Of a stretch of 64,000 bases of DNA, positions 1-64,000 are shown one piece after another; within the stretch, counting starts at the first letter, position 1; each line of letters begins with the position of its first letter. A program made the position numbers and the translations under genes. The DNA is from Dendronalium phyllosphericum CENA369 (lineage in GTDB: Bacteria; Cyanobacteriota; Cyanobacteriia; Cyanobacteriales; Nostocaceae), in the NCBI RefSeq assembly GCF_016056275.1, contig NZ_JAECZA010000002.1, positions 3,133-67,132 on the forward strand. The letters are read 5' to 3'. A model generated the notes under the pieces. That model did no database searches and was not told where the DNA came from. It saw only the letters and a list, made by a program, of their open reading frames with translations.

Positions 1-1
1 T

Positions 2-2575
2 GATAACCAAATCACTAAAATATCAGATGCGATCGCTAAATTAACCAATCTGAGGGAGCTTGACCTCAGATCCAACCAAATAACCCAGATTCCAGAGGCT
101 TTCGCTGATTTAACCAATTTGACGCAGCTTAATCTTTTTGATAACCAAATCACTAAAATATCAGATGCGATCGCTAAATTAACCAATCTGAGGAAGCTTG
201 ACCTCAGTTACAACCAAATAACCCAGATTCCAGAAGCAATCGCGCAATTAACAAATCTGAGGGAGCTTGACCTCAGATTCAACCAAATAACCCAGATTCC
301 AGAGGCGCTCGCTAATTTAACCAATCTTACGCAGCTTGACCTCAGTCACAACCAAATAACCCAGATTCCAGAGGCGCTCGCTAATTTAACCAATCTGACG
401 CAGCTTGACCTCAGTCGCAACCAAATAACCCAGATTCCAGAGGCGCTCGAAAGTTTGCCGAAATTGAAACAACTAGATTTACGGGGAAATCCGCTTCCTA
501 TTTCACCAGAGATTTTAGGATCTTCTAATAATGTTGGTTCAGTTAAAGACATTTTCAATTACTTGCAATTACTCCGTAGCGGTGAAGTGCGTCCACTCAA
601 CGAAGCCAAACTCTTGCTTATCGGACAAGGTAGCGTCGGCAAAACATCCCTCATCAAGCGACTAATCCGCAATGAATATGATAAAAATCAACCCCAAACC
701 GACGGACTCAATGTAGAAACTTGGAACGTGCAGGTCAATAGCAAAGACATCCGCCTGAATGTTTGGGACTTTGGCGGACAGGAAATTTATCATGCCACCC
801 ATCAGTTTTTTCTGACTAAGCGCAGCCTCTATCTCCTCGTTTGTAATTGTCGCACCAGCGAAGAAGAAAACCGCATCGAATATTGGCTGAAACTAATCGA
901 AAGCTTCGGCGGACAGTCCCCCGTGATTATCGTTGGCAACAAAAAAGACGAACAACCCCTCGACATCAACCGCAAAGCATTACGCGAAAAATATCCTAAC
1001 ATCCAAGCGATAATCGAAACCTCCTGCCAAGACAATATCGGCATTGATGAACTTCGCACCGCAATTTTGCAGCAAATCGCCAACCTCAAAGAAGTCTACG
1101 ACCTTCTACCCCTGACATGGTTTGAGGTTAAACAAAAACTCGAATCCATGACTGAAGACTTCATCAGCTACAACCGCTACATCGGCATCTGCCACCAAAA
1201 AGAGATTCCCGAAGAACAAAACCAAGAGCAACTAATCGACTTGCTGCATCGACTCGGCTTAGTTCTCAACTTCCGCGATCATCCCATCCTCAAAGATACC
1301 AACGTCCTCAAACCCAACTGGGTGACAGAAGGCATTTACGCGCTCCTGAGCGATGAAAACCTCAAAACTGAAACCAAAGGCATTTTCACCCCCACCGATC
1401 TCACCCGCATCCTCAATCCAGAGCGATACCCCACCAAGCGTCACGACTATCTGATCGGGCTGATGAAAGAATTTGAGCTTTGCTTTGCACTAGAATGTTA
1501 CCCACCACAATTTCTGATTCCGGGACTTTTGCCTAAAGACCAACCAGACGAAACAGAACTTGACGACGAAACCTTGGAATTTCAATACCATTACAAAGTT
1601 CTCCCCGAAAGCATCATCTCCCGCTTCATAGTCATCACCCACGAAAAAATTCATAACCAAATCTATTGGCGCAGTGGCGTAATGCTGCAATATCAAGAAA
1701 ACAACGAAATCTATAACATCGCTCGCATCAAAGCAGATCCCGAAGACAAAAAAATCTTCATCACCATTAGCGGACATAAAGAAACCCGCCGCTTATTTCT
1801 CGGCATCCTCCGCGATGTCTTCCAAAAAATTCACAAAAGTCTTCCCAATCTCGAAATCACCGAATGGGTTCCCGTCCCCAACCATCCCAAACATCCGCCC
1901 CTTGACTACCAAGAACTTCTAGGACTTGAGGCAATGGGTGAAAGCACAATCACCATTGGCAAACTAAAATTAAAACTCGATTTGCGTCAACTTTTAGATG
2001 GCTATGAATCATTAGAATCGCGTCGAAAATCACAAAAAAGAGATAATGATTTAGATGATAGGACTGCATACGAAGATATGCGAGATATTGCTAAACTAGC
2101 TGTCAGCAGAGAAATTAAAATTAATAATAATAATAAAGCCGAGGCAAATGCTGTGTCAGAAAATCCTCAATTCACAAACAACCTTCAAGGCGCAAACATC
2201 GGCAACTTTGCCAACCAAGTCAAAGACAACGCCAGACAGCAAGCCTCTAACTTCAACCAAACAAGCGGCGCAAACATCAGCGAAATTCTGCAACTAATCG
2301 GCAACCTGCGCCAAACTGCCGCCCAATTCCCGGAAGCAATCAGCAAAGACATTACCCGCGAAGACATCATCATTGATATTGATGATGTAGAAGCAGAAAT
2401 TCAAAAGCCAGAAAAAGAACGCAATTTACCCAAACTCAAAAAGCGTCTACTAGCTTTACTAACTGCTGCTAGTGTAGCTGCTGCCCCGATCGCAGGTATG
2501 ACAGACTTTGCAAACAATGTTATGGAAATAGGGAACAAATTAAACATCGAACTAAAGCTTCCCTCTGGTAAATAG
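2..2575 (+). CDS. LRR-Roc-COR (ROCO) family GTPase, 5' end outside window
   Basis: The frame is open from base 2, and leucine-rich repeats run back to the window edge, so the true start lies upstream; the TTG at 119 is only an internal codon. Seven LRR units of 23 residues (consensus NQITQIPEALANLTNLxxLDL) occupy about bases 5-490. A Roc GTPase follows: P-loop GQGSVGKTS at about 623-649, DFGGQE near 768-785, and the guanine-specifying NKKD near 938-950. A COR dimerisation region extends to about 1960. The last 170 residues hold an Asn/Gln-rich stretch and a basic, then Ala-rich, helix found at the C-terminus of many cyanobacterial multidomain proteins; its role is unknown to me. ROCO proteins are GTP-switched signalling proteins that dimerise through COR. 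There is no kinase domain in the visible part. The assignment is firm; the partner or output is not known. Confidence 0.92.
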   Translation, partial: DNQITKISDAIAKLTNLRELDLRSNQITQIPEAFADLTNLTQLNLFDNQITKISDAIAKLTNLRKLDLSYNQITQIPEAIAQLTNLRELDLRFNQITQIPEALANLTNLTQLDLSHNQITQIPEALANLTNLTQLDLSRNQITQIPEALESLPKLKQLDLRGNPLPISPEILGSSNNVGSVKDIFNYLQLLRSGEVRPLNEAKLLLIGQGSVGKTSLIKRLIRNEYDKNQPQTDGLNVETWNVQVNSKDIRLNVWDFGGQEIYHATHQFFLTKRSLYLLVCNCRTSEEENRIEYWLKLIESFGGQSPVIIVGNKKDEQPLDINRKALREKYPNIQAIIETSCQDNIGIDELRTAILQQIANLKEVYDLLPLTWFEVKQKLESMTEDFISYNRYIGICHQKEIPEEQNQEQLIDLLHRLGLVLNFRDHPILKDTNVLKPNWVTEGIYALLSDENLKTETKGIFTPTDLTRILNPERYPTKRHDYLIGLMKEFELCFALECYPPQFLIPGLLPKDQPDETELDDETLEFQYHYKVLPESIISRFIVITHEKIHNQIYWRSGVMLQYQENNEIYNIARIKADPEDKKIFITISGHKETRRLFLGILRDVFQKIHKSLPNLEITEWVPVPNHPKHPPLDYQELLGLEAMGESTITIGKLKLKLDLRQLLDGYESLESRRKSQKRDNDLDDRTAYEDMRDIAKLAVSREIKINNNNKAEANAVSENPQFTNNLQGANIGNFANQVKDNARQQASNFNQTSGANISEILQLIGNLRQTAAQFPEAISKDITREDIIIDIDDVEAEIQKPEKERNLPKLKKRLLALLTAASVAAAPIAGMTDFANNVMEIGNKLNIELKLPSGK
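5..487 (+). repeat. 69-bp tandem DNA repeats encoding the LRRs
   Basis: Seven units of 69 bp (23 codons) lie head to tail. Bases 1-70 recur almost exactly at 139-208, an offset of 138 bp, so there is a two-unit (2 x 69 bp) higher-order duplication. The units at about 280-348 and 349-417 are nearly identical at the DNA level. This implies recent unit gain by recombination or slippage. Confidence 0.85.
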
Positions 2576-2647
2576 ACTTTTCTCACTCCAGAGGCGATCG
2601 CATAGCTTGAAATGATGCCCGCTTTTCATTAGATGAGAATTGAACTA

Positions 2648-2908
2648 GCGATCGCCAAAATAACAAATGAGTTCGCCGAAATAACAAATGCGTTCGCCGA
2701 AATAACAAATGGGTTCGCCAAAATAGCAAATGCAATCGCCGAAATAGCAAATGAGTTCGCAGAAATAACAAATGCGATCGCCGAAATAACAAATGCGATC
2801 GCAGAAATAACAAATGCGTTCGCCAAAATAGCAAATGAGTTCGCAGAAATAACAAATGCAATCGCCGAAATAACAAATGCAATCGCCGAAATAACAAATG
2901 CAATCGCT
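2648..2908 (+). repeat. 21-bp tandem array (12 copies) with heptapeptide coding potential
   Basis: Twelve complete 21-bp units plus a 9-base partial copy. The best consensus unit starts with the HIP1 octamer GCGATCGC and continues CGAAATAACAAAT. On the + strand an ATG at 2633 opens a 111-codon frame reading A-I/F-A-E/K-I-T/A-N repeatedly to 2968. Two frames on the - strand are also free of stops because the unit lacks stops in them. No convincing ribosome-binding site precedes 2633, so I list it as a repeat rather than a gene. Ile at positions 2 and 5 gives a 3-4 spacing compatible with a coiled coil if it is translated. Confidence 0.85.
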
Positions 2909-3037
2909 ATGCTTCAGTATCCTAATCTCGGACTCACGTTAAAGTATAGCAACCGCCAAGACAGTTAGGACATTGTTGATTGCTCAAAACCTTGAAAAAA
3001 TTGGCTTTCTACTCAGCACTCAGCACTCAGCACTTTA

Positions 3038-3742
3038 TCAGCTATTGTTCAATTGCTGAACAAACGCTTGATGTTCATCTGAAGCTAGCCCTTTTTGCAA
3101 TACTGCCAACACCTGTTGCATATTTCCCGCAACTAATGCTGAGACATCCAGCCACAATCCTGGAAATACTTGACTTTGAATTATCCCTGACGCATCTGGT
3201 GAGAGCGCTACATATTCACCATCCTGCAAGCTGAACCAACTCACAGTACTTTCAAAAACCTGCCAAACAATATATTCCTGGATGCCATTGCGACGGTAGG
3301 CGCGTTTTTTCTCGTGTAAATCTTTGCTAGCACTACTTGCGGCAACTTCCGCTACTAATTCTGGCGCACCTTCTACGTAACCATCAACACCGATATAAGA
3401 CAATCCGCCACAAGCTGCATCGATTAATAAAATGGCATCAGGCTGGGGTTCGTTATCTAAATCTAACCGCACAGTTGGATTATCACCTAATCTGACACCA
3501 GGCGTTGCAATTTTATAAGACCACAACCAGCCCATTAAATTACCATGCGGTTCGGCGTGGGGTTCAAAGCGCAAAGGTGATGCCACGTAAACGACTCCTT
3601 CAATCAGTTCGGCTTTCTTGAGATTAGGCATGGCATTGTAGCGACGCTCAAATTCCGGACGCGTGAGGCGATCGCCACTTTCAAGAGGCGGAATATATGA
3701 AGGATTGCTTGGAGTCGAATGTTGTGGGGAGGTGTTAACCAC
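3038..3742 (-). CDS. Uma2-family (DUF820) putative restriction endonuclease-like protein
   Basis: This 234-residue protein has the Uma2 layout: an N-terminal 'LTRPEFERRY ... AELIEGVVY' segment, a central PDAILLID motif (catalytic-type PD), ELVAEVAASS for the ExK-like strand, then YRRNGIQEYIVW. The fold belongs to the PD-(D/E)XK nuclease superfamily. Uma2 genes are highly expanded in cyanobacteria and mostly of unknown function; some are thought to be remnants of mobile or addiction modules. The start is GTG at 3742. The second acidic/lysine catalytic pair is weak (EVA rather than ExK), so nuclease activity is uncertain. It stands alone, transcribed opposite to its neighbours. Confidence 0.85.
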   Translation of the reverse strand: MVNTSPQHSTPSNPSYIPPLESGDRLTRPEFERRYNAMPNLKKAELIEGVVYVASPLRFEPHAEPHGNLMGWLWSYKIATPGVRLGDNPTVRLDLDNEPQPDAILLIDAACGGLSYIGVDGYVEGAPELVAEVAASSASKDLHEKKRAYRRNGIQEYIVWQVFESTVSWFSLQDGEYVALSPDASGIIQSQVFPGLWLDVSALVAGNMQQVLAVLQKGLASDEHQAFVQQLNNS

Positions 3743-3835
3743 GATCGCAAGTGCTAGAGATGGTTAAATTGATTGTATCGTGGAGGTTAAAGTAAATATG
3801 AAAATAAACTAACCGCCAAGGACACCAAGTTTTGC

Positions 3836-4069
3836 ATGGTTAAACGTAAGAGTGCTTCTAATTCTGATTCGATGGAAGGTTGGAATTATGAAGCAAAGGT
3901 TGTCGAAATAGAGGAAATTATCGCTCGGATTGAGGCGGGTGAGTTGGAATTGGAAGAGGTTTTCGAGCGATTTGCCAAAGCTGTTGAGTATTTGCGTCAG
4001 TGTGAAAGTTTTTTGCAGCAGCGACAGCAACAAGTAGATTTGTTGATTGAAACTTTGAGCGATGAATAA
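3836..4069 (+). CDS. xseB: Exodeoxyribonuclease VII small subunit
   Basis: The 77-residue protein carries the XseB core: '[29 protein letters not shown]' style helices followed by a second helix with [15 protein letters not shown], forming the helical hairpin that packs on the large subunit XseA. Exonuclease VII degrades single-stranded DNA from both ends. The length is normal for the family. The large-subunit gene xseA, often directly upstream, is not next to it here: upstream is a divergent Uma2 gene. An intrinsic terminator follows within 100 bp, so it appears to be transcribed alone. Confidence 0.88.
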
Positions 4070-4135
4070 TATTGAAGTGCCACAAGGTTTTAAAGTTCTA
4101 CTTTTTGTGGAAAATAAATGACTCGTTTACTTTTT

Positions 4136-4165
4136 ACCAGATGAAAAAGTCTGGTTATTTTTTTA
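4136..4165 (+). terminator. Rho-independent terminator after xseB
   Basis: Arms ACCAGA (4136-4141) and TCTGGT (4150-4155) form a 6-bp stem with an 8-nt loop, followed by A and a run of seven T. Confidence 0.6.
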
Positions 4166-4326
4166 TTTGCGAAAGGATTATTACATTAGTACGAATACAT
4201 AAGAGCCAAAATCTGGTAAGTTAACTCGGATTGCACGAGCGAGAATTAGTTTACGCATCTTAACATTTGGCCCGTTTTGATATTTTCAGGTATTTTGGCA
4301 ACTACTAACTTGAGTTAATCAAAATT

Positions 4327-5082
4327 ATGAAACCATTTCTTTTTGTAACCGACCTGGATGATACCCTCGTATATCGCACTGTGGGAAATGACGACGCTTT
4401 ACCGAAGCTGAATGAATTGCTAAGTCAACATCGTCAAGAATTCGGCACTAAGATTGTTTATTCTACTGGGCGATCGCCTCAACTTTACCAAGAACTTAAA
4501 GTAAAAAAAAATCTCTTGCAACCAGATGCTCTTGTTCTGGCTGTGGGTACAGAAATTTACCTCAATGGCCCTGAGAATGCAGATTCCAGCTGGTCAGAAA
4601 TCCTCTCTCCTGGCTGGAACCGCGAAACTATCTTATCTATTACTGAAAAATTTCCGGAGTTAGAGCCGCAACCAGACTCAGAACAGCGTCCTTTCAAAGT
4701 CAGCTTCTTCCTTCAACAATCTGTAGCAGGAATTTTACCACGGCTTGAAACAGAGTTACAAAAAAATAAATTAAATGTAAAGTTAATTTATAGTAGCGAA
4801 ATAGACCTTGACATTGTACCCCTTACCAGCGATAAAGGTCAAGCAATGCAATTTCTGCGCCAAAAGTGGAAATTTGCAGCCGAACAAACAATTGTCTGCG
4901 GTGATTCAGGTAATGATATTGCTTTATTTGCTGTAGGCAATGAAAGGGGAATCATAGTCGGAAATGCTCGAAAAGAGTTACTCCAGTGGCACAACGAGCA
5001 TCCTGCCGACCATCGTTACTTAGCACAAAATTTTTGTGCGGGTGGAATTCTGGAAGGATTAAAATATTTTGGTTTCTTATGA
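4327..5082 (+). CDS. spp: Sucrose-phosphate phosphatase (HAD superfamily)
   Basis: This 251-residue protein starts with the HAD motif I DLDDTLV (the first Asp is the phospho-acceptor). It has motif II as YSTGRSP, a cap region, a conserved Lys in LTSDKGQA, and motif [13 protein letters not shown]. This combination is the S6PP domain of sucrose-phosphate phosphatases, which hydrolyse sucrose-6-phosphate in the last step of sucrose synthesis. Sucrose is a compatible solute in cyanobacteria. The stop overlaps the ruvA start in an ATGA, suggesting translational coupling although the functions are unrelated. Related mannosyl-3-phosphoglycerate phosphatases are an alternative but less likely. Confidence 0.85.
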
Positions 5083-5717
5083 TTAGCTATCTCAAAGGAA
5101 TCGTCGCAGGTATTCAAACAATTAGCGGTAATCGCGTTGTTTTGACTTTAGAAGTGAATGGATTGGGGTATGATTTGCAAATTCCGCAACGTTTAGCACA
5201 GCAGTTACCTGATTCAGGAGGAGTCGCGCAAATTTTTACCCATTTCCAAATTCGTGATGAAGTGCCGTTACTATATGGCTTTGCTTCGCCAGCAGAACGC
5301 GATTTATTTCGCCAATTGTTGACTGTTAGCGGTATTGGCGCAGCTTTAGCGATCGCTTTGTTGGACACTTTAGAATTGCCAGATTTAGTTCAAGCAATTA
5401 TTGCAGCTAACACCCAAGTCTTAATTCAAGCCCCAGGTGTTGGCAAAAAAACCGCAGAACGCATCTGTTTAGAATTAAAAAGCAAGTTAATCGAGTGGCG
5501 CAAATCAGCAGGCTTCTTCGTCGCCACAGGCGGCCCAGCACCGGGAATTCTCGAAGAAGTGCAAATGACTCTCTTTGCCTTGGGATATACTGCCCATGAA
5601 GTTAGTCACGCCTTGCATGTGGTTAGCGAAGACATCGGACTACCGAAAGATGCCTATGTGGAAGACTGGATCAAACAAGCGATCGCCCATCTCAGCAGCA
5701 GCGAAGTTGGTCAGTAG
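5079..5717 (+). CDS. ruvA: Holliday junction DNA helicase subunit RuvA
   Basis: From ATG 5079 the product is 212 residues beginning MISYLKGIV, the standard RuvA N-terminus. This start overlaps the upstream stop codon by four bases (ATGA), which decides it over the longer frame opening at 4986. An OB-fold occupies about residues 1-65 ([25 protein letters not shown]). Two helix-hairpin-helix motifs follow ([16 protein letters not shown] and [20 protein letters not shown]), then the C-terminal domain III that contacts RuvB. RuvA tetramers bind four-way junctions and load the RuvB motor for branch migration. ruvB is not in the window. Confidence 0.95.
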
Positions 5718-5826
5718 AGACGCGATTATACTCTTACGAGAAGCCCTCCGGGTTCGAGAGTTCACAATCGACGGGAACCGCCAAGATTGCGACTCCCTCA
5801 CCGCTCTTCCGAGCGTACACGCGTCT
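5718..5826. repeat. Intergenic element bounded by inverted AGACGCG
   Basis: AGACGCG at 5718-5724 and its complement CGCGTCT at 5820-5826 bound 109 bp rich in short palindromic pieces. The left end (AGAGACGCGATTA) resembles the arms of the hairpin at 28736-28784, suggesting a shared dispersed family. It starts immediately after the ruvA stop. Confidence 0.45.
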
Positions 5827-5915
5827 GTACAACGGTCAGTTGTCAGTTGTAAATAGCCATTATTGATTTAGTTATTTATAATTTTTCCCCTCTGCCCCTC
5901 TGCCCCCATCCTCCC

Positions 5916-7082
5916 ATGACTGACCCTTATGCTTGGATAGAAGAATCTTTGGCAACTATTCATCGGGCAGATTGGTATCGTTCGGTACAGACAATCCACG
6001 GAAAATCGGGTGCAACGGTACTTTTAGCCGGGCAAGAGGTAATTAATTTTGCCAGTAATGACTATTTGGGATTGGCTGGGGATGAACGCTTGATACAGGC
6101 GGCGATCGCTGCTATTCAAGAATGTGGTACTGGTAGTACTGGTTCTCGATTACTCAGCGGACATCGAGAATTACACAAAAAGTTAGAAGAAGCGATCGCA
6201 TCTCTCAAGCAAACAGAAGATGCGCTGGTATTTAGTTCCGGGTATCTGGCGAATTTGGGTGCAATTACGGCTTTGGTGGGTAAACGCGATTTAATTTTAA
6301 GCGATCGCTACAACCATTCGAGTCTGAAAAACGGGGCAATTCTCAGTGGTGCAAAAGTTATCGAATATCCCCACTGTGATGTTGCAGCACTGAAAGCACA
6401 GTTAAGTCAGCAACGACAGCACTACCGACGCTGTTTGATTCTGACTGATAGTGTTTTCAGTATGGATGGCGATTTATGTCCTTTACTACCATTGTTGGAT
6501 CTGGCTGATGAGTTTAACTGTATGCTGCTCGTAGATGAAGCTCATGCCACTGGAGTATTAGGAAAAACTGGCGCAGGATGTGTCGAACATTTGGGGTGTA
6601 CGGGAAGGCAGTTAATTCAAATTGGTACTTTGAGTAAAGCCTTGGGTAGTTTGGGGGGTTACGTGGCAGGAAGCGCCTCCTTAATTGATTTTTTGCGAAA
6701 TCGCGCCCCCACTTGGATCTACACAACTGCACTATCTCCCGCAGATACAGCCGCAGCACTAGCAGCGATTGAGATAGTGCAACAAGAACCACAACGGCGG
6801 CTAAAATTGTGGCGAAATTTAAATTATTTAAAACAGTTACTGCAACAACAGTTACCAAACCTGAAACTGCTACCTTCAGAATCACCTATACTTTGTTTGC
6901 AATTGCTAAGTGCTACAGAGGCGCTGCGAGTTAGCAAGGAACTTACAAAAGCTGGAATTTTTGCACCAGCGATTCGTCCTCCTACAGTGCCAACAAGTCG
7001 GTTAAGAATATCTTTGATGGCAACTCACCAAGCGCAACATATCGATAAATTAGTAGCACAATTGCACAAGAGCATTGGATGA
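5916..7082 (+). CDS. bioF: 8-amino-7-oxononanoate synthase
   Basis: A 388-residue PLP enzyme of the alpha-oxoamine synthase family. Visible features: substrate-site [24 protein letters not shown], the PLP-stacking FSSGYLAN region, LVDEAHATG (Asp contacting the pyridine nitrogen), and Lys241 in TLSKALGS as the Schiff-base lysine. BioF condenses pimeloyl-ACP or pimeloyl-CoA with alanine, the first committed step of biotin ring assembly. The related enzymes KBL and serine palmitoyltransferase share the fold, but the overall pattern and length fit BioF best. No other bio genes are adjacent. Confidence 0.9.
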
Positions 7083-7585
7083 AACTTGTAAATACTTCTT
7101 GGTGCTTTATCCTTTGTTTGGTGAGATTGCATTCAAGAATTTTTTGTGAAATCAGAATAAATACGTTAATTTAAATTGATGATTTTTTCTATCCACATTG
7201 TTTGATGTTAATCAAAAATTCTTTCTCAGCGATCGCTGGTTACTGAAATATATTTTGATTTCTGACTTGGCTATAGCTATGGCTCATAGGTAAATTCCTA
7301 AATACCGCACTGCCTTAAATGTGTTCTCACCTGCGGTAAATCTTATTTATTTGCCTCTATTCAAATAATTATTTGCAAATTTAACAACAAATTGCTATTG
7401 CAAATTATCTTAATTACTTAATATAAAATACCAATAGAATCAAGAAGTAGCCTCTAGCTAAAGTATTTTTAAAGTTACGTATAAATCTATCTGAAGATAA
7501 ATTACTAAAATTTGCAAACTAGCTTAATGTACGATTAATCCCCTTGAAAAGCATTGGTTGTTCTAAATTTTCAAGTTTATTTTTC
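7083..7585. other. AT-rich intergenic region upstream of the first sensor kinase
   Basis: About 500 bp with no supported gene. It is strongly AT-rich, with no recognisable repeat or clear terminator for bioF. It presumably contains the kinase promoter. Confidence 0.5.
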
Positions 7586-10500
7586 ATGCTTTATATTAAC
7601 TATTCTACATTACGAAGCTATGGAAGTACTGTATTAATTGTTGCATTAACGCTAGTGTTGATGCTGGTACTAGACCCGTGGCTGAACATTAGCAGAACTC
7701 CTTTTTTGGTGTTTTTTAGCACCGTAATCGTGAGTGCTTGGTATGGAGGTTTAAAGTCAGGTATTTTAGCAGTTTTATTATCAGTTCTACTCAGCGATTA
7801 CTTTTTTCTTGCTCCAACGTATAACCTAAATTTCCACCCCCGCGATCTTCTGCGAGTCGAATTGTTTATTTCGCAAGGATTGCTCTTGAGCCTTTTATTT
7901 GAGGTATTGAGAACTGCTAAACAGCAAGTAGAGGTGAATCTCAAGAAGCTGAAAGTGAGTGAAGAACTCTTGCGATCGGCATTAAGCAGTTTAGATATCA
8001 TTGTCTCTCAGCAGGATCGAGATTTGCTTTATCAATGGATTTACAATCCTCAGAATACAGAAACTACTGAGCAAACACTAGGCAAGTCTGACTATGAATT
8101 ATTCCCCACGCCAATAGCAGAACAATTGACGGCAATCAAGCAAGGAGTAGTGCAAAAAGGTGTTTCAACTCGTGAAGAGGTTTGTGTAACGCTGGATGAA
8201 GAAACCCGTTACTACGTGCGAGTTGAACCGCTCAAGGATGCAGAAAATAGCATTCAAGGCATTACCTCTGTAGCCGTAAATATTAGCGATATCAAACGAG
8301 AAACAGAAATAGATATTAAGCAACTAAAACAAACCAAGCAAGCATTGCACGAAGCTGAGGAAGCGCTACAATGCATCGCCGAAATTAATAGTACCCTCTC
8401 TACATCACTAGATTACGAAGAAACTTTAAAACAGATTAGTAAAATCTCAGTTCCCCAACTAGCTGATTGGTGTAGCGTCGAAATTTTAAACGCAGATGGT
8501 TCCATTTGTCGCCTCAGCGTTGCCCACGCAGACCCATCAAAAGCCGATCTGGCACTTCAACTGCAACAATATGCACCAGATCCTAAAGGTGCAACTCCAA
8601 TTGCGAAAGTAATGCAAACCGGGCAAAGCGAATTAATCCCAGAAGTATCTGACTCATTACTAGTAGCAATAACTCGAAATAACGAACACTTACAAGTCGT
8701 TCGCCAAATGGGGATAGAGTCTGTAATGATTGTGCCGTTAGTAACACGAGGACAAGTACTTGGCAGCATCACGTTTGTCAGCGCCCAATCAGCTCGTCGT
8801 TACAGCGAACGCGACCTAGCTTTAGCAAAGAATATTGCCCAGCGTGCTGCCTTAGCAATTGAAAATGCTCAACTTTATCAAGATATTCATCAGACTTTAT
8901 TGCATTACGCCGAATCGCTATCTCTGCTTGATGCCTTGCTAGCAGCAGCCCCCGTCGCCGTCTGTTTTTTAGATCGGGAACTGCGATATATCCGGATCAA
9001 TCAGGCCTTTGCTGATATGAACGGTTTGAGCGTCGAACAGCATCTCGGACGCAAATTTCCAGAAGTCTTACCCAAGATGACAGCTGAATTTGAACCACAG
9101 TTACAGCGCGTTTTAGATACGGGAGAACCTCTGCTGAATGTGGAAATCAGCGGTGAGACGAAAGAGCAACCCAGACGTTACGGTTACTGGTTGGGTAACT
9201 ATTATCCAGTCCGCGATGCACTGGGAGAAACAGTAGGAGTGGGGATTATTTTGGCAGAAGTCACAGCGCTCAAGCAAGTAGAAGTTGCCTTACGCGAGAG
9301 CGAAGAAAGATTTCAGGCAATGTTTGACCAAGCAACTGTAGGCATCACCCAAGTCGCATTAGATGGGCGATTTCTTCAGATTAATCCTGCCCTATGTGAG
9401 ATTACTGGCTACAGTCATCAAGAATTAACCCAGATGAACTTTGAGGAAATTACTCACCCTGATGACTTAGAAGCCGATTGGACGCAAGCTCAACGAGTAT
9501 TAGCTAAGGAAATTAAGGGTTATTCTCTAGAAAAGCGCTACATCCGTAAAGATGGTTCTATTGTTTGGGTAAACTTAACTGCATCGGTAGTGTGCGATGC
9601 TAACGGACAGCCGAAGTATGCCTTAGGCATTATTGAAGATATCAGCCAACGCAAACGAGCGCAAGCAGCACAACAATTTTTAGTTGAAACCAGCGCCTCA
9701 CTCGCTGCCTCTTTGGACTATAAAATCACCCTCGCTAGCGTAGCGAATATGGCAGTTCCTACCTTAGCTGACTGGTGTATTGTAGATATTTTTAGAGAAG
9801 ATAGCTCAATTCAACAAATTGCGATCGCCACAGCTGACCCGACAAAACGGCATATTCTCCTCAAATTACGAGAGCGTTTTCCTTCCCTAGTCGGCGGACA
9901 GCATCCTTTTTTGCAGAAGTTGCGCCAAGGACAATCGATTTTTTATGCTGATTCTGACTCTCTTGGAGGAGACAGCCAAGAAGCAGAATATTTACGGCAA
10001 CTGCGAAACATCGGAATTGTTTCTTTTATGGTGATTCCACTCCGTTCTCGCGGACAAGTATTCGGAGCGATTTCTTTTGTCACAGTCGATTCATGTCGTC
10101 ACTACGAACAAGCTGATTTAGCCTTAGCAGAAGATATTGCTCGTCGGGCGGCGACAGCAATTGATAACGCCCGACTCTACCAAGAAGCTCAAAAAGCTAA
10201 ACAAGCAGCCGAACAAGCTGTCACCCGCACAGCGCTTTTACAAAAAATCACCGCTGCCCTGAATGAAGCATTAACTCCCCAGCAGGTAGCTGAAGTAGTT
10301 GTGAAGCAAGGAATTGCCGCCTTGGGAGCGAAAGCGGGTTCTGTTCTGCTTTTAGATGAGCGAGGTACTTCTCTAAAGATTGTGCAAGCAGTCGGCTATC
10401 CGCAATCAACTGTAGATGCCTGGACAAATTATCCTTTGACTATTGCTGGCCCGTCTGCGGAAACAGTACAAACCGGACAACCGATCTTTGTCGAAAATAA

Positions 10501-11551
10501 AACAGCTTGGATCGCAAGATATCCCAATTTAGCTGATATTCCAGCTAAACACGGGCATTTTGCTCACGCTTGTATTCCTTTAATCCAAGAAGGAAAAGCG
10601 ATTGGGGCACTAGGATTAAACTTTGCTACTTTTCAAACATTTAACGAACAAGACCGGAGATTTATGTTGACTCTAGGGCAGTTGTGTGCCCAAGCGATCG
10701 CCCGCGCTCAACTTTACGAAGCAGAACAGACCGCACGGGCCCAGGCTGAGACAGCCAACCGCGTTAAAGATGAATTCCTCGCCATTCTTTCCCATGAGTT
10801 AAGAACTCCCCTCAATCCCATCATGGGGTGGGCAAAGTTACTGCGAACTCGCAATTTTGATGAAACTGCTAGAAGTCGGGCGCTGGAAACAATTGAGCGC
10901 AATGCCAAGTTACAAACTCAACTAATTGACGACCTACTTGATGTTTCGCGGATTTTACGAGGTCAACTGAGTTTAAATGTTGGTGAGGTGGATTTAAGAA
11001 CTCCAATTGCTGCCGCCCTAGAAACGGTGGGTTTAGCAGCAGCAGCTAAGTCAATTCAAATTCACACAGCACTCAGCAACGATCTCGCCCCAGTGCTAGG
11101 CGATAGCGATCGCTTGCAACAAGTAATCTGGAATCTACTCTCGAATGCTGTTAAGTTTACACCCACAGGGGGACAAATAGAGGTGCAATTGTCAGTAGTC
11201 AGCAGTCAGCGATCGGCGATGAAGGATAACGTAGACGCGGCAGCAGTTGATTGCAAAGTACAACAAACAACTGACAATTATGCCCAAATCCAAATTATTG
11301 ATACAGGTAAGGGAATTAGCCCGGAATTTTTGCCTTACGTTTTTGATTATTTCCGGCAAGCAAATACTAAGACAACCAGGATATTTGGCGGACTGGGTTT
11401 AGGACTGGCAATTGTGCGTCATTTAGTAGAACTTCACGGCGGTACAGTTCAGGCAGAAAGTCCCGGAGAAGGACAAGGCGCAACTTTTACAGTCAAGCTA
11501 CCGTTACAGAAAACAGGGTGTGGGGTGCAGGGTGTGGGGTGTGGGGGATGA
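7586..11551 (+). CDS. Membrane-anchored multi-PAS/GAF sensor histidine kinase
   Basis: I chose ATG 7586 (1321 residues) over TTG 7544 because it directly precedes the hydrophobic N-terminus. Order: a DUF4118/KdpD-like block with about four membrane helices (residues 10-110), a PAS-like segment (~125-240), GAF (~269-432), PAS (~447-560), PAS (~572-690), GAF (~700-865), GAF (~884-1045), HisKA with His1070 in LSHELRTPLNP, and a HATPase with NLLSNAVKFTP, DTGKGI and GGLGLGLAI. It should autophosphorylate on His1070; there is no receiver domain. The HATPase carries a 31-codon insertion between the N and G1 boxes (11187-11279), and the last 13 residues are encoded by a GGGTGTG repeat. It is a paralogue of the kinase at 12264. 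The signal sensed is unknown. Confidence 0.9.
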   Translation: MLYINYSTLRSYGSTVLIVALTLVLMLVLDPWLNISRTPFLVFFSTVIVSAWYGGLKSGILAVLLSVLLSDYFFLAPTYNLNFHPRDLLRVELFISQGLLLSLLFEVLRTAKQQVEVNLKKLKVSEELLRSALSSLDIIVSQQDRDLLYQWIYNPQNTETTEQTLGKSDYELFPTPIAEQLTAIKQGVVQKGVSTREEVCVTLDEETRYYVRVEPLKDAENSIQGITSVAVNISDIKRETEIDIKQLKQTKQALHEAEEALQCIAEINSTLSTSLDYEETLKQISKISVPQLADWCSVEILNADGSICRLSVAHADPSKADLALQLQQYAPDPKGATPIAKVMQTGQSELIPEVSDSLLVAITRNNEHLQVVRQMGIESVMIVPLVTRGQVLGSITFVSAQSARRYSERDLALAKNIAQRAALAIENAQLYQDIHQTLLHYAESLSLLDALLAAAPVAVCFLDRELRYIRINQAFADMNGLSVEQHLGRKFPEVLPKMTAEFEPQLQRVLDTGEPLLNVEISGETKEQPRRYGYWLGNYYPVRDALGETVGVGIILAEVTALKQVEVALRESEERFQAMFDQATVGITQVALDGRFLQINPALCEITGYSHQELTQMNFEEITHPDDLEADWTQAQRVLAKEIKGYSLEKRYIRKDGSIVWVNLTASVVCDANGQPKYALGIIEDISQRKRAQAAQQFLVETSASLAASLDYKITLASVANMAVPTLADWCIVDIFREDSSIQQIAIATADPTKRHILLKLRERFPSLVGGQHPFLQKLRQGQSIFYADSDSLGGDSQEAEYLRQLRNIGIVSFMVIPLRSRGQVFGAISFVTVDSCRHYEQADLALAEDIARRAATAIDNARLYQEAQKAKQAAEQAVTRTALLQKITAALNEALTPQQVAEVVVKQGIAALGAKAGSVLLLDERGTSLKIVQAVGYPQSTVDAWTNYPLTIAGPSAETVQTGQPIFVENKTAWIARYPNLADIPAKHGHFAHACIPLIQEGKAIGALGLNFATFQTFNEQDRRFMLTLGQLCAQAIARAQLYEAEQTARAQAETANRVKDEFLAILSHELRTPLNPIMGWAKLLRTRNFDETARSRALETIERNAKLQTQLIDDLLDVSRILRGQLSLNVGEVDLRTPIAAALETVGLAAAAKSIQIHTALSNDLAPVLGDSDRLQQVIWNLLSNAVKFTPTGGQIEVQLSVVSSQRSAMKDNVDAAAVDCKVQQTTDNYAQIQIIDTGKGISPEFLPYVFDYFRQANTKTTRIFGGLGLGLAIVRHLVELHGGTVQAESPGEGQGATFTVKLPLQKTGCGVQGVGCGG
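11187..11279. mobile_element. 93-bp MITE-like insertion inside the kinase gene
   Basis: AATTGTCAGT (11187-11196) and its exact complement ACTGACAATT (11270-11279) bound 93 bp, a multiple of three. The left part continues with the TCAGTAGTCAGCAGTCAG heptad repeat seen elsewhere in the window. The homologous kinase at 12264 has no corresponding residues. The reading frame is maintained. Confidence 0.6.
11515..11547 (+). repeat. Short tandem heptanucleotide repeat (GGGTGTG type)
   Basis: Tandem GGGTGTG/GGGTGCA units overlap the 3' end of the kinase gene and encode its Gly/Cys/Val-rich tail and stop. Confidence 0.7.
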
Positions 11552-11734
11552 AATAAAACTTTAGTTTTGGGTGAATGGCACTAAGATAAGCTGACGCGGG
11601 GACACGGAGACGCGGGGACGCTCTTAAAATTCATTCAATAAATATCTCTGTGTCACCGTTTCTCCCCCTCGTGGACAAAAAATCCTTATATTGCAAGGAA
11701 GGTTGAAACCCCAACGCCAGTTCTCTCAAGTCGA

Positions 11735-11870
11735 GCCACTGCCTTGCGGTGAATCAGTGCTGCGGAGAGAAGCGCAGCGTTAGCGAGCCTGCGAGCGTCA
11801 CCCGAAAGGGGGTTCCCCCCGTTGTGGCAAGTGGCGTGGGAAACCCGCCCACGAGACTGGCTCCCCCTTG
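11735..11870. repeat. Dispersed GC-rich repeat, copy A
   Basis: The core around 11772-11812, GCGCAGCGTTAGCGAG followed by CGAGCGTCACCCGAA, recurs in the opposite orientation at about 17017-17055. It contains several short self-complementary runs and no open frame of note. Confidence 0.6.
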
Positions 11871-11885
11871 TGGGTGGCTTAATTT

Positions 11886-11934
11886 CCCTACTCCCTACAC
11901 CCCACACCCTATCCCCTACACCCTGTTCACAAGT
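11886..11934. repeat. Short tandem heptanucleotide repeat (CCCTACA/CCCCACA)
   Basis: Degenerate tandem 7-bp units of CCCTACA, CCCCACA and CCCTATC; the complement of the GGGTGTG/GGGTGTA units elsewhere in the window. Confidence 0.7.
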
Positions 11935-12018
11935 TTTATATCCTTAGATGGATGTATTTCGATATATAGCAGCTGCTATAGTCCATAAGCTAGAAAAAAT
12001 TAAAAATATAATTACCTT

Positions 12019-12246
12019 ATGCCTGCAATCGAACAGCCAAGAGTTGCCCAGTTAGTTCGTGAGACTCGGCAACACCTGAATCTGTCACAAGTAAAGCTGG
12101 CAACGATGTTGGGAGTTTCGTTTCATAGCATAAATCGTTGGGAAAACGGACGGACGCAACCTTCGCCACTGGCTATGAAACAGATTCAAGAGTTACTCCA
12201 TCAGATGGGAGAGGCTGGTGAGGAGCTATTAGCCAAATACTTTTAA
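12019..12246 (+). CDS. Small XRE-family helix-turn-helix regulator
   Basis: This 75-residue protein is essentially one HTH_XRE (Cro/C1-type) domain: 'VRETRQHLNLSQVKLATMLGVSFHSINRWENGRTQPSP' contains the turn and recognition helix with the typical W-E-N-G-R. It should bind DNA as a dimer. It lies 17 bp before the GTG start of the large hybrid kinase, in the same direction, so the two are very likely co-transcribed. It could autoregulate the pair or act in the output of the kinase; neither is shown by sequence. XRE domains of this form also occur as antitoxins, but no toxin is adjacent. Confidence 0.85.
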   Translation: MPAIEQPRVAQLVRETRQHLNLSQVKLATMLGVSFHSINRWENGRTQPSPLAMKQIQELLHQMGEAGEELLAKYF

Positions 12247-12263
12247 GCATAAGGACAGAAACT

Positions 12264-15200
12264 GTGAGTGCTGAAGTTTGGGGAATTATTCCCGAAGACA
12301 TCGAACAGGTCTTGGCTAGGATCTGCGATGGTTTTGTGATGTTGGATTGTGAATGGCGCTACGTCTATGTCAATGACAAACTAGCCGAACTAGCCCAGAT
12401 CGATAAACAAGACTTTTTAGGTAAAAGTATTTGGGAGTTGTTTCCGGAAACAGTCAATAGCCAACTTGCTGCTGAGTTGCATCGAGCTGTTGCAGAGCAA
12501 GTCACCGTGCAGTTTGAGTATTTCGATGCCAAACGGCATCTTTGGTTGGAAAAGCGTATCTATCCCTCACACAAAGGCGTATCAATCTTAACTAAGGATA
12601 TTACTCAGTACAAACGTACCCAACAACTTTTAGCAGCACAGTATGCAGTCACCCGGATTCTTGCAGAAGCGATCGCGTTTAGCAATGCCATTCCTAGTAT
12701 TTTGCAAGCTCTATGCGAAAGTTTAGGATGGCAAGTTGGTAGAATCTGGAGTGTAGACCATCAAACTAATTCTCTGCACTGCATCAGCAGTTGGCGTTCC
12801 TCCTCCTTTAAACTAGAAGATTTTCCCACCTTTTACCAACGCTCAAGCTTTGCCTTTGGTGAAGGCTTACCCGGTCAGGTTTGGGCCAGCGGTCAATTTG
12901 TTTGGAGCCAGGAACGCGCCGCCATTGGATTTCCGCTTCAGGCGGGCAATAAGATTTTAGGTGTGATTGAGTTTTTCAGCCGGGAAATGCCAGAGCCTGA
13001 CTTTGATTTGCTGCAAGTGATGAAGGCGATCGCAACTCAAATCGGTCAATTCGTCGAGCAAAAGCAAACAGAGTCATTATTACGCAAAAGTGAAGCTCGC
13101 TACCGTTCGTTGGCAGAGGCAACTACGTCCATCGTCTGGACAGCATCACCTCACGGTAGCATTGTAGAAGAAATTCCCACTTGGCAGGCATTTACCGGAC
13201 AAACTCTCGAACAATATAAACAGTGGGGTTGGGTTAATGCCCTGCACCCAGAAGACCGCACATCCATGCTTGCTGTTTGGAAACAGGGGTTTTTTAACCG
13301 CACTCACGTATCTGGCGAGTATCGGCTACGACGGTATGACGGTGAATATCGTTACGTAGTCGCTCGCGGCGTACCCATACTCGACGACACAGGCCAACTT
13401 TGTGAATGGGTAGGGATGTGCGTAGATATTAGCGAACGCAAGCAAGCCGAGATAGAACGCGAACAGCTGTTAGCGCAACTAGAAATCGAGCGAACCCGCT
13501 TAGTAGCAAGTAATACTTTGCTTGATACGCTTGTGAATAACGCACCTATAGGCATTGGCATCTGGGATGAAAAACTCCGATATGTGAGATTGAATGATGC
13601 TTTAGCTGAAATTAACGGTTTGCCCCAAGCAGCACATATTGGTAAGACTGTTGCGGAGGTGCTGCCTGGAATTGGTGCTGAGGTGATAGCTGCCTTCCGT
13701 CGTGTAGCTGAGACAGGACAATCCGCGATCGCCCAAGAAGCCAGTGGCGAAACACCCGCAGCCCCAGGCAAAAAGCGGTATTGGTCGGTGACTTACTATC
13801 CAATTAAACTACCGGGTAACATTACTTGGGTAGGTGCAATCTGCGAAGAAATCACAGAACGCAAGCTTGCTGATGCCGAGCGCGAAAACTTACTTGAGCG
13901 CGAACAAGCAGCCCGTGTTGAGGCGGAAGCGGCCAAAGAACAAATTACTAATATCTTAGAAAGTATTAGCGATGGTTTTCTCGCTTTTGACCGCGAATGG
14001 CATTTTACTTACCTCAATCACGAAGGCAGCAGAACTTTAGGGCGTTCTGGCGAGGAACTGCTGGGCAAGAATTTATGGCAAGAGTTTCCCGAACTAACCG
14101 AAACCAGCTTTGGTCAACTTTATCAAAGAGCAGTTGCCGAAGGAGTACCGCTAGAACTAGAAGATTACTATCCACCATTTGCGGCATGGTTTGCTGTCCG
14201 CGCCTATCCTTCTCCCACAGGGTTAGCCCTTTATTTCCGCAACATTAATCGCCGCAAACAAGCAGAAGCAGCGCTACGAGAAAATGAAGCAGGTTTTCGG
14301 CTGCTGGCAGAAAATTCCACTGATATTATTTCGCGTCATACAGTAGATGGAATTTTGCTGTATATCTCACCAGCCTGCTACACATTATTAGGATACAAAC
14401 CGAAAGAACTAATAGCTCGTCCTAGCAGTGAATTGGTTCATCCAGACGATCTAGCTGAAATTGTGAAAAAGTATCCAATTGATGCGAATTTGCCAGACAT
14501 CTTCACCGTTACTCATCGAGCTCAACGCAAAGACGGACATTACATTTGGCTAGAATCAACCATTCGAGCTATCCGCGACTCCCAAACTAGAGAAATTATC
14601 GAGATGCAGGCAGCTGCTAGGGATATTACCGATCGCAAACGCGAAGAAGACAAGCAGCGCTTTTTGGCTCAAGCTACTAGTATTTTGGCTGCATCGCTCG
14701 ACTACGAAACCACCTTTACCAGTTTGGCACAGTTGGTAGTGCCAGAAATTGCTGATTGGTGTGTAGTTGATATTATTGCTGACAATCAATCAGTTCGTCG
14801 GGTAGCAACAGCTCACGCCGATGCCTCGAAACAAAAATTGGTAGAACAATTAAAAAATTATCCCCCAGATTTAAACCAAGCTGGAGGTGTTGGTCGGGTA
14901 ATCCAATCGAGAAAGTCACAAATTAACCATGACATTTCCGAGCAACAGATGCAAGCAGCAACCTGTGATGCCGAGCATCTACAACTATTACAACAGCTAG
15001 CTCCTAAATCTGCGATGTTTGTATTGCTGACGATCCGCGAACGAATACTGGGAGCGATAACTTTAGTATCTTCTTCGGGTCGTCGCTACAACCATAACGA
15101 TTTGATGTTAGCTGAGGATGTGGCTCGCCGTGCTGCCATAGCCGTTGATAACGCTCAACTATTCGCGCAAGCACAGCGATCGCAACAAGCTGCTGTTCTA

Positions 15201-16868
15201 GCTGCGGCTCGGACTGCCCGTCTGCAAGCTTTAACTGCCGCACTTTCGCAATCTCTAAGTGTAGCACAGGTAGCTGAGGTAATTGTCGAGCAAGGGATGG
15301 CAGCTTTGGGGGCTAGTTCTGCTTTAGTGGCATTAGTAACAGAAAGTGGCACAGAATTGGAAATTATTCGGGCTGTTGGCCATCAACCGGAACTAATAGA
15401 GTTATGGCGGCGATTTTCGATTAATGCACCCGTACCCCTAGCAGAAGCCGTCAGAACGGGAGAACCTGTGTGGCAAGAGCCGACAACAACTAGGACAACT
15501 CGTTACTCACATCTAGCTTACGCCTATGCTCGATACAACTATGACAGTTGGATTTCAATTCCCTTAACAATTGAAGGACGAACTGTAGGTGGCATGTCCC
15601 TAGCTTTTGCCGAAATGCCTGAATTTAGCCAGCACGACCGCGCCTTTGTGCGATCGCTAGCACAGCAGTGCGCCCAAGCGATGGAACGCGCCCGCCTGTA
15701 TGAAGCCGAGCAGACAGCACGGGAAGTTGCCGAAACTGCCAACCGAATTAAAGATGAATTTTTAGCAGTGCTTTCCCATGAATTGCGATCGCCACTCAAC
15801 CCAATTCTTGGATGGTCGAAGCTACTCCAAACTAAAAAACTCGATGAAAAAACAATTTCGCAAGCACTCAAGACCATTGAGCGCAATGCCAAGCTACAAG
15901 CTCAACTAATCGAAGACTTACTCGATATCTCCCGGATTCTCCAAGGCAAACTCAGCTTGAATAGTTCTCCCGTCGATCTCACATTGGTGATTTCGGCAGC
16001 AATGGAAACGGTACGCCTGTCAGCAGAGGCTAAGTCCATTCAAATACATCCAGCGCTAGAACCAAATATTGGGAAAGTTGTAGGTGATTCTAGTAGATTG
16101 CAGCAAATCGTTTGGAATCTGCTTTCAAATGCCGTGAAGTTTACACCCGAAGGCGGACGAGTAGATATCCGACTCGAAAAAATCGCTACTCAAGCCCAGA
16201 TAACTGTTAATGATACAGGTAAAGGCATTGACCCGAATTTTCTGCCTTATGTATTTGACTACTTTCGTCAAGAAAACAGTACCACTACTAGAAAGTTTGG
16301 CGGGCTGGGGTTAGGGTTAGCGATTGTCCGTCACTTAGTCGAACTGCATGGAGGTACAGTCAAAGCAGAAAGCTTAGGCGAAAATCAAGGGGCAACTTTT
16401 AGCGTCAGGCTACCGCTGCTCAAAGATTTATCAGAAAGCAAACTCGATAGTGAAGATTTTGAACCAACTGCAAATTTAAATGGTGTCAAGATTTTAATCG
16501 TCGATGATGATGCGGATACGCGAGAATTCATTGCCTTTTTGCTAGAACAGTATGGCGCATATGTAACAGCAGTAACATCAGCAACTGAGGTCTTAGCTGC
16601 TTTAAGCCAGTCCCTACCAGATGTGTTGTTAAGCGATATTGGGATGCCAGAAGTTGATGGCTGTATGTTAATACGACAGGTAAGAACTCTACCACCAGAA
16701 CAGGGAGGGCAAATTCCCGCGATCGCCCTTACCGCCTATGCTGGAGAAATGAACGAACAACAAGTACTAACAGCCGGATTTAACAAGCATATTGCCAAAC
16801 CAGTAGAACCAGCTCGCTTAGTAGAAGCGATCGCTAACTTACTGCAAAATCGCGATTATAACTTGTAA
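12264..16868 (+). CDS. Multi-PAS/GAF hybrid histidine kinase with receiver domain
   Basis: The start is GTG 12264, with AAGGACAG about 6 bases upstream. The 1534 residues read in order: PAS (~5-120), GAF (~130-265), PAS (~277-395), PAS (~419-540), PAS (~560-665), PAS (~674-795), GAF (~805-965), GAF (~988-1145), HisKA with His1172 in LSHELRSPLNP, HATPase (~1271-1390; NLLSNAVKFTPEGG, DTGKGI, GGLGLGLAI), and a C-terminal REC with ILIVDDDAD, phospho-acceptor Asp1458 in LLSDIGMP, and Lys in HIAKPV. There is no membrane segment, so it is cytosolic. The C-terminal REC has no output domain, so the phosphate is probably passed on or used for feedback. GAF, HisKA and HATPase parts are closely similar to the kinase at 7586, indicating tandem duplication followed by domain shuffling. 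No bilin-binding Cys context is evident. Confidence 0.92.
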   Translation: MSAEVWGIIPEDIEQVLARICDGFVMLDCEWRYVYVNDKLAELAQIDKQDFLGKSIWELFPETVNSQLAAELHRAVAEQVTVQFEYFDAKRHLWLEKRIYPSHKGVSILTKDITQYKRTQQLLAAQYAVTRILAEAIAFSNAIPSILQALCESLGWQVGRIWSVDHQTNSLHCISSWRSSSFKLEDFPTFYQRSSFAFGEGLPGQVWASGQFVWSQERAAIGFPLQAGNKILGVIEFFSREMPEPDFDLLQVMKAIATQIGQFVEQKQTESLLRKSEARYRSLAEATTSIVWTASPHGSIVEEIPTWQAFTGQTLEQYKQWGWVNALHPEDRTSMLAVWKQGFFNRTHVSGEYRLRRYDGEYRYVVARGVPILDDTGQLCEWVGMCVDISERKQAEIEREQLLAQLEIERTRLVASNTLLDTLVNNAPIGIGIWDEKLRYVRLNDALAEINGLPQAAHIGKTVAEVLPGIGAEVIAAFRRVAETGQSAIAQEASGETPAAPGKKRYWSVTYYPIKLPGNITWVGAICEEITERKLADAERENLLEREQAARVEAEAAKEQITNILESISDGFLAFDREWHFTYLNHEGSRTLGRSGEELLGKNLWQEFPELTETSFGQLYQRAVAEGVPLELEDYYPPFAAWFAVRAYPSPTGLALYFRNINRRKQAEAALRENEAGFRLLAENSTDIISRHTVDGILLYISPACYTLLGYKPKELIARPSSELVHPDDLAEIVKKYPIDANLPDIFTVTHRAQRKDGHYIWLESTIRAIRDSQTREIIEMQAAARDITDRKREEDKQRFLAQATSILAASLDYETTFTSLAQLVVPEIADWCVVDIIADNQSVRRVATAHADASKQKLVEQLKNYPPDLNQAGGVGRVIQSRKSQINHDISEQQMQAATCDAEHLQLLQQLAPKSAMFVLLTIRERILGAITLVSSSGRRYNHNDLMLAEDVARRAAIAVDNAQLFAQAQRSQQAAVLAAARTARLQALTAALSQSLSVAQVAEVIVEQGMAALGASSALVALVTESGTELEIIRAVGHQPELIELWRRFSINAPVPLAEAVRTGEPVWQEPTTTRTTRYSHLAYAYARYNYDSWISIPLTIEGRTVGGMSLAFAEMPEFSQHDRAFVRSLAQQCAQAMERARLYEAEQTAREVAETANRIKDEFLAVLSHELRSPLNPILGWSKLLQTKKLDEKTISQALKTIERNAKLQAQLIEDLLDISRILQGKLSLNSSPVDLTLVISAAMETVRLSAEAKSIQIHPALEPNIGKVVGDSSRLQQIVWNLLSNAVKFTPEGGRVDIRLEKIATQAQITVNDTGKGIDPNFLPYVFDYFRQENSTTTRKFGGLGLGLAIVRHLVELHGGTVKAESLGENQGATFSVRLPLLKDLSESKLDSEDFEPTANLNGVKILIVDDDADTREFIAFLLEQYGAYVTAVTSATEVLAALSQSLPDVLLSDIGMPEVDGCMLIRQVRTLPPEQGGQIPAIALTAYAGEMNEQQVLTAGFNKHIAKPVEPARLVEAIANLLQNRDYNL

Positions 16869-16920
16869 AGAGGTAGAAGGTGGGAAAAACTATCCCTTTA
16901 ACCTTCCCCCTCTTCTATTT
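16868..16920 (+). terminator. Hairpin after the hybrid kinase
   Basis: AAGAGG pairs with CCTCTT and GAAGGT with ACCTTC across a short internal loop, with GGGA/TCCC inside; the T content after the stem is modest. A probable transcription end for the kinase operon. Confidence 0.45.
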
Positions 16921-17002
16921 CCACTAGCTCAAGAAGTTATCCCAATTCGCCAAACAAGGGCAACACATTCAAACCCCTAAATCCAGATCGTATCCGAATT
17001 TC

Positions 17003-17115
17003 TTAATTACGAATTACCCTTCGGGTGACGCTCGTACCTCGCTAACGCTGCGCTAACGGCAGTTTGCCATCGACGCAAAGCGCCAAGACGGCAACTGCCT
17101 CACGAATTACGAATT
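17003..17115. repeat. Dispersed GC-rich repeat, copy B, flanked by AATTACGAATT
   Basis: An insert of about 87 bp lies between two direct copies of AATTACGAATT (17005-17015 and 17105-17115). The left half is the reverse complement of the core at 11772-11812. The right half (GGCAACTGCCTCAC) resembles the end of the 45-bp insertion in the Uma2 gene at 59675-59719. Confidence 0.55.
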
Positions 17116-17119
17116 GGTA

Positions 17120-20100
17120 TTACGTGTTGAAGTACTTCGCTACTGGATGGTAAGTAATAATCGCTGTTGTAGATTGTTCTGGATAAAGCTGTTCGCTTTC
17201 ATCCATATGCAGGTTAATTCTGTCAGTTCCCAACAACTCCAACTGCTTGTATTGATCCTGAATATTCGGACAAGCCGGATACCCAAAACTATACCGCGAG
17301 CCACGATAGCGCTGTGCCAAAATATCCCGAATATTATCCGGTTCTTCAGCAGTTAAACCCAACTCCCGACGAATCCTAGCGTGTGTCCACTCAGCTAATG
17401 CTTCCGCTATTTGCACCGCCAAGCCGTGGAAATACAAATAATCTGTGTATTGATTATCGGCAAACAGCTTTTGGGCAAACTCTGTGGCAATTTCCCCTAC
17501 AGTTACCGCTTGCATTGGGAAGACATCAATTAACCCCGACTGCTTCGGTGCAAAGAAATCTGCTATACACAGCCTTTTTGCCGATTTCTGTCTGGGAAAC
17601 TCAAAACTTGCAACCTGCTGCGATCGCTTTTCAAAATCATATATGTGTAGAGAATTCCCCTCAGCTTGACAAGGAAAATACCCATAAATCACCTGGGGTT
17701 GCAACAGATTTTCTGCAACAATTCGCTGCTTCCAGTTTTCCAAAACTGGATATACTTTCTCATTCAAGAAAGCCTGATATTCTTCCTTAGATTGCTCTTT
17801 TGGTTTGCGGAATTGCCACTGTCCAGCAATTAAAGCTTGCAAATCCAAGTAGCAGAATATTTCTTCTAAAGGAATATCACTAGGCTGTAACAACTTGGTT
17901 TCCCAGAAAGGCGGTGTCGGACGTTCGATATCTAAGGCTACAGCTTCCGAACGCCTTGTATCTACTTCCTTGGGTTCAGCAGATTTTTCTTTTTTAGCCT
18001 TATGTTTCTCAACTACTTCCTGATGTCCGTTTTGGGATTCTTCAACGAATTCATCGACAAATCCTTGGAAATCATTCCATTTACCAGCAACTTTTGCTGG
18101 CATTAGTTTATCCATGAAGTGCAAGTCAGAAAAGGCATCTCTACCATAAACAACTTTACCTTTATAGGTGTTTTGGCAATCTTGACTGACAAACTTGGGA
18201 GTTAGCGCCGCACCACCTAAAATTACTGGGGCGGTAATGCCTTTTTCGTTGAATACCTCCAAATTCTCTTTCATAAAAGCAGTGGATTTCACCAACAAAC
18301 CACTCATGGCAATACAATCAGCTTTGTGCTGCTGGTAAGCTTGGATAATATTTTCCACTGGTTGCTTAATCCCCAGGTTAATCACCTTGTAGCCGTTGTT
18401 CGACAAGATAATATCCACCAAGTTTTTACCAATATCGTGGACATCACCTTTGACTGTAGCGATTACCACCGTCCCCTTAGCATTATTGCCTGCTTCTGAT
18501 TTTTCCATGAACGGTTCTAAATATGCCACCGCCGCCTTCATGGTTTCCGCAGACTGCAAGACGAAGGGTAGCTGCATTTTTCCCGAACCAAATAACTCCC
18601 CGACAACTTTCATCCCATCCAGTAGGAAAGTGTTGATAATCTCCAAGGGAGGATATTGTTCTAAAGCTTTTGCTAGCTGTTGTTCTAAACCGATGCGTTC
18701 GCCATCGATAATATGGCGCTTCAGGCGTTCTTCGATAGGTAGACTTTCATCCACACCGCGATCGCGTTTTGTCGATACTCCCGCAAATAATGTGGTAATT
18801 TCTGCTAAGGGATCGTAAACGCAGACATCTCCTTCAAATTTCCGCTCATCGTAAATCAGTTGCAGACAAACTTCTTGATGCCGTTCCTCAATTTTGGACA
18901 GCGGTAGAATTTTGCTAGCACTAACAATGGCTGCATCCATTCCTGCTGTCGTCGCCTCGTGCAAAAACATTGAGTTGAGGACGATTCGCGCCGCCGGGTT
19001 CAAACCAAAGGAAACATTGGATACACCCAAAATTACATGGCTTCCTGGCAATTCTTGACGAATCTGGCGAATGGCTGCAATTGTTGCCTTGGCATTTTCT
19101 CGGTCTTCTTCAATTCCAGTAGAAATTGGTAAAGCCAGGGTATCAAAAAATACTTCAGTAGCCGGGATACCGTATTCTATCGCTTGACGGTAAGCGCGCT
19201 GGGCGATCGCAAACTTTTTCTCGGCTGTCCTCGCCATGCCATCTTCATCGATAGTACCAATGACTACACCAGCACCGTACTTTTTCGCCAACTCCAAGAC
19301 TTTCAGAAAACGCGGTTCCCCATCTTCGTAGTTGGTGGAGTTTAGCAAACACTTACCCCCAGCCACCTTTAAACCCGCCTCCATCTTTTCCCATTCTGTG
19401 GAGTCGAGCATCAATGGCAATGTAACATTATTTACTATCCGCGAAACCAACTCGTGCATATCTCGCACGCCGTCGCGTCCCACATAATCGACGTTAACAT
19501 CGAGAATATGTGCGCCTTCTTTGACTTGCGCCCTAGCCATTGACACCAGTCCGTCCCAATCTTCGGCATTCAGCAATTCGCGGCATTTCTTGGAACCACT
19601 GGCGTTGAGACGTTCGCCAACAATCAAGAAAGAATTATCTTGGTCGTAAGGTTGAGTGGTGTAAATTGATGCTGCTGCTGGTTCTAAACTAGGCTGTCTA
19701 ACTTTTGGCTTGAGGTCTTTGGCGATTTCTGCCAATTGTTGAATGTGTTCTGGACGCGTCCCACAGCAACCCCCAATCACTTGGACACCCAAATCTTCAA
19801 CAAAGTGCATCAACGCCATGCGTAATTCTGTCGGCGTTAGACGGTAGTAAGCTTGACCGCCGACATTTTCAGGTAAACCCGCATTTGGAATACAGGAAAC
19901 AATAAAAGGTGAATGTTCTGCCAGATACTTGATATGTGGTTTCATCAAGTCTGGGCCAGTGGCACAGTTGAGACCGAGAATATCAATTTGATAAGGTTCT
20001 AAAATTGTCAGTACTGCGCTGATTTCTGTCCCTACCAGCATTGTACCCATGCTTTCCATTGTTACAGACACCATCACCGGACGGCGATCGCCCTTCTTGG

Positions 20101-20647
20101 CAAAGACTTCTGCAATCCCATTTAGCGCTGCTTTAATTTGCAGCACATCTTGGCAAGTTTCGACAATAAATAAATCGACACCACCATCCCACAGCGCCTG
20201 GGCTTGTTCGGCAAAAGATGCTTTCATTGTGTCAAAGTCAATGTGTCCCAAAGTTGGCAGCTTGGTTGTCGGGCCAATGGAACCCGCCACAAACCGAGGC
20301 TTTTCGGGAGTCGAGAATTCAGCCGCGACACGCTTTGCTAGTTCTGCGGCTGTTTTGCTGAGGTAGTAGGCTTGGTCTGCCAAGTCATATTCTGCTAGTA
20401 CAATCGACGTACTCCCAAAAGTATCCGTTTCAATCACATCCGCACCCGCAGCGAGAAAGTCGCGGTGAACCTTAGCGACAGCTTCGGGTTTGGTATGGAC
20501 TAAGTATTCATTACAACCTTCATACTGCGGCCCGCCGAAATCATCAGCGGTGAGGTTTTGCGTTTGTAAGTTCGTTCCCATCGCCCCATCAAATACGATA
20601 ACTGGGCTATCTGGACTACGCAAGCGTTCAAGGAAAGGATGAGTCAT
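17120..20647 (-). CDS. metH: Cobalamin-dependent methionine synthase
   Basis: I start at ATG 20647 (1175 residues); a TTG 15 bases upstream is possible. It has all four MetH modules. The homocysteine-binding barrel (1-~325) carries zinc ligands Cys228 (GLNCATGP) and Cys294/Cys295 (GGCCGT). The pterin domain (~340-610) has LNASGSKK and [12 protein letters not shown]. The B12 cap and Rossmann region (~640-880) has His737 in DVHDIGKN as the lower cobalt ligand. The C-terminal AdoMet activation domain (~930-1170) has GYPACPN. It transfers a methyl group from 5-methyltetrahydrofolate via cobalamin to homocysteine. A low-complexity Lys/Glu linker (~890-910) precedes the activation domain. No cobalamin riboswitch was recognised upstream. 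Confidence 0.97.
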
Positions 20648-21084
20648 ATTTTCCGAGAGCAAATGAGGAAATTAAGTGAGTTTTGTGATACCCCACTTAA
20701 TCTATTATTTTCCAAAATTGTGAGAGTTTGATTAAACCAAGTATGCTGAATATTTGCGATCGCTCAGTCAATCAGAAGGGTGTGGGGGGTAGGGAGTAGG
20801 GTATAGGGAAAACTAATCGGGTCTTGAAGCCAATTGATGTCAGGGCAGGGCGTACAAAAATACATTATTCTTTTCACCCCTACTGGACTATCGCATTAAT
20901 TTTGCTAGCTTTAAAATTCCCCGCGTCCCCATATCATTCACAACTAATGGGACAGACCACTAGTTTTGGTAAGCCTTGATTCTACATTCTTGCCAAATAC
21001 CTGAAATCAAGCCTTAAGGCTGCTAATGTAGCATGAGTAAGGTGAGAATTTCTCGCAAAGTCAAAATAACTTTCCCCAATCAAA
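20648..21084. other. Divergent intergenic region metH / antiporter
   Basis: About 440 bp separating divergent genes, so both promoters must lie here. It contains a GGGTGTG/AGGGAGT-type heptad tract at about 20777-20810. The remainder has no supported gene and no riboswitch that I can recognise. Confidence 0.5.
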
Positions 21085-22638
21085 GTGAATGTTGCTGAAT
21101 TAGTTAATATTTCCATTATTCTCCTGCTGATTGCCACTGCTGTAGCCTTGCTATCCCGGCGGCTTCATATTCCCTATGTTACGGGTTTAGTGTTGGCTGG
21201 ATTACCAATTACTGAGTTATTGTCTCGTCGCATTGGTTTAGATCCTTCATTAGTTTTGAATCTTTTCTTACCGATTCTGATCTTTGAAGCTGGTATTAAT
21301 ACAGATATTAGCCGCCTGCGAAGCACATTCAAACCTATTGCCCTTTTGGCCGGCCCTGGAGCTATACTTTCGTCTGTGATTATTGCCGTTCTCTTGAAAT
21401 TTGAACTGGGGCTAGCTTGGATACCCGCTGTGTTTGTAGCAGTAATCCTAGCGAACACTGATACAATTTCCATGATTGCTGTCTTTAAAGATATACCTGT
21501 ACCTTCCCGGCTTTCAACCATCGTTGAAGGAGAAACTTTATTTAATGATGCTGCTGCTTTAGTTTCGTTTAATCTAATTTCGCAAATATATTCCACAGGT
21601 TCGCTCACCTTATTACAGGGAATCGAACAACTGCTATTTATCGCTTTAGGAGGCTGCCTTTTGGGGTTAGTCTTAGGCTACTTGAGCATACCTATATTTG
21701 CCCGTTTAGACGATCCCCTGAGCAGTCTTTTACTGACTGTGGCAGTAGCATTAGGAACTTTTCAAGTCGGAGAATTTCTGCATGTCTCAGGTGCTGTGGC
21801 TGTAGTTGTAGCAGGCTTAATTTTCGGTAATTTTGGGCTTTTTCGGGATACTTCCGCTTCTAATCGCATTACCTTACTCAGTTTTTGGGAATATGCCAGT
21901 TTTAGTGTTAACACCTTTATTTTTCTACTAATTGGTTTACAAATAAACCCATTAATGCTTTTGAGGACTTTACCTGCAATTCTACTGACAGTTTTGGCTT
22001 ATCAAGTGGGGCGAATTCTTTCAGTCTATCCGCTGATGGCTGTGGCTCGTTGGATTGACCGCCCAATTCCATTGCCTTGGCAACATTTACTCTTTTTAGG
22101 CAACATCAAAGGTTCGCTCTCCATGGCTTTAGCGTTGAGCTTACCTACCACACTACCAGGACGAGAATATTTCATCACTTTAGTTTTCGGCAGCGTGCTA
22201 ATATCATTAGTCGGTCAGGGTTTAAGCTTGCCTTGGCTGGTAAAACGCTTAAAATTATCTCAATTTTCAGAAGCTCAACAGCAAGTTGAAGAATTGCAAG
22301 CTCAACTGATGACAGGTAAAGCAGCACAGGATGAATTAGATAGCTTGTTGCGGTCTGGGGTATTGCCAAAAGCTGTCTATGAAGAGATGCGTTCGGGTTA
22401 TCAAGTCCGCATCGCAGCAGCCGAAAAGGCATTGCGGGAATTATATAATCGCCGTCCAGAGGATTTGAAAAGCAAAAATAGTAATCTTAGTAAACTCGAA
22501 GCCATCCGCCGCCGTTTATTACTAGCAGAAAAAGGAGCGCTCAATGAAGCACTGCGTAAGCGAATTCTCTCAGAAGAAATAGTGCGATCGCGCATCCAAA
22601 CCCTTGACGAACAATTACTTCAACTAGAAGATGATTGA
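21085..22638 (+). CDS. Na+/H+ antiporter, CPA1/NhaP family
   Basis: The start is GTG 21085; the product is 517 residues. About twelve hydrophobic segments fill residues 5-405. Family hallmarks: GLVLAGLP in the first helices, FLPILIFEAGINTD, ILANTDTISMIAVFKD with the ion-binding type Asp, and EGETLFNDAAALVSFNLI (the F-N-D-A motif with its transport Asp). The cytoplasmic tail (~410-517) is charged and helical (LSQFSEAQQQVEELQAQL) and could be a regulatory coiled coil. It should exchange Na+ or K+ for protons across the plasma or thylakoid membrane. The TrkA-N protein encoded convergently next to it suggests a shared role in cation balance (inference). Confidence 0.9.
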   Translation: MNVAELVNISIILLLIATAVALLSRRLHIPYVTGLVLAGLPITELLSRRIGLDPSLVLNLFLPILIFEAGINTDISRLRSTFKPIALLAGPGAILSSVIIAVLLKFELGLAWIPAVFVAVILANTDTISMIAVFKDIPVPSRLSTIVEGETLFNDAAALVSFNLISQIYSTGSLTLLQGIEQLLFIALGGCLLGLVLGYLSIPIFARLDDPLSSLLLTVAVALGTFQVGEFLHVSGAVAVVVAGLIFGNFGLFRDTSASNRITLLSFWEYASFSVNTFIFLLIGLQINPLMLLRTLPAILLTVLAYQVGRILSVYPLMAVARWIDRPIPLPWQHLLFLGNIKGSLSMALALSLPTTLPGREYFITLVFGSVLISLVGQGLSLPWLVKRLKLSQFSEAQQQVEELQAQLMTGKAAQDELDSLLRSGVLPKAVYEEMRSGYQVRIAAAEKALRELYNRRPEDLKSKNSNLSKLEAIRRRLLLAEKGALNEALRKRILSEEIVRSRIQTLDEQLLQLEDD

Positions 22639-22680
22639 TATAGCTGAGTGCTGAGTAAAAATACTAGTTTCTAGTTCCCA

Positions 22681-22723
22681 GTCCCATTTTTATGCATCGC
22701 GATGAAAATTTTTTCATCGGGAC
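22681..22723. terminator. Hairpin between convergent antiporter and trkA-like genes
   Basis: CGATGAAA (22700-22707) pairs with TTTCATCG (22712-22719), and outer GTCCC (22681-22685) pairs with GGGAC (22719-22723). It lies between converging genes and could terminate either. Confidence 0.45.
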
Positions 22724-22750
22724 TGCCTCCTGCCTCCTGCCTCCTGCCTT
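22723..22750. repeat. Short tandem heptanucleotide repeat (TGCCTCC)n
   Basis: Four tandem TGCCTCC units (the last degenerate) in the convergent intergenic gap. Confidence 0.75.
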
Positions 22751-23428
22751 CTATTTACAACCTTGAATAAAATCGATAACTTGATGTAAAGACCCTGGTT
22801 TTGTCACCATTAGCACAGTCGAGTTTGGTTCCACTACCGTACTACCATTAGGAATCATCAAATCTTCGTGGGGGTGGGGTTGATAGCCAATAATTAAAGA
22901 GCCACTAGGAAACATTGAATTTTGAGCAATTTCGGCAATGCTACGACCAACAACATAGCAATTATTGGGGATAGAAAGTTTTAACACTTCAATCTGTCCT
23001 TGCTCAAAATGCATCATCGATTCTACTTGAGGATATTCGATCGCATTCACCATCGTTGAAACTGCTAGATCGACAGTACTAATGATATGATTGGCTCCTG
23101 CTAGACTCAGCGGTTCGGCAAAATCGGGGTGGCGCATACGAGTCAGAATATGGGGTGCGCCGTAGTGTTTAGCGAGAGTCACCATCGCCAAGTTTAAAGC
23201 ATCGCTGCGGAGAACAGCCGCTAAGGAGTCAGCTTTGCGAATCCCTGCTTCTAACAAGACTTCTGTACTCACAGCGCTACCTTCAAAAGCCATTGCTCCC
23301 ACTTGTTCGCGGGCATAGCGGCAAGCGGTAGGATCGATGTCAATCACAGCAACAGTATGCCCCAGTTCTACCAGTTTTTGCGCTAAACTTAAGCCCACTA
23401 AGCCCGCTCCACCAATAAGTACATACAT
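22751..23428 (-). CDS. TrkA-N (RCK) domain protein, potassium channel/transport regulator
   Basis: ATG 23428 is chosen (225 residues) because it begins MYVLIGGAGLVG, the Rossmann start, with AGGAAC a few bases upstream; the longer frame starts with TTG. The N-terminal RCK_N domain (1-~135) has the GxGxxG nucleotide loop and VIDIDP, where the acidic residue binds the ribose of NAD. An RCK_C domain (~145-220) ends in the VVEPNSTVLMVTKPG strand. Such proteins gate K+ channels or Trk/Ktr transporters in response to nucleotides or ions. No membrane subunit is adjacent, so the partner is unknown. Confidence 0.88.
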   Translation of the reverse strand: MYVLIGGAGLVGLSLAQKLVELGHTVAVIDIDPTACRYAREQVGAMAFEGSAVSTEVLLEAGIRKADSLAAVLRSDALNLAMVTLAKHYGAPHILTRMRHPDFAEPLSLAGANHIISTVDLAVSTMVNAIEYPQVESMMHFEQGQIEVLKLSIPNNCYVVGRSIAEIAQNSMFPSGSLIIGYQPHPHEDLMIPNGSTVVEPNSTVLMVTKPGSLHQVIDFIQGCK

Positions 23429-23490
23429 AGCTGTTCCTGATACTCTTCGATTTTTGACTTCACTTACCAAGTTAACAAGGAATAAAGATT

Positions 23491-26487
23491 TTAATTTTTG
23501 ATCGGATATTTTTTCATTAACTCCTTGACTTGAGCTGCTATTAGTGGATGGGAATCTTTTTGTAATTTGGGTAATAGTTCTAGCATAACGCGGTGGGAAA
23601 CTACACTAAGATATGCGATCGCAGCTTCTCGCACAAAGCCAGTAGGATGGCGCAACGCTACCAAAATCTCGCCACTGGTGAGTCGGATACGGCTAACTAA
23701 AGCAACATGAAAGCAGCAAGCTAAACACCAGTCAGAAAGAAAATTACCCAGTGTCAATATCTTGCGAAGCCTGTCACCAACTGCCATTTGTTCGTATTGG
23801 GCGAACTTTGCTTCCACTAGATAGTGCAGTTTTTCTTGGTGCGATCGCTTATCTAAAATGTTCAACAGTAAAGATTTTGTGGGCAGATTCACTGTATGCT
23901 CTAAAATTTCTAATCCCCGCGCTAAATTTACTGCTGACTGAGAGCGCAGATTAAATGCTGCTGCTTGCATCTTTTCTGGAGAATAAAGTAACCTCAATAG
24001 CAACAGCAACCTTTCCTTAACATCCAATTCCAATTCTTGGAGAGCGCGTTCTAGTAACTCACAAACAATCGTCACTCTCTCACATGGTTGATGATTTTCT
24101 AATGTCTGGTGGGTTTGCAAGTCTAGATAAGCAGCGTAAATCTCACCTAAAAACTTTAATTCTTGGTCAATTAAATGTTCTACTCGACTGTGCTGGAATC
24201 GGTCTAGTACAGTAATATCTGGTTGTTTCTGAATTTTTAGTAAGCTGCGGAGAATATGATACCTAGTAGCACCCCAAGATGTCTCTAAGTGCAGCCACAA
24301 AGTTTCCTTTGCTTCTAAAGTGGAGATTTGAGCAATGGTGCGCCATGCATACATACGTACTATTTCCGGCTTGTAATTATTAGTTGCTAGTTGCAGCAGC
24401 ATTGCCAAAGCTTCGTTTTCTAGGCGAATTAAAGCACGCATAGCGGTAGTGCGGGTTGACTTATAGTAAAGTGCCGCCAGCAGTGCAGAATAGTACTCCT
24501 CTAAATGGGTAGCCGCAATCATCTCCAAGACGGCACAGCGCACCCGTAAAGATTCATCTTGCAACAAATTCGGGATGTGAATCCGCAAAGCCTGTAAATA
24601 AACTGCTTCTCTAAGGGCTTTGACTCCATTTATTCGTTCTCGTTCTTGCTTATGAGTCAGCATCCGGCGCATAGTTTTGGTAGCTGCTACCTTTTGTATA
24701 GGCGTTCCCTGACGCAAGATTAAGGCAGCAGCGGTAGCGCGGATTAGTGAATGGTGTCGCGCTTGCAGGTAATCTTCCAATTGACTCAAATTAGGATTAG
24801 CCTCAGCCAACCATACGTAACGCAATGCCAGGGCAAAAACTTCGGGATCGACAGTTCCTTGAGGCTGTTCTAACAAAGAGCGGACTTCCACCACATAAGT
24901 ATGATTTGCGCCTGTCACGAGCATCACTTCCAAACTTTGACGCTGCAAATCTGGATTTAAGTCGATCAGCAGAGGTGCTAAAACTTGGGACACTCCTTGG
25001 GGATCGATTTGAGCTAAAAGTTCGATACAAGAGTGTTTATCTGCCGTACTGCCCTTTTCTCTTAAAGCTTTGACTACCCCTTGTTTGAAGACACGCAAAC
25101 CGACATTTGTGGCACTCAGTTCGCCTCGCTCTGCACTCAACACTAGCAGATCGACATAGCGCGATCGCAGTACCCAAACTACTTTTAAACAGGTGGCTGC
25201 TGCTAGTACCGTTTCTATGACCAATACCCATTTTTGGAGTGATGACGGAACAAACCGCTCGCAAACAAACACAGTCACCAGAATTAATAATCCTGTAAAA
25301 CCGGTGGCGATCGCTTCGGCAGTTCCACCAGATAATGCCTGCATCCGACTACGAATTCGTTCGGGAATCGGTTGGTAGAGTACCGGGCCGCTACTAATGA
25401 CAAAGGTGTAGCGCAGCAATTCATCACAGAACTTTAAACTTACCAATCCCCAGAAAATACCTTGCGCTTGTACTCCTGGCACTAGATTCAGTAATGCGAT
25501 CGCTCCTGGTACTATAAAACCTACAGATATTGGTAAAAGGGCAGCAGTGAAAAACACTCCTATACGTTCGATCAGCCGGCTGGAGACAAACCACTGCGTT
25601 GTCAACTCGCACAGCCCCACAATGCCACCAAATAAACCCAAGAAACTAGCAAGTTCTTGTTCGCCTAAATTAGACTTTAATTCCCGAAGATATTGAAAAT
25701 CTACCAATAGCCCAATCACTTGCAAAAGCCCGACAAAAGCAAATAACTGCCATGTATAGCGCCTGAGTGGAGCTTGAATGCGTCGGTGTCGAGAAGCTTG
25801 TTCTTGAGTAACTAGTCGTTGTGGGGCATCAGGAAAAGATGCTTGATAGTGATGACTTAAATAGGCTAAAATCGCCGCTCCCAAAACAATCACAGCACAG
25901 GCGATAACAATCACTTTATTAAGCTTGGCGAATTGCAGCAACCAAGGCAAACTAAAGCCGCTGATTACATCTGCCATCAATAGACCGCTACTTACCAGTG
26001 GATAGGTACGCTTAATCTCACGAATATTGAATAGTTGGTTAGCGACGATGGATGTATTGAGGTCATTGACGACGTAAAGTGCATCTACCCACAGCCGCAT
26101 CAGAAATACAAGAATTACAGATAAATATGAAAAATGTATTCCCCAACGCAATAAAACTGATAACATCAAGGGCACGACCATGCAGGGTGCGATCGCCACA
26201 ATTACCCAGCGTAAAGGAAAAATCTTTTGCAACCAAGAATATATAAAGACTATTGCCGCACCCATCGCGGCACTGGCAATGTACATCCAAGGCAGCGGCC
26301 CCGCCCCGTATTGATCTAAAAATAGCGCTACTGTACTATCCTCTGCCCAGCGTAATCCCACACAGACAGTTGTATAAAAGGCAAACATCAAAAAAGTGCG
26401 ATCGCCTTCTTCTGGTCTTAAATTCACCCACTGTAACAGCCGTGCCATGCCTCTATTGGCAGCAAACAAGTCATTTTTGAGTTCCAT
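23491..26487 (-). CDS. Twelve-helix transporter fused to a HEAT-repeat domain
   Basis: This 998-residue protein has about ten to twelve hydrophobic helices in residues 30-430. Its arrangement (FLMFAFYTTVCVGLRWAEDSTVALFLDQYG, SSGLLMADVISG) resembles the MFS-like/nucleotide-transporter type membrane proteins of cyanobacteria. From about 470 to the end is a soluble, helical, Leu/Ala-rich region with repeated pairs of helices (LAQIDPQGVSQVLAPLLIDLNPDLQRQSLEVML; LLQDESLRVRCAVLEMIA; LVALRHPTGFVREAAIAYL) typical of HEAT/PBS-lyase repeats. The HEAT part should face the cytoplasm and may bind a partner. The substrate is unknown. It is encoded just upstream of the TrkA-N gene on the same strand (gap about 60 bp), so the two may be one operon. 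Confidence 0.75.
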   Translation of the reverse strand: MELKNDLFAANRGMARLLQWVNLRPEEGDRTFLMFAFYTTVCVGLRWAEDSTVALFLDQYGAGPLPWMYIASAAMGAAIVFIYSWLQKIFPLRWVIVAIAPCMVVPLMLSVLLRWGIHFSYLSVILVFLMRLWVDALYVVNDLNTSIVANQLFNIREIKRTYPLVSSGLLMADVISGFSLPWLLQFAKLNKVIVIACAVIVLGAAILAYLSHHYQASFPDAPQRLVTQEQASRHRRIQAPLRRYTWQLFAFVGLLQVIGLLVDFQYLRELKSNLGEQELASFLGLFGGIVGLCELTTQWFVSSRLIERIGVFFTAALLPISVGFIVPGAIALLNLVPGVQAQGIFWGLVSLKFCDELLRYTFVISSGPVLYQPIPERIRSRMQALSGGTAEAIATGFTGLLILVTVFVCERFVPSSLQKWVLVIETVLAAATCLKVVWVLRSRYVDLLVLSAERGELSATNVGLRVFKQGVVKALREKGSTADKHSCIELLAQIDPQGVSQVLAPLLIDLNPDLQRQSLEVMLVTGANHTYVVEVRSLLEQPQGTVDPEVFALALRYVWLAEANPNLSQLEDYLQARHHSLIRATAAALILRQGTPIQKVAATKTMRRMLTHKQERERINGVKALREAVYLQALRIHIPNLLQDESLRVRCAVLEMIAATHLEEYYSALLAALYYKSTRTTAMRALIRLENEALAMLLQLATNNYKPEIVRMYAWRTIAQISTLEAKETLWLHLETSWGATRYHILRSLLKIQKQPDITVLDRFQHSRVEHLIDQELKFLGEIYAAYLDLQTHQTLENHQPCERVTIVCELLERALQELELDVKERLLLLLRLLYSPEKMQAAAFNLRSQSAVNLARGLEILEHTVNLPTKSLLLNILDKRSHQEKLHYLVEAKFAQYEQMAVGDRLRKILTLGNFLSDWCLACCFHVALVSRIRLTSGEILVALRHPTGFVREAAIAYLSVVSHRVMLELLPKLQKDSHPLIAAQVKELMKKYPIKN

Positions 26488-26788
26488 GCAGTTTTACTTT
26501 CAGATGTCACCGCACAATGTAAGAGAGCAGGGGGCAGGGGAGATGGGGGAGATGAGGCAGATGAGGGAGACAAGAAAAATAATCAATCCCCAATCCCCAG
26601 TACCCAGTACCCAATCCCCAGTACCCAATCCCCAGTCCCCTGAAAATGGCAAAAGTCCCAAGCAACTGAGTATTATGTTTCCCACTCAGCGCTCAGGACT
26701 ATCAATTTTCGACAAATTTCAACGATCGGGCGATCGTTTTGTTATTTTCAGTGGTGCATTACAGTTGGTGTCTAGAAAATCTAGAGGA
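26488..26788. other. Spacer rich in short tandem repeats
   Basis: No gene is supported. It includes a GGGGGCAGGGGAGAT/GATGAGG purine tract (about 26526-26570) and a CCCCAATC/CCCCAGTA heptad array (26584-26640). Confidence 0.6.
26584..26640. repeat. Short tandem heptanucleotide repeat (CCCCAAT/CCCCAGT/ACCCAGT)
   Basis: About eight consecutive 7-bp units alternating CCCCAAT, CCCCAGT and ACCCAGT; the STRR type described from heterocystous cyanobacteria. Confidence 0.8.
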
Positions 26789-27322
26789 TTACTTTTTGGG
26801 CGAAAGGAGCATCATCATGTTTCTCCCTTCTTTTTTGGGCGCTTGCTGTACTTCACCAAACGGCTCCAAATCAGTTGCCATGCACTTGAGTAAATCTTCT
26901 GCCAGATCGCTGTGTTGAATTTCTCGACCCCGAAACATCACAGTAGCTTTGACTTTATCACCATCTTTTAAAAAGCGCTCTGCTTGCTTCACACGCACGT
27001 TATAGTCGTGTTCTTCTATTTTGTAGCGCATCTTCACTTCCTTGACATCAGCTGTGTGCTGCTTTTTCCGGGCTTCCCGCGCTTTCTTCTCTTGCTCAAA
27101 CTTGTATTTCCCGTAGTCCATGATCCGACAAACCGGCGGGTCAGCCTTGTCACTCAGCAGCACTAGGTCTAGCTCTTTTTCCTCAGCTAGTTGTAGTGCT
27201 TCTTGTGGAGTGATGATTCCCAGTTGCGAGCCATCAGTATCAATGACACGAATTTTCGGGAAGCGGATGCGTTCGTTAATTTGGGGCAGATCGCGAGTTC
27301 TTTTTTTCTCAATCACAGGCAT
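26789..27322 (-). CDS. infC: Translation initiation factor IF-3
   Basis: ATG 27322 gives 177 residues, the normal IF-3 length; the longer upstream frame has no family match. The N-domain (~10-80) contains [22 protein letters not shown] and [24 protein letters not shown] lysine-rich linker (~80-95) follows, then the C-domain (~95-175) with [26 protein letters not shown] and VMFRGRE. IF-3 binds the 30S subunit, prevents premature 50S joining and checks the start codon. The usual AUU start used for autoregulation in enterobacteria is not seen; this start is ATG. The downstream rpmI-rplT pair is absent from the neighbourhood. Confidence 0.95.
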
Positions 27323-27656
27323 TATGATTAGTGGGAGCTCTTTAGTTAGGTATGTGTTTGGACTTGATTGACTTGGTTTTGATTGGTATGCCTCAGAAGC
27401 ACAATACTTAAAAATAACTGAGGACTTCAAAATCGGTCTATATTCTAGGGTAGCTAATTCCTAGAGTAGTTAGTTGTTGTATTTGTCATTCTACTCACTC
27501 TGAGAGAATTTCTCTGCAATAGTTAATCTAAATTACACAACCTAGAGAACTGTTAAATATTGTAACGATTATTTTATAGTCAGTGGTTAGTGGTCAGTTG
27601 TCAGGAGGCAGTCCCAATAAAACAAGTTTCACCGCCATGCATGAAAAAGGTTTCTT

Positions 27657-27695
27657 CCCCTACACCCCACACCCTACACCCTACACCCCACACCC
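27657..27695. repeat. Short tandem heptanucleotide repeat (CCCTACA/CCCCACA)
   Basis: Five to six tandem 7-bp units ending in CACCCTT; the same unit family as 11886-11934 and the complement of 30387-30418. Confidence 0.8.
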
Positions 27696-27740
27696 TTTTT
27701 CAAGTCAGAAGGTAGAGGTAGTTATTATTTGTCTCTTGTT

Positions 27741-27780
27741 CCCAATCCCCAATCCCCAATCCCCAATCCCCAATCCCCTA
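27741..27780. repeat. Short tandem heptanucleotide repeat (CCCCAAT)5
   Basis: Five nearly perfect CCCCAAT units, ending 16 bp before the first in-frame ATG of the hydrolase gene. Confidence 0.85.
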
Positions 27781-27820
27781 TATTGGAATTAGAACAATGC
27801 TAATGAATAGGAGATCGAGT

Positions 27821-28735
27821 GTGACCGCTACGGTACACTGGCAAGAAAGAGTTGGTAATCAAAGAGATTGGGTATGGCGCGGCTGGCAAACTCGCTATAC
27901 TTACATCCGACCCGTGAAAGAACAGCAAAATAGAACGCCCTTAATTCTGCTGCACGGTTTTGGTGCTTCCATTGGTCATTGGCGACATAATCTAGAGGTG
28001 TTAGGCGATCGCCACACAGTCTACGCTTTAGATATGTTGGGTTTTGGGGCTTCGCAAAAGGCTCCAGTAAATTACAGTATAGAACTGTGGGTAGAGCAGG
28101 TGTATGATTTTTGGAAAGCTTTTATCCGTCAGCCAGTGGTGCTAGTGGGGAATTCTAATGGTTCGCTGATTTCTATGGCTGCTGCCTCTGCACATCCCGA
28201 TATGGTGCAAGGAATAGTCATGATGAGTCTGCCCGATCCATCTTTGGAACAAGAAGCTATTCCTATTGTTTTGCGACCTGTGGTCAAAGCGATCAAAAAT
28301 GTCGTTGCTTCTCCACTGTTACTCAAACCAGTGTTTCATTTCGTGCGCCGACCCGGTATTCTCCGCCGTTGGGCTAGTATTGCTTATGCTAATCCAGAGG
28401 CAATTACTGATGAATTGATAGAAATTTTAGCTGGCCCTCCCCAAGACCGAGGTTCTGCCCGTGCTTTTAGCGCTTTATTCAAAGCTGCGATCGCTGTTAA
28501 CTTTAGCCCTAGTGTCAAAACAGTATTACCAACCTTAACAATTCCAATGCTGCTGATTTGGGGACAAAAAGACCGATTTGTTCCTCCAATACTTGCGAAT
28601 CGATTTACTCAGTACAACAATAAATTGGAACTACTTGAATTAGAGGATGTAGGGCACTGTCCTCACGATGAATGCCCAGAACAAGTTAACCAAGCTATTT
28701 TGGCTTGGCTCGATAAATCTTTTGGCAATAAGTAG
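27821..28735 (+). CDS. Alpha/beta hydrolase
   Basis: Candidate starts are ATG 27797, ATG 27803 and GTG 27821. I prefer GTG 27821 (304 residues), since AGGAG lies 7 bases before it and the two ATGs fall close to a repeat. Alpha/beta-hydrolase features: oxyanion-hole LLHGFGASIGHW, nucleophile elbow VGNSNGS (Ser112), acid in IWGQKDRFVPP and catalytic His in DVGHCPHDE. The asparagines around the Ser (GNSNG rather than GxSxG with small residues) match a plant/cyanobacterial subfamily that includes chlorophyll-related hydrolases and haloalkane-dehalogenase-like proteins. The substrate is unknown. The perfect hairpin at 28736 begins right after the stop. Confidence 0.85.
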   Translation: MTATVHWQERVGNQRDWVWRGWQTRYTYIRPVKEQQNRTPLILLHGFGASIGHWRHNLEVLGDRHTVYALDMLGFGASQKAPVNYSIELWVEQVYDFWKAFIRQPVVLVGNSNGSLISMAAASAHPDMVQGIVMMSLPDPSLEQEAIPIVLRPVVKAIKNVVASPLLLKPVFHFVRRPGILRRWASIAYANPEAITDELIEILAGPPQDRGSARAFSALFKAAIAVNFSPSVKTVLPTLTIPMLLIWGQKDRFVPPILANRFTQYNNKLELLELEDVGHCPHDECPEQVNQAILAWLDKSFGNK

Positions 28736-28784
28736 AGACAAGGGTTAATCGCGTCTCTTGTGCAGACGCGATTAACCCTTGTCT
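28736..28784. repeat. Perfect 21-bp inverted repeat directly after a stop codon
   Basis: The arms at 28736-28756 and 28764-28784 are exact reverse complements over 21 bp with a 7-nt loop. The left arm starts AGACAAGGGTT and ends CGCGTCT. There is no T run, so it is not a classic terminator, though it could act as one or stabilise mRNA ends. It follows the TAG at 28733-28735 immediately. Confidence 0.85.
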
Positions 28785-28827
28785 GTACAAGAGTTAGGAG
28801 TTATTTGCCTTTGCTCCCCTGCTTTTA

Positions 28828-29193
28828 TTAGCTAATGGTAACTTGGTTAGTATCAACATCTGTAGCACCATTCACCGATCTTGCTACAGAAATCATTTTG
28901 TTAAGAATATCTTGGCTAGGAACTTGTCCTTTCAATACTACAGTACTGCCTGTCTGAGCAACCCACAGGGTATTAACATCATCCAGTTGCTGGTCTTGAT
29001 CGAATGCTAACGCTACTCGCTTTGCTAACCCACTTTGGTCGTATTCTCCATTCAATCCTAAACGCTCTGGTGGAATTGATTGAGTAGCGGTAGCAACATC
29101 AGTACTAACAGCTTGTGGTACTGGCTGGGGAGCAGGATTCACTTGTGCATTTTCAGGTTTTTCTAATCCAAAAAGTCTTTTTAACCAACCCAT
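28828..29193 (-). CDS. BON-domain protein
   Basis: ATG 29193 (121 residues) is preceded by AGGAGC at 9-10 bases, which decides it over TTG 29214. The N-terminus MGWLKRLFGLEK is short, basic and amphipathic. A Pro/Gln/Ala-rich linker (~17-50) follows. The C-terminal BON domain (~55-121) has LAKRVALAFDQDQQLDDVNTLWV, the central glycine in VVLKGQVPSQDILNKM, and VNGATDVDTNQVTI. BON domains bind phospholipid or cell-envelope components and are often found in osmotic-stress proteins such as OsmY. No signal peptide is clear, so the N-terminus may act as a membrane-surface anchor. The function here is unproven. Confidence 0.8.
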   Translation of the reverse strand: MGWLKRLFGLEKPENAQVNPAPQPVPQAVSTDVATATQSIPPERLGLNGEYDQSGLAKRVALAFDQDQQLDDVNTLWVAQTGSTVVLKGQVPSQDILNKMISVARSVNGATDVDTNQVTIS

Positions 29194-29470
29194 AAATTTT
29201 TGTGCTCCTATCAAAGGTTCATGACATTATGAAGATAAGTGTTTTACAGACAATTCACATCTGCCGTTGAAAAGATATGCACTCTGGGAAGATTATACTT
29301 TCGGTAAGATTTGTAGATAACTTCTCTCTTGAGGGTGTAATCAGTGCAAAGATTAAGTATAAGATAAAAGATCGCATTTACAATTTAGCAGTTTAAAACA
29401 GTACGTTTAGGGCAACTCTTAGCTAGTGTTTGCATTACGTAAGATGTTGCCTGACTCTGTGTTGGCGAAG

Positions 29471-29992
29471 ATGAAACATACCCTTTCAGTTTTAGTAGAA
29501 GATGAGGCGGGTGTTCTATCCCGCATTTCTAGTTTATTTGCCCGTCGCGGCTTCAATATAGAAAGCCTTGCTGTCGGCCCAGCCGAACAGGGAGGAGTTT
29601 CCCGGATTACGATGGTTGTACCTGGTGACGATCGCGTAATCGAACAACTCACTAAGCAACTATATAAGCTGGTCAATGTCCTTAAGGTACAGGATATTAC
29701 CGAAACTCCATGCGTAGAGCGAGAATTGATGCTCCTGAAGGTGAATGCTACTAGCAGCAACCGCTCAGAAGTGATCGAATTGGCTCAGATTTTTCGGGCG
29801 CGAGTCGTAGATGTGGCAGAAGACTCTCTAACCCTGGAAGTTGTTGGAGATCCTGGTAAGATGGTGGCGATCGTTCAAGTATTACAAAAATTTGGTTTGA
29901 GGGAAATAGCTCGTACTGGCAAAATTGCTCTGACTCGTGAATCAGGGGTGAATACTGAATTACTTAAGTCTTTGGAAGCAAAGGTTAGTTAA
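29471..29992 (+). CDS. ilvH: Acetolactate synthase small (regulatory) subunit
   Basis: ATG 29471 gives 173 residues starting [20 protein letters not shown], the canonical IlvH/IlvN beginning; the upstream in-frame GTG and ATG give an atypical leader. An ACT domain (~4-78) has the valine-binding [13 protein letters not shown] and ISRITMVV-type strand (here [11 protein letters not shown]). The C-terminal domain (~80-165) has RELMLLKV and [29 protein letters not shown]. The subunit binds the catalytic IlvB/IlvI subunit, raises its activity, and gives feedback inhibition by valine in branched-chain amino acid synthesis. The catalytic subunit gene is not adjacent. Confidence 0.95.
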
Positions 29993-30103
29993 CAAAGACG
30001 CAAACAACTAGTAGTTGTCATTAGGTATTGCCTGTTTTTTACACATAGCTAAACAAAGCGTAAGTTCTATATTTGGTGGCAGAAATAAATTCACCAATTA
30101 ATC

Positions 30104-30155
30104 TAGCAGCATACTTAGTAAAAATTTGCGAAGTATGCTGCTATGTAATTTTTGT
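30104..30155 (+). terminator. Hairpin terminator downstream of ilvH
   Basis: TAGCAGCATACTT (30104-30116) and AAGTATGCTGCTA (30131-30143) form a perfect 13-bp stem with a 14-nt loop, followed by TGTAATTTTTG. Confidence 0.65.
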
Positions 30156-30386
30156 AGAACTCCAAGAAATAAATCATTACTAAAAAGAACTCAGAACTCA
30201 GAACTCAGGAGCCAGAATGGCAAATGTGCGAATCGCTCCTGAGTCGAGTTCTAAAGAAAGTGCTTTTAAGCATGGAGTAATCAAAAGGCAGAGCATCGTA
30301 TTTGAAACCCCTGATTTCAGGTATGGGGTATTCTGACTCGAATGGCACGCTTGTTAACGGTAAACCTAGTATTTATAAGGATGAGC

Positions 30387-30418
30387 GGGTGTAGGGTGTG
30401 GGGTGTGGGGTGTAGGGA
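30387..30418. repeat. Short tandem heptanucleotide repeat (GGGTGTA/GGGTGTG)
   Basis: Four tandem 7-bp units; the reverse complement of the CCCTACA/CCCCACA tracts at 11886 and 27657. Confidence 0.8.
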
Positions 30419-30574
30419 ATAAATTGGAGTGTCGTTTTGTTTGAGGCACTAAAATTCAATCGTGTTAAACCACTACACCCGTTGCGCCACCCCCTACACC
30501 CTGCCAAAAGCGAAGTTTCATCTTTTCGAGCGTGACATTCTATTCTGACTCCTCTTTATTTACTTACAAACTGC

Positions 30575-30785
30575 TGTAAGCTAAACTGTCGCACCTACAA
30601 GTTGCATTATCATCTTTTAGGCAAAACCTGCTAACCTGCTCCTTTGCAGGCGACTGTGAACCCGTACTGCTAAAGCAGAACCCGAAGGATAGGGAAGTTC
30701 CCTCCGCCCTTGCAAACTGGCGTTCAACAGTCAACACGAAAAGATGTGCAAATTAAATGCGCGACAGCTTATTTTGAATAGTTTT
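30575..30785. repeat. Possible structured dispersed element
   Basis: A GC-rich island in AT-rich surroundings with several local palindromes: CTGCTAAAGCAG, AGGGAAGTTCCCT and CCGAAGG. CTGTCGC near 30583 is complemented by GCGACAG near 30770. It lacks coding potential. It may be a dispersed repeat or a structured RNA; I cannot assign it to a known family. Confidence 0.3.
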
Positions 30786-31488
30786 TATGTTTTCAAAAAG
30801 TTTGTGTCAAATTGGCGTGACAGAATTAGGATAAAACTGGTACAAAATTTATGGTTTCATACAACAATAACAATACTATGGTTGGTAATAACTAAGTTAA
30901 TGTATATTAGTTAACTTTAAGTGTTAGGTTATGAAAATAAAAAGTCTAGTATGACGCAATATTTGATTTTTGAAAAAACTCAGTAGACATCAAAGAGCTT
31001 TCTTTTCTGTTTCCTGTTCCTTCCCTACGCAAGTAGTTTCAGAAATCAAACCGAATTCCTATTGCTTCATTACCTTAGATATTGATAGAAACAGTTGCAA
31101 AACGAAGATGAAAAACTGCATCGCAAGGAATTTTAACGGCTAAAATCAGAATTTTTCCAGTATCAATAGCCAGAAAAATGTATTTTGGATGTCAGTTATT
31201 CCTATGTGGTCTTAACTAAAAATATTTGCCACATAGTAAGTAGATTTGGAAATAGACAATTGTTAATGTTTTACAGTTAATGCGTCTATTTTTAGATATA
31301 TTGATGGAATTTTTAGGTAGTTATTAGTGGGATTTTGAGCTAAGTCCTTAAAACACTTACAGACTAAAACTGCCTACAAATAAGTCTGGTATGGCGAAGT
31401 CAGATATAGCGCGATCGCCTAATTAATGAGGCTTGATAATCTGACACTGAGCTTGATTGACAAATAAGATGATTCTGTAAATTGCTAT

Positions 31489-31493
31489 GGAGG
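31489..31493 (+). promoter_or_regulatory. Ribosome-binding site that decides the start of the first polysaccharide gene
   Basis: GGAGG at 31489-31493 lies 8 bases before GTG 31502. It also sits just after the in-frame ATG 31487, which would leave that ATG without a Shine-Dalgarno. GTG 31502 is therefore preferred; ATG 31547 is a third option with only a weak GGA upstream. Confidence 0.5.
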
Positions 31494-31501
31494 ATTTGAC
31501 A

Positions 31502-33550
31502 GTGTTGAATCTCTTGTCCTTGATTCCTCATATAATTGGAAAAAAAATGATTAACAGTTTATTGAACAAACTGCTAAAGCTGAAAAATAGTCATTTGTTA
31601 ATTTGCGATCTGATTATTTTTTCAATTACACCCTTATTAGCTCTGCTCCTACGTTTAGATGGCGATCTCGATATCCAAACATATATATTAGAATTAGCAA
31701 TTGCAACAATATTATTTTTAGTAGTCAAATTAAGTGTATTTGGAAGTTTTGGTTTTTATAGGCGTTATTGGCGGTATGCCAGTATTGAGGAACTAATATA
31801 TATAGCTATGTTGATGGTGGGTGCAGTAGTCATCCAAATCATGCTATTTGATGTTCTGACAAATATTCTAAATCAATTTCCATTTACAGATACACTACCG
31901 CGATCGCTACCATTTATTGATGGATTATTATCGTGTATTTTGATTGGGGCACTTCGTTTCAGTTTTCGAGCTGTGGAAAGAGTTAGCCAACGAGAACCAG
32001 TATTTAACTCACAACAAAGAGTGCTAATTATTGGTGCTGGCAGTGCTGGAGTGTCCCTCCTTCAAGAAATGCAAAGAAATCCCCAACTGGGACTTTATCC
32101 GGTGGCCTTCATTGATGACGATCCTCGAAAATTAAACGCACGTATTCGGGGGATTCCTGTACTAGGCGATCGCTACCAAATTCCTAAGTGGGTGCAATCT
32201 CTGCATATTCAGAAAGCGATCGTTGCAATGCCTACAGTTACGGGGAAAGTCATTCGGGAAATTGTAGATATTTGCAAAGCTACTGGAGTGCAAACTAGCA
32301 CCTTACCTGGTATACATGAAATACTTAATGGTCGCGTGCGAGTAGACAGCATTCGAGATGTCAGGATAGAGGACTTGCTCAGACGAGAACCGATACAGAC
32401 CGATATAGAGCGAGTGTCTAAATTTCTCAACGGCAAAACAGTACTAATTACAGGTTCGGGTGGGTCAATTGGTAGCGAACTGTGCCGTCAAATTTTCAAA
32501 TCTCAGCCTGCCAGAATCATACTGATTGGACATGGAGAAAATTCTGTGTTCAACATCCAACAAGAACTAGAACAACTTATTCAAGTACTCAACAAAGATG
32601 GCAAATCGCTAAAAAAGGCTCCTCATATTTACACCTTTATTGCTGATATTCGGTTTCGTTCTCGATTAAAATATGCTTTCGAGCGATTCCAACCTGATGT
32701 AATTTTTCACGCTGCGGCTCATAAACACGTCCCTTTAATGGAATTAAATCCACCAGAAGCAATCACTAACAATGTAATTGGGACAAAAAATTTACTAGAA
32801 CTAGCGCTAGAATACGATGTCAAACATTTTGTCATGATCTCCACAGACAAAGCAGTTAATCCCACTAATGTAATGGGTGCTAGTAAAAGAGTTGCTGAAA
32901 TGTTAGTACTACAAGCTGCAAAAGAAAGTGGAAAGCATTATGTTACTGTGCGTTTTGGCAATGTTTTGGGTAGTCGTGGTAGTGTAGTTCCCACTTTTAA
33001 AAAACAAATTGCTACAGGTGGGCCAGTAACTGTTACTCATCCTGATATCTGTCGTTATTTCATGACCATTCCAGAAGCCGTGCAACTTGTCTTACAAGCA
33101 GGGGTACTTGGTCACAGTGGTGAGGTTCTAATGCTGAATATGGGCGAACCTGTCAAAATTGTTGATTTAGCACAAGAATTAATTCGTCTTTCCGGGTATG
33201 AAGTAAACAAAGATATTGACATTGTATTTACAGGATTACGACCAGGAGAAAAGTTATTTGAAGAACTCTTTATTAAAGGAGAAGAATACGAACCAACCCA
33301 ACATAAAAAACTATTTGTAGTTAAAAACGCTAGTCGGATTATTCCTAAAAACTTAATGGTTATTGTAGAAGATTTGTGTAAAGCAGCAGCCTATAATGAT
33401 GCACTTTCTATCCTATTTCTACTCGAACAGCTAATCCCTGGATATACCCCTGATTATTCAACAGCAAATCATCAAGCTGATGCTGCAAAAGAAAATAATA
33501 TGAATAGGAACTACGTTCAAGAGATTGAAGCTTCTGTTGTGAAAAGATAA
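31502..33550 (+). CDS. WbpM/FlaA1-like UDP-sugar 4,6-dehydratase (membrane-bound)
   Basis: From GTG 31502 the product is 682 residues. Four membrane helices occupy about residues 30-175 (LLICDLIIFSITPLLALLL; FYRRYWRYASIEELIYIA). A first Rossmann fold (~180-310) has IIGAGSAGVSLL. The catalytic short-chain dehydrogenase domain (~320-610) has LITGSGGSIGSELCRQI and HAAAHKHVPLME. In STDKAVNPTNVMGASKR, Met replaces the usual catalytic Tyr, the S-M-K triad of the WbpM/PglF subfamily; FGNVLGSRGSVVP also matches. Members convert UDP-GlcNAc to UDP-4-keto-6-deoxy sugars, precursors of bacillosamine, QuiNAc or FucNAc. It is the first gene of the 22-kb locus and 21 bp ahead of the next gene. Confidence 0.93.
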   Translation: MLNLLSLIPHIIGKKMINSLLNKLLKLKNSHLLICDLIIFSITPLLALLLRLDGDLDIQTYILELAIATILFLVVKLSVFGSFGFYRRYWRYASIEELIYIAMLMVGAVVIQIMLFDVLTNILNQFPFTDTLPRSLPFIDGLLSCILIGALRFSFRAVERVSQREPVFNSQQRVLIIGAGSAGVSLLQEMQRNPQLGLYPVAFIDDDPRKLNARIRGIPVLGDRYQIPKWVQSLHIQKAIVAMPTVTGKVIREIVDICKATGVQTSTLPGIHEILNGRVRVDSIRDVRIEDLLRREPIQTDIERVSKFLNGKTVLITGSGGSIGSELCRQIFKSQPARIILIGHGENSVFNIQQELEQLIQVLNKDGKSLKKAPHIYTFIADIRFRSRLKYAFERFQPDVIFHAAAHKHVPLMELNPPEAITNNVIGTKNLLELALEYDVKHFVMISTDKAVNPTNVMGASKRVAEMLVLQAAKESGKHYVTVRFGNVLGSRGSVVPTFKKQIATGGPVTVTHPDICRYFMTIPEAVQLVLQAGVLGHSGEVLMLNMGEPVKIVDLAQELIRLSGYEVNKDIDIVFTGLRPGEKLFEELFIKGEEYEPTQHKKLFVVKNASRIIPKNLMVIVEDLCKAAAYNDALSILFLLEQLIPGYTPDYSTANHQADAAKENNMNRNYVQEIEASVVKR

Positions 33551-33571
33551 GTGTAATTAAGGAGAACTATT

Positions 33572-34507
33572 GTGCAAGGAACTAATTTAGTAAAAAAGCT
33601 GCTCCAAAAAATTATCAACATCGATTCAGAGTGGTCAATTGCAATTTATACGGGCGAATCGCCTTTAAACTTGGTTTCTCCCAAAAGTATAAATAATCCG
33701 ATTTTGACTGCTAAAGATGTCACAGATGTACCAGCAGAATTTGTTGCCGATCCATTCATGATTCATGAAAATGAAACTTGGTATATGTTTTTTGAAGTTC
33801 TCAATGCCCATACTAATAAAGGAGATATTGGATTAGCAACTAGCCAAGATAGTTTTAATTGGAACTATCAACGAATTGTTTTGGAAGAACCATTTCATTT
33901 ATCTTACCCATATGTATTTAAATGGAATCATGAGTACTATATGATTCCAGAAACTGCTCAAACAAGTTCGGTTCGTTTATACAAAGCAACCAGTTTTCCA
34001 ACACAATGGATATTTTGTAAAACTTTACTTTCTGGAAAAGACTTTGTAGATCCTACAATTTTTCAACATAATGATTTATGGTGGCTATTTATAGCAACAT
34101 CAAAAAAAAGAAATATTTTACGTCTCTACTATTCTCAGCAACCAACTGGCCCTTGGGTTGAACATCCTCAGAGTCCTGTAGTCAATGGGAATGCAAAAAT
34201 CGCTAGACCAGCGGGTAGAGTCGTAGTATTCGATGAAAAAATTTTTAGATATACCCAAGATTGCAAGTATATCTATGGAAAACAAGTTCTAGCATTTGAA
34301 ATAACAGAGCTAACAACAGCAAATTATCAAGAAAAAGCAGTAAAAAACAATCCAATTATTAAGGCAAGTGGATACGGTTGGAATAAAGCAGGTATGCACA
34401 ATATCGATCCTCATCAGATCGATCGAAATAAGTGGATAGCTTGTGTAGATGGAAGGAGTACTCAAATTAGCTTGAAAGTCAAATTTAAGACTAATACTTG
34501 GGCTTAA
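33572..34507 (+). CDS. GINT1-like / GH43-like beta-propeller protein of the polysaccharide locus
   Basis: The start is GTG 33572, with AAGGAG 8 bases upstream; 311 residues. The sequence shows repeated beta-propeller blades: FVADPFMIHENETWYMFFEV, GDIGLATSQDSFNWNYQ, YPYVFKWNHEYYMIPE, FVDPTIFQHNDLWWLFIAT. The ADPF and D-P motifs at blade starts are like GH43 enzymes. This resembles the N-terminal domain of plant glucosamine inositolphosphorylceramide transferase (GINT1), often found in bacterial polysaccharide clusters. Whether it is a hydrolase, transferase or binding protein is unknown. There is no signal peptide, so it is cytoplasmic, which argues against a secreted glycosidase. Confidence 0.65.
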   Translation: MQGTNLVKKLLQKIINIDSEWSIAIYTGESPLNLVSPKSINNPILTAKDVTDVPAEFVADPFMIHENETWYMFFEVLNAHTNKGDIGLATSQDSFNWNYQRIVLEEPFHLSYPYVFKWNHEYYMIPETAQTSSVRLYKATSFPTQWIFCKTLLSGKDFVDPTIFQHNDLWWLFIATSKKRNILRLYYSQQPTGPWVEHPQSPVVNGNAKIARPAGRVVVFDEKIFRYTQDCKYIYGKQVLAFEITELTTANYQEKAVKNNPIIKASGYGWNKAGMHNIDPHQIDRNKWIACVDGRSTQISLKVKFKTNTWA

Positions 34508-34568
34508 AGAGATAAAAATAGTTGGAATAAAACAACCATATTAATAGTGATACTTTCAAGTAAAGCAT

Positions 34569-35350
34569 ATGTTAGTACTCAAAAGAAAACTATTTTTTTC
34601 AGTAGGAGAAGTTTGGTTTGATGAAGAACCAAAAAAATTAAATAATGTAGACGTAATTTATTACAAACAATGGAAGTATCCAATTGCAGGCGCTCAATCT
34701 CAGGAAGTACAAACAAGATTGATAGACCTAACCAAAAGCCATAATGAGCTTTGGCACAGGATCAGTAGTAATGACAGATATAAAATTAGACGAGCAGAAC
34801 AGAAAGATGAAGTTAATTATGAGTATTGGAATCATATTAACTCCGATTTAATCAATAAATTTGCTGATTTTTACGATTTATTCGCTATCCAAAAAGGATT
34901 AGTAAAAATTGATAGGCAATGGTTAAAAAAGCGCGCGGATGCTGGTTTAATTGACATTTCACATGTAAAGTTAAAAAACGGTAGTCCTTTTGTTTGGCAC
35001 GCTTACTATGTACATAAAAATAGAGTTTTTTTTTACATTCTGCATCTATCAAAAATGACGAGAATACATCTTATCAGTCACTTTTAGGACGAGCAAATCG
35101 TTATCATCACTGGCAGGATATATTGAGATTTAAAAATGACGGAATTGGGATTTATGATTTTGGAGGCTGGTATACCGGAAATACAGACCTCCAAAAACTA
35201 GGGATTAATCAATTTAAAGAGAAATTTGGTGGAGAGGTTGTCAAAAATTTCAATTGCATTAGCAGTATTACAATCAAAGGCAAGCTATATTTACACTTGC
35301 TAAAGATGTATACAAGTTTATCTAAATTACCCTTACCGCGCCTACTATAG
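34569..35350 (+). pseudogene. FemAB/GNAT-like transferase split by a frameshift in a T9 tract
   Basis: Two adjacent reading frames (34569-35087 and 35123-35350) belong to one protein of about 260 residues. Inserting a single T in the nine-T run at 35026-35034 joins them. The stop-free path then reads ...VFFLHSASIKNDENTSYQSLLGRANRYHHWQDI... into FKNDGIGIYDFGGWY, the pattern expected of FemAB/GNAT-fold aminoacyl- or acyltransferases (HSAS, GRANRYxxW, YDFGG). Such proteins could acylate a sugar of the polymer (inference). The T9 run means transcriptional slippage could restore the frame in part of the mRNAs. It may also be a sequencing error or a real inactivation. Confidence 0.75.
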
Positions 35351-35450
35351 GGTGGTTATTTGAAAAGCTATAGACTCAGCGGTGAGATTAATAGCAATGT
35401 GTATCTAGGCAAAGACGCAGGTATTGTCAAGTAATTTTCTGAACAGCGAT

Positions 35451-36827
35451 ATGAGCATGTGGCGTTTGCAAAGCTTAATTTATTTATGGAAGAAGCTAAC
35501 AAGTAGCTCTATCAATCGCCAAATTTTTGGTGCAGCAATAACAGTTGGTTTATTGACAGCATTGGTAAAAGTGGCAGCTGTTGGTAAAGAATTAGTGGTT
35601 GCTCAAAGATATGGTACCGGAGACGACGTAGATGCTTATTTAATTGCCTTACTAGTTCCTTATTTTATTATCAATGTTATCGCTGGTTCTTTTAATAGCG
35701 CTCTCATACCTACTTATATGAAAGTACGGGAGCAAGAAGGTAAAAAAGCTGCTCAAAGGCTTTTTTCTGGAGCTACAATCAGTGGCTTAGGGCTACTAGG
35801 AATTATGACGATATTGATGGTAGTTACAGCACCTATGTACTTACCATACATTGCAACTGGCTTTAGTCCTAAAAAGTTAGAGCTGACTTTTCATTTGTTC
35901 TATGCGATCGCGCCTCTTGTTTTACTGAATGGGATTATTATCATTTGGGGTGCTGTATTGAATGCAGGAGAGCGTTTCGCATTAGCAGCTTTATCGCCAA
36001 TTCTCACTCCAACTGTTAGCATCATCTTGCTCTTAATGCTGAAATCTTGGGGCATTTTTGCTTTAGCAATAGGATTAGTCTGCGGAGCCGTACTAGAAAT
36101 AACTATTTTAGGAATAGGACTACACCGACAAAACATTTCCTGGTGGCCAAAATGGTATGGGATTGATACTAACCTGCGTCAAGTTGTCGGTCAATATTGT
36201 CCCATGATTGCAGGAAGTTTTTTAATGTGTAGTACAAGTTTAGTGGATCAATCTATGGCAGCAATGTTGCCGGCTGGTAGCGTAGCAGCATTGAACTACG
36301 GTAACAAGGTAATTGCCTTGCCGATAACTCTAGCCACTACCGCATTAAGTACTGCTGTCATTCCCTATTTTTCCAAAATGATAGCCTGTAACGATTGGAC
36401 AGGTGTACGTCGGACGTTTAAGCAGTATATGCAGTCGATCTTTATCGTTACTACCATACTCACAGCTTTGTTACTTGTGTTTTCTGAGTTAATAGTTCGG
36501 GTACTCTTTCAAAGAGGTTCGTTTACAGCTAATGATACTCATTTAGTAGCTCAAATCCAAAATTGTTTTGCCCTACAAGTACCTTTTTATATAGCAAGTA
36601 TTTTAGTTGTACGTTTAATTTCAGCAATGCAAGTCAGTTATATATTAATGTGGGGTTCTGCTGGTAATTTAATTATAAATATATTTTTGAACTATTTATT
36701 TATGAAATGGTTTGGTGTTGCAGGTATTGCTTTGTCAACAACCTGTGTTTATGTTTTTTCTTTCTTGTTTTTAACGTATAACGCTAATAAAAAACTCAAA
36801 AATCGTCAACCTGTAAAGGAAATTTAA
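35451..36827 (+). CDS. MurJ/MviN-like polysaccharide flippase (Wzx role likely)
   Basis: I prefer ATG 35451 (458 residues); TTG 35424 is an alternative. About 13-14 membrane helices span the protein. Family features: VKVAAVGKELVVAQRYGTGDDVDAYLIALLVPYF, GSFNSALIPTYMKVREQEGKKAAQRLFSG and RVLFQRGSFTANDT, matching the MVIN/MurJ branch of the MOP exporter superfamily. MurJ flips lipid II, but a copy inside a polysaccharide locus, with no other peptidoglycan genes near, most likely flips the undecaprenyl-linked repeat unit (inference). It is followed by a GT4 gene after 7 bp. Confidence 0.88.
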   Translation: MSMWRLQSLIYLWKKLTSSSINRQIFGAAITVGLLTALVKVAAVGKELVVAQRYGTGDDVDAYLIALLVPYFIINVIAGSFNSALIPTYMKVREQEGKKAAQRLFSGATISGLGLLGIMTILMVVTAPMYLPYIATGFSPKKLELTFHLFYAIAPLVLLNGIIIIWGAVLNAGERFALAALSPILTPTVSIILLLMLKSWGIFALAIGLVCGAVLEITILGIGLHRQNISWWPKWYGIDTNLRQVVGQYCPMIAGSFLMCSTSLVDQSMAAMLPAGSVAALNYGNKVIALPITLATTALSTAVIPYFSKMIACNDWTGVRRTFKQYMQSIFIVTTILTALLLVFSELIVRVLFQRGSFTANDTHLVAQIQNCFALQVPFYIASILVVRLISAMQVSYILMWGSAGNLIINIFLNYLFMKWFGVAGIALSTTCVYVFSFLFLTYNANKKLKNRQPVKEI

Positions 36828-36834
36828 GTTTTAA

Positions 36835-37980
36835 ATGAGATTAACACTGATTATTTATTCTTTAAGCTATGGTGGGGCCGAACGCGTGATATCAATCATG
36901 GCAAATTACTGGGCAGCTAGGGGATGGCAAGTGAGTTTATTGACATTTGAGGCTCCAAAAAAAGCCCAGTTTGATTTAGATCCGCGAGTTTCTTATATTC
37001 CTTTAAATATAGCGAAAGATTCTAACAACACAATTCTTGGTATTTGGAATAATTTCCAACGTATCCAAATACTGCGAGATGCAATTAATAACAGTCACCC
37101 AGATGCAGTAATTAGCTTTATGTCTACAACAAATATACTAACTTTACTAGCAACACGAGGATTAAAAATACCAGTAATAGTTTCTGAACGTAACGATCCG
37201 GCAGAGAAATCTTTAGGTAGGAATTGGAGACAACTAAGGCAATGGACTTATCCATTCGCAGCTCGAATCGTTTTTCAAACTAAGAGAGCCAAGAATTATT
37301 TTCCATCTCAAGTGCAAGCTAGTGGTTGTATTATCCCTAACATGGTTTTATTACCGCCGATCGCCAAAGAGTCATCGCCCAAACTTTTGAAAGAGCGATC
37401 GCTCATTGCGATGGGGCGTTTAGTTAGAGCAAAAGGTTTTGATTTATTACTACAAGCTTTTGCACAACTTAAAGATTGTTATCCAGAATGGACGTTAACC
37501 ATTCTCGGAGAAGGCTCGTTGCGCTCAGATTTGGAATTATTGCGTAATCAGTTGGGACTAAGCGATCGCGTTTATCTTCTTGGAGCAGTGAGTAATCCCT
37601 ATGAATTTCTCAAGCAAGCAGACATTTTTATCATGTCCTCTCGCTTTGAGGGTTTTCCTAACGCTCTTTGCGAAGCAATGGCTTGTGGACTACCTGTGAT
37701 TTCTACAGATTGTCCCAATGGGCCAAGAGAAATTATTCGTGATGGAATAGATGGCATTTTAGTGCCTAATGAAAATGTGTCAGCTTTAGCCGCAGCAATT
37801 AAACGACTGATATCTGATGAGGAAGAACGCCAACGTTTAGCTGCTCGTGCGCCAGAAGTAACCGAACGTTTCAATCTAGAAAAAATCATGGGAATGTGGG
37901 AAGAATTATTAACTCAGGTAATTACTAATATCCATCAAACCGAAATTACAAAAAATGACATAGTAAATTATCGAATCTAG
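36835..37980 (+). CDS. GT4 glycosyltransferase (PglH/GalNAc-transferase-like)
   Basis: The 381-residue GT-B protein begins MRLTLIIYSLSYGGAERVISIMANYW, with the acceptor-side GGAER loop. The donor half has AMGRLVRAKGFDLLLQAF, TILGEGSLRSDLE and the nucleotide-sugar EX7E motif in SSRFEGFPNALCEAMACGLPVI. The SERNDP motif is typical of transferases such as PglH that add GalNAc or a related hexosamine. A cytosolic retaining enzyme acting on a lipid-linked sugar is expected. The exact sugar cannot be read from the sequence. Confidence 0.9.
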   Translation: MRLTLIIYSLSYGGAERVISIMANYWAARGWQVSLLTFEAPKKAQFDLDPRVSYIPLNIAKDSNNTILGIWNNFQRIQILRDAINNSHPDAVISFMSTTNILTLLATRGLKIPVIVSERNDPAEKSLGRNWRQLRQWTYPFAARIVFQTKRAKNYFPSQVQASGCIIPNMVLLPPIAKESSPKLLKERSLIAMGRLVRAKGFDLLLQAFAQLKDCYPEWTLTILGEGSLRSDLELLRNQLGLSDRVYLLGAVSNPYEFLKQADIFIMSSRFEGFPNALCEAMACGLPVISTDCPNGPREIIRDGIDGILVPNENVSALAAAIKRLISDEEERQRLAARAPEVTERFNLEKIMGMWEELLTQVITNIHQTEITKNDIVNYRI

Positions 37981-38043
37981 CGAGGCTATGTTGCCAACTA
38001 TTATCTAAAAAATTAAAATTCTTTGGAGAATTTATTTAGCAAA

Positions 38044-39222
38044 ATGAAGAAAATTGCTTTTATTATCCGGGATCTTAACTTCGGCGGAGCACAAAGACAA
38101 TTAGTGACGCTAGCAAAAGGCTTAGATCGGCAAGGCTTTGATGTTAGTATTTTATATTTTTACCCTGGCGGGCCATTAGAAAAAGATTTAAAAGATACTA
38201 ATATATCAGTCATCTGTTTAGAGAAACGAGGACGTTGGCATTTATTTAGTTTCTTTTGGTCGCTTATTTGGCATCTTAAGCAAATACGTCCTCATGTATT
38301 GCATGGATATCTTGCAGAATCAAATTTGATTGCTATATTATTAAAGCCTTTTTTACCTGCAACAAAAATAATTTGGGGAATACGTGAATCTAAAGGAAAT
38401 CTTCAAGATTATGATTGGTTGAGCAAGCTAATTTTTAGATTAGAGAATTTTTTATCACACTTGACAGACTTAATTATTGTCAATTCCTATGCAGGTCAAG
38501 CATATTACCTGACTCATCAAGTTTCTGCTGACAAAATGCTCGTCATTTCTAATGGTATTGACACCGAGCGTTTTCAGCCCGACCGAGAAGCTGGGGCAAA
38601 AGTACGAGCGGAATGGGGAATTTCCCAAAATACAATTTTGATTGGTTTGGTGGGACGAATAAACCCGATAAAAGACCATCCTACTTTTCTCAAAACAGCA
38701 GCTTTACTAGCTGAAGAAAGAACAGATGTACGCTTTGTCTGTGTGGGTGTTGGTTCAGAAACTTATACACGCGAACTGTATCAGTTAACAAAAGAATTAA
38801 ACATCTCTGATAAAGTTCTCTGGACAGGAGGACGTGCAGACATGTCTGCGGTACATAATGCTCTGAATATTGCTGTTTCTTCTTCTTGCTATACCGAAGG
38901 ATTTTCTAATGTAATTGGAGAGGCGATGGCCTGTGGTGTACCTTGTGTAGTCACAGATGTGGGCGATTCTGCTTGGATTGTTGGTGATAGAGGCATAGTT
39001 GTGCCACCTAAAAATCCAAAGGCATTGAAAAACGGGATGAAGAAATTAATAGAAAATCTTGGTACTAACAATTTCAATGGAGCGCATATTCGACAACGAA
39101 TCGTTGAACATTTTTCAGTACAACAATTAGTTTTAAAAACTGAAGCTGCTTTGCTCAGTTTATTTTGCAATCCCATATCTAAAGCGGAAAAAAGAGTTAA
39201 TAACACATTTTTATCGAGATAA
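38044..39222 (+). CDS. GT4 glycosyltransferase
   Basis: ATG 38044 (392 residues) begins MKKIAFIIRDLNFGGAQRQLVTLAKGL, and is chosen over the in-frame TTG 38023. The GT-B donor domain has GLVGRINPIKDHPTFLKTAALL, CVGVGSETY and the EX7E-type motif SSCYTEGFSNVIGEAMACGVPCVVTDVGD. It is closely similar to the GT4 at 41899, including the VGDxGxVVPPxN segment, indicating duplicated genes that may add similar sugars. It builds the lipid-linked repeat unit in the cytoplasm. Confidence 0.9.
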   Translation: MKKIAFIIRDLNFGGAQRQLVTLAKGLDRQGFDVSILYFYPGGPLEKDLKDTNISVICLEKRGRWHLFSFFWSLIWHLKQIRPHVLHGYLAESNLIAILLKPFLPATKIIWGIRESKGNLQDYDWLSKLIFRLENFLSHLTDLIIVNSYAGQAYYLTHQVSADKMLVISNGIDTERFQPDREAGAKVRAEWGISQNTILIGLVGRINPIKDHPTFLKTAALLAEERTDVRFVCVGVGSETYTRELYQLTKELNISDKVLWTGGRADMSAVHNALNIAVSSSCYTEGFSNVIGEAMACGVPCVVTDVGDSAWIVGDRGIVVPPKNPKALKNGMKKLIENLGTNNFNGAHIRQRIVEHFSVQQLVLKTEAALLSLFCNPISKAEKRVNNTFLSR

Positions 39223-39232
39223 AAAGGAAGTT

Positions 39233-40426
39233 ATGTTGAGAATCAAATACCCTAGACGACGATTTTATAACGTCGTAGCACTTACTTTGTGCATAACACT
39301 TTTCTACTTTTGTTTTGCAGTTGCCCAACCCAAATCAAAACCCTATAAATTTATTCATTATGGCTGGGATGCACCATATCCTGCTTTTCTGAATAAAAAT
39401 ATTCAACAAATGGAAAAACGTCCATTTGATGGTGTTATTATTCGTCTGAAAGCTGGAAAGAAAGTCTTCTTACACGAGCCTTACAATCCCAAAGATTTTA
39501 CTCAAGATATAGAAAGTCTTAAAACCACTAAATTTTCTAAGTTCACCGATAATTTTTTGGCGATGTGGGCAACGACAGATGAAGGCTGGGATTGGTTTAG
39601 CGAAAGTGACTGGAAAGCATCAGAATCTAATCTCCGTTTATTTGCAAAAACGGCACGTAATGGAAAATTAGTAGGTATTGCTTTCGATCCAGAAACTTAT
39701 GAATCTTATGGTGTAAATCCGTGGCTATATCCAAAGCTTCCTCATGCTACGGAGAAATCTTTTGAAGAATATAAGCAACAAGTACGCAAGCGAGGCGCAC
39801 AGTTTATTCAAGCTATCCAACAAGAATTACCAGGTGTTAAGCTTCTTACCCTCTTTCAATTGAGCCAGTTTGTAGAATTAGATCGCGACGATTTACCTGA
39901 TTTTTCTAAAAATAATTACGGACTTTTCCCAGCATTTGTTAACGGCATGTTAGATGCCATTGAGCCAAATACGTTAATTATTGATGGGGACGAAGATGCT
40001 TACTACAATGAAAGTAAAAAGGATTTTTATTGGGGATATAATTTAATAAAAAAATTAGCATTGACATTGATAGATTCAAAAAATAAGACAAAATATGCCC
40101 GTCAGGTTAAAGTAGGGCAAGCTGTCTTCATAGATGAATTATTCGCTTTGCGCCAACCGCAAAAATCATTTATCAGTTATTACCTGACTCCGCAGCAAAG
40201 AGCAAAATGGCTCGAACACAATACATATTATGCACTCTCAACTACAGATGAGTATGTTTGGTGTTATAGCGAGCAAACAAATTGGTGGAAGAACAAAATA
40301 GCCTCTGGAGTTGAAGAAGCAATTCGTTCAGCTCAAAAAAAGATAAAGAATAAAAAGCCTCTGGGATTCAGCATTGAAAATATGATAACAAAAGCAAAAA
40401 AAATGAGAGATGAGAAAAATACATAA
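39233..40426 (+). CDS. Secreted or membrane-anchored protein of unknown function, possibly TIM-barrel glycosidase-like
   Basis: 397 residues, ATG with AAGGAAG upstream. The N-terminus has three basic residues (PRRRF) and a hydrophobic stretch VVALTLCITLFYFCFAVAQP, a signal peptide or anchor. The rest is soluble, Trp/Tyr-rich and acidic. Features suggest a barrel: KFIHYGWDAPYP, FDGVIIRLK, GIAFDPETYES, LIIDGDEDAYY, DEYVWCYSEQTNWW. The Asp/Glu residues after beta-strands (FDPE, DGDED) look like glycoside hydrolase acids, but I cannot place it in a named GH family. Its place inside the polysaccharide locus suggests processing or attachment of the polymer outside the membrane (inference). Confidence 0.6.
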   Translation: MLRIKYPRRRFYNVVALTLCITLFYFCFAVAQPKSKPYKFIHYGWDAPYPAFLNKNIQQMEKRPFDGVIIRLKAGKKVFLHEPYNPKDFTQDIESLKTTKFSKFTDNFLAMWATTDEGWDWFSESDWKASESNLRLFAKTARNGKLVGIAFDPETYESYGVNPWLYPKLPHATEKSFEEYKQQVRKRGAQFIQAIQQELPGVKLLTLFQLSQFVELDRDDLPDFSKNNYGLFPAFVNGMLDAIEPNTLIIDGDEDAYYNESKKDFYWGYNLIKKLALTLIDSKNKTKYARQVKVGQAVFIDELFALRQPQKSFISYYLTPQQRAKWLEHNTYYALSTTDEYVWCYSEQTNWWKNKIASGVEEAIRSAQKKIKNKKPLGFSIENMITKAKKMRDEKNT

Positions 40427-40658
40427 GTCATAAACCAAACTAAAACACATATTTTTTGCATATAACTTGTAAACGTCTATATGATATATGCAAATGAAAC
40501 GTGAAAGAGTTTAGTAAAGCCAAAAAAGAACTTTTTCTAAACTCAAAAAAAATAATTGTTACAAGTTTTAAATCCAAAATCATCATCGAGTTTTCTGAGT
40601 AAGTTTGTTTTCAAAATAAAACTTGTCTTGACAAAAAATTAAATCTTACAAGCAAAAT
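40427..40658. other. Intergenic gap with two hairpins inside the polysaccharide locus
   Basis: TTGCATATA (40456-40464) pairs with TATATGCAA (40485-40493), and GAGTTTAG (40507-40514) pairs with CTAAACTC (40537-40544), which is followed by A-rich sequence. These may mark an operon break before the polymerase gene. Confidence 0.4.
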
Positions 40659-41906
40659 ATGATTTTCAATAGCAAAATTAACAATAAAACTGATTCATAT
40701 CAATCAATTTCTCTTTTAGAAAGATTCAATCAATGTTTGAAATTAGCTCCATTTGCAATTTTGTCTTTAGTTGTTTATATGAGTCTCCGTAGTACACAGA
40801 TATTCCCAGATGAAGGCTTAATATTTGTCAATAAATTGTGGCATGAAGCATTTCTAGGCTGGTACGATTTCTTACTTATATGTTCTATTGGTATTTGTTT
40901 TTTTTCAGGCTTAATAAAACTTGAGAAAAATGATTTTTTATTTATATTAATTTTAACATTTATCATTTCACTAAGTTTTCTCAATGCTCTCGACTTAGGC
41001 GAACAATATATTATAGATGCTCTAGTTTATCTCTTCAGATTTATCATCGTTTTTTATTTAGCGAAGGGACTTGTTTATCGACTCGGCATTCAAACAAGTG
41101 AGAGCGTATTAATCTTTTTATTCATTATTTTAGTATTGAGTAGCATATTTGTTGCCCGACAACAGTTAGGAGAATTGAATAGAATTTATGCTGCGGGAAT
41201 GACTGTAGCGAGTTCCAGTCAAGTAGCAAGTATAGTTTGCTTAATTGCATTGATGAGAAAATACAAACTCATAATATTCATTTCTCTAACTTATTTATTT
41301 TTAACATTTAGTAGAACATCAATTTTGGTGAGTCTGATTTTATTTTTAATATATTCCAGACAACTATCAACAGCCAATAAAATTAAGTATTACATTGCAA
41401 TTGGAATTTTAGTATCTATTTTTGTTGTTATCTTGCTTACTTATGGTGGAGATTTATATGCATCTTTGATTGCTAACCGTACTAATTTGGATGAAATTTC
41501 TACTCTAAATTCAAGAGAATTAATATGGAATAATGCTCTGAAATTATTGCAATCTGAACGCATTCCTATCTTTGGAGTAGGATTTAATGCCACACCTTCT
41601 TTAATTAAATCTGCAAACATTTTATTTGTCGATAGTTATGGACAGCTTCAATTACCGGAACATTTTCACAACATTTGGATAGAGTATGGTTTTGGACTTG
41701 GTATTCTATCTCTATTTATCTTTTATTATCTATTGAAAAGAGTATGGCAAACCTTTCAAAGTAATTGTTATCCATCATTCTTTATTTTTGCATTTTTTCT
41801 GATCTGCCAAAGTGCTGACTTTACTTTTTATCAGCCAAAGTCAGTTATTATTTGGTCGTTAATGTTAGGACTTGCTGAGGGACAATGGAGATTCAAGTAT
41901 GAGTAG
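40659..41906 (+). CDS. O-antigen ligase/polymerase-like membrane protein (Wzy role likely)
   Basis: The 415 residues are very hydrophobic, with ten or more membrane helices. A larger loop near residues 265-340 contains NSRELIWNNALKLLQSERIPIFGVGFNATP and LPEHFHNIWIEYGFGLGILSLFIFYYLL, typical of the Wzy_C/O-antigen ligase family (E-L-x-x-x-A and H-N-x-x). Wzy polymerises undecaprenyl-linked repeats on the periplasmic side. The gene is AT-rich, as usual for wzy. Its stop overlaps the next glycosyltransferase start by 8 bp. Confidence 0.85.
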   Translation: MIFNSKINNKTDSYQSISLLERFNQCLKLAPFAILSLVVYMSLRSTQIFPDEGLIFVNKLWHEAFLGWYDFLLICSIGICFFSGLIKLEKNDFLFILILTFIISLSFLNALDLGEQYIIDALVYLFRFIIVFYLAKGLVYRLGIQTSESVLIFLFIILVLSSIFVARQQLGELNRIYAAGMTVASSSQVASIVCLIALMRKYKLIIFISLTYLFLTFSRTSILVSLILFLIYSRQLSTANKIKYYIAIGILVSIFVVILLTYGGDLYASLIANRTNLDEISTLNSRELIWNNALKLLQSERIPIFGVGFNATPSLIKSANILFVDSYGQLQLPEHFHNIWIEYGFGLGILSLFIFYYLLKRVWQTFQSNCYPSFFIFAFFLICQSADFTFYQPKSVIIWSLMLGLAEGQWRFKYE

Positions 41907-43041
41907 ATTTTCAATTGTTTATATTAGTACCGGACTGTCAACTGGTGGTGCTCAAATAATCCTTTATCGGATACTTTCTAAAATTAATCGGGAGAATTTT
42001 AATCCAGTTGTAATTTCTCTAATGGATGGTGAGAGATTGGGCGATCGCATTGAAGCCTTGGGGATTCCTGTTTATACCATTGGTATGAAACAAGGAATGC
42101 TACCAACGCCAGCTAATATTTTGCGAATAATTCACATAGTTCGTCAACTTAAACCAAATCTCATCCAAGGCTGGATGTATCATGGCAATCTCGCAGCTCT
42201 ATTAGTGAGTTATTTCATTTATCCTAAAATACCTATTTTATGGAGTATTCATTGTTCGATTTACTCATTAGCCCTGACCAAAAAAATGACAGCAGCTATT
42301 ATTAAATTATGTGCTGCCATGTCTCAAGTTCCCAACAAAATTATTTATGTTTCTCAAATTGGGAAATTGCAGCATGAAAAATTAGGCTATGATAACCAAA
42401 ACGGCTGTGTAATTCCGAATGGAACTGATACTTCAGTATTCATTCCCTCAATTGAAGCGAGATTGAGCGTTCGTAAAGAGCTAGGTTTATCTAAAAACGC
42501 TTTTTTGATTGGATTGATTTGTCGTTATCATCCAATGAAAGATCATGCTAATTTTCTCCAAGCTGCTGCAATTTTACTGAAAAAATATCCAGAAACCAAC
42601 TTTTTGTTAATTGGAACGGATGTGACTCTAGAGAATCAGGTTTTGTATCGATTAATTCAAGAGTTAGGAATTATTAATCGAGTCCACTTACTTGGAGAAC
42701 GCACAGATATAGCTCGTTTGACCGCAGCTTTAGATATTGCTGCTTCTTCCTCAGCCTATGGTGAAGGATGGCCTCTAATTTTAGGAGAGGCAATGTCTTG
42801 TGGTGTACCCTGTGTCGTTACTGATGTGGGAGATTCTGGCTGGATTGTGGGAGATAGCGGACGGGTTGTACCTCCAAGAAATTCTGAGGCACTGGCAAAT
42901 GCATGGCAAGAATTACTGGCATTGGACAGCGAACAACGGCAAAAGCTGGGATTGTTGGCGCGGCAGCGGGCGATAGAAAACTTTTCTTTGGACGCTGTTG
43001 TAAATCAATACGAGGCAATTTATTCAGAGATGCTGAAGTGA
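41899..43041 (+). CDS. GT4 glycosyltransferase
   Basis: ATG 41899 (380 residues) begins MSRFSIVYISTGLSTGGAQIILYRIL and overlaps the wzy stop, indicating coupled translation. The GT-B donor half has GLICRYHPMKDHANFLQAAAIL, LIGTDVTLENQVL and ASSSAYGEGWPLILGEAMSCGVPCVVTDVGDSGWIVGDSGRVVPPRN. It is a paralogue of the transferase at 38044. GGAQ is the phosphate-loop-facing segment of the acceptor half. The sugar specificity is unknown. Confidence 0.9.
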   Translation: MSRFSIVYISTGLSTGGAQIILYRILSKINRENFNPVVISLMDGERLGDRIEALGIPVYTIGMKQGMLPTPANILRIIHIVRQLKPNLIQGWMYHGNLAALLVSYFIYPKIPILWSIHCSIYSLALTKKMTAAIIKLCAAMSQVPNKIIYVSQIGKLQHEKLGYDNQNGCVIPNGTDTSVFIPSIEARLSVRKELGLSKNAFLIGLICRYHPMKDHANFLQAAAILLKKYPETNFLLIGTDVTLENQVLYRLIQELGIINRVHLLGERTDIARLTAALDIAASSSAYGEGWPLILGEAMSCGVPCVVTDVGDSGWIVGDSGRVVPPRNSEALANAWQELLALDSEQRQKLGLLARQRAIENFSLDAVVNQYEAIYSEMLK

Positions 43042-43093
43042 AAAGTTTTAGGCATTTCCTTAATTTCTCATGTGTGGATATCAGCAGTAATTT

Positions 43094-44989
43094 ATGTGTG
43101 GCATTACTGGTTTTTTTGATTCTTCCCGACAAACTTCTGATGACATCATGCAAGCAATAGTCAGACAGATGTCAGATTCGCTAATTCATCGCGGCCCAGA
43201 TGATGGAGGAATTTGGGTAGATGAATCGGCAGGGATTGCTTTAGGACATCGACGACTAGCGATTGTAGACCTTTCACCAGAAGGGCATCAGCCGATGCTA
43301 TCGGCTAACGATCGCTATGTAATTGTATTTAACGGCGAGATTTATAATTTTCTAGAACTACGACATCAACTCACATCATTAGGACATCGTTTTCGAGGTC
43401 ATTCTGATACAGAGGTAATGCTGGCTAGCTTTAGTCAGTGGGGAGTTGATGGGGCAATCAAACGCTACAATGGGATGTTTGCTTTTGCTTTGTGGGATCG
43501 TCAAGAGCAGCTTTTGCATTTAGGACGCGATCGCTTAGGTGAAAAGCCTCTCTATTATGGTTGGATGGGTCAAACCTTGTTATTTAGCTCGGAGTTAAAA
43601 GCCCTAAAAGCTCATCCGGCTTTTAAAGCTAAAATCAATCGTGATGCTTTAAAATTGTTCCTACAGTATGGTTACGTTCCCACACCATATTCAATCTATC
43701 AAGGTATCTATAAGTTACCGCCAGCAACAGTCTTGACCTGGAATGGTAGCCAATTTCATCCCAATCCTGTAACCTATTGGTCTATAAAGGAAGTTGCAGA
43801 GTTAGGAATTGCAGAACCATTTAGCGGTTCAGACTCGGAAGCAGTAGCTCGACTAGAAGCCCTGCTATTGGAAGCAGTAGGTCTAAGAATGGTTGCAGAT
43901 GTACCATTGGGTGCTTTTATATCTGGGGGAGTTGATTCTTCAACTGTAGTAGCCCTGATGCAAGCTCAAAGTAGCCAACCAGTGAAAACATTTTCTATTG
44001 GCTTTCATGAAGATGCTTATAACGAAGCACAGTATGCCAAAGCAGTAGCCAAGCACTTAAATACAGACCATACAGAAATGTATGTCACTCCAGAACAAGC
44101 ACTGCAAGTCATCCCTAAGCTACCGATTTTGTACGACGAACCCTTTTCCGACTCATCTCAAGTCCCTACTTTTCTCGTATCTCAGCTTGCTAGACAATAT
44201 GTAACAGTCAGTCTTTCTGGCGATGGTGGGGATGAACTATTTGCAGGCTATAAGCGTTATTTCAAAGCTCGCAACATCTGGCAGACAATCGGCTGGATAC
44301 CTCCAACGTTACGCAAGACTGCTGCACGTGCTTTAACAAGCCCATCATTAGCTAAACTCAAACATTCGCCTTTTGGGAATAAATTACAGACACTCGCTGA
44401 GATTTTGATCCTCCCCAATGCCGACGCTATCTATACAAGGCTGATCTCTCACTGTCAAGAACCAGTAGTAATAGGTGCTTTAGAACCTCCAACAAGCTTT
44501 AGCAATCGCTACCATTGCCCATTAAGCGACTTTACTCAACGTATGATGTACCTCGATACAGTGAACTATTTACCTGATGATATCCTGGTGAAAGTCGATC
44601 GAGCCAGTATGGGTATGAGTTTAGAAGCACGCGTACCACTATTGGATAGTCGAGTAGTGGAATTCGCTTGGCGCATACCACTTTCGATGAAAATTCGTAA
44701 CAACCAAGGCAAGTGGCTATTACGTCAAGTTTTATATAAATATGTGCCTAAACACTTGATTGAGCGTCCCAAAAAAGGGTTTAGCGTCCCGATTCATACT
44801 TGGCTACGCGGCCCTTTACGAGATTGGGCAGAAGCATTGCTGGACGAACATCGGCTAACACAAGAAGGGTTTTTGAATCCACAATCAATTCGACAAAAGT
44901 GGATAGAGCATATTACAGGTGAAAAAGACTGGCAATACATTCTTTGGAATGTATTGATGTTTCAAGCATGGTTAGAAGAAAATTATTAA
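43094..44989 (+). CDS. asnB: AsnB-type glutamine-dependent amidotransferase in the polysaccharide locus
   Basis: 631 residues. After the initiator Met, Cys2 (MCGITGF) is the glutaminase nucleophile. The class II amidotransferase domain (1-~210) has HRGPDDGG, HRRLAIVDLS, FNGEIYN and GHSDTEV. The synthetase domain (~235-620) has the ATP pyrophosphatase loop SGGVDSSTVVALM and SLSGDGGDELFAGYKRY. True asparagine synthetases make Asn from Asp. Copies inside polysaccharide loci next to uronate-forming genes are thought to amidate uronic acid carboxyls. Position next to the dehydrogenase/epimerase pair favours this second role (inference). Confidence 0.88.
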   Translation: MCGITGFFDSSRQTSDDIMQAIVRQMSDSLIHRGPDDGGIWVDESAGIALGHRRLAIVDLSPEGHQPMLSANDRYVIVFNGEIYNFLELRHQLTSLGHRFRGHSDTEVMLASFSQWGVDGAIKRYNGMFAFALWDRQEQLLHLGRDRLGEKPLYYGWMGQTLLFSSELKALKAHPAFKAKINRDALKLFLQYGYVPTPYSIYQGIYKLPPATVLTWNGSQFHPNPVTYWSIKEVAELGIAEPFSGSDSEAVARLEALLLEAVGLRMVADVPLGAFISGGVDSSTVVALMQAQSSQPVKTFSIGFHEDAYNEAQYAKAVAKHLNTDHTEMYVTPEQALQVIPKLPILYDEPFSDSSQVPTFLVSQLARQYVTVSLSGDGGDELFAGYKRYFKARNIWQTIGWIPPTLRKTAARALTSPSLAKLKHSPFGNKLQTLAEILILPNADAIYTRLISHCQEPVVIGALEPPTSFSNRYHCPLSDFTQRMMYLDTVNYLPDDILVKVDRASMGMSLEARVPLLDSRVVEFAWRIPLSMKIRNNQGKWLLRQVLYKYVPKHLIERPKKGFSVPIHTWLRGPLRDWAEALLDEHRLTQEGFLNPQSIRQKWIEHITGEKDWQYILWNVLMFQAWLEENY

Positions 44990-45614
44990 GTGTTAACTGA
45001 TAACGTTCATCTGCCAACAATTTATTTGAAAAAAAAGGGAAGATTGCTTGATATTCCTCAATCTTTGAAGATTCGTTTTCAAACTCATATTTCAATACGG
45101 TTTAGTTAAGCTCCTCTTTTTTAGGAAGTTGGGGGGTTCTTTAAAAGATAAAAACGTTAACTGAACTGTATTGATTCATATTTTGTGTCTGAAAGATGTA
45201 ATTTTTTTTATCGTTTTTTATTTAATAACAGATAATGTGAAACTCAAAAATAATCTTTAAAACTAATGCCAAATTGGCATCTATCCACTGTTATTGACTG
45301 TTAAATTGTTTAATTATTCAGCAACAATAATACATTACACGCTAAATAAGTAATGCTGTTATTTTGATAATAAAATTAGTTTGACTGAGGTTAAAATAAC
45401 TTTTAACAGCTAGATTGTTATTGATAATTTCAGCATATTTAGATTAAATCTGGAGAAATTTAATCGATTAGCGTGATTAAATCAGACTGACATTCGGATA
45501 GATAGCTCTGGAATTAGCGACTGTACCCTGAATCCAATACTTTTGAAATTTCACATTTTTGAGCAAATCCATCGAATCAAACATCAATATTTACTCTGAT
45601 TACACTTTTAAGAT
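44990..45614. other. AT-rich gap between the two halves of the polysaccharide locus
   Basis: 625 bp with no supported gene; it contains a decayed MITE-like element at 45092-45174. The 430 bp after it are very AT-rich, and a promoter for the dehydrogenase-to-PGT operon is likely there. Confidence 0.5.
45092..45174. mobile_element. Decayed 83-bp MITE-like element
   Basis: The terminal segments at 45092-45109 (TCAATACGGTTTAGTTAA) and 45157-45174 (TTAACTGAACTGTATTGA) are inverted repeats matching at 16 of 18 positions. The interior has CTCCTCTTTTTTAGGAAG and a G6 run, like the CCCCCTTTTTAAGGGGG hairpins common in cyanobacterial MITEs. No transposase is present. Confidence 0.55.
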
Positions 45615-46895
45615 ATGAGCGATCGCATTGCAGTTATCGGTTTGGGTTACGTTGGCTTACCTGTAGCCTTAGCATTTGCCAAAAAATTCCCCTATACTAT
45701 TGGGTTTGATGTCAATGTCGAGAAAGTTGCAAATTTAAGAAAAGGCATTGATACTACAGGTGAAATCTCCCAAGAGGAGTTAATCAACACGACTCTGAAT
45801 ATCGTTTCAGAACCATTCGACTTAGTAGACAGTAACTTTTTTGTAGTTGCTGTCCCAACCCCTGTTGACCGCAACCATCGACCAGATTTATCCTACTTGA
45901 TTAAAGCATCCGAACTGGTTGGTAAAGTACTACAACCTGGAGCAACAGTAGTTTATGAATCTACAGTTTATCCAGGAGTGACAGAAGACATCTGCGGCCC
46001 GACTCTGGCAAAGGTATCGGGCTTACAGCAGGGTGTTGATTTCAAACTGGGCTACTCTCCAGAAAGAATTAATCCAGGTGACAAAGCTCATACTCTAGAA
46101 AAGATTGTGAAAGTTGTAGCTGGCGAAGATGCTGAAACCTTAGAAAAGGTGGCGAGAGTTTACGCAACCATTGTTGATGCTGGCGTATATCGTGCTTCTT
46201 CCATCAAGGTAGCTGAGGCGGCGAAAGCGATTGAAAATACTCAGCGAGACTTGAATATTGCCTTAATGAACGAGTTAGCCTTAATTTGCGATCGCCTGAA
46301 TATCCGCACTCACGATGTATTAGCAGCAGCAAGAACCAAATGGAACTTTTTGCCATTTACTCCAGGACTTGTCGGCGGCCACTGTATTGGTGTTGACCCC
46401 TATTATTTAACTACCAAAGCAGAAGAACTAGGATATCATCCGGAAGTTATGCTTGCTGGCCGTCGGATCAATGACAGTATGGGAATCCATATTGCTCGTC
46501 ATTTAGTCAAGCTTTTAATCAAAGCTAACCTATCTATTAAAGGAGCGCGCATCGGAATTCTCGGTCTAACTTTTAAGGAAAATGTGTTTGATGTGCGAAA
46601 CAGCCGCGTTCCCGATATCGTTGCAGAGTTACGCCAATTTGGGATTAATCCCCTCGTACACGACCCTCTAGCTGATAGCCACGAAGCCGAGCGAGAGTAT
46701 GGCATCCAGCTTACAGACTGGCAAGAATTATCCAATCTAGATGGAATTGTCTTGGCTGTCAGTCATCAAGCTTACCTAGACATGTCTAGCGACAAATTGC
46801 TTGCTTGTCTGCGTCCCGGAGGAGTTTTGTTAGATGTCAAATCTGTTTTTGATTCTCTGACTCTGCCAAGCAATATTCATTACTCAAGTCTATAG
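45615..46895 (+). CDS. UDP-N-acetylhexosamine 6-dehydrogenase (TviB/WbpO type)
   Basis: The 426-residue nucleotide-sugar dehydrogenase begins [18 protein letters not shown] (NAD loop). VAVPTPVD and [15 protein letters not shown], with the catalytic Cys257 in [13 protein letters not shown], complete the active site; Lys in [18 protein letters not shown] is also conserved. The [11 protein letters not shown] motif and N-terminal pattern match TviB/WbpO, which oxidise UDP-GlcNAc or UDP-GalNAc to the uronic acids; a UDP-glucose dehydrogenase role cannot be excluded. It is followed by the epimerase after 10 bp and probably starts an operon. Confidence 0.9.
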
Positions 46896-46905
46896 GAGAA
46901 AATGT

Positions 46906-47958
46906 ATGGTTAAAGTTTTAGTTACTGGTGCTGCTGGTTTCATTGGATTCCATCTCAGTCAACGGTTACTATCCAGAGGTGACGAGGTTGTAGGACTAGA
47001 TAATCTCAATGATTACTATGATGTCTCCCTCAAAAAAGAGCGCCTAGTCCAACTAGAGGGAAAATCAGGCTTTAGTTTTCACAAACTAGATTTAGTAGAC
47101 AATGCAAGTATCTCCCAGTTGTTTGCAGAACAACGCTTCGATATTGTCGTTAACTTAGCAGCTCAAGCAGGTGTCCGCTATTCACTTAAAAATCCCCATG
47201 CATATATAGATAGCAACTTGGTAGGCTTTACTAACATTCTTGAAGGTTGTCGTCACTCAGGTGTTAAACATTTAGTATTTGCTTCTTCTAGTTCAGTCTA
47301 CGGTGCTAATACCAAAACGCCCTTTTCTGTTCGCGACAATGTAGACCATCCAGTTAGTCTGTATGCTGCTACAAAGAAAGCCAACGAGTTGATGGCTCAT
47401 ACATATAGCCATTTGTATAATTTGCCTACAACTGGATTGCGCTTCTTTACTGTTTATGGCCCGTGGGGTCGTCCAGATATGGCGCTGTTTTTATTCACCA
47501 AAGCAATTTTGGCAAAACAGCCAATAGATGTGTTTAATTACGGTAAGATGCAGCGAGATTTTACATATATAGACGACATCGTAGAGGGTATTGTCCGCGT
47601 GACAGATACAATACCTCAAGCAAATACTGCTTGGTTGGGAGATGCACCCGACCCAGGAACTAGTAAGGCTCCTTACAAGATTTACAACATAGGTAATAAT
47701 CAACCCGTCGAATTAATGCACTTCATAGAAGTGTTAGAAAACTGTTTGGGAATGAAAGCAGAAAAAAATTTGCTGCCGCTGCAACTTGGTGATGTTCCCA
47801 TTACCTATGCAGATGTTGATGATTTGATTAGAGATGTAGGTTTTAAACCTAGCACGCCAATTGAAGTAGGAATTGAACGTTTTGTAGCTTGGTATTGTTC
47901 TTATTATCGAGTGCAAATACCATTGCGATCGCTATCTTTGGGCGCTCAGATTAGTTAA
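46906..47958 (+). CDS. UDP-uronate 4-epimerase (CapI/GAE type)
   Basis: 350 residues; extended short-chain dehydrogenase: [17 protein letters not shown] (NAD loop), the diagnostic [18 protein letters not shown] segment of UDP-glucuronate 4-epimerases, ASSSSVYG (Ser), YAATKKANE (Tyr and Lys), and [14 protein letters not shown]. It interconverts UDP-GlcA and UDP-GalA, or the N-acetyl equivalents made by the preceding dehydrogenase. AGGAGAA precedes ATG 46906. The gene pair makes two epimeric uronic acid donors available for the polymer. Confidence 0.9.
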
Positions 47959-47979
47959 GAAAAGCTTCTTAAAAATGAC

Positions 47980-49182
47980 ATGAATACTGTACCAAAAACT
48001 ATTTGGCATGTTGGTGGAGAAGATATACGTTTCCGCATTCCTTTGTTGTTAGCACTTAGAGATAGAGGCTTTAATGTTGGAGCTGTTGGCTCGGAAAATG
48101 GCGATGCTTTTGCAAAGTATCAAATTCCCTATTTTCAATACACACTAGAACGGGAAATAAATCCACTAGCAGACATACAAGCTCGCACTCAAATTTTCAA
48201 CTTATTTAGTAAATATAAACCAGATGTTGTGCATGGTTTTGATACTAAGCCAGCGATGATAACACCTATTATCGGTATGAAGGCTAAAATACCAGGAAGA
48301 GTGCGTACAATTAATGGGATGGGCTACATTTTCTCTTCTAATTCTCCATTAGCACTGACACTGAGACCTATATATCGACATTTGCAAAAACAAGCTTCTG
48401 CGGCAGCAGGAATCACAGTATTTCAAAATATTGACGATCGCGCATATTTCCGCAAGCATCAAATGGTCAAAGATGGCTGTGATGATTTAGTTTTAGGTTC
48501 GGGTATTGATATCGAACAGTTAATAAAAAACCGTCCCAACCCCGAACAACTAGCAGTAGTTCGCCAAGAATTAGGTTTAGAAGGACAGTTAGTTGTCACC
48601 ATGATTGCGCGTCTTGTTGTTGCTAAAGGCGTAAGAGAATATCTGGATGCAGCGAGAATAGTTTGCCAGAAAATGCCAAATGTCAAGTTTATTTTAATTG
48701 GCCCTTTTTCTTCAGAAGGACGGCAAGCGATACCAATCAAAGAAGTTCAACAACAAGCTGAATTTGTTTCTTATCTTGGTGTTCGTAATGACATCACGAC
48801 ATTATTATCTTTGAGCGATATCTTTGTTTTACCTAGTTATCGTGAGGGAATGTCACGGGTTTTATTAGAGGCTGGTGCAATGCAACTGCCTTTGATTACA
48901 ACGAATACACCTGGTTGTAAGGATATAGTGCGAGATGGTTGGAATGGGTTATTGGTTCCTCCTCGCAATGCCAAAGCTTTAGCTACAGCAATTCTGCAAC
49001 TTCTCAAATCTCCAGACCAGAGGATTTTAATGGGTACTCGCAGTGAAATGCATGTACGGGAAAACTTCAGTTTGCAAAAGGTAGCTGATTCTTATACAAA
49101 CATCTACTACCGTGTTTTAGGATTATCGCATTCAGAACAGCTTCAATTAAATAAATCTAGAAGTGAAGTCAATTATCTATAG
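47980..49182 (+). CDS. GT4 glycosyltransferase (PglA-like)
   Basis: 400 residues, GT-B. The N-half has FRIPLLLALRDRGFNVGAVGSENGD, VVHGFDTKPAMITPII and RTINGMGYIFSS. The donor half has MIARLVVAKGVREYLDAARI, LIGPFSSEGRQAIP and SYREGMSRVLLEAGAMQLPLITT. The HGFDTKPA and INGMGY motifs occur in the PglA/WbpT-like group that transfers an N-acetylhexosamine to a lipid-linked first sugar. Placement before the aminotransferase and initiating transferase supports it being the second-step enzyme. Confidence 0.88.
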   Translation: MNTVPKTIWHVGGEDIRFRIPLLLALRDRGFNVGAVGSENGDAFAKYQIPYFQYTLEREINPLADIQARTQIFNLFSKYKPDVVHGFDTKPAMITPIIGMKAKIPGRVRTINGMGYIFSSNSPLALTLRPIYRHLQKQASAAAGITVFQNIDDRAYFRKHQMVKDGCDDLVLGSGIDIEQLIKNRPNPEQLAVVRQELGLEGQLVVTMIARLVVAKGVREYLDAARIVCQKMPNVKFILIGPFSSEGRQAIPIKEVQQQAEFVSYLGVRNDITTLLSLSDIFVLPSYREGMSRVLLEAGAMQLPLITTNTPGCKDIVRDGWNGLLVPPRNAKALATAILQLLKSPDQRILMGTRSEMHVRENFSLQKVADSYTNIYYRVLGLSHSEQLQLNKSRSEVNYL

Positions 49183-49219
49183 GGTTATGAAACGTTGGGG
49201 AACGTGAAAATATAATTAT

Positions 49220-50371
49220 ATGGAGAATTTTTTACCTTTTGCATTACCCGATATTGGAGAGGAAGAAATTGCAGAAGTTGTTGACTCTTTAAAATCTAAT
49301 TGGTTAACAACAGGAGCAAAAACAAAACGTTTTGAACGAGATTTTGCTGAATTTATTGGGTATGGAGTCGAAGCGATCGCAGTTAATTCTGCCACTTCCG
49401 GATTACACTTAGCTTTAGAAGCATTGGGTATTAGTCATGGCGATGAAGTCATCACTACAACCCATACATTTACGGCGACTGCGGAAGTAATTCGCTATCT
49501 GGGAGCAAATCCAGTTTTTGTTGACATCGATCCGGTGACTCTCAACATCGATCCTATCAAAATTGCAGCAGCTATTACTCCCCTAACCAAAGCCATTATA
49601 CCCGTGCATTTTGGCGGACTTGCTTGTAACATGGAGCCAATTCTGGCGATCGCTCGCAAGTATGGATTGAAAGTAATTGAGGATGCTGCCCATGCTATCC
49701 CAACAACCTACCAAGGTAAATTAATTGGCAGTTTAGATAGCGATGCCACAGTCTATAGTTTTTATGCCACTAAGCCAATCGCCACTGGTGAAGGAGGAAT
49801 GCTAGTTACCCGCAATCCGCAAGTTGCTCAACGCTGTCGTGTGATGCGGTTGCATGGTATCAGCCGCGATGTGTTCGACCGTTACAGCTCGACCAAACCT
49901 TCTTGGTATTACGAGGTAGTTGCTCCTGGCTTTAAATACAACATGACTGATTTGGCGGCTTCTTTGGGTATTCATCAACTAAAGAAAGTTTGGTTATTTC
50001 AGGAAAAAAGAACTGCGATCGCCAAGCGATATGATGCAGAATTAGCCGCCTTGCCTTTACATCTGCCAGCAAAACCCCTCAATGGCGATACTCACTCTTG
50101 GCATCTCTACGTGATTCGTTTGGATGAATCTGCAAAAGTGAATCGCAACACTTTCATTGAACAGCTGGCTGCAAAAGGCATTGGTTGTAGCGTTCATTAT
50201 ATTCCCTTGCACTTGCAGCCCTATTGGCGCGACACATATCACTTGCACTCAGAAAAATTTCCCTGCGCCTCCCATGCTTACGAACGCATAGTTAGCCTAC
50301 CAATATATACAAAAATGACCGAAGCAGACCAAACTCGTGTCATTGAAGTCGTGAAAAAAACTTTGCTTTGA
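49220..50371 (+). CDS. DegT/DnrJ/EryC1/StrS sugar aminotransferase (PglE-like)
   Basis: 383 residues, PLP fold type [40 protein letters not shown] (PLP phosphate), EDAAHAIP (Asp contacting the pyridine ring), and Lys185 in [15 protein letters not shown] (Schiff base) match sugar aminotransferases. It should aminate a 4-keto-6-deoxy UDP-sugar, the product of the WbpM-like dehydratase that opens this locus. The stop TGA overlaps a TTG of the next frame; the initiating transferase follows. Confidence 0.92.
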
Positions 50372-50421
50372 GCAACTTCAAAACCCTGCCCTTCATTAAA
50401 AATTACGAATTACTAGGAATT

Positions 50422-51015
50422 ATGTCAAAACGAGTTTTTGATTTATTTTTCTCCTTGCTAGGTGTTGTAATCTTGCTGCCTTTATTGATCGCGATCGCAA
50501 TATGGATAAAAATAGATTCTCCAGGAACTATATTTTTTCGGCAAGTTAGAATCGGACGTTTTGGGCGTGAATTTAAAATTTACAAGTTCCGTACCATGAT
50601 ACAGGGAGCCGAAAAAATAGGCAAACAAATTACAATTGCTAACGATCGAAGAGTTACCTCAAGTGGTAGATTCTTGCGAAAGTATAAGCTAGACGAATTA
50701 CCTCAACTATTTAATGTCATTAAAGGGGAAATGAGCTTAGTAGGCCCCCGTCCCGAAGTACCAAAATACGTTGCTTTGTATACTTCTGAACAGCGCCGAG
50801 TTTTAGAAGTACTTCCAGGGATAACCGATCTAGCTTCAATGAAATTCCACAATGAAAGTGAATTACTAGAAGATATGAATAACTCAGAAAATTTCTACAT
50901 TCACGAAATTATGCCTCGAAAACTAGAGTTAAATATGGAATATATTACTCGATTCAGTCTAGTTTTCGATCTAGTCATTATACTTAAAACTTTGAAGCGA
51001 GTGTTGGCAACATAA
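50422..51015 (+). CDS. Initiating phosphoglycosyl transferase (PglC/bacterial sugar transferase)
   Basis: ATG 50422 (197 residues) is preceded by AGGA at 50415 and begins MSKRVFDLFFSLLGVV, the canonical start; the frame from TTG 50368 adds an atypical leader. It has a single re-entrant membrane helix (~7-32, with SP in KIDSPGT), then FRQVRIGRFGREFKIYKFRTM, the catalytic Asp-Glu in YKLDELPQLFNVIKGEMSLVGPRPE, and PGITDLAS. Short monotopic PGTs transfer phospho-sugar from UDP-sugar to undecaprenyl phosphate. PglC-sized enzymes without a WbaP N-domain favour diacetylated amino sugars. Confidence 0.92.
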   Translation: MSKRVFDLFFSLLGVVILLPLLIAIAIWIKIDSPGTIFFRQVRIGRFGREFKIYKFRTMIQGAEKIGKQITIANDRRVTSSGRFLRKYKLDELPQLFNVIKGEMSLVGPRPEVPKYVALYTSEQRRVLEVLPGITDLASMKFHNESELLEDMNNSENFYIHEIMPRKLELNMEYITRFSLVFDLVIILKTLKRVLAT

Positions 51016-51235
51016 AATTTGTTGTCAGTTGTTAGTAACGTAAGAATTCAGCACCCAGGAGTCAGAAGTCAGAATTTATAAGGATTTTAGTATCAAGTAA
51101 GATACTCATGTATCAAATCTTCGCCTGATTCTTAAACTATTCTGACTCCTGAATTTTTACTTAGTAGCTATCATTTAGGATTGCTACAGGAGTTATTAGT
51201 TAGCATTCATCAATCATCAAACACAGAAGGTATTT

Positions 51236-53431
51236 ATGAAAACTATCGAATCATCTCCCAATTTTAAACATTATTGGCTGATTGTTAAACGCCGTTGGTT
51301 GTCAGCTTTAACTGTTTTCGTATCTGTTTTTGTCCTTTTGAGTATTGTTGCAATTTTCAAGAAGCCTACTTATTTAGCAGAAGGAAAGTTAAAATTTGAA
51401 AGGACAAATACTACTTCTACCCTCACGGGTGTAGGAACAGAAATAGGTAAATTAGAGCCATTAGTCCAAGATAAAAGCAATCCTCTCTATACAGAGGCAG
51501 AAGTTATTCGCTCTGTTCCAGTTGTAAACAAAACCTTAAGCACGCTAAAACTGAAAGATGAGCATGGGCTACCGTTAAAATCAAAGGTTTTCTTGAAGCG
51601 ACTGACTGTGAAAGAAAGTACAGGAGCAGATGTGCTCGATATATCTTTTAAAGATATGAATCCAGGCACGGCCGCAAAGGTTGTAAATACCATAATGGCT
51701 ATTTATCTAGAACATAATATATCTGCTCATAGAGCTCAAGCAGCAGCAGCTCGCAAATTTCTAGAAAAACAAGTACCCAATGCTGAATTAATTGTTCGTA
51801 AAGCAGAAGCAGAACTTGCAAGGTTTAAAGAAAAGTACCAAGTTGTTTCTCTACAAGAAGAAGTAAATCAGGCAGTGGGAATCATTGCAGAATTACAAAA
51901 ACAAATTAGTGCAACTCAATATAACTTAGCTAATGTCGATGCTCAATCTCAAGCCATCCGCAAGCAATTGGGTATGAATGCTCAGTATGCAGTAACAATG
52001 ACCTCTCTTAGTCAAAGTTCGGGGGTGCAAGACCTTCTCAAAGAAATCCAACAGCTAGAATCACAATTAGCAGCTAAAGGCACTGTTTTGCAAGATGACC
52101 ATCCGCAGATTATAGATTTAAAGGAAAAATTAAAATCTTTAAAAGAACTACTGCAACAACGAATAACAATGGTTGCAGGAACAACTCAACCACAACCAAA
52201 TCAAAACTTTCAATTGGGATTGTTGCAACAACAACTTTCTGGAAAACTTGTAGAATTAGAATCAACTCGTTTAGGTTTAGCAAACCAAGTTAATACTTTA
52301 TTCAGATTACAAACTGCTTATAAAGAAAGGCTCAACAATTTACCAAGATTAGAACAATATCAGCGCCAGTTAGAACGTAAAGTACAAGCCGCGCAATCTA
52401 CCTATTCACTTTTGCTCCAAAAGCTGCAAGAAAGCCAAATAGCTGAAAATCAAAACGTAGGTAATGCAAGTCTAATATCTCCAGCTGAAGTTCCAGAAGA
52501 ACCAACCACTTCTCTGAAGATGTTGTACTTAATTGCAGGGCTATTATCCAGTATAGCTGCTTTGGCAAGTGTGTATGTTTTGGAAGCAAGAGATAAGTCA
52601 ATTAAAACTGTTGATGAGGCTAAAGAATTACTCGACTTGACTTTATTAGGAATAATTCCTGTTGCTGGTAAGCCGAAAAAAGCCCTTCGCGGTTATGAAG
52701 AACTGGAATTGGATAGCCAAAAGATTGTTGTTAGAGATACTCCTCGCTCTCCCATGAGTGAAGCTTACCGGATGCTGAGGGCAAATCTGAAATTTATGAA
52801 TGCCGATAAAGAATTAAAAGTTATTGTTGTCACTAGTTCTGTACCCAAAGAAGGTAAGTCAACAGTTGCAACTAATTTGGCTGTAGCAATGGCTCAGACG
52901 GAGCGTAAAGTTTTACTAATTGATGGAGATTTACACCGTCCAACTCAGCATAAAATCTGGGGATTAACGAATAGCCAAGGTTTGAGCAATTTGATTGTAG
53001 GGCAGGCTGAAATCAAAAAGGCTATCAAAAATGTGATGGATAATTTGGATGTTCTAACTTCTGGAGTAGTACCTCCAAGTCCTGCTTCTTTATTGGACTC
53101 GAAACGAATGGCAGCCTTAATGGAAACTTTTGTAGCCAACTATGATTTTGTAATTGTTGACGCTCCTTCATTGAATGTTGCTGCTGATGCTGCTACTCTG
53201 GGTCAAATGGCAGATGGTGTTTTATTTGTAGTTCGTCCAGGTGTGGTTGATGCGGTTAATGCAGCTTTTGCTAAAGAACTTTTGGAAAAATCAGGTCAGA
53301 ATGTCCTAGGACAAGTTGTGAATGGTGTAATTTCTCAAAACGAACCTTACAGCTACTACTATTTCACCGAAGAAGACTATCCGCAACCAAGTATTCGCAC
53401 ACAGGAATCTGGCTCGCTTGTGAAATATTAG
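51236..53431 (+). CDS. Wzc-like polysaccharide copolymerase / tyrosine autokinase
   Basis: 731 residues. The N-terminal Wzz domain has a membrane helix at ~22-42 (WLSALTVFVSVFVLLSIVAIF). The periplasmic coiled-coil region (~170-400) has GNVR-like LEQYQRQLERKVQAAQ. The second helix is at ~425-447. The C-terminal BY-kinase (~510-700) has Walker A SSVPKEGKSTVATN (Lys541), Walker A' LLIDGDLHRP and Walker B DFVIVDAPS. The tail has clustered tyrosines (YSYYYFTEEDY), the autophosphorylation site. It controls chain length and export. The partner phosphatase (Wzb) and outer-membrane channel (Wza) are not in the window. Confidence 0.93.
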   Translation: MKTIESSPNFKHYWLIVKRRWLSALTVFVSVFVLLSIVAIFKKPTYLAEGKLKFERTNTTSTLTGVGTEIGKLEPLVQDKSNPLYTEAEVIRSVPVVNKTLSTLKLKDEHGLPLKSKVFLKRLTVKESTGADVLDISFKDMNPGTAAKVVNTIMAIYLEHNISAHRAQAAAARKFLEKQVPNAELIVRKAEAELARFKEKYQVVSLQEEVNQAVGIIAELQKQISATQYNLANVDAQSQAIRKQLGMNAQYAVTMTSLSQSSGVQDLLKEIQQLESQLAAKGTVLQDDHPQIIDLKEKLKSLKELLQQRITMVAGTTQPQPNQNFQLGLLQQQLSGKLVELESTRLGLANQVNTLFRLQTAYKERLNNLPRLEQYQRQLERKVQAAQSTYSLLLQKLQESQIAENQNVGNASLISPAEVPEEPTTSLKMLYLIAGLLSSIAALASVYVLEARDKSIKTVDEAKELLDLTLLGIIPVAGKPKKALRGYEELELDSQKIVVRDTPRSPMSEAYRMLRANLKFMNADKELKVIVVTSSVPKEGKSTVATNLAVAMAQTERKVLLIDGDLHRPTQHKIWGLTNSQGLSNLIVGQAEIKKAIKNVMDNLDVLTSGVVPPSPASLLDSKRMAALMETFVANYDFVIVDAPSLNVAADAATLGQMADGVLFVVRPGVVDAVNAAFAKELLEKSGQNVLGQVVNGVISQNEPYSYYYFTEEDYPQPSIRTQESGSLVKY

Positions 53432-53556
53432 AGTTATACCAGACATCTCCAGAATGATGTAAGGGCGTTCGCTCTTAGCGTTCTCGTAGAGTACGGCCGT
53501 TCGCCCCTACTTCGGGCAATGCAGAATTAACGATCGCTACTATGTTTATTATTAAT
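53432..53556. repeat. Imperfect hairpin-type intergenic repeat
   Basis: Between about 53450 and 53510, GTAAGGGCG and CGCCCCTAC form the outer arms of an imperfect inverted repeat around GTTCTCGTAGAGTACGGCCG. This is the GGGGCGAACGGCCG type of dispersed cyanobacterial hairpin. Confidence 0.45.
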
Positions 53557-53737
53557 GCATCGGCTTGCATTGTAAATGCATCAGCTTGCATTGTGAATGC
53601 ATCGGCTTACATTGTGAATGCATCGGCTTGCATTGTGAATGCGTCGGCTTGCATTATTAATGCATTGGCTTACATTGTGAATGCGTCGGCTTGCATTATT
53701 AATGCATTGGCTTACATTGTGAATGCATCTTTATTTG
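53557..53737 (+). repeat. Second 21-bp tandem array (8 copies) with heptapeptide coding potential
   Basis: Eight complete 21-bp units (consensus GCATCGGCTTGCATTGTGAAT) plus a partial copy. An ATG at 53542 opens 111 codons to 53877 reading A-S-A-C/Y-I-V-N repeatedly. The frame then runs through unrelated sequence and overlaps the 3' end of nifJ on the other strand. No clear ribosome-binding site is present. The unit length and peptide pattern match the array at 2648. Confidence 0.85.
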
Positions 53738-53826
53738 TTATATGGTGTCCGGTAAATCACTTAAAATTAAAAATTCTCCGCCTCCCTGGGTCTCCCCATC
53801 TCCGCGTCAGTCTAAATGATAAGTCT

Positions 53827-56800
53827 TTAACCGGATACGATATTAGAGTTGCTTTCAGGTATTTTACGCTCTGCTAAATATTGATACATCCGCCAGCGCG
53901 CATCTACTTCTGCTTGCGCTTGTCCTAGTAAGTGTTTGGCTAGTTCGGGTTTGCTCTTAGCAAGCATTTTGAAGCGATTTTCTTGATACATTGATTGCTC
54001 TACTAATTGTGTAGGCGATCGCATATCCAATTGCAAGGGATTTTTACCCTGTTTTTGTAATTCTGGATTGTGACGATACAGCAACCAACGACCTGATTCT
54101 ACCAACGATTTTTGATGATTCATGCCTGTGGTCATATTAATGCCGTGGGCTATGCAATGGCTGTAAGCAATAATTAATGATGGGCCATCGTAAGCTTCTG
54201 CTTCTAAAAATGCCTTCAAAGTATGCTCATCCCTTGCACCCATAGCTACACTCGCTACGTAGACATTACCGTAGGTCATGGCAATCAAACCTAAGTCTTT
54301 TTTCGGCGCAGGCTTACCACTGGCGGCAAATTTTGCCACTGCTGCTCGTGGGGTGGCTTTGGAAGATTGACCGCCTGTGTTAGAATATACTTCTGTATCC
54401 ATGACTAAGATGTTGACATTGCGACCGCTGGCTAGCACATGGTCGATACCGCCAAAGTCAATGTCATAAGCCCAACCATCACCGCCAACAATCCAAACGC
54501 TTTTTCTTACTAAGTAATCAGCAACACTTAGGAGTTGTTTGACTTTTGTCAGTTGTCCGTTGTCAGTAGTCAGTTGTCCACTAACCACTGACCACTGACT
54601 ACTAACAATTTCTTGCAGCTTTTGTTGTAACAGCGCTACTTTTTCCCGTTGTTCCCAAATATCAGCCTCAGATTTTTGTTCGGCGTTGAGTATCGCGCGA
54701 ACAAGGTTCTCATCTATTTCACCACTCAACTGTTGCAGTAATTCTGTGGCGAATTCTGTTTGTTTATCCAGCGACAGGCGGAAGCCGAAACCGAATTCGG
54801 CGTTATCTTCAAATAAACTATTCGACCACGCCGGGCCGCGTCCTTGGGAGTTCGTCGTCCAAGGAGTCGTGGGGAGATTACCGCCGTAGATTGAAGAACA
54901 ACCTGTAGCGTTGGCAATTACGGAGCGATCGCCAAATAATTGTGTTAATAATTTTAAATAAGGTGTCTCACCACAACCCGCACAAGCACCAGAGAATTCA
55001 AATAAAGGTTCTTGCAGTTGTTGTTGGCGAATTTGATTTAATTTCAACTGCCGTCGGTCGGGATTAGGTAAATTTAAAAAGAAATCCCAGTTTTTCCGCT
55101 CTTGTTCGCGCAAAGGTAACTGCTGTGCCATATTAATTGCTTTGCGCGATGGCTCAGATTTATCTTTGGCAGGACAAATATTTACACAGATGGTACATCC
55201 CGTACAGTCTTCTGGAGCAACTTGAATGGTAAATTTTTGATTGGCAAAGTCTTTATCTTTGGCATCAATTGATTTAAAGGTTGACGGTGCATTAACTAAT
55301 TCATTCGGTTGATAAGCTTTGGCGCGGATGGCACTGTGAGGACAAATCATCACGCACTTACCACACTGCACGCAGACATCCGGCTCCCACACAGGTATCT
55401 CTTCAGCGACATTGCGTTTTTCCCACTTAGCTGTACCTGTAGGAAAAGTACCATCAGCGGGTAATGCACTAACAGGCAGTTCATCACCTTCCCACACCAT
55501 GATGCGTCCGAGAACTTCTCGAACAAATTCCGGCGCATTGTTGGAAATAGCAGCTTGTTTTTGGATAGCGCTGCTAATTTGACTTGGGACATCTACTTTA
55601 TGCAAGTTGTCTAAAGTATTGTCTACAGCTTGCAAATTCATGCGGACAACTTCCGCGCCTTTCTTACCGTAAGTCTTTTCAATTGCCTGTTTGATTTTAG
55701 CGATCGCTTCTTCTTGGGGCAAGACCCCCGCTAAGGCAAAGAAACACACTTGCATAATCGTATTAATGCGTCCGCCCATGCCACTGTCGCGGGCAACTTG
55801 GCTAGCATTGATAACGTAAAACTTCAAATGTTTATCAATGATTTGCTGCTGCACATTCAAAGGAAGATATTCCCAAACACTATCCGCATCATAGGGACTA
55901 TTAAGTAATAAAGTCCCCCCAGGAATCGCAGCTTTGAGAACATCAATTTTTTCTAAAAATCCCCAGTGATGGCAACCAATAAAGTTAGCTTGGTCTATTA
56001 AGTAAGTCGAACGAATTGGTTGCGGCCCAAAGCGGAGGTGTGAGACAGTAATCGAGCCAGATTTTTTCGAGTCGTAGACAAAGTAACCTTGGGCGTAGTT
56101 GTCAGTTTCTTCACCAATAATTTTGATTGAGTTTTTGTTCGCCCCGACAGTGCCATCAGAACCTAAGCCGTAGAACATGGCGCGAACAACGTTATCGGGT
56201 TCAGTGGAGAAGTTAGCATCAAAATTCAGAGATGTGTGACTAACATCGTCATGAATACCAATAGTAAAGTGATTTTTCGGCTGTGCCTGGGCAAGATTGT
56301 CGAAAATTCCCTTCACCATCGCTGGCGTAAATTCTTTAGAAGAAAGACCGTAGCGACCACCAACGATTTTAGGAGACGCGGAGAATCTATTAAAAACATT
56401 CCCCGCGTCCCCGCATCCCCGTGTCCCCGCGTCCTCTCCCCACGCTTCATGAATTGCCGCTACCACATCCAAATACAAAGGCTCCCCAGCGCTACCTGGT
56501 TCTTTGGTGCGGTCGAGAACTGCGATCGCTTTTACACTGTTTGGTAATACTGCGACAAATCTTTGCACATCAAAGGGGCGGTAGAGTCGCACTTTCACAA
56601 CTCCCACTTTTTCACCACGGGCGTTGAGATAATCTACGGTTTCATGTACGGTTTCGCAGCCAGAACCCATGAGAACGATGATGCGATCGGCATCGCTAGC
56701 GCCGTGGTATTCATAAATTTGATAATGCCTTCCCGTGAGTTCGCCAAATTTATCCATATTGCGCTGGACAATTTCGGGACAAGCGTTGTAGTAAGGGTTA

Positions 56801-57495
56801 GCGCCTTCACGGGCTTGGAAGTAGACATCGGGGTTTTGGGCTGTACCGCGTAATACTGGGCGGTCTGGGGTCAAGGCGCGATCGCGGTGTTCTATTATGA
56901 GGTGGTCGGGAATGAGCGATCGCAATTCTTCATCCGACAACAGCTTGACTTTTTGCACTTCATGAGATGTCCGAAAACCATCAAAGAAGTGCATAAATGA
57001 TACTCGTGCTTCTAGAGTCGCCGCATGAGCAATAAGCGCAAAATCTTGACTTTCCTGCACCGAAGCCGAACACAGCAGGGCAAAGCCAGTGGCACGAGCT
57101 GCCATCACATCGCTATGGTCACCAAAAATTGACAGGGCGTGAGTAGCTAGAGAACGTGCGGCAACGTGAACTACAGCGCTAGTTAATTCACCAGCAATTT
57201 TGTAGAGATTGGGTATCATCAACAACAGCCCCTGAGATGCCGTGAAGGTAGTACTCAGAGAACCTGTTTGTAACGCCCCATGCACAGCCCCAGCAGCTCC
57301 GCCTTCGCTCTGCATCTGCACAACACTGGGAATTGTACCCCAGAGGTTGGGACGATTTTCTGCTGACCAAGCATCTGCCCATTCACCCATTGCTGAAGAG
57401 GGGGTGATGGGATAAATAGCGATTACCTCATTCAATTTGTAAGCCACACGGGCGACAGCTTCATTGCCGTCAATGGTTGCAAATGTTTTGTTCAT
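53827..57495 (-). CDS. nifJ: Pyruvate:ferredoxin (flavodoxin) oxidoreductase
   Basis: 1222 residues; ATG 57495 with GGGAG upstream. The N-terminal pyruvate-binding domain (1-~230) has IYPITPSSAMGEWAD. Domain II (~260-400) has RLYRPFDVQRF. The gamma/EKR part has FVYDSKKSGS and CHHWGF. Two [4Fe-4S] clusters are bound by CVQCGKCVMICP and CTGCTICVNICP. The C-terminal TPP domain has GACAGCGETP, NATGCSSIYG and GGDGWAYDIDFGGIDHVLASG. It cleaves pyruvate to acetyl-CoA and CO2, reducing ferredoxin or flavodoxin. Two extra segments are encoded by repeats: EDAGTRGCGDAGNV (from 56400-56441) and a VSSQWSVVSGQLTTDNGQL-type stretch (from 54547-54606). The frame is intact. No nif genes lie nearby, so a fermentative or general role is possible. 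Confidence 0.95.
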   Translation of the reverse strand: MNKTFATIDGNEAVARVAYKLNEVIAIYPITPSSAMGEWADAWSAENRPNLWGTIPSVVQMQSEGGAAGAVHGALQTGSLSTTFTASQGLLLMIPNLYKIAGELTSAVVHVAARSLATHALSIFGDHSDVMAARATGFALLCSASVQESQDFALIAHAATLEARVSFMHFFDGFRTSHEVQKVKLLSDEELRSLIPDHLIIEHRDRALTPDRPVLRGTAQNPDVYFQAREGANPYYNACPEIVQRNMDKFGELTGRHYQIYEYHGASDADRIIVLMGSGCETVHETVDYLNARGEKVGVVKVRLYRPFDVQRFVAVLPNSVKAIAVLDRTKEPGSAGEPLYLDVVAAIHEAWGEDAGTRGCGDAGNVFNRFSASPKIVGGRYGLSSKEFTPAMVKGIFDNLAQAQPKNHFTIGIHDDVSHTSLNFDANFSTEPDNVVRAMFYGLGSDGTVGANKNSIKIIGEETDNYAQGYFVYDSKKSGSITVSHLRFGPQPIRSTYLIDQANFIGCHHWGFLEKIDVLKAAIPGGTLLLNSPYDADSVWEYLPLNVQQQIIDKHLKFYVINASQVARDSGMGGRINTIMQVCFFALAGVLPQEEAIAKIKQAIEKTYGKKGAEVVRMNLQAVDNTLDNLHKVDVPSQISSAIQKQAAISNNAPEFVREVLGRIMVWEGDELPVSALPADGTFPTGTAKWEKRNVAEEIPVWEPDVCVQCGKCVMICPHSAIRAKAYQPNELVNAPSTFKSIDAKDKDFANQKFTIQVAPEDCTGCTICVNICPAKDKSEPSRKAINMAQQLPLREQERKNWDFFLNLPNPDRRQLKLNQIRQQQLQEPLFEFSGACAGCGETPYLKLLTQLFGDRSVIANATGCSSIYGGNLPTTPWTTNSQGRGPAWSNSLFEDNAEFGFGFRLSLDKQTEFATELLQQLSGEIDENLVRAILNAEQKSEADIWEQREKVALLQQKLQEIVSSQWSVVSGQLTTDNGQLTKVKQLLSVADYLVRKSVWIVGGDGWAYDIDFGGIDHVLASGRNVNILVMDTEVYSNTGGQSSKATPRAAVAKFAASGKPAPKKDLGLIAMTYGNVYVASVAMGARDEHTLKAFLEAEAYDGPSLIIAYSHCIAHGINMTTGMNHQKSLVESGRWLLYRHNPELQKQGKNPLQLDMRSPTQLVEQSMYQENRFKMLAKSKPELAKHLLGQAQAEVDARWRMYQYLAERKIPESNSNIVSG
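54547..54606. repeat. Short tandem repeat (CAGTTGT/CCACTGA type) inside nifJ
   Basis: Tandem 7-bp units (GTCAGTT, GTCCGTT, GTCAGTA, CCACTGA) lie in the linker before the thiamine-diphosphate domain. They are translated in frame as Ser/Val/Gln/Thr-rich sequence. Confidence 0.7.
56400..56441. repeat. GC-rich short tandem repeat (CCCCGCGT) inside nifJ
   Basis: Units CCCCGCGTC, CCCCGCATC, CCCCGTGTC, CCCCGCGTC form the complement of the GACGCGGGGACACGG tract at about 11592-11621. They are translated in frame near the end of domain II. Confidence 0.7.
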
Positions 57496-58026
57496 TATTT
57501 GTCTCCCTGTCTTATCTATTGATTGCTGAGTCTTCTAAACTGCATGAAGAGAACCCGTGAAGAGAAGAATTAGAAATAGCCAGGAAGTCAATGCATTATA
57601 TCTTCTACATTGGAGTCTCAAATTAAATATTCAATTAAATGATTGTTGTGAGGGCTTTCGGCTATTAGTTTTAAATTACAGAAATACTGCATAGATTAGT
57701 ATCTCATCCTTAATCAACCATCTTTTAATAGATATTAATAATGTACTCAAGACCTAAAGCGATTAACCGATAAGGTTTTCAGAGACTTGATTCTTATTTG
57801 CAGGGTATAGGTTCGGGAAGAGTTTATATGTCTTCTGCATCGCTACGTAGATATCAAGGTAGTTGCGATCGCCTCCTTTAATCAGAAGACTATTCAAGCC
57901 AATATTTTTACCGATGTCAAAATTTAATCATAGTGTTATTTTTGAATATTCATAGCAGAGACAAGTGACATTACATTAACAAAGATTAACTAATAATCGA
58001 TCTTCAGACGATTTGGAGAGTATTTA
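57496..58026. other. Divergent intergenic region nifJ / unknown gene
   Basis: About 530 bp, AT-rich, no supported gene or tandem repeat. Promoters of both divergent genes should be here. A GGAG precedes ATG 58027. Confidence 0.5.
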
Positions 58027-58560
58027 ATGGTTTATAAAATTGAATTAGGCTTATGTAATCCTCCTGAACCTATTTATTTGTATGTTGATCGGGGAGAAAT
58101 TAATGGAGAAAAATATGTTTGGTATCGCTACAATAACGAGCAAGACACGAAGACTGCTGTTCAGTACAGAGGTTTAACTGGATATGTGACTGAATTGCGA
58201 GTAACCACAAAAGAGTTCAGAGGTCAAGACAACAAAAAGTTAAATATTTTTGTCAGTGCTGATGAAATTTATGTTGTGAGAACTGGTATTGAAACAAACT
58301 TTGCTAAAACGTTCTTGCTAGCTGCATCGCAAGTGCAAGACTTTTCTAAGCCTCTAATTATTGCTGCAACACCAGGAGAAGAAAACGTCGTGTTCTGTCG
58401 GCTTTACGATCCAGCAACCAAAATCAGGATTCAACGCAAGTGGAATCCCAATGCAGATTGGGAAGGTATCATACAAGATATTCAGTCAAAGTTAGATTGC
58501 AATTCAGAGTCTTTTCCTGAAGCTGAAGATTATACTGACAGGCTAGCTTTGGTTAGCTAA
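58027..58560 (+). CDS. Conserved-looking protein of unknown function
   Basis: 177 residues with a GGAG ribosome-binding site 8-10 bases before ATG 58027 and a good terminator after the stop, so it is probably a real single-gene unit. No signal peptide or membrane helix. The N-terminal ~100 residues are rich in predicted beta-strands (IYLYVDRGEINGEKYVWYRY, GYVTELRVTTKEFRG, LNIFVSADEIYVVRTG), an OB-like or other small beta-barrel pattern. The middle is FAKTFLLAASQV. The C-terminal part is mixed and acidic (KWNPNADWEGIIQDIQSKL). I do not recognise the family. A nucleic-acid-binding role is only a guess from the strand pattern. Confidence 0.7.
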   Translation: MVYKIELGLCNPPEPIYLYVDRGEINGEKYVWYRYNNEQDTKTAVQYRGLTGYVTELRVTTKEFRGQDNKKLNIFVSADEIYVVRTGIETNFAKTFLLAASQVQDFSKPLIIAATPGEENVVFCRLYDPATKIRIQRKWNPNADWEGIIQDIQSKLDCNSESFPEAEDYTDRLALVS

Positions 58561-58598
58561 TAGTAGATTTGGCGTACAAAAAAGTTAGCAATTTTATC

Positions 58599-58627
58599 AA
58601 AGCAGTTCTTAGCTGCTTTTTTATTTT
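58599..58627 (+). terminator. Rho-independent terminator after the unknown gene
   Basis: AAAGCAG (58599-58605) and CTGCTTT (58613-58619) form a 7-bp stem with a 7-nt loop, followed by a T-rich tail. Confidence 0.75.
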
Positions 58628-58798
58628 TGTTAAAACTTATTTGGTAAAGTAAAAATGACTTCTTACTGAATATGTAAAAAATAGCTTTGATAATAATTTA
58701 TAAAATCATATAAATAAAAAACTGGTAACTTATGTAAGTATCGTTTCGGCTATATTCAAATCTAAAAACTCTCAAGCTGACTTAACTTTGACTGCAAG

Positions 58799-59068
58799 CT
58801 ATAATCCCAATGCATCTAATAAGCTACTCAGATAATCAAATTCAATTTTTCCTTTTTCTAATAGCATCTGGTCGAGTTGTTGGTAGAATTGCTGAACTTG
58901 AGAAGAAAACCTATCAATTCCGCCTTGCGCTTCAATAAGATTTCTCAGCGCTTTGCTTAATATTATAGGGTCGCCTTCTTCTAGAATAACTTCAATATAT
59001 GATGCTGCTTCTAATGGGTCTTTTAAATCTTCAATAAGTATTTCGTGATAACTTGTACTTTTAGGCAT
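58799..59068 (-). CDS. Probable HigA-like antitoxin
   Basis: ATG 59068 (89 residues) begins MPKSTSYHEILIEDLKDPLEAASYIEVILEEGDP and overlaps the toxin stop by 8 bases, which fixes the start; the longer frame from 59212 lies within the toxin gene. The pattern 'D..EAA.YI...LEEGDP..L..AL..L.EAQGGI..F......Y..L......EFDYLSSLLDALGL' follows the addiction-module antidote proteins that accompany HigB-like toxins. The central helix-turn-helix is degenerate (FSSQVQQFYQQLDQML), so DNA binding and autoregulation may be weak. It should neutralise the upstream toxin by direct binding. Confidence 0.72.
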   Translation of the reverse strand: MPKSTSYHEILIEDLKDPLEAASYIEVILEEGDPIILSKALRNLIEAQGGIDRFSSQVQQFYQQLDQMLLEKGKIEFDYLSSLLDALGL

Positions 59069-59399
59069 CGTCTCTATTCCTATAGTCTTGCCAATATTCT
59101 TGAGCTTTATTGATATCTTGTTCTTGAGTACTTTTATCACCACCACATAAAAGCAAAATAACTGTTGTTTCTTCTTGTGCAAAGTAGATCCTATAGCCAG
59201 GGCCATAGTCAATTCTCAGCTCAAACACACCTTCTCCAACAGACTTATAGTCTCCTAAGTTACCATCTTCAACTCGGTCAAGTCCTGCTCTAATTTTAGC
59301 TTTTGCTTTTCTATCGCGCAGAGAATTAAGCCACTCATCAAAAAGATTTTTTCCATCTACTGTGAGATAAGCCCTAATCTGCCTTGGTTGTACTTCCAT
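59061..59399 (-). CDS. RelE/ParE-superfamily toxin (HigB-like addiction module killer)
   Basis: 112 residues. The sequence has the addiction-module killer layout: FDEWLNSLRDRKAKAKIRAGLDRVEDGNLGDYKSVGEGVFELRIDYGPGYRIYFAQEETTVILLLCGGDKSTQEQDINKAQEYW. The ELRIDYGPGYRIYF strand pair and the GGDKSTQ..DI..A segment are diagnostic. Such toxins usually cleave mRNA on the ribosome. Toxin precedes antitoxin, the reverse of most type II operons and typical of higBA. It ends 6 bp downstream of the Uma2 gene on the same strand, so all three may share a transcript. Confidence 0.85.
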   Translation of the reverse strand: MEVQPRQIRAYLTVDGKNLFDEWLNSLRDRKAKAKIRAGLDRVEDGNLGDYKSVGEGVFELRIDYGPGYRIYFAQEETTVILLLCGGDKSTQEQDINKAQEYWQDYRNRDDA

Positions 59400-59404
59400 A
59401 TTTG

Positions 59405-60079
59405 TTAACTTATAATCGTTCCTCCAGCTTCAAAAATCTGTTGTACGGTCAAATTCAACTCAGGAAATATTAAGGACTGAATACGGTCATTCCCTCGAAA
59501 TTTGTTAATTTGATACTCACCTTCATCCAAACAGCAAACCAAGATAGTAGGCTGTTTGGGTTTACCAATAAACTCTCTACCGCCTAAAGCAGCGTAATCA
59601 ACAATCCAATATTCAGGAATTCCCATTTCTTCATAATCAGCGTATTTTTTATGATAATCATCACGCCAATTAGTGAGGCAGTGCGTTGGACGGGTTTCCC
59701 GGCTTGAAGCAACTGCCGTACTCACTACCTCGATTACTAAAGGAATTGATGCTGCTTGAGTAACAGTAGATTCTTTTTTCCATAGAGGTTCGTTAACCAA
59801 ATTAGGAAGATTTAGTATCAGTACATCTGGTGAGTAAGCTGATTCGTTTTCAGGCGGTTTAACTAATACTGTTTTTGGTCTGCCATAAGGCAGACTCAGA
59901 CGACTATATTCTAAAGTAATCTTTGTGGTTAAAAATACAATAATTTCTTCATGGTCGCCTGTTGGTTGGGGCATTTCGACTATTACTCCATCATGTAGTT
60001 CGTAACGTTTTAGAGTGTTATCTGGATATTTAGCAACAAATTCATCGAATGTAACTAGTTTGCGTAAGGCTTGGGTCAT
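59405..60079 (-). CDS. Uma2-family (DUF820) protein with a 45-bp in-frame insertion
   Basis: 224 residues. Uma2 pattern: LVTFDEFVAKYPDNTLKRYELHDGVIVEMPQPTGDHE, AYSPDVLIL (PD of the PD-(D/E)XK core), IPLVIEVVST, and YHKKYADYEEMGIPEYWIVDYAALGG. Between EVVST and NWRDDY, where relatives read straight through, there are 15 extra residues (AVASSRETRPTHCLT) encoded by 59675-59719. The frame is intact, but the insert sits next to the ExK catalytic strand, so activity may be lost. It lies directly upstream of the toxin-antitoxin pair. Confidence 0.88.
   Translation of the reverse strand: MTQALRKLVTFDEFVAKYPDNTLKRYELHDGVIVEMPQPTGDHEEIIVFLTTKITLEYSRLSLPYGRPKTVLVKPPENESAYSPDVLILNLPNLVNEPLWKKESTVTQAASIPLVIEVVSTAVASSRETRPTHCLTNWRDDYHKKYADYEEMGIPEYWIVDYAALGGREFIGKPKQPTILVCCLDEGEYQINKFRGNDRIQSLIFPELNLTVQQIFEAGGTIIS
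59675..59719. repeat. 45-bp dispersed-repeat insertion inside the Uma2 gene
   Basis: Removing exactly these 45 bases restores the family sequence EVVSTNWRDDY. On the - strand the insert reads GGCAGTTGCTTCAAGCCGGG..., and the following CACTGCCTCAC resembles repeat copy B at 17003-17115. Confidence 0.65.
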
Positions 60080-60123
60080 GGCTTAATTCCTTCCTCAAAA
60101 CAAATTAAAACAATAAATAAGTC

Positions 60124-61212
60124 CTAATTTTTCGTAGCCAGTCTTTGACTCACCAACTCCGCTGCTAAATGTATCGCTGCTTGCATACTCGTTGCATCAG
60201 CAATTCCCTTACCTGCAATATCAAATGCTGTCCCGTGGTCGGGTGAAGTCCTTACAAAAGGCAGACCAATAGAAGTATTAACTGCTCTATCAAACGCCAT
60301 CAATTTCACAGGTATTAAGCCTTGGTCGTGGTAAAGTGCCAGATATCCATCGGCAGGATTTTGAATCTGAGAATTGCCATACCAAGCTTGACCGGGTTTA
60401 ACCCACATCGTATCCGGCGGAATTGGCCCATCTAGTTGAAAATTTGGGCGGTTTTGCCGTTCTTTTTCTAACCAGGGAATTAACCATTCTTGTTCCTCAG
60501 TTCCCAGTTGTCCCTGTTCGCCACTGTGGGGATTTAAACCTGCGATCGCAATTCTCCCTTTAGTTATGCCGAAATCTTTCTCTAAACACTCCACCAGTAA
60601 ATCCAGTTTCTTTGCCAGCAACTGCGGTGTCAATGTGTCGGCTACTTGACGTAAGGGTATATGTGTGGTAGCAAGCAGAGTACGGAGCGTCCAACCAGTA
60701 TAAGGCGATCGCGCTACAAATAACATCCCAAAGCGCTCAACTCCAGACTTTTCTGCCAAAAGTTCTGTTTGCCCCGGATAATTGTACCCTGCGGCTTTCC
60801 AAGCAGATTTAGCGATCGGGGCTGTGACAATACCATCAAATTTACCAGCAAGAGTCTGGGCGATCGCATATTCCATATAGGCAAAACTAGCCGCACCACT
60901 GGCTGCATTACCCGTTCCGCTGACAATCTCACTCTCAATTTCTCTGTTTAAGGGTACATCAACGATTGTCAAGCGATCGGGATTTACCAAAGGCGTTAAA
61001 TTCCCATTTAAACTTAGTTGCTTATAAGTCCGTACCAGCAGATCGCGATTACCTACCACTGCCACATCACAGTTTTGCATCACATCTGGATTTGCCAAAG
61101 CTTTCAAAATTACTTCCGGCCCAATTCCTGCTGGGTCTCCTAGCGTCAGCGCTAATCTTGGTCTATTTTTATTTTGTAAATTTACCACTTTAGTTTGATT
61201 TGTTTGATACAT
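60124..61212 (-). CDS. pdxA: 4-hydroxythreonine-4-phosphate dehydrogenase
   Basis: 362 residues. PdxA features: [20 protein letters not shown] at the N-terminus, [28 protein letters not shown], the metal/substrate His in [12 protein letters not shown] and [28 protein letters not shown], and [12 protein letters not shown] with [16 protein letters not shown]. It oxidises 4-phosphohydroxy-threonine in the DXP-dependent route to pyridoxal phosphate, using NAD and a divalent metal. The length is slightly above average owing to a short N-terminal extension. No other pdx gene is adjacent. Confidence 0.96.
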
Positions 61213-61527
61213 TTAACTGCTGACAATCTAAAATTCAAAAGTTAAAAGCTAAAGTACAACTTATGAGCCACATCTCCTGAATTCTGACTCTTGCTTTGAA
61301 AGTGCTGAATTAGGAGTCAAAACCAAAAGCACGGGATCTTCTTCTTTACCCAGGTATTGTCTTCCTCCTTGCTCCCTTACCTTGAAAATTCCAGATTGAC
61401 CGTAAAACTAGTTTAGAATTATTTACACAGGTCTAATTCAACGTCGCTGTTCGCTGAAAAGCTTCTGGTAGACCTAGTTTACCCGATTTTGCTTAGAGCA
61501 CTTGGTAGACGTAAAACTCAAATACCT

Positions 61528-61548
61528 GGGAGGACTATGAAAAATTAG
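61528..61548 (+). other. Three-codon reading frame with strong Shine-Dalgarno upstream of petM
   Basis: GGGAGGA (61528-61534) is followed by ATG AAA AAT TAG (61537-61548), 100 bp before petM. The start context is stronger than petM's own. It may be a minimal leader frame or chance. Confidence 0.3.
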
Positions 61549-61648
61549 ATTTGAACCATCAAGTCTAGTCAAGTCCAAAAAACAGGAAATCTAAAGGACG
61601 ACCTTTAGAAAAATTGCAAATAATCATTCGCAAAGGAGAAACACGCTA

Positions 61649-61753
61649 ATGGGCGGCGAAATTTTAAATGCAGCTCTGTTGTCTTTCGGTTTAATTTTTG
61701 TCGGCTGGGCTTTAGGCGCTTTATTACTAAAAATTCAGGGAGCAGAAGAATAG
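61649..61753 (+). CDS. petM: Cytochrome b6f complex subunit VII
   Basis: A 34-residue protein, too short for most gene callers, with AAAGGAG (61632-61638) 10 bases before ATG 61649. It has a single membrane helix ([21 protein letters not shown]) and an acidic C-terminus (GAEE), matching cyanobacterial PetM over its whole length. PetM is a peripheral small subunit of the b6f complex, which passes electrons from plastoquinol to plastocyanin or cytochrome c6. The ycf39 gene downstream is also photosynthesis-related. Confidence 0.97.
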
Positions 61754-61779
61754 TCTTGCCAGCAAGGTGTTTCAACAAA

Positions 61780-61835
61780 GGAGAGGCTTTCCTCTCCAGA
61801 AAAATAGCGTGTCCGGAAAACGGACTACGCTTTTC
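61780..61835 (+). terminator. Double hairpin after petM
   Basis: GGAGAGG (61780-61786) pairs with CCTCTCC (61791-61797) around CTTT. A second stem, AGCG-GTCCG (61806-61815) with CGGAC-CGCT (61821-61831), is followed by TTTT. Confidence 0.6.
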
Positions 61836-61948
61836 CTGCTAGTATCTCTGTATTAATTCAGTTTCTTAAAAAAAATGTAACCTTTTGTTACTAGAAATAA
61901 TTCTGTTAAGATTCTTTTTATAAAAGTTAAAAAAATATTACGACCTTC

Positions 61949-62938
61949 ATGACATTATTAATCGTTGGTGCTACTGGCACCTTAGGAAGACAAGTGGCTC
62001 GTCGCGCTATCGATGAGGGGTATAAAGTACGTTGTCTTGTGCGGAGCGCCAAAAAAGCTGCTTTTCTCAAAGAATGGGGTGCAGAATTAGTACGGGGAGA
62101 TTTATGTAATCCCCAAAGTCTTACGGAAGCGCTGGAAGGTGTAACCGCTGTTATTGATGCTGCAACGTCTCGTGCTACAGATTCTCTGACTATTAAACAG
62201 GTGGACTGGGATGGTCAAGTAGCCTTAATCCAAGCGGCAAAAGCTGCGGGTGTAGAGCGTTTTATCTTCTTTTCTATTCTTGATGCCGAGAAGTATCCAG
62301 AAGTACCGCTGATGGAAATTAAGCGATGTACAGAACTTTTTTTAGCTGAGTCCGGTCTAAATTACACCATCTTACGGTTGGCTGGTTTCATGCAAGGGTT
62401 AATCGGTCAATATGGAATTCCCATTTTGGAAGCACAACCAGTTTGGGTAACTGGTAATTCTTCGCCTATTGCCTACATGGATACTCAGGATATTGCTAAG
62501 TTTGCTATCCGTGCTTTGAACGTGCCAGAAACGGAAAAACAAGCTTTCCCAGTTGTAGGTACTCGCGCTTGGAGTGCAGAAGAAATCATTAGTCTTTGCG
62601 AACGCTTATCTGGCAAAGAAGCTAGAGTAACGCGGATGCCAATCAACCTACTGCGTTTTGTGCGCCGCATTATTCGCTTCTTTCAGTGGGGATGGAACGT
62701 AGCAGACAGACTGGAGTTTACCGAAGTCTTAGCAAGTGGTAAACCTTTAAATGCTCCAATGGATGAAGTATACAAAGTCTTTGGAGTAGACCAACAACAA
62801 ACCACCACTCTCGAAAGCTATCTGCAAGAGTACTTCAGTCGAATTATGAAAAAGCTCAAAGAGCTAGACTACGAGAAAAATCAAACCAAAAAGGAGAAAA
62901 ATAAAAAGACTCCTTTTAAAAAAGTCAATAGTCAATAG
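61949..62938 (+). CDS. ycf39: NmrA-like Rossmann protein Ycf39 (photosystem II assembly)
   Basis: 329 residues. Atypical SDR: LIVGATGTLGRQVARRAIDEGYKVRCLVRS (NAD(P) loop), GAELVRGDLCNPQSL, AAKAAGVERFIFFSILDAEKYPEVPLMEIK and GSSPIAYMDTQDIAKFA-type region. This is the cyanobacterial/plastid Ycf39 (HCF244) pattern. Ycf39 works with high-light-inducible proteins in early D1/photosystem II assembly and chlorophyll delivery. The usual catalytic Tyr-x3-Lys is absent, consistent with a non-enzymatic role. The last six residues (KKVNSQ) and the stop come from a GTCAATA heptad repeat that runs on to about 62984. Confidence 0.93.
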   Translation: MTLLIVGATGTLGRQVARRAIDEGYKVRCLVRSAKKAAFLKEWGAELVRGDLCNPQSLTEALEGVTAVIDAATSRATDSLTIKQVDWDGQVALIQAAKAAGVERFIFFSILDAEKYPEVPLMEIKRCTELFLAESGLNYTILRLAGFMQGLIGQYGIPILEAQPVWVTGNSSPIAYMDTQDIAKFAIRALNVPETEKQAFPVVGTRAWSAEEIISLCERLSGKEARVTRMPINLLRFVRRIIRFFQWGWNVADRLEFTEVLASGKPLNAPMDEVYKVFGVDQQQTTTLESYLQEYFSRIMKKLKELDYEKNQTKKEKNKKTPFKKVNSQ

Positions 62939-62984
62939 TCAGTGGTCAGTGGTCAGTGGCAACTAATAACAAAACAACTGACAG
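62923..62984. repeat. Short tandem heptanucleotide repeat (GTCAATA/GTCAGTG)
   Basis: Seven-bp units GTCAATA x2, GTCAGTG x3 and derivatives overlap the ycf39 stop codon and fill most of the gap to the NAD kinase gene. Confidence 0.75.
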
Positions 62985-63054
62985 TTAACAATATTGACCA
63001 AAATATGTAACGATTACATAAGACAGAGCATCGCCAAAACTTGGATATTTAAGT

Positions 63055-63972
63055 GTGCCGAAAGCAGGCATTATCTACAATGACGTAAAACCGATAGCGA
63101 GTCGCGTTGCTATCGAGCTGAAAGACAAGCTAACCGCAGCCGGTTGGAATGTATCTATTACATCGAGTATCGGTGGCATATTGGGCTACTCTACCCCAGA
63201 AAGCCCTGTGTGCCACACTCCAATTGACGGTCTAACGCCCCCTGGCTTTGACTCAGAAATGGAGTTTGCAGTAGTTCTAGGGGGAGATGGCACTGTTTTA
63301 GCAGCGTCGCGCCAGGTTGCTCCTTGCGGCATCCCACTGCTGACAGTGAATACCGGACATATGGGATTTTTGACGGAAGCTTACCTAAACCAACTGCCCC
63401 AAGCAATGGAACAGGTAATGGCAGGTAAGTATGAAATTGAAGAACGAGCGATGCTCACAGTTAAGGTACTGCGTGAAGAGTCTGTACTGTGGGAGGCCCT
63501 TTGCTTGAATGAAATGGTGTTACATAGAGAACCCTTGACCTCTATGTGCCATTTTGAAATTGCAGTGGGGCGACATGCACCAGTAGATATTGCCGCAGAT
63601 GGTGTAATCGTTTCTACACCAACTGGTTCTACAGCTTATTCCCTAAGTGCTGGCGGCCCAGTCGTGACTCCTGGCGTACCTGTATTGCAGTTAGTACCCA
63701 TTTGTCCCCATTCCTTAGCTTCTAGGGCGTTAGTATTTCCAGATACAGAACCAGTGACTATCTACCCAGTCAATATCCCTCGCTTGGTGATGGTGGTAGA
63801 TGGAAATGGAGGGTGCTATGTTTTTCCAGAGGATCGGGTATATTTAGAGCGATCGCAATACAGTGTTCGCTTTATTCGGCTACAACCGCCAGAATTTTTC
63901 CGCATTTTGCGAGAAAAACTCGGTTGGGGTCTGCCGCATATAGCCAAACCCACTTCGGTAGAATTACCTTAG
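63055..63972 (+). CDS. nadK: NAD kinase
   Basis: The start is GTG 63055 (305 residues, [15 protein letters not shown]). Family motifs: [15 protein letters not shown] (GGDG, ATP/NAD phosphate site with the catalytic Asp), [22 protein letters not shown] (NE/D motif), and [23 protein letters not shown]. It phosphorylates NAD to NADP. Cyanobacteria usually have two NAD kinases, and an insert such as [20 protein letters not shown] before GGDG is usual in the cyanobacterial form. It lies 116 bp after ycf39 in the same direction. The remaining 28 bases of the window show no feature. Confidence 0.96.
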
Positions 63973-64000
63973 TTCAGTGATTATGAGTCTAGGCTGTTGA

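Follow-up and report, generated by a model that had tools for sequence, protein, structure and literature searches.

A solo 21-bp tandem array beside nifJ shares its unit type with arrays upstream of genes for small basic proteins in filamentous cyanobacteria

The window, which is the whole 64-kb stretch of DNA that was analysed, represents contig C110 of an 8.4-Mb genome (G000), which to judge from the named relatives of its genes belongs to a Nostocaceae-type cyanobacterium. As the earlier note had reported, it contains 21-bp tandem arrays, which were confirmed at 53554-53729 (8.4 copies) and at 2648-2907 (12.4 copies). Both are related to arrays found upstream of genes for two families of small proteins, designated here A and B, and arrays without such a gene nearby are referred to as solo arrays. 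The features of interest are the following.

2648..2907, no strand: second array, 21 bp x 12.4 of GCGATCGCCGAAATAACAAAT; solo; its type (reverse complement) is present upstream of a family-B gene on contig C134
51236..53431, + strand: left neighbour, Wzc/CpsD-like chain-length/tyrosine-kinase protein (GNVR + AAA_31), ending 122 bp before the array at 53554
53542..53877, + strand: spurious 111-aa ORF across the array at 53554-53729, reading ASACIVN repeats; coding tests negative
53554..53729, no strand: the array under study, 21 bp x 8.4 of AATGCATCGGCTTGCATTGTG, TRF score 261, 84% matches; solo array of family-A unit type; non-coding
53827..57495, - strand: right neighbour, pyruvate:ferredoxin (flavodoxin) oxidoreductase NifJ, convergent

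Because the Wzc/CpsD-like gene and nifJ are convergent, the 53554 array is located 3' of both, and the 2648 array likewise lies between convergent genes, coding for a Roc-COR leucine-rich-repeat protein and an Uma2 protein. The Roc-COR (Roco) protein with leucine-rich repeats occupies 119-2575 and adjoins the array. To the right of the 53554 array, an imperfect inverted repeat, GTGTCCGGTAAATCACTT ... AAGTCTTTAACCGGATACG, is visible by eye at 53745-53850, below the threshold of the repeat finder. No family-A or family-B gene is present in the window. The 53554 array is 82% identical to the array upstream of a family-A gene on contig C229 of the same genome, and the same unit also precedes the family-A gene on C67, while the 2648 array gives an 83% match to the array upstream of the family-B gene on C134. 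Rfam covariance models gave no match to the 53554 array up to E 1. The 21-bp units are directly contiguous without unique spacers, and the CRISPR feature of identical repeats with unique spacers is therefore lacking. Among 29 related stretches of the NifJ region (L040-L068) the array is absent from all, but the genes next to NifJ seem to be arranged differently in them, so this says little about an ancestral array.

The units of the two arrays differ at 12 of the 21 positions in the best register, in agreement with the earlier description of their DNA as unrelated, and one frame of each does read A-x-A-x-I-x-N as described. This open frame in both arrays is the point in favour of tandem heptapeptides under coding constraint, as the earlier note had suggested. 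A total of 44 arrays with at least five units (406 units) were read in this frame. Variability at codon positions 1, 2 and 3 was 0.133, 0.255 and 0.113 (bootstrap intervals 0.10-0.16, 0.22-0.29 and 0.09-0.14), and the third position being the lowest argues against coding constraint. Single-base codon changes between adjacent copies were non-synonymous in 451 cases and synonymous in 73, contradicting the claim that most differences between copies fall where the residue is variable or the codons are synonymous; in the 53554 array alone, several copy differences are synonymous (GTA/GTG, TCG/TCA, GCA/GCG). The pattern is kept in three of the 44 consensus units, a stop interrupts the frame in 12 arrays, and each of the six frames is closed in some of them. 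Other 21-bp arrays of the genome encode unrelated peptides, an observation that the earlier note had named as refuting its proposal, and the Pfam search with the 111-aa ORF gave nothing below E 0.07. The arrays of family-A genes have 2.55 open frames of six versus 2.62 in column-permuted control units (no excess). Among orthologous arrays, some have a period of 20 or 41 bp, incompatible with a reading frame, and the unit is not fixed in orientation with respect to its linked gene (51 versus 15). The window array and its kin thus encode no selected heptapeptide and are non-coding; the heptapeptide reading is refuted for the array family and retains virtually no probability. What stands of the earlier suggestion is a common 21-bp system, as each of the two arrays is a solo copy of a gene-linked type.

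The unit of the 53554 array forms at least 12 dispersed arrays in its own genome and was found in 12 of 59 relatives, often several times per genome, and that of the 2648 array occurs at no fewer than seven places in its own genome. This recurrence shows the two arrays to be more than chance. A total of 52 loci of the 53554 unit were examined with about 3 kb on each side, and beside eight of these arrays a cluster of ORFs was found that represents one protein of about 124 aa (family A). It is present in 12 of 60 genomes searched, with one or two intact copies each. The genomes examined first contain 12 intact full-length copies, every one with a 21-bp-type array on the 5' side, and a GTDB genome scan yielded 80 family-A loci from Nostoc, Scytonema, Fischerella, Leptolyngbyaceae and others, of which 75 have an array within 1.5 kb upstream and one has an array downstream; the background in other flanking DNA is 10 such arrays per 216 kb. 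The period is 21 bp in 69 and 20 bp in four of 73 arrays, and the median distance from the end of the array to ATG is 121 bp. The most distant family-A genes (in genomes G028 and G034) are without an array. In the window genome, both family-A genes and all six intact family-B genes are array-linked.

Conservation was compared across 45 family-A loci, with values of 10.1 for the 100 bp before the array (8.1 when shuffled), 32.5 for the gap between array and ORF (9.2), 55.9 for the ORF and 9.3 after the gene (7.7). The gap contains a conserved block, TTACTG.TAg.TTTtt.GTtg.AATGGG.ACATTAAATaTatA, and no neighbour gene is common to more than 15 of the 80 loci. Since conservation stops at the start of the array and at the end of the ORF, and the neighbours are not common, the unit consists of array, gap and ORF. 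The 21-bp units of family A bear an imperfect palindrome.

Family B (pattern MARxKRxS..., ...KYGKxSxEYxMAGG...), a distant relative of family A, was reached via a weak match in genome G021, and its profile retrieves family-A members at E 4e-4 to 2e-3 (small set). Judging from these sequence matches, homology between A and B is likely but remote. Family B is present in 13 of the 60 genomes in 2-17 copies each. Arrays with a period of 21, 42 or 63 bp were detected upstream of 27 of the 30 first copies and downstream of two, and in two of the three misses a repeat is visible by eye. Among further copies outside this sample, 20 of 22 carry an array, one of the misses being cut off by the end of the contig. 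The association extends to another order, Leptolyngbyales, in which Kovacikia has a family-B gene with an array. The family-B units, which are not palindromic, differ in sequence between clades, and orthologues across genera have the same units. One family-B gene (L247, G006 C1:656629) has two upstream arrays, of which the one farther from the gene has a family-A-like unit; its genome is without family A.

Proteins A and B are small and basic, with tails of the type KKKSxRKRPxRKK, and AF2 models (moderate confidence) consist of long helices with disordered basic tails. Neither family gave a significant Pfam match (DUF6658 at 0.048, below the cut-off, for A), and for A no natural relative was found in NCBIfam, PHROGs or PDB. 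The best match of the PDB sequence search with both families was a designed helical protein (E 5e-4), again with no natural relative; Foldseek on both models gave no hit below E 5, and VIA-align detected no natural relative. No match to a DNA-binding fold was obtained for either. The models are compatible with a DNA-binding dimer or filament. PADLOC gave nothing for the A and B proteins up to E 1, and no match to a toxin model of the ToxN/Q type was detected in Pfam or PADLOC. A transposase match was absent for family A (Y1/HUH; Pfam, NCBIfam and PHROGs) and for family B (Pfam and NCBIfam), and no Rep or Par relatives were found among the proteins. A plasmid collection contained one record for each family, and a phage collection, searched with family B only, gave nothing. 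Neither the database searches nor the open-access literature yielded an account of 21-bp arrays in front of genes of this kind. A and B are two undescribed families of small basic proteins without a database family.

Nearly all of the 52 loci of the 53554 unit are intergenic. The nearest genes around solo arrays are on the same strand in 28 cases, convergent in 11 and divergent in five, and this absence of promoter bias indicates that the solo arrays are not ordinary operators. An HMM search within 3 kb on either side detected no hidden A or B gene beside them. Solo units differ from the gene arrays of their own genome by 4.79 mismatches per 21 and from those of other genomes by 6.13 (p=1e-5), and from each other by 4.44 within a genome versus 5.75 between genomes (permutation p=5e-4); the exception is G035, with solo units unlike its own gene arrays. 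The family-B type linked to the gene on C300 also has solo relatives. Solo arrays of family-A type were present in eight of 14 relatives with A or B genes versus two of 45 without (p=5e-5, not corrected for relatedness), a test weakened by gene and repeats being shared by descent within one lineage. The linkage between array and gene in two related families, and the match between solo and gene-linked unit types, are thus observed.

We favour, at a little below even confidence, the reading that the 53554 array is a non-coding solo copy of the array of a module, carrying phased DNA sites that would be bound by the linked small protein or by a dedicated partner or another regulator. The proposed module would consist of an array with a 21-bp (or 42- or 63-bp) period, about 120 bp with the conserved block, and the gene for a small, presumably helical protein with a basic C-terminal tail. 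As 21 bp corresponds to two turns of B-DNA, each unit would present its site on the same side of the helix, and the constancy of the period while the unit sequence changes between paralogues and species suggests sites on one DNA face. The linked protein or its dedicated partner might bind the array cooperatively and control its own gene, and the solo arrays may be further binding sites, perhaps for the organisation of nucleoid or chromosome, or decoys. The palindromic look of family-A units would fit a dimer site, but does not extend to family B as a whole. Points against the favoured reading are that neither protein matches a DNA-binding fold, that the solo units of G035 are unlike its own gene arrays, that the most distant family-A genes lack an array, and that solo arrays show no promoter bias. 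In a more far-reaching version, many paralogous pairs exist, each formed by a small helical basic protein and the 21-bp-phased array before its gene that it recognises, the solo arrays serve as docking sites in trans (like a centromere or nucleoid organiser), and protein and unit co-diverge with the two-turn spacing fixed; this we consider possible but doubtful.

Binding of the gene-linked arrays, as enhancers or binding sites, by another regulator or nucleoid protein, with solo arrays as extra sites, would account for the conserved promoter-proximal block between array and ORF and for a period of two helical turns whatever the unit. The unit type, however, is specific to each paralogue clade, a pattern more in keeping with a cognate factor than with a single global regulator, and this alternative is regarded as unlikely. 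Neutral minisatellites, generated at 21 bp by slippage or strand switching, tolerated intergenically and hitch-hiking with genes, would be expected to vary in copy number, to form higher-order repeats of 42 and 63 bp and to be homogeneous within a genome, all of which is seen, and other 21-bp arrays do exist without A or B genes. Such an origin is nevertheless distinctly unlikely in view of the upstream position (75 of 80 versus one of 80 downstream, and 20 of 22 out of sample) and of the fixed period despite unrelated sequences across genera and orders.

If, in the manner of type III toxin-antitoxin systems (ToxIN-like), the array were transcribed into a repeat RNA partnering the small protein, the layout would be the same, with repeats immediately before the gene for a small protein and a gene-specific unit. 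Family-A arrays fold somewhat better than arrays with permuted units (z about -1.8 and -2.2), but those of family B fold little better (z -0.8 and -1.0); moreover, there is no conserved sequence before the array, where a promoter would lie, no terminator-like site was detected in the one gap scanned, the orientation of the unit flips, the proteins have no significant Pfam and no PADLOC match, and solo arrays lack a gene. The modest structure in A and weak structure in B, together with the absence of a conserved pre-array region and of a terminator-like site, make the repeat RNA less likely, and we give it no better than an outside chance. An array of RNA hairpins kept by covariation, suggested by the consensus units, did not hold within arrays or in family B: the pair 5/14 is almost independent within arrays (C-A 64 and T-G 46 versus T-A 127 and C-G 80; stratified z 2.1 in the same unit and 2.3 at lag 2).

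Iteron arrays of plasmid origins, and parC with ParR, consist of tandem units upstream of a gene whose protein binds them and autoregulates. The present arrays are similar in being near-integrally helix-phased and upstream of a gene, but A and B have no Rep, ParA/ParM or ParR relative, are mostly chromosomal, and form many paralogous pairs per genome with dispersed solo arrays. In heterocystous cyanobacteria, STRR are heptanucleotides and LTRR are long CRISPR-like repeats; these are likewise tandem and in the same organisms, but the period here is 21 bp and no rise was observed at lag 14 in the family-A gene arrays. The type III systems (ToxIN, CptIN, TenpIN) also place short tandem repeats immediately before the gene for a small protein, but differ in the toxin model, the pre-array promoter region and the geneless solo arrays considered above. 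BOX elements and MITEs with internal repeats are similarly dispersed and intergenic with a variable number of internal units, but the present arrays have no consistent terminal inverted repeats and do have a linked gene family. The REP/BIME-RAYT (TnpA-REP) system resembles the module in that a gene is tied to its own repeat type, with type-specific pairing and dispersed orphan copies. REP elements are described in PMC3733652 as GTAG/CGTC-tagged palindromes of 20-40 bp, whereas the A/B arrays are tandem at 21 bp, variable and often non-palindromic, and the proteins have no transposase match. As type III toxin-antitoxin, REP-RAYT, iteron/partition and CRISPR systems each fail in a defining feature, the array-gene module is rated as a new kind.

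Across many kinds of filamentous cyanobacteria, two nameless protein families, with as many as 17 gene copies in one genome, are thus each tied to an array of 21-bp period. Through this link, arrays with the look of junk minisatellites become a protein-DNA (or protein-RNA) system that can be tested, and the orphan proteins gain a first clue to their function. If A and B are plain autorepressors, the module would be a variant of operator arrays; should each protein instead act in trans by binding its own units, bacterial chromosomes would hold a phased repeat code of a new kind, in which one cell has many pairs distinct from one another.

A MITE with an internal array was considered, but flank comparison and a search for terminal inverted repeats gave no general termini; such repeats are absent in most loci, and a few solo subtypes have common flank motifs. 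One solo subtype (L076-L079 and L114; G000 C143, C310, C129 and C172, and G006), with units AATGCATCCCGATGCAATGCC, has common DNA at the left end (AAATTTGCCAGTAC.CTGCAATG), and some of its members, possibly mobile, also have the flank CTTAGTACAG / CTGTACTAAG. Among many solo arrays, the flank CTACGGTGTACACACAAG(T)TGCT on the left is common to L083, L097, L099, L100, L102, L107 and L117, and its complement recurs near a family-B gene (L321, near 3357-3497). At the right ends, arrays of different genera (e.g. L086, L095, L098, L103, L104 and L119) terminate in ...TTGCAAAAAT or a close sequence followed by A/T-rich DNA, as if the end of the last unit were fixed. The census of 21-bp arrays covered 461 kb of G000 and 400 kb of G003. 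Arrays of other 21-bp units without an A or B gene nearby were seen at L277:3945-4163, L295:105-298 and L312:9281-9400, and may be solo copies of types with a gene elsewhere. At L074, L075, L104, L105, L122, L132, L163, L164 and L166, the 21-bp unit alternates with a second unit of 20 or 21 bp that includes GGCGGCC (or a similar G+C-rich sequence), giving a period of 41 or 42 bp, and this variant occurs in both gene-linked and solo arrays.
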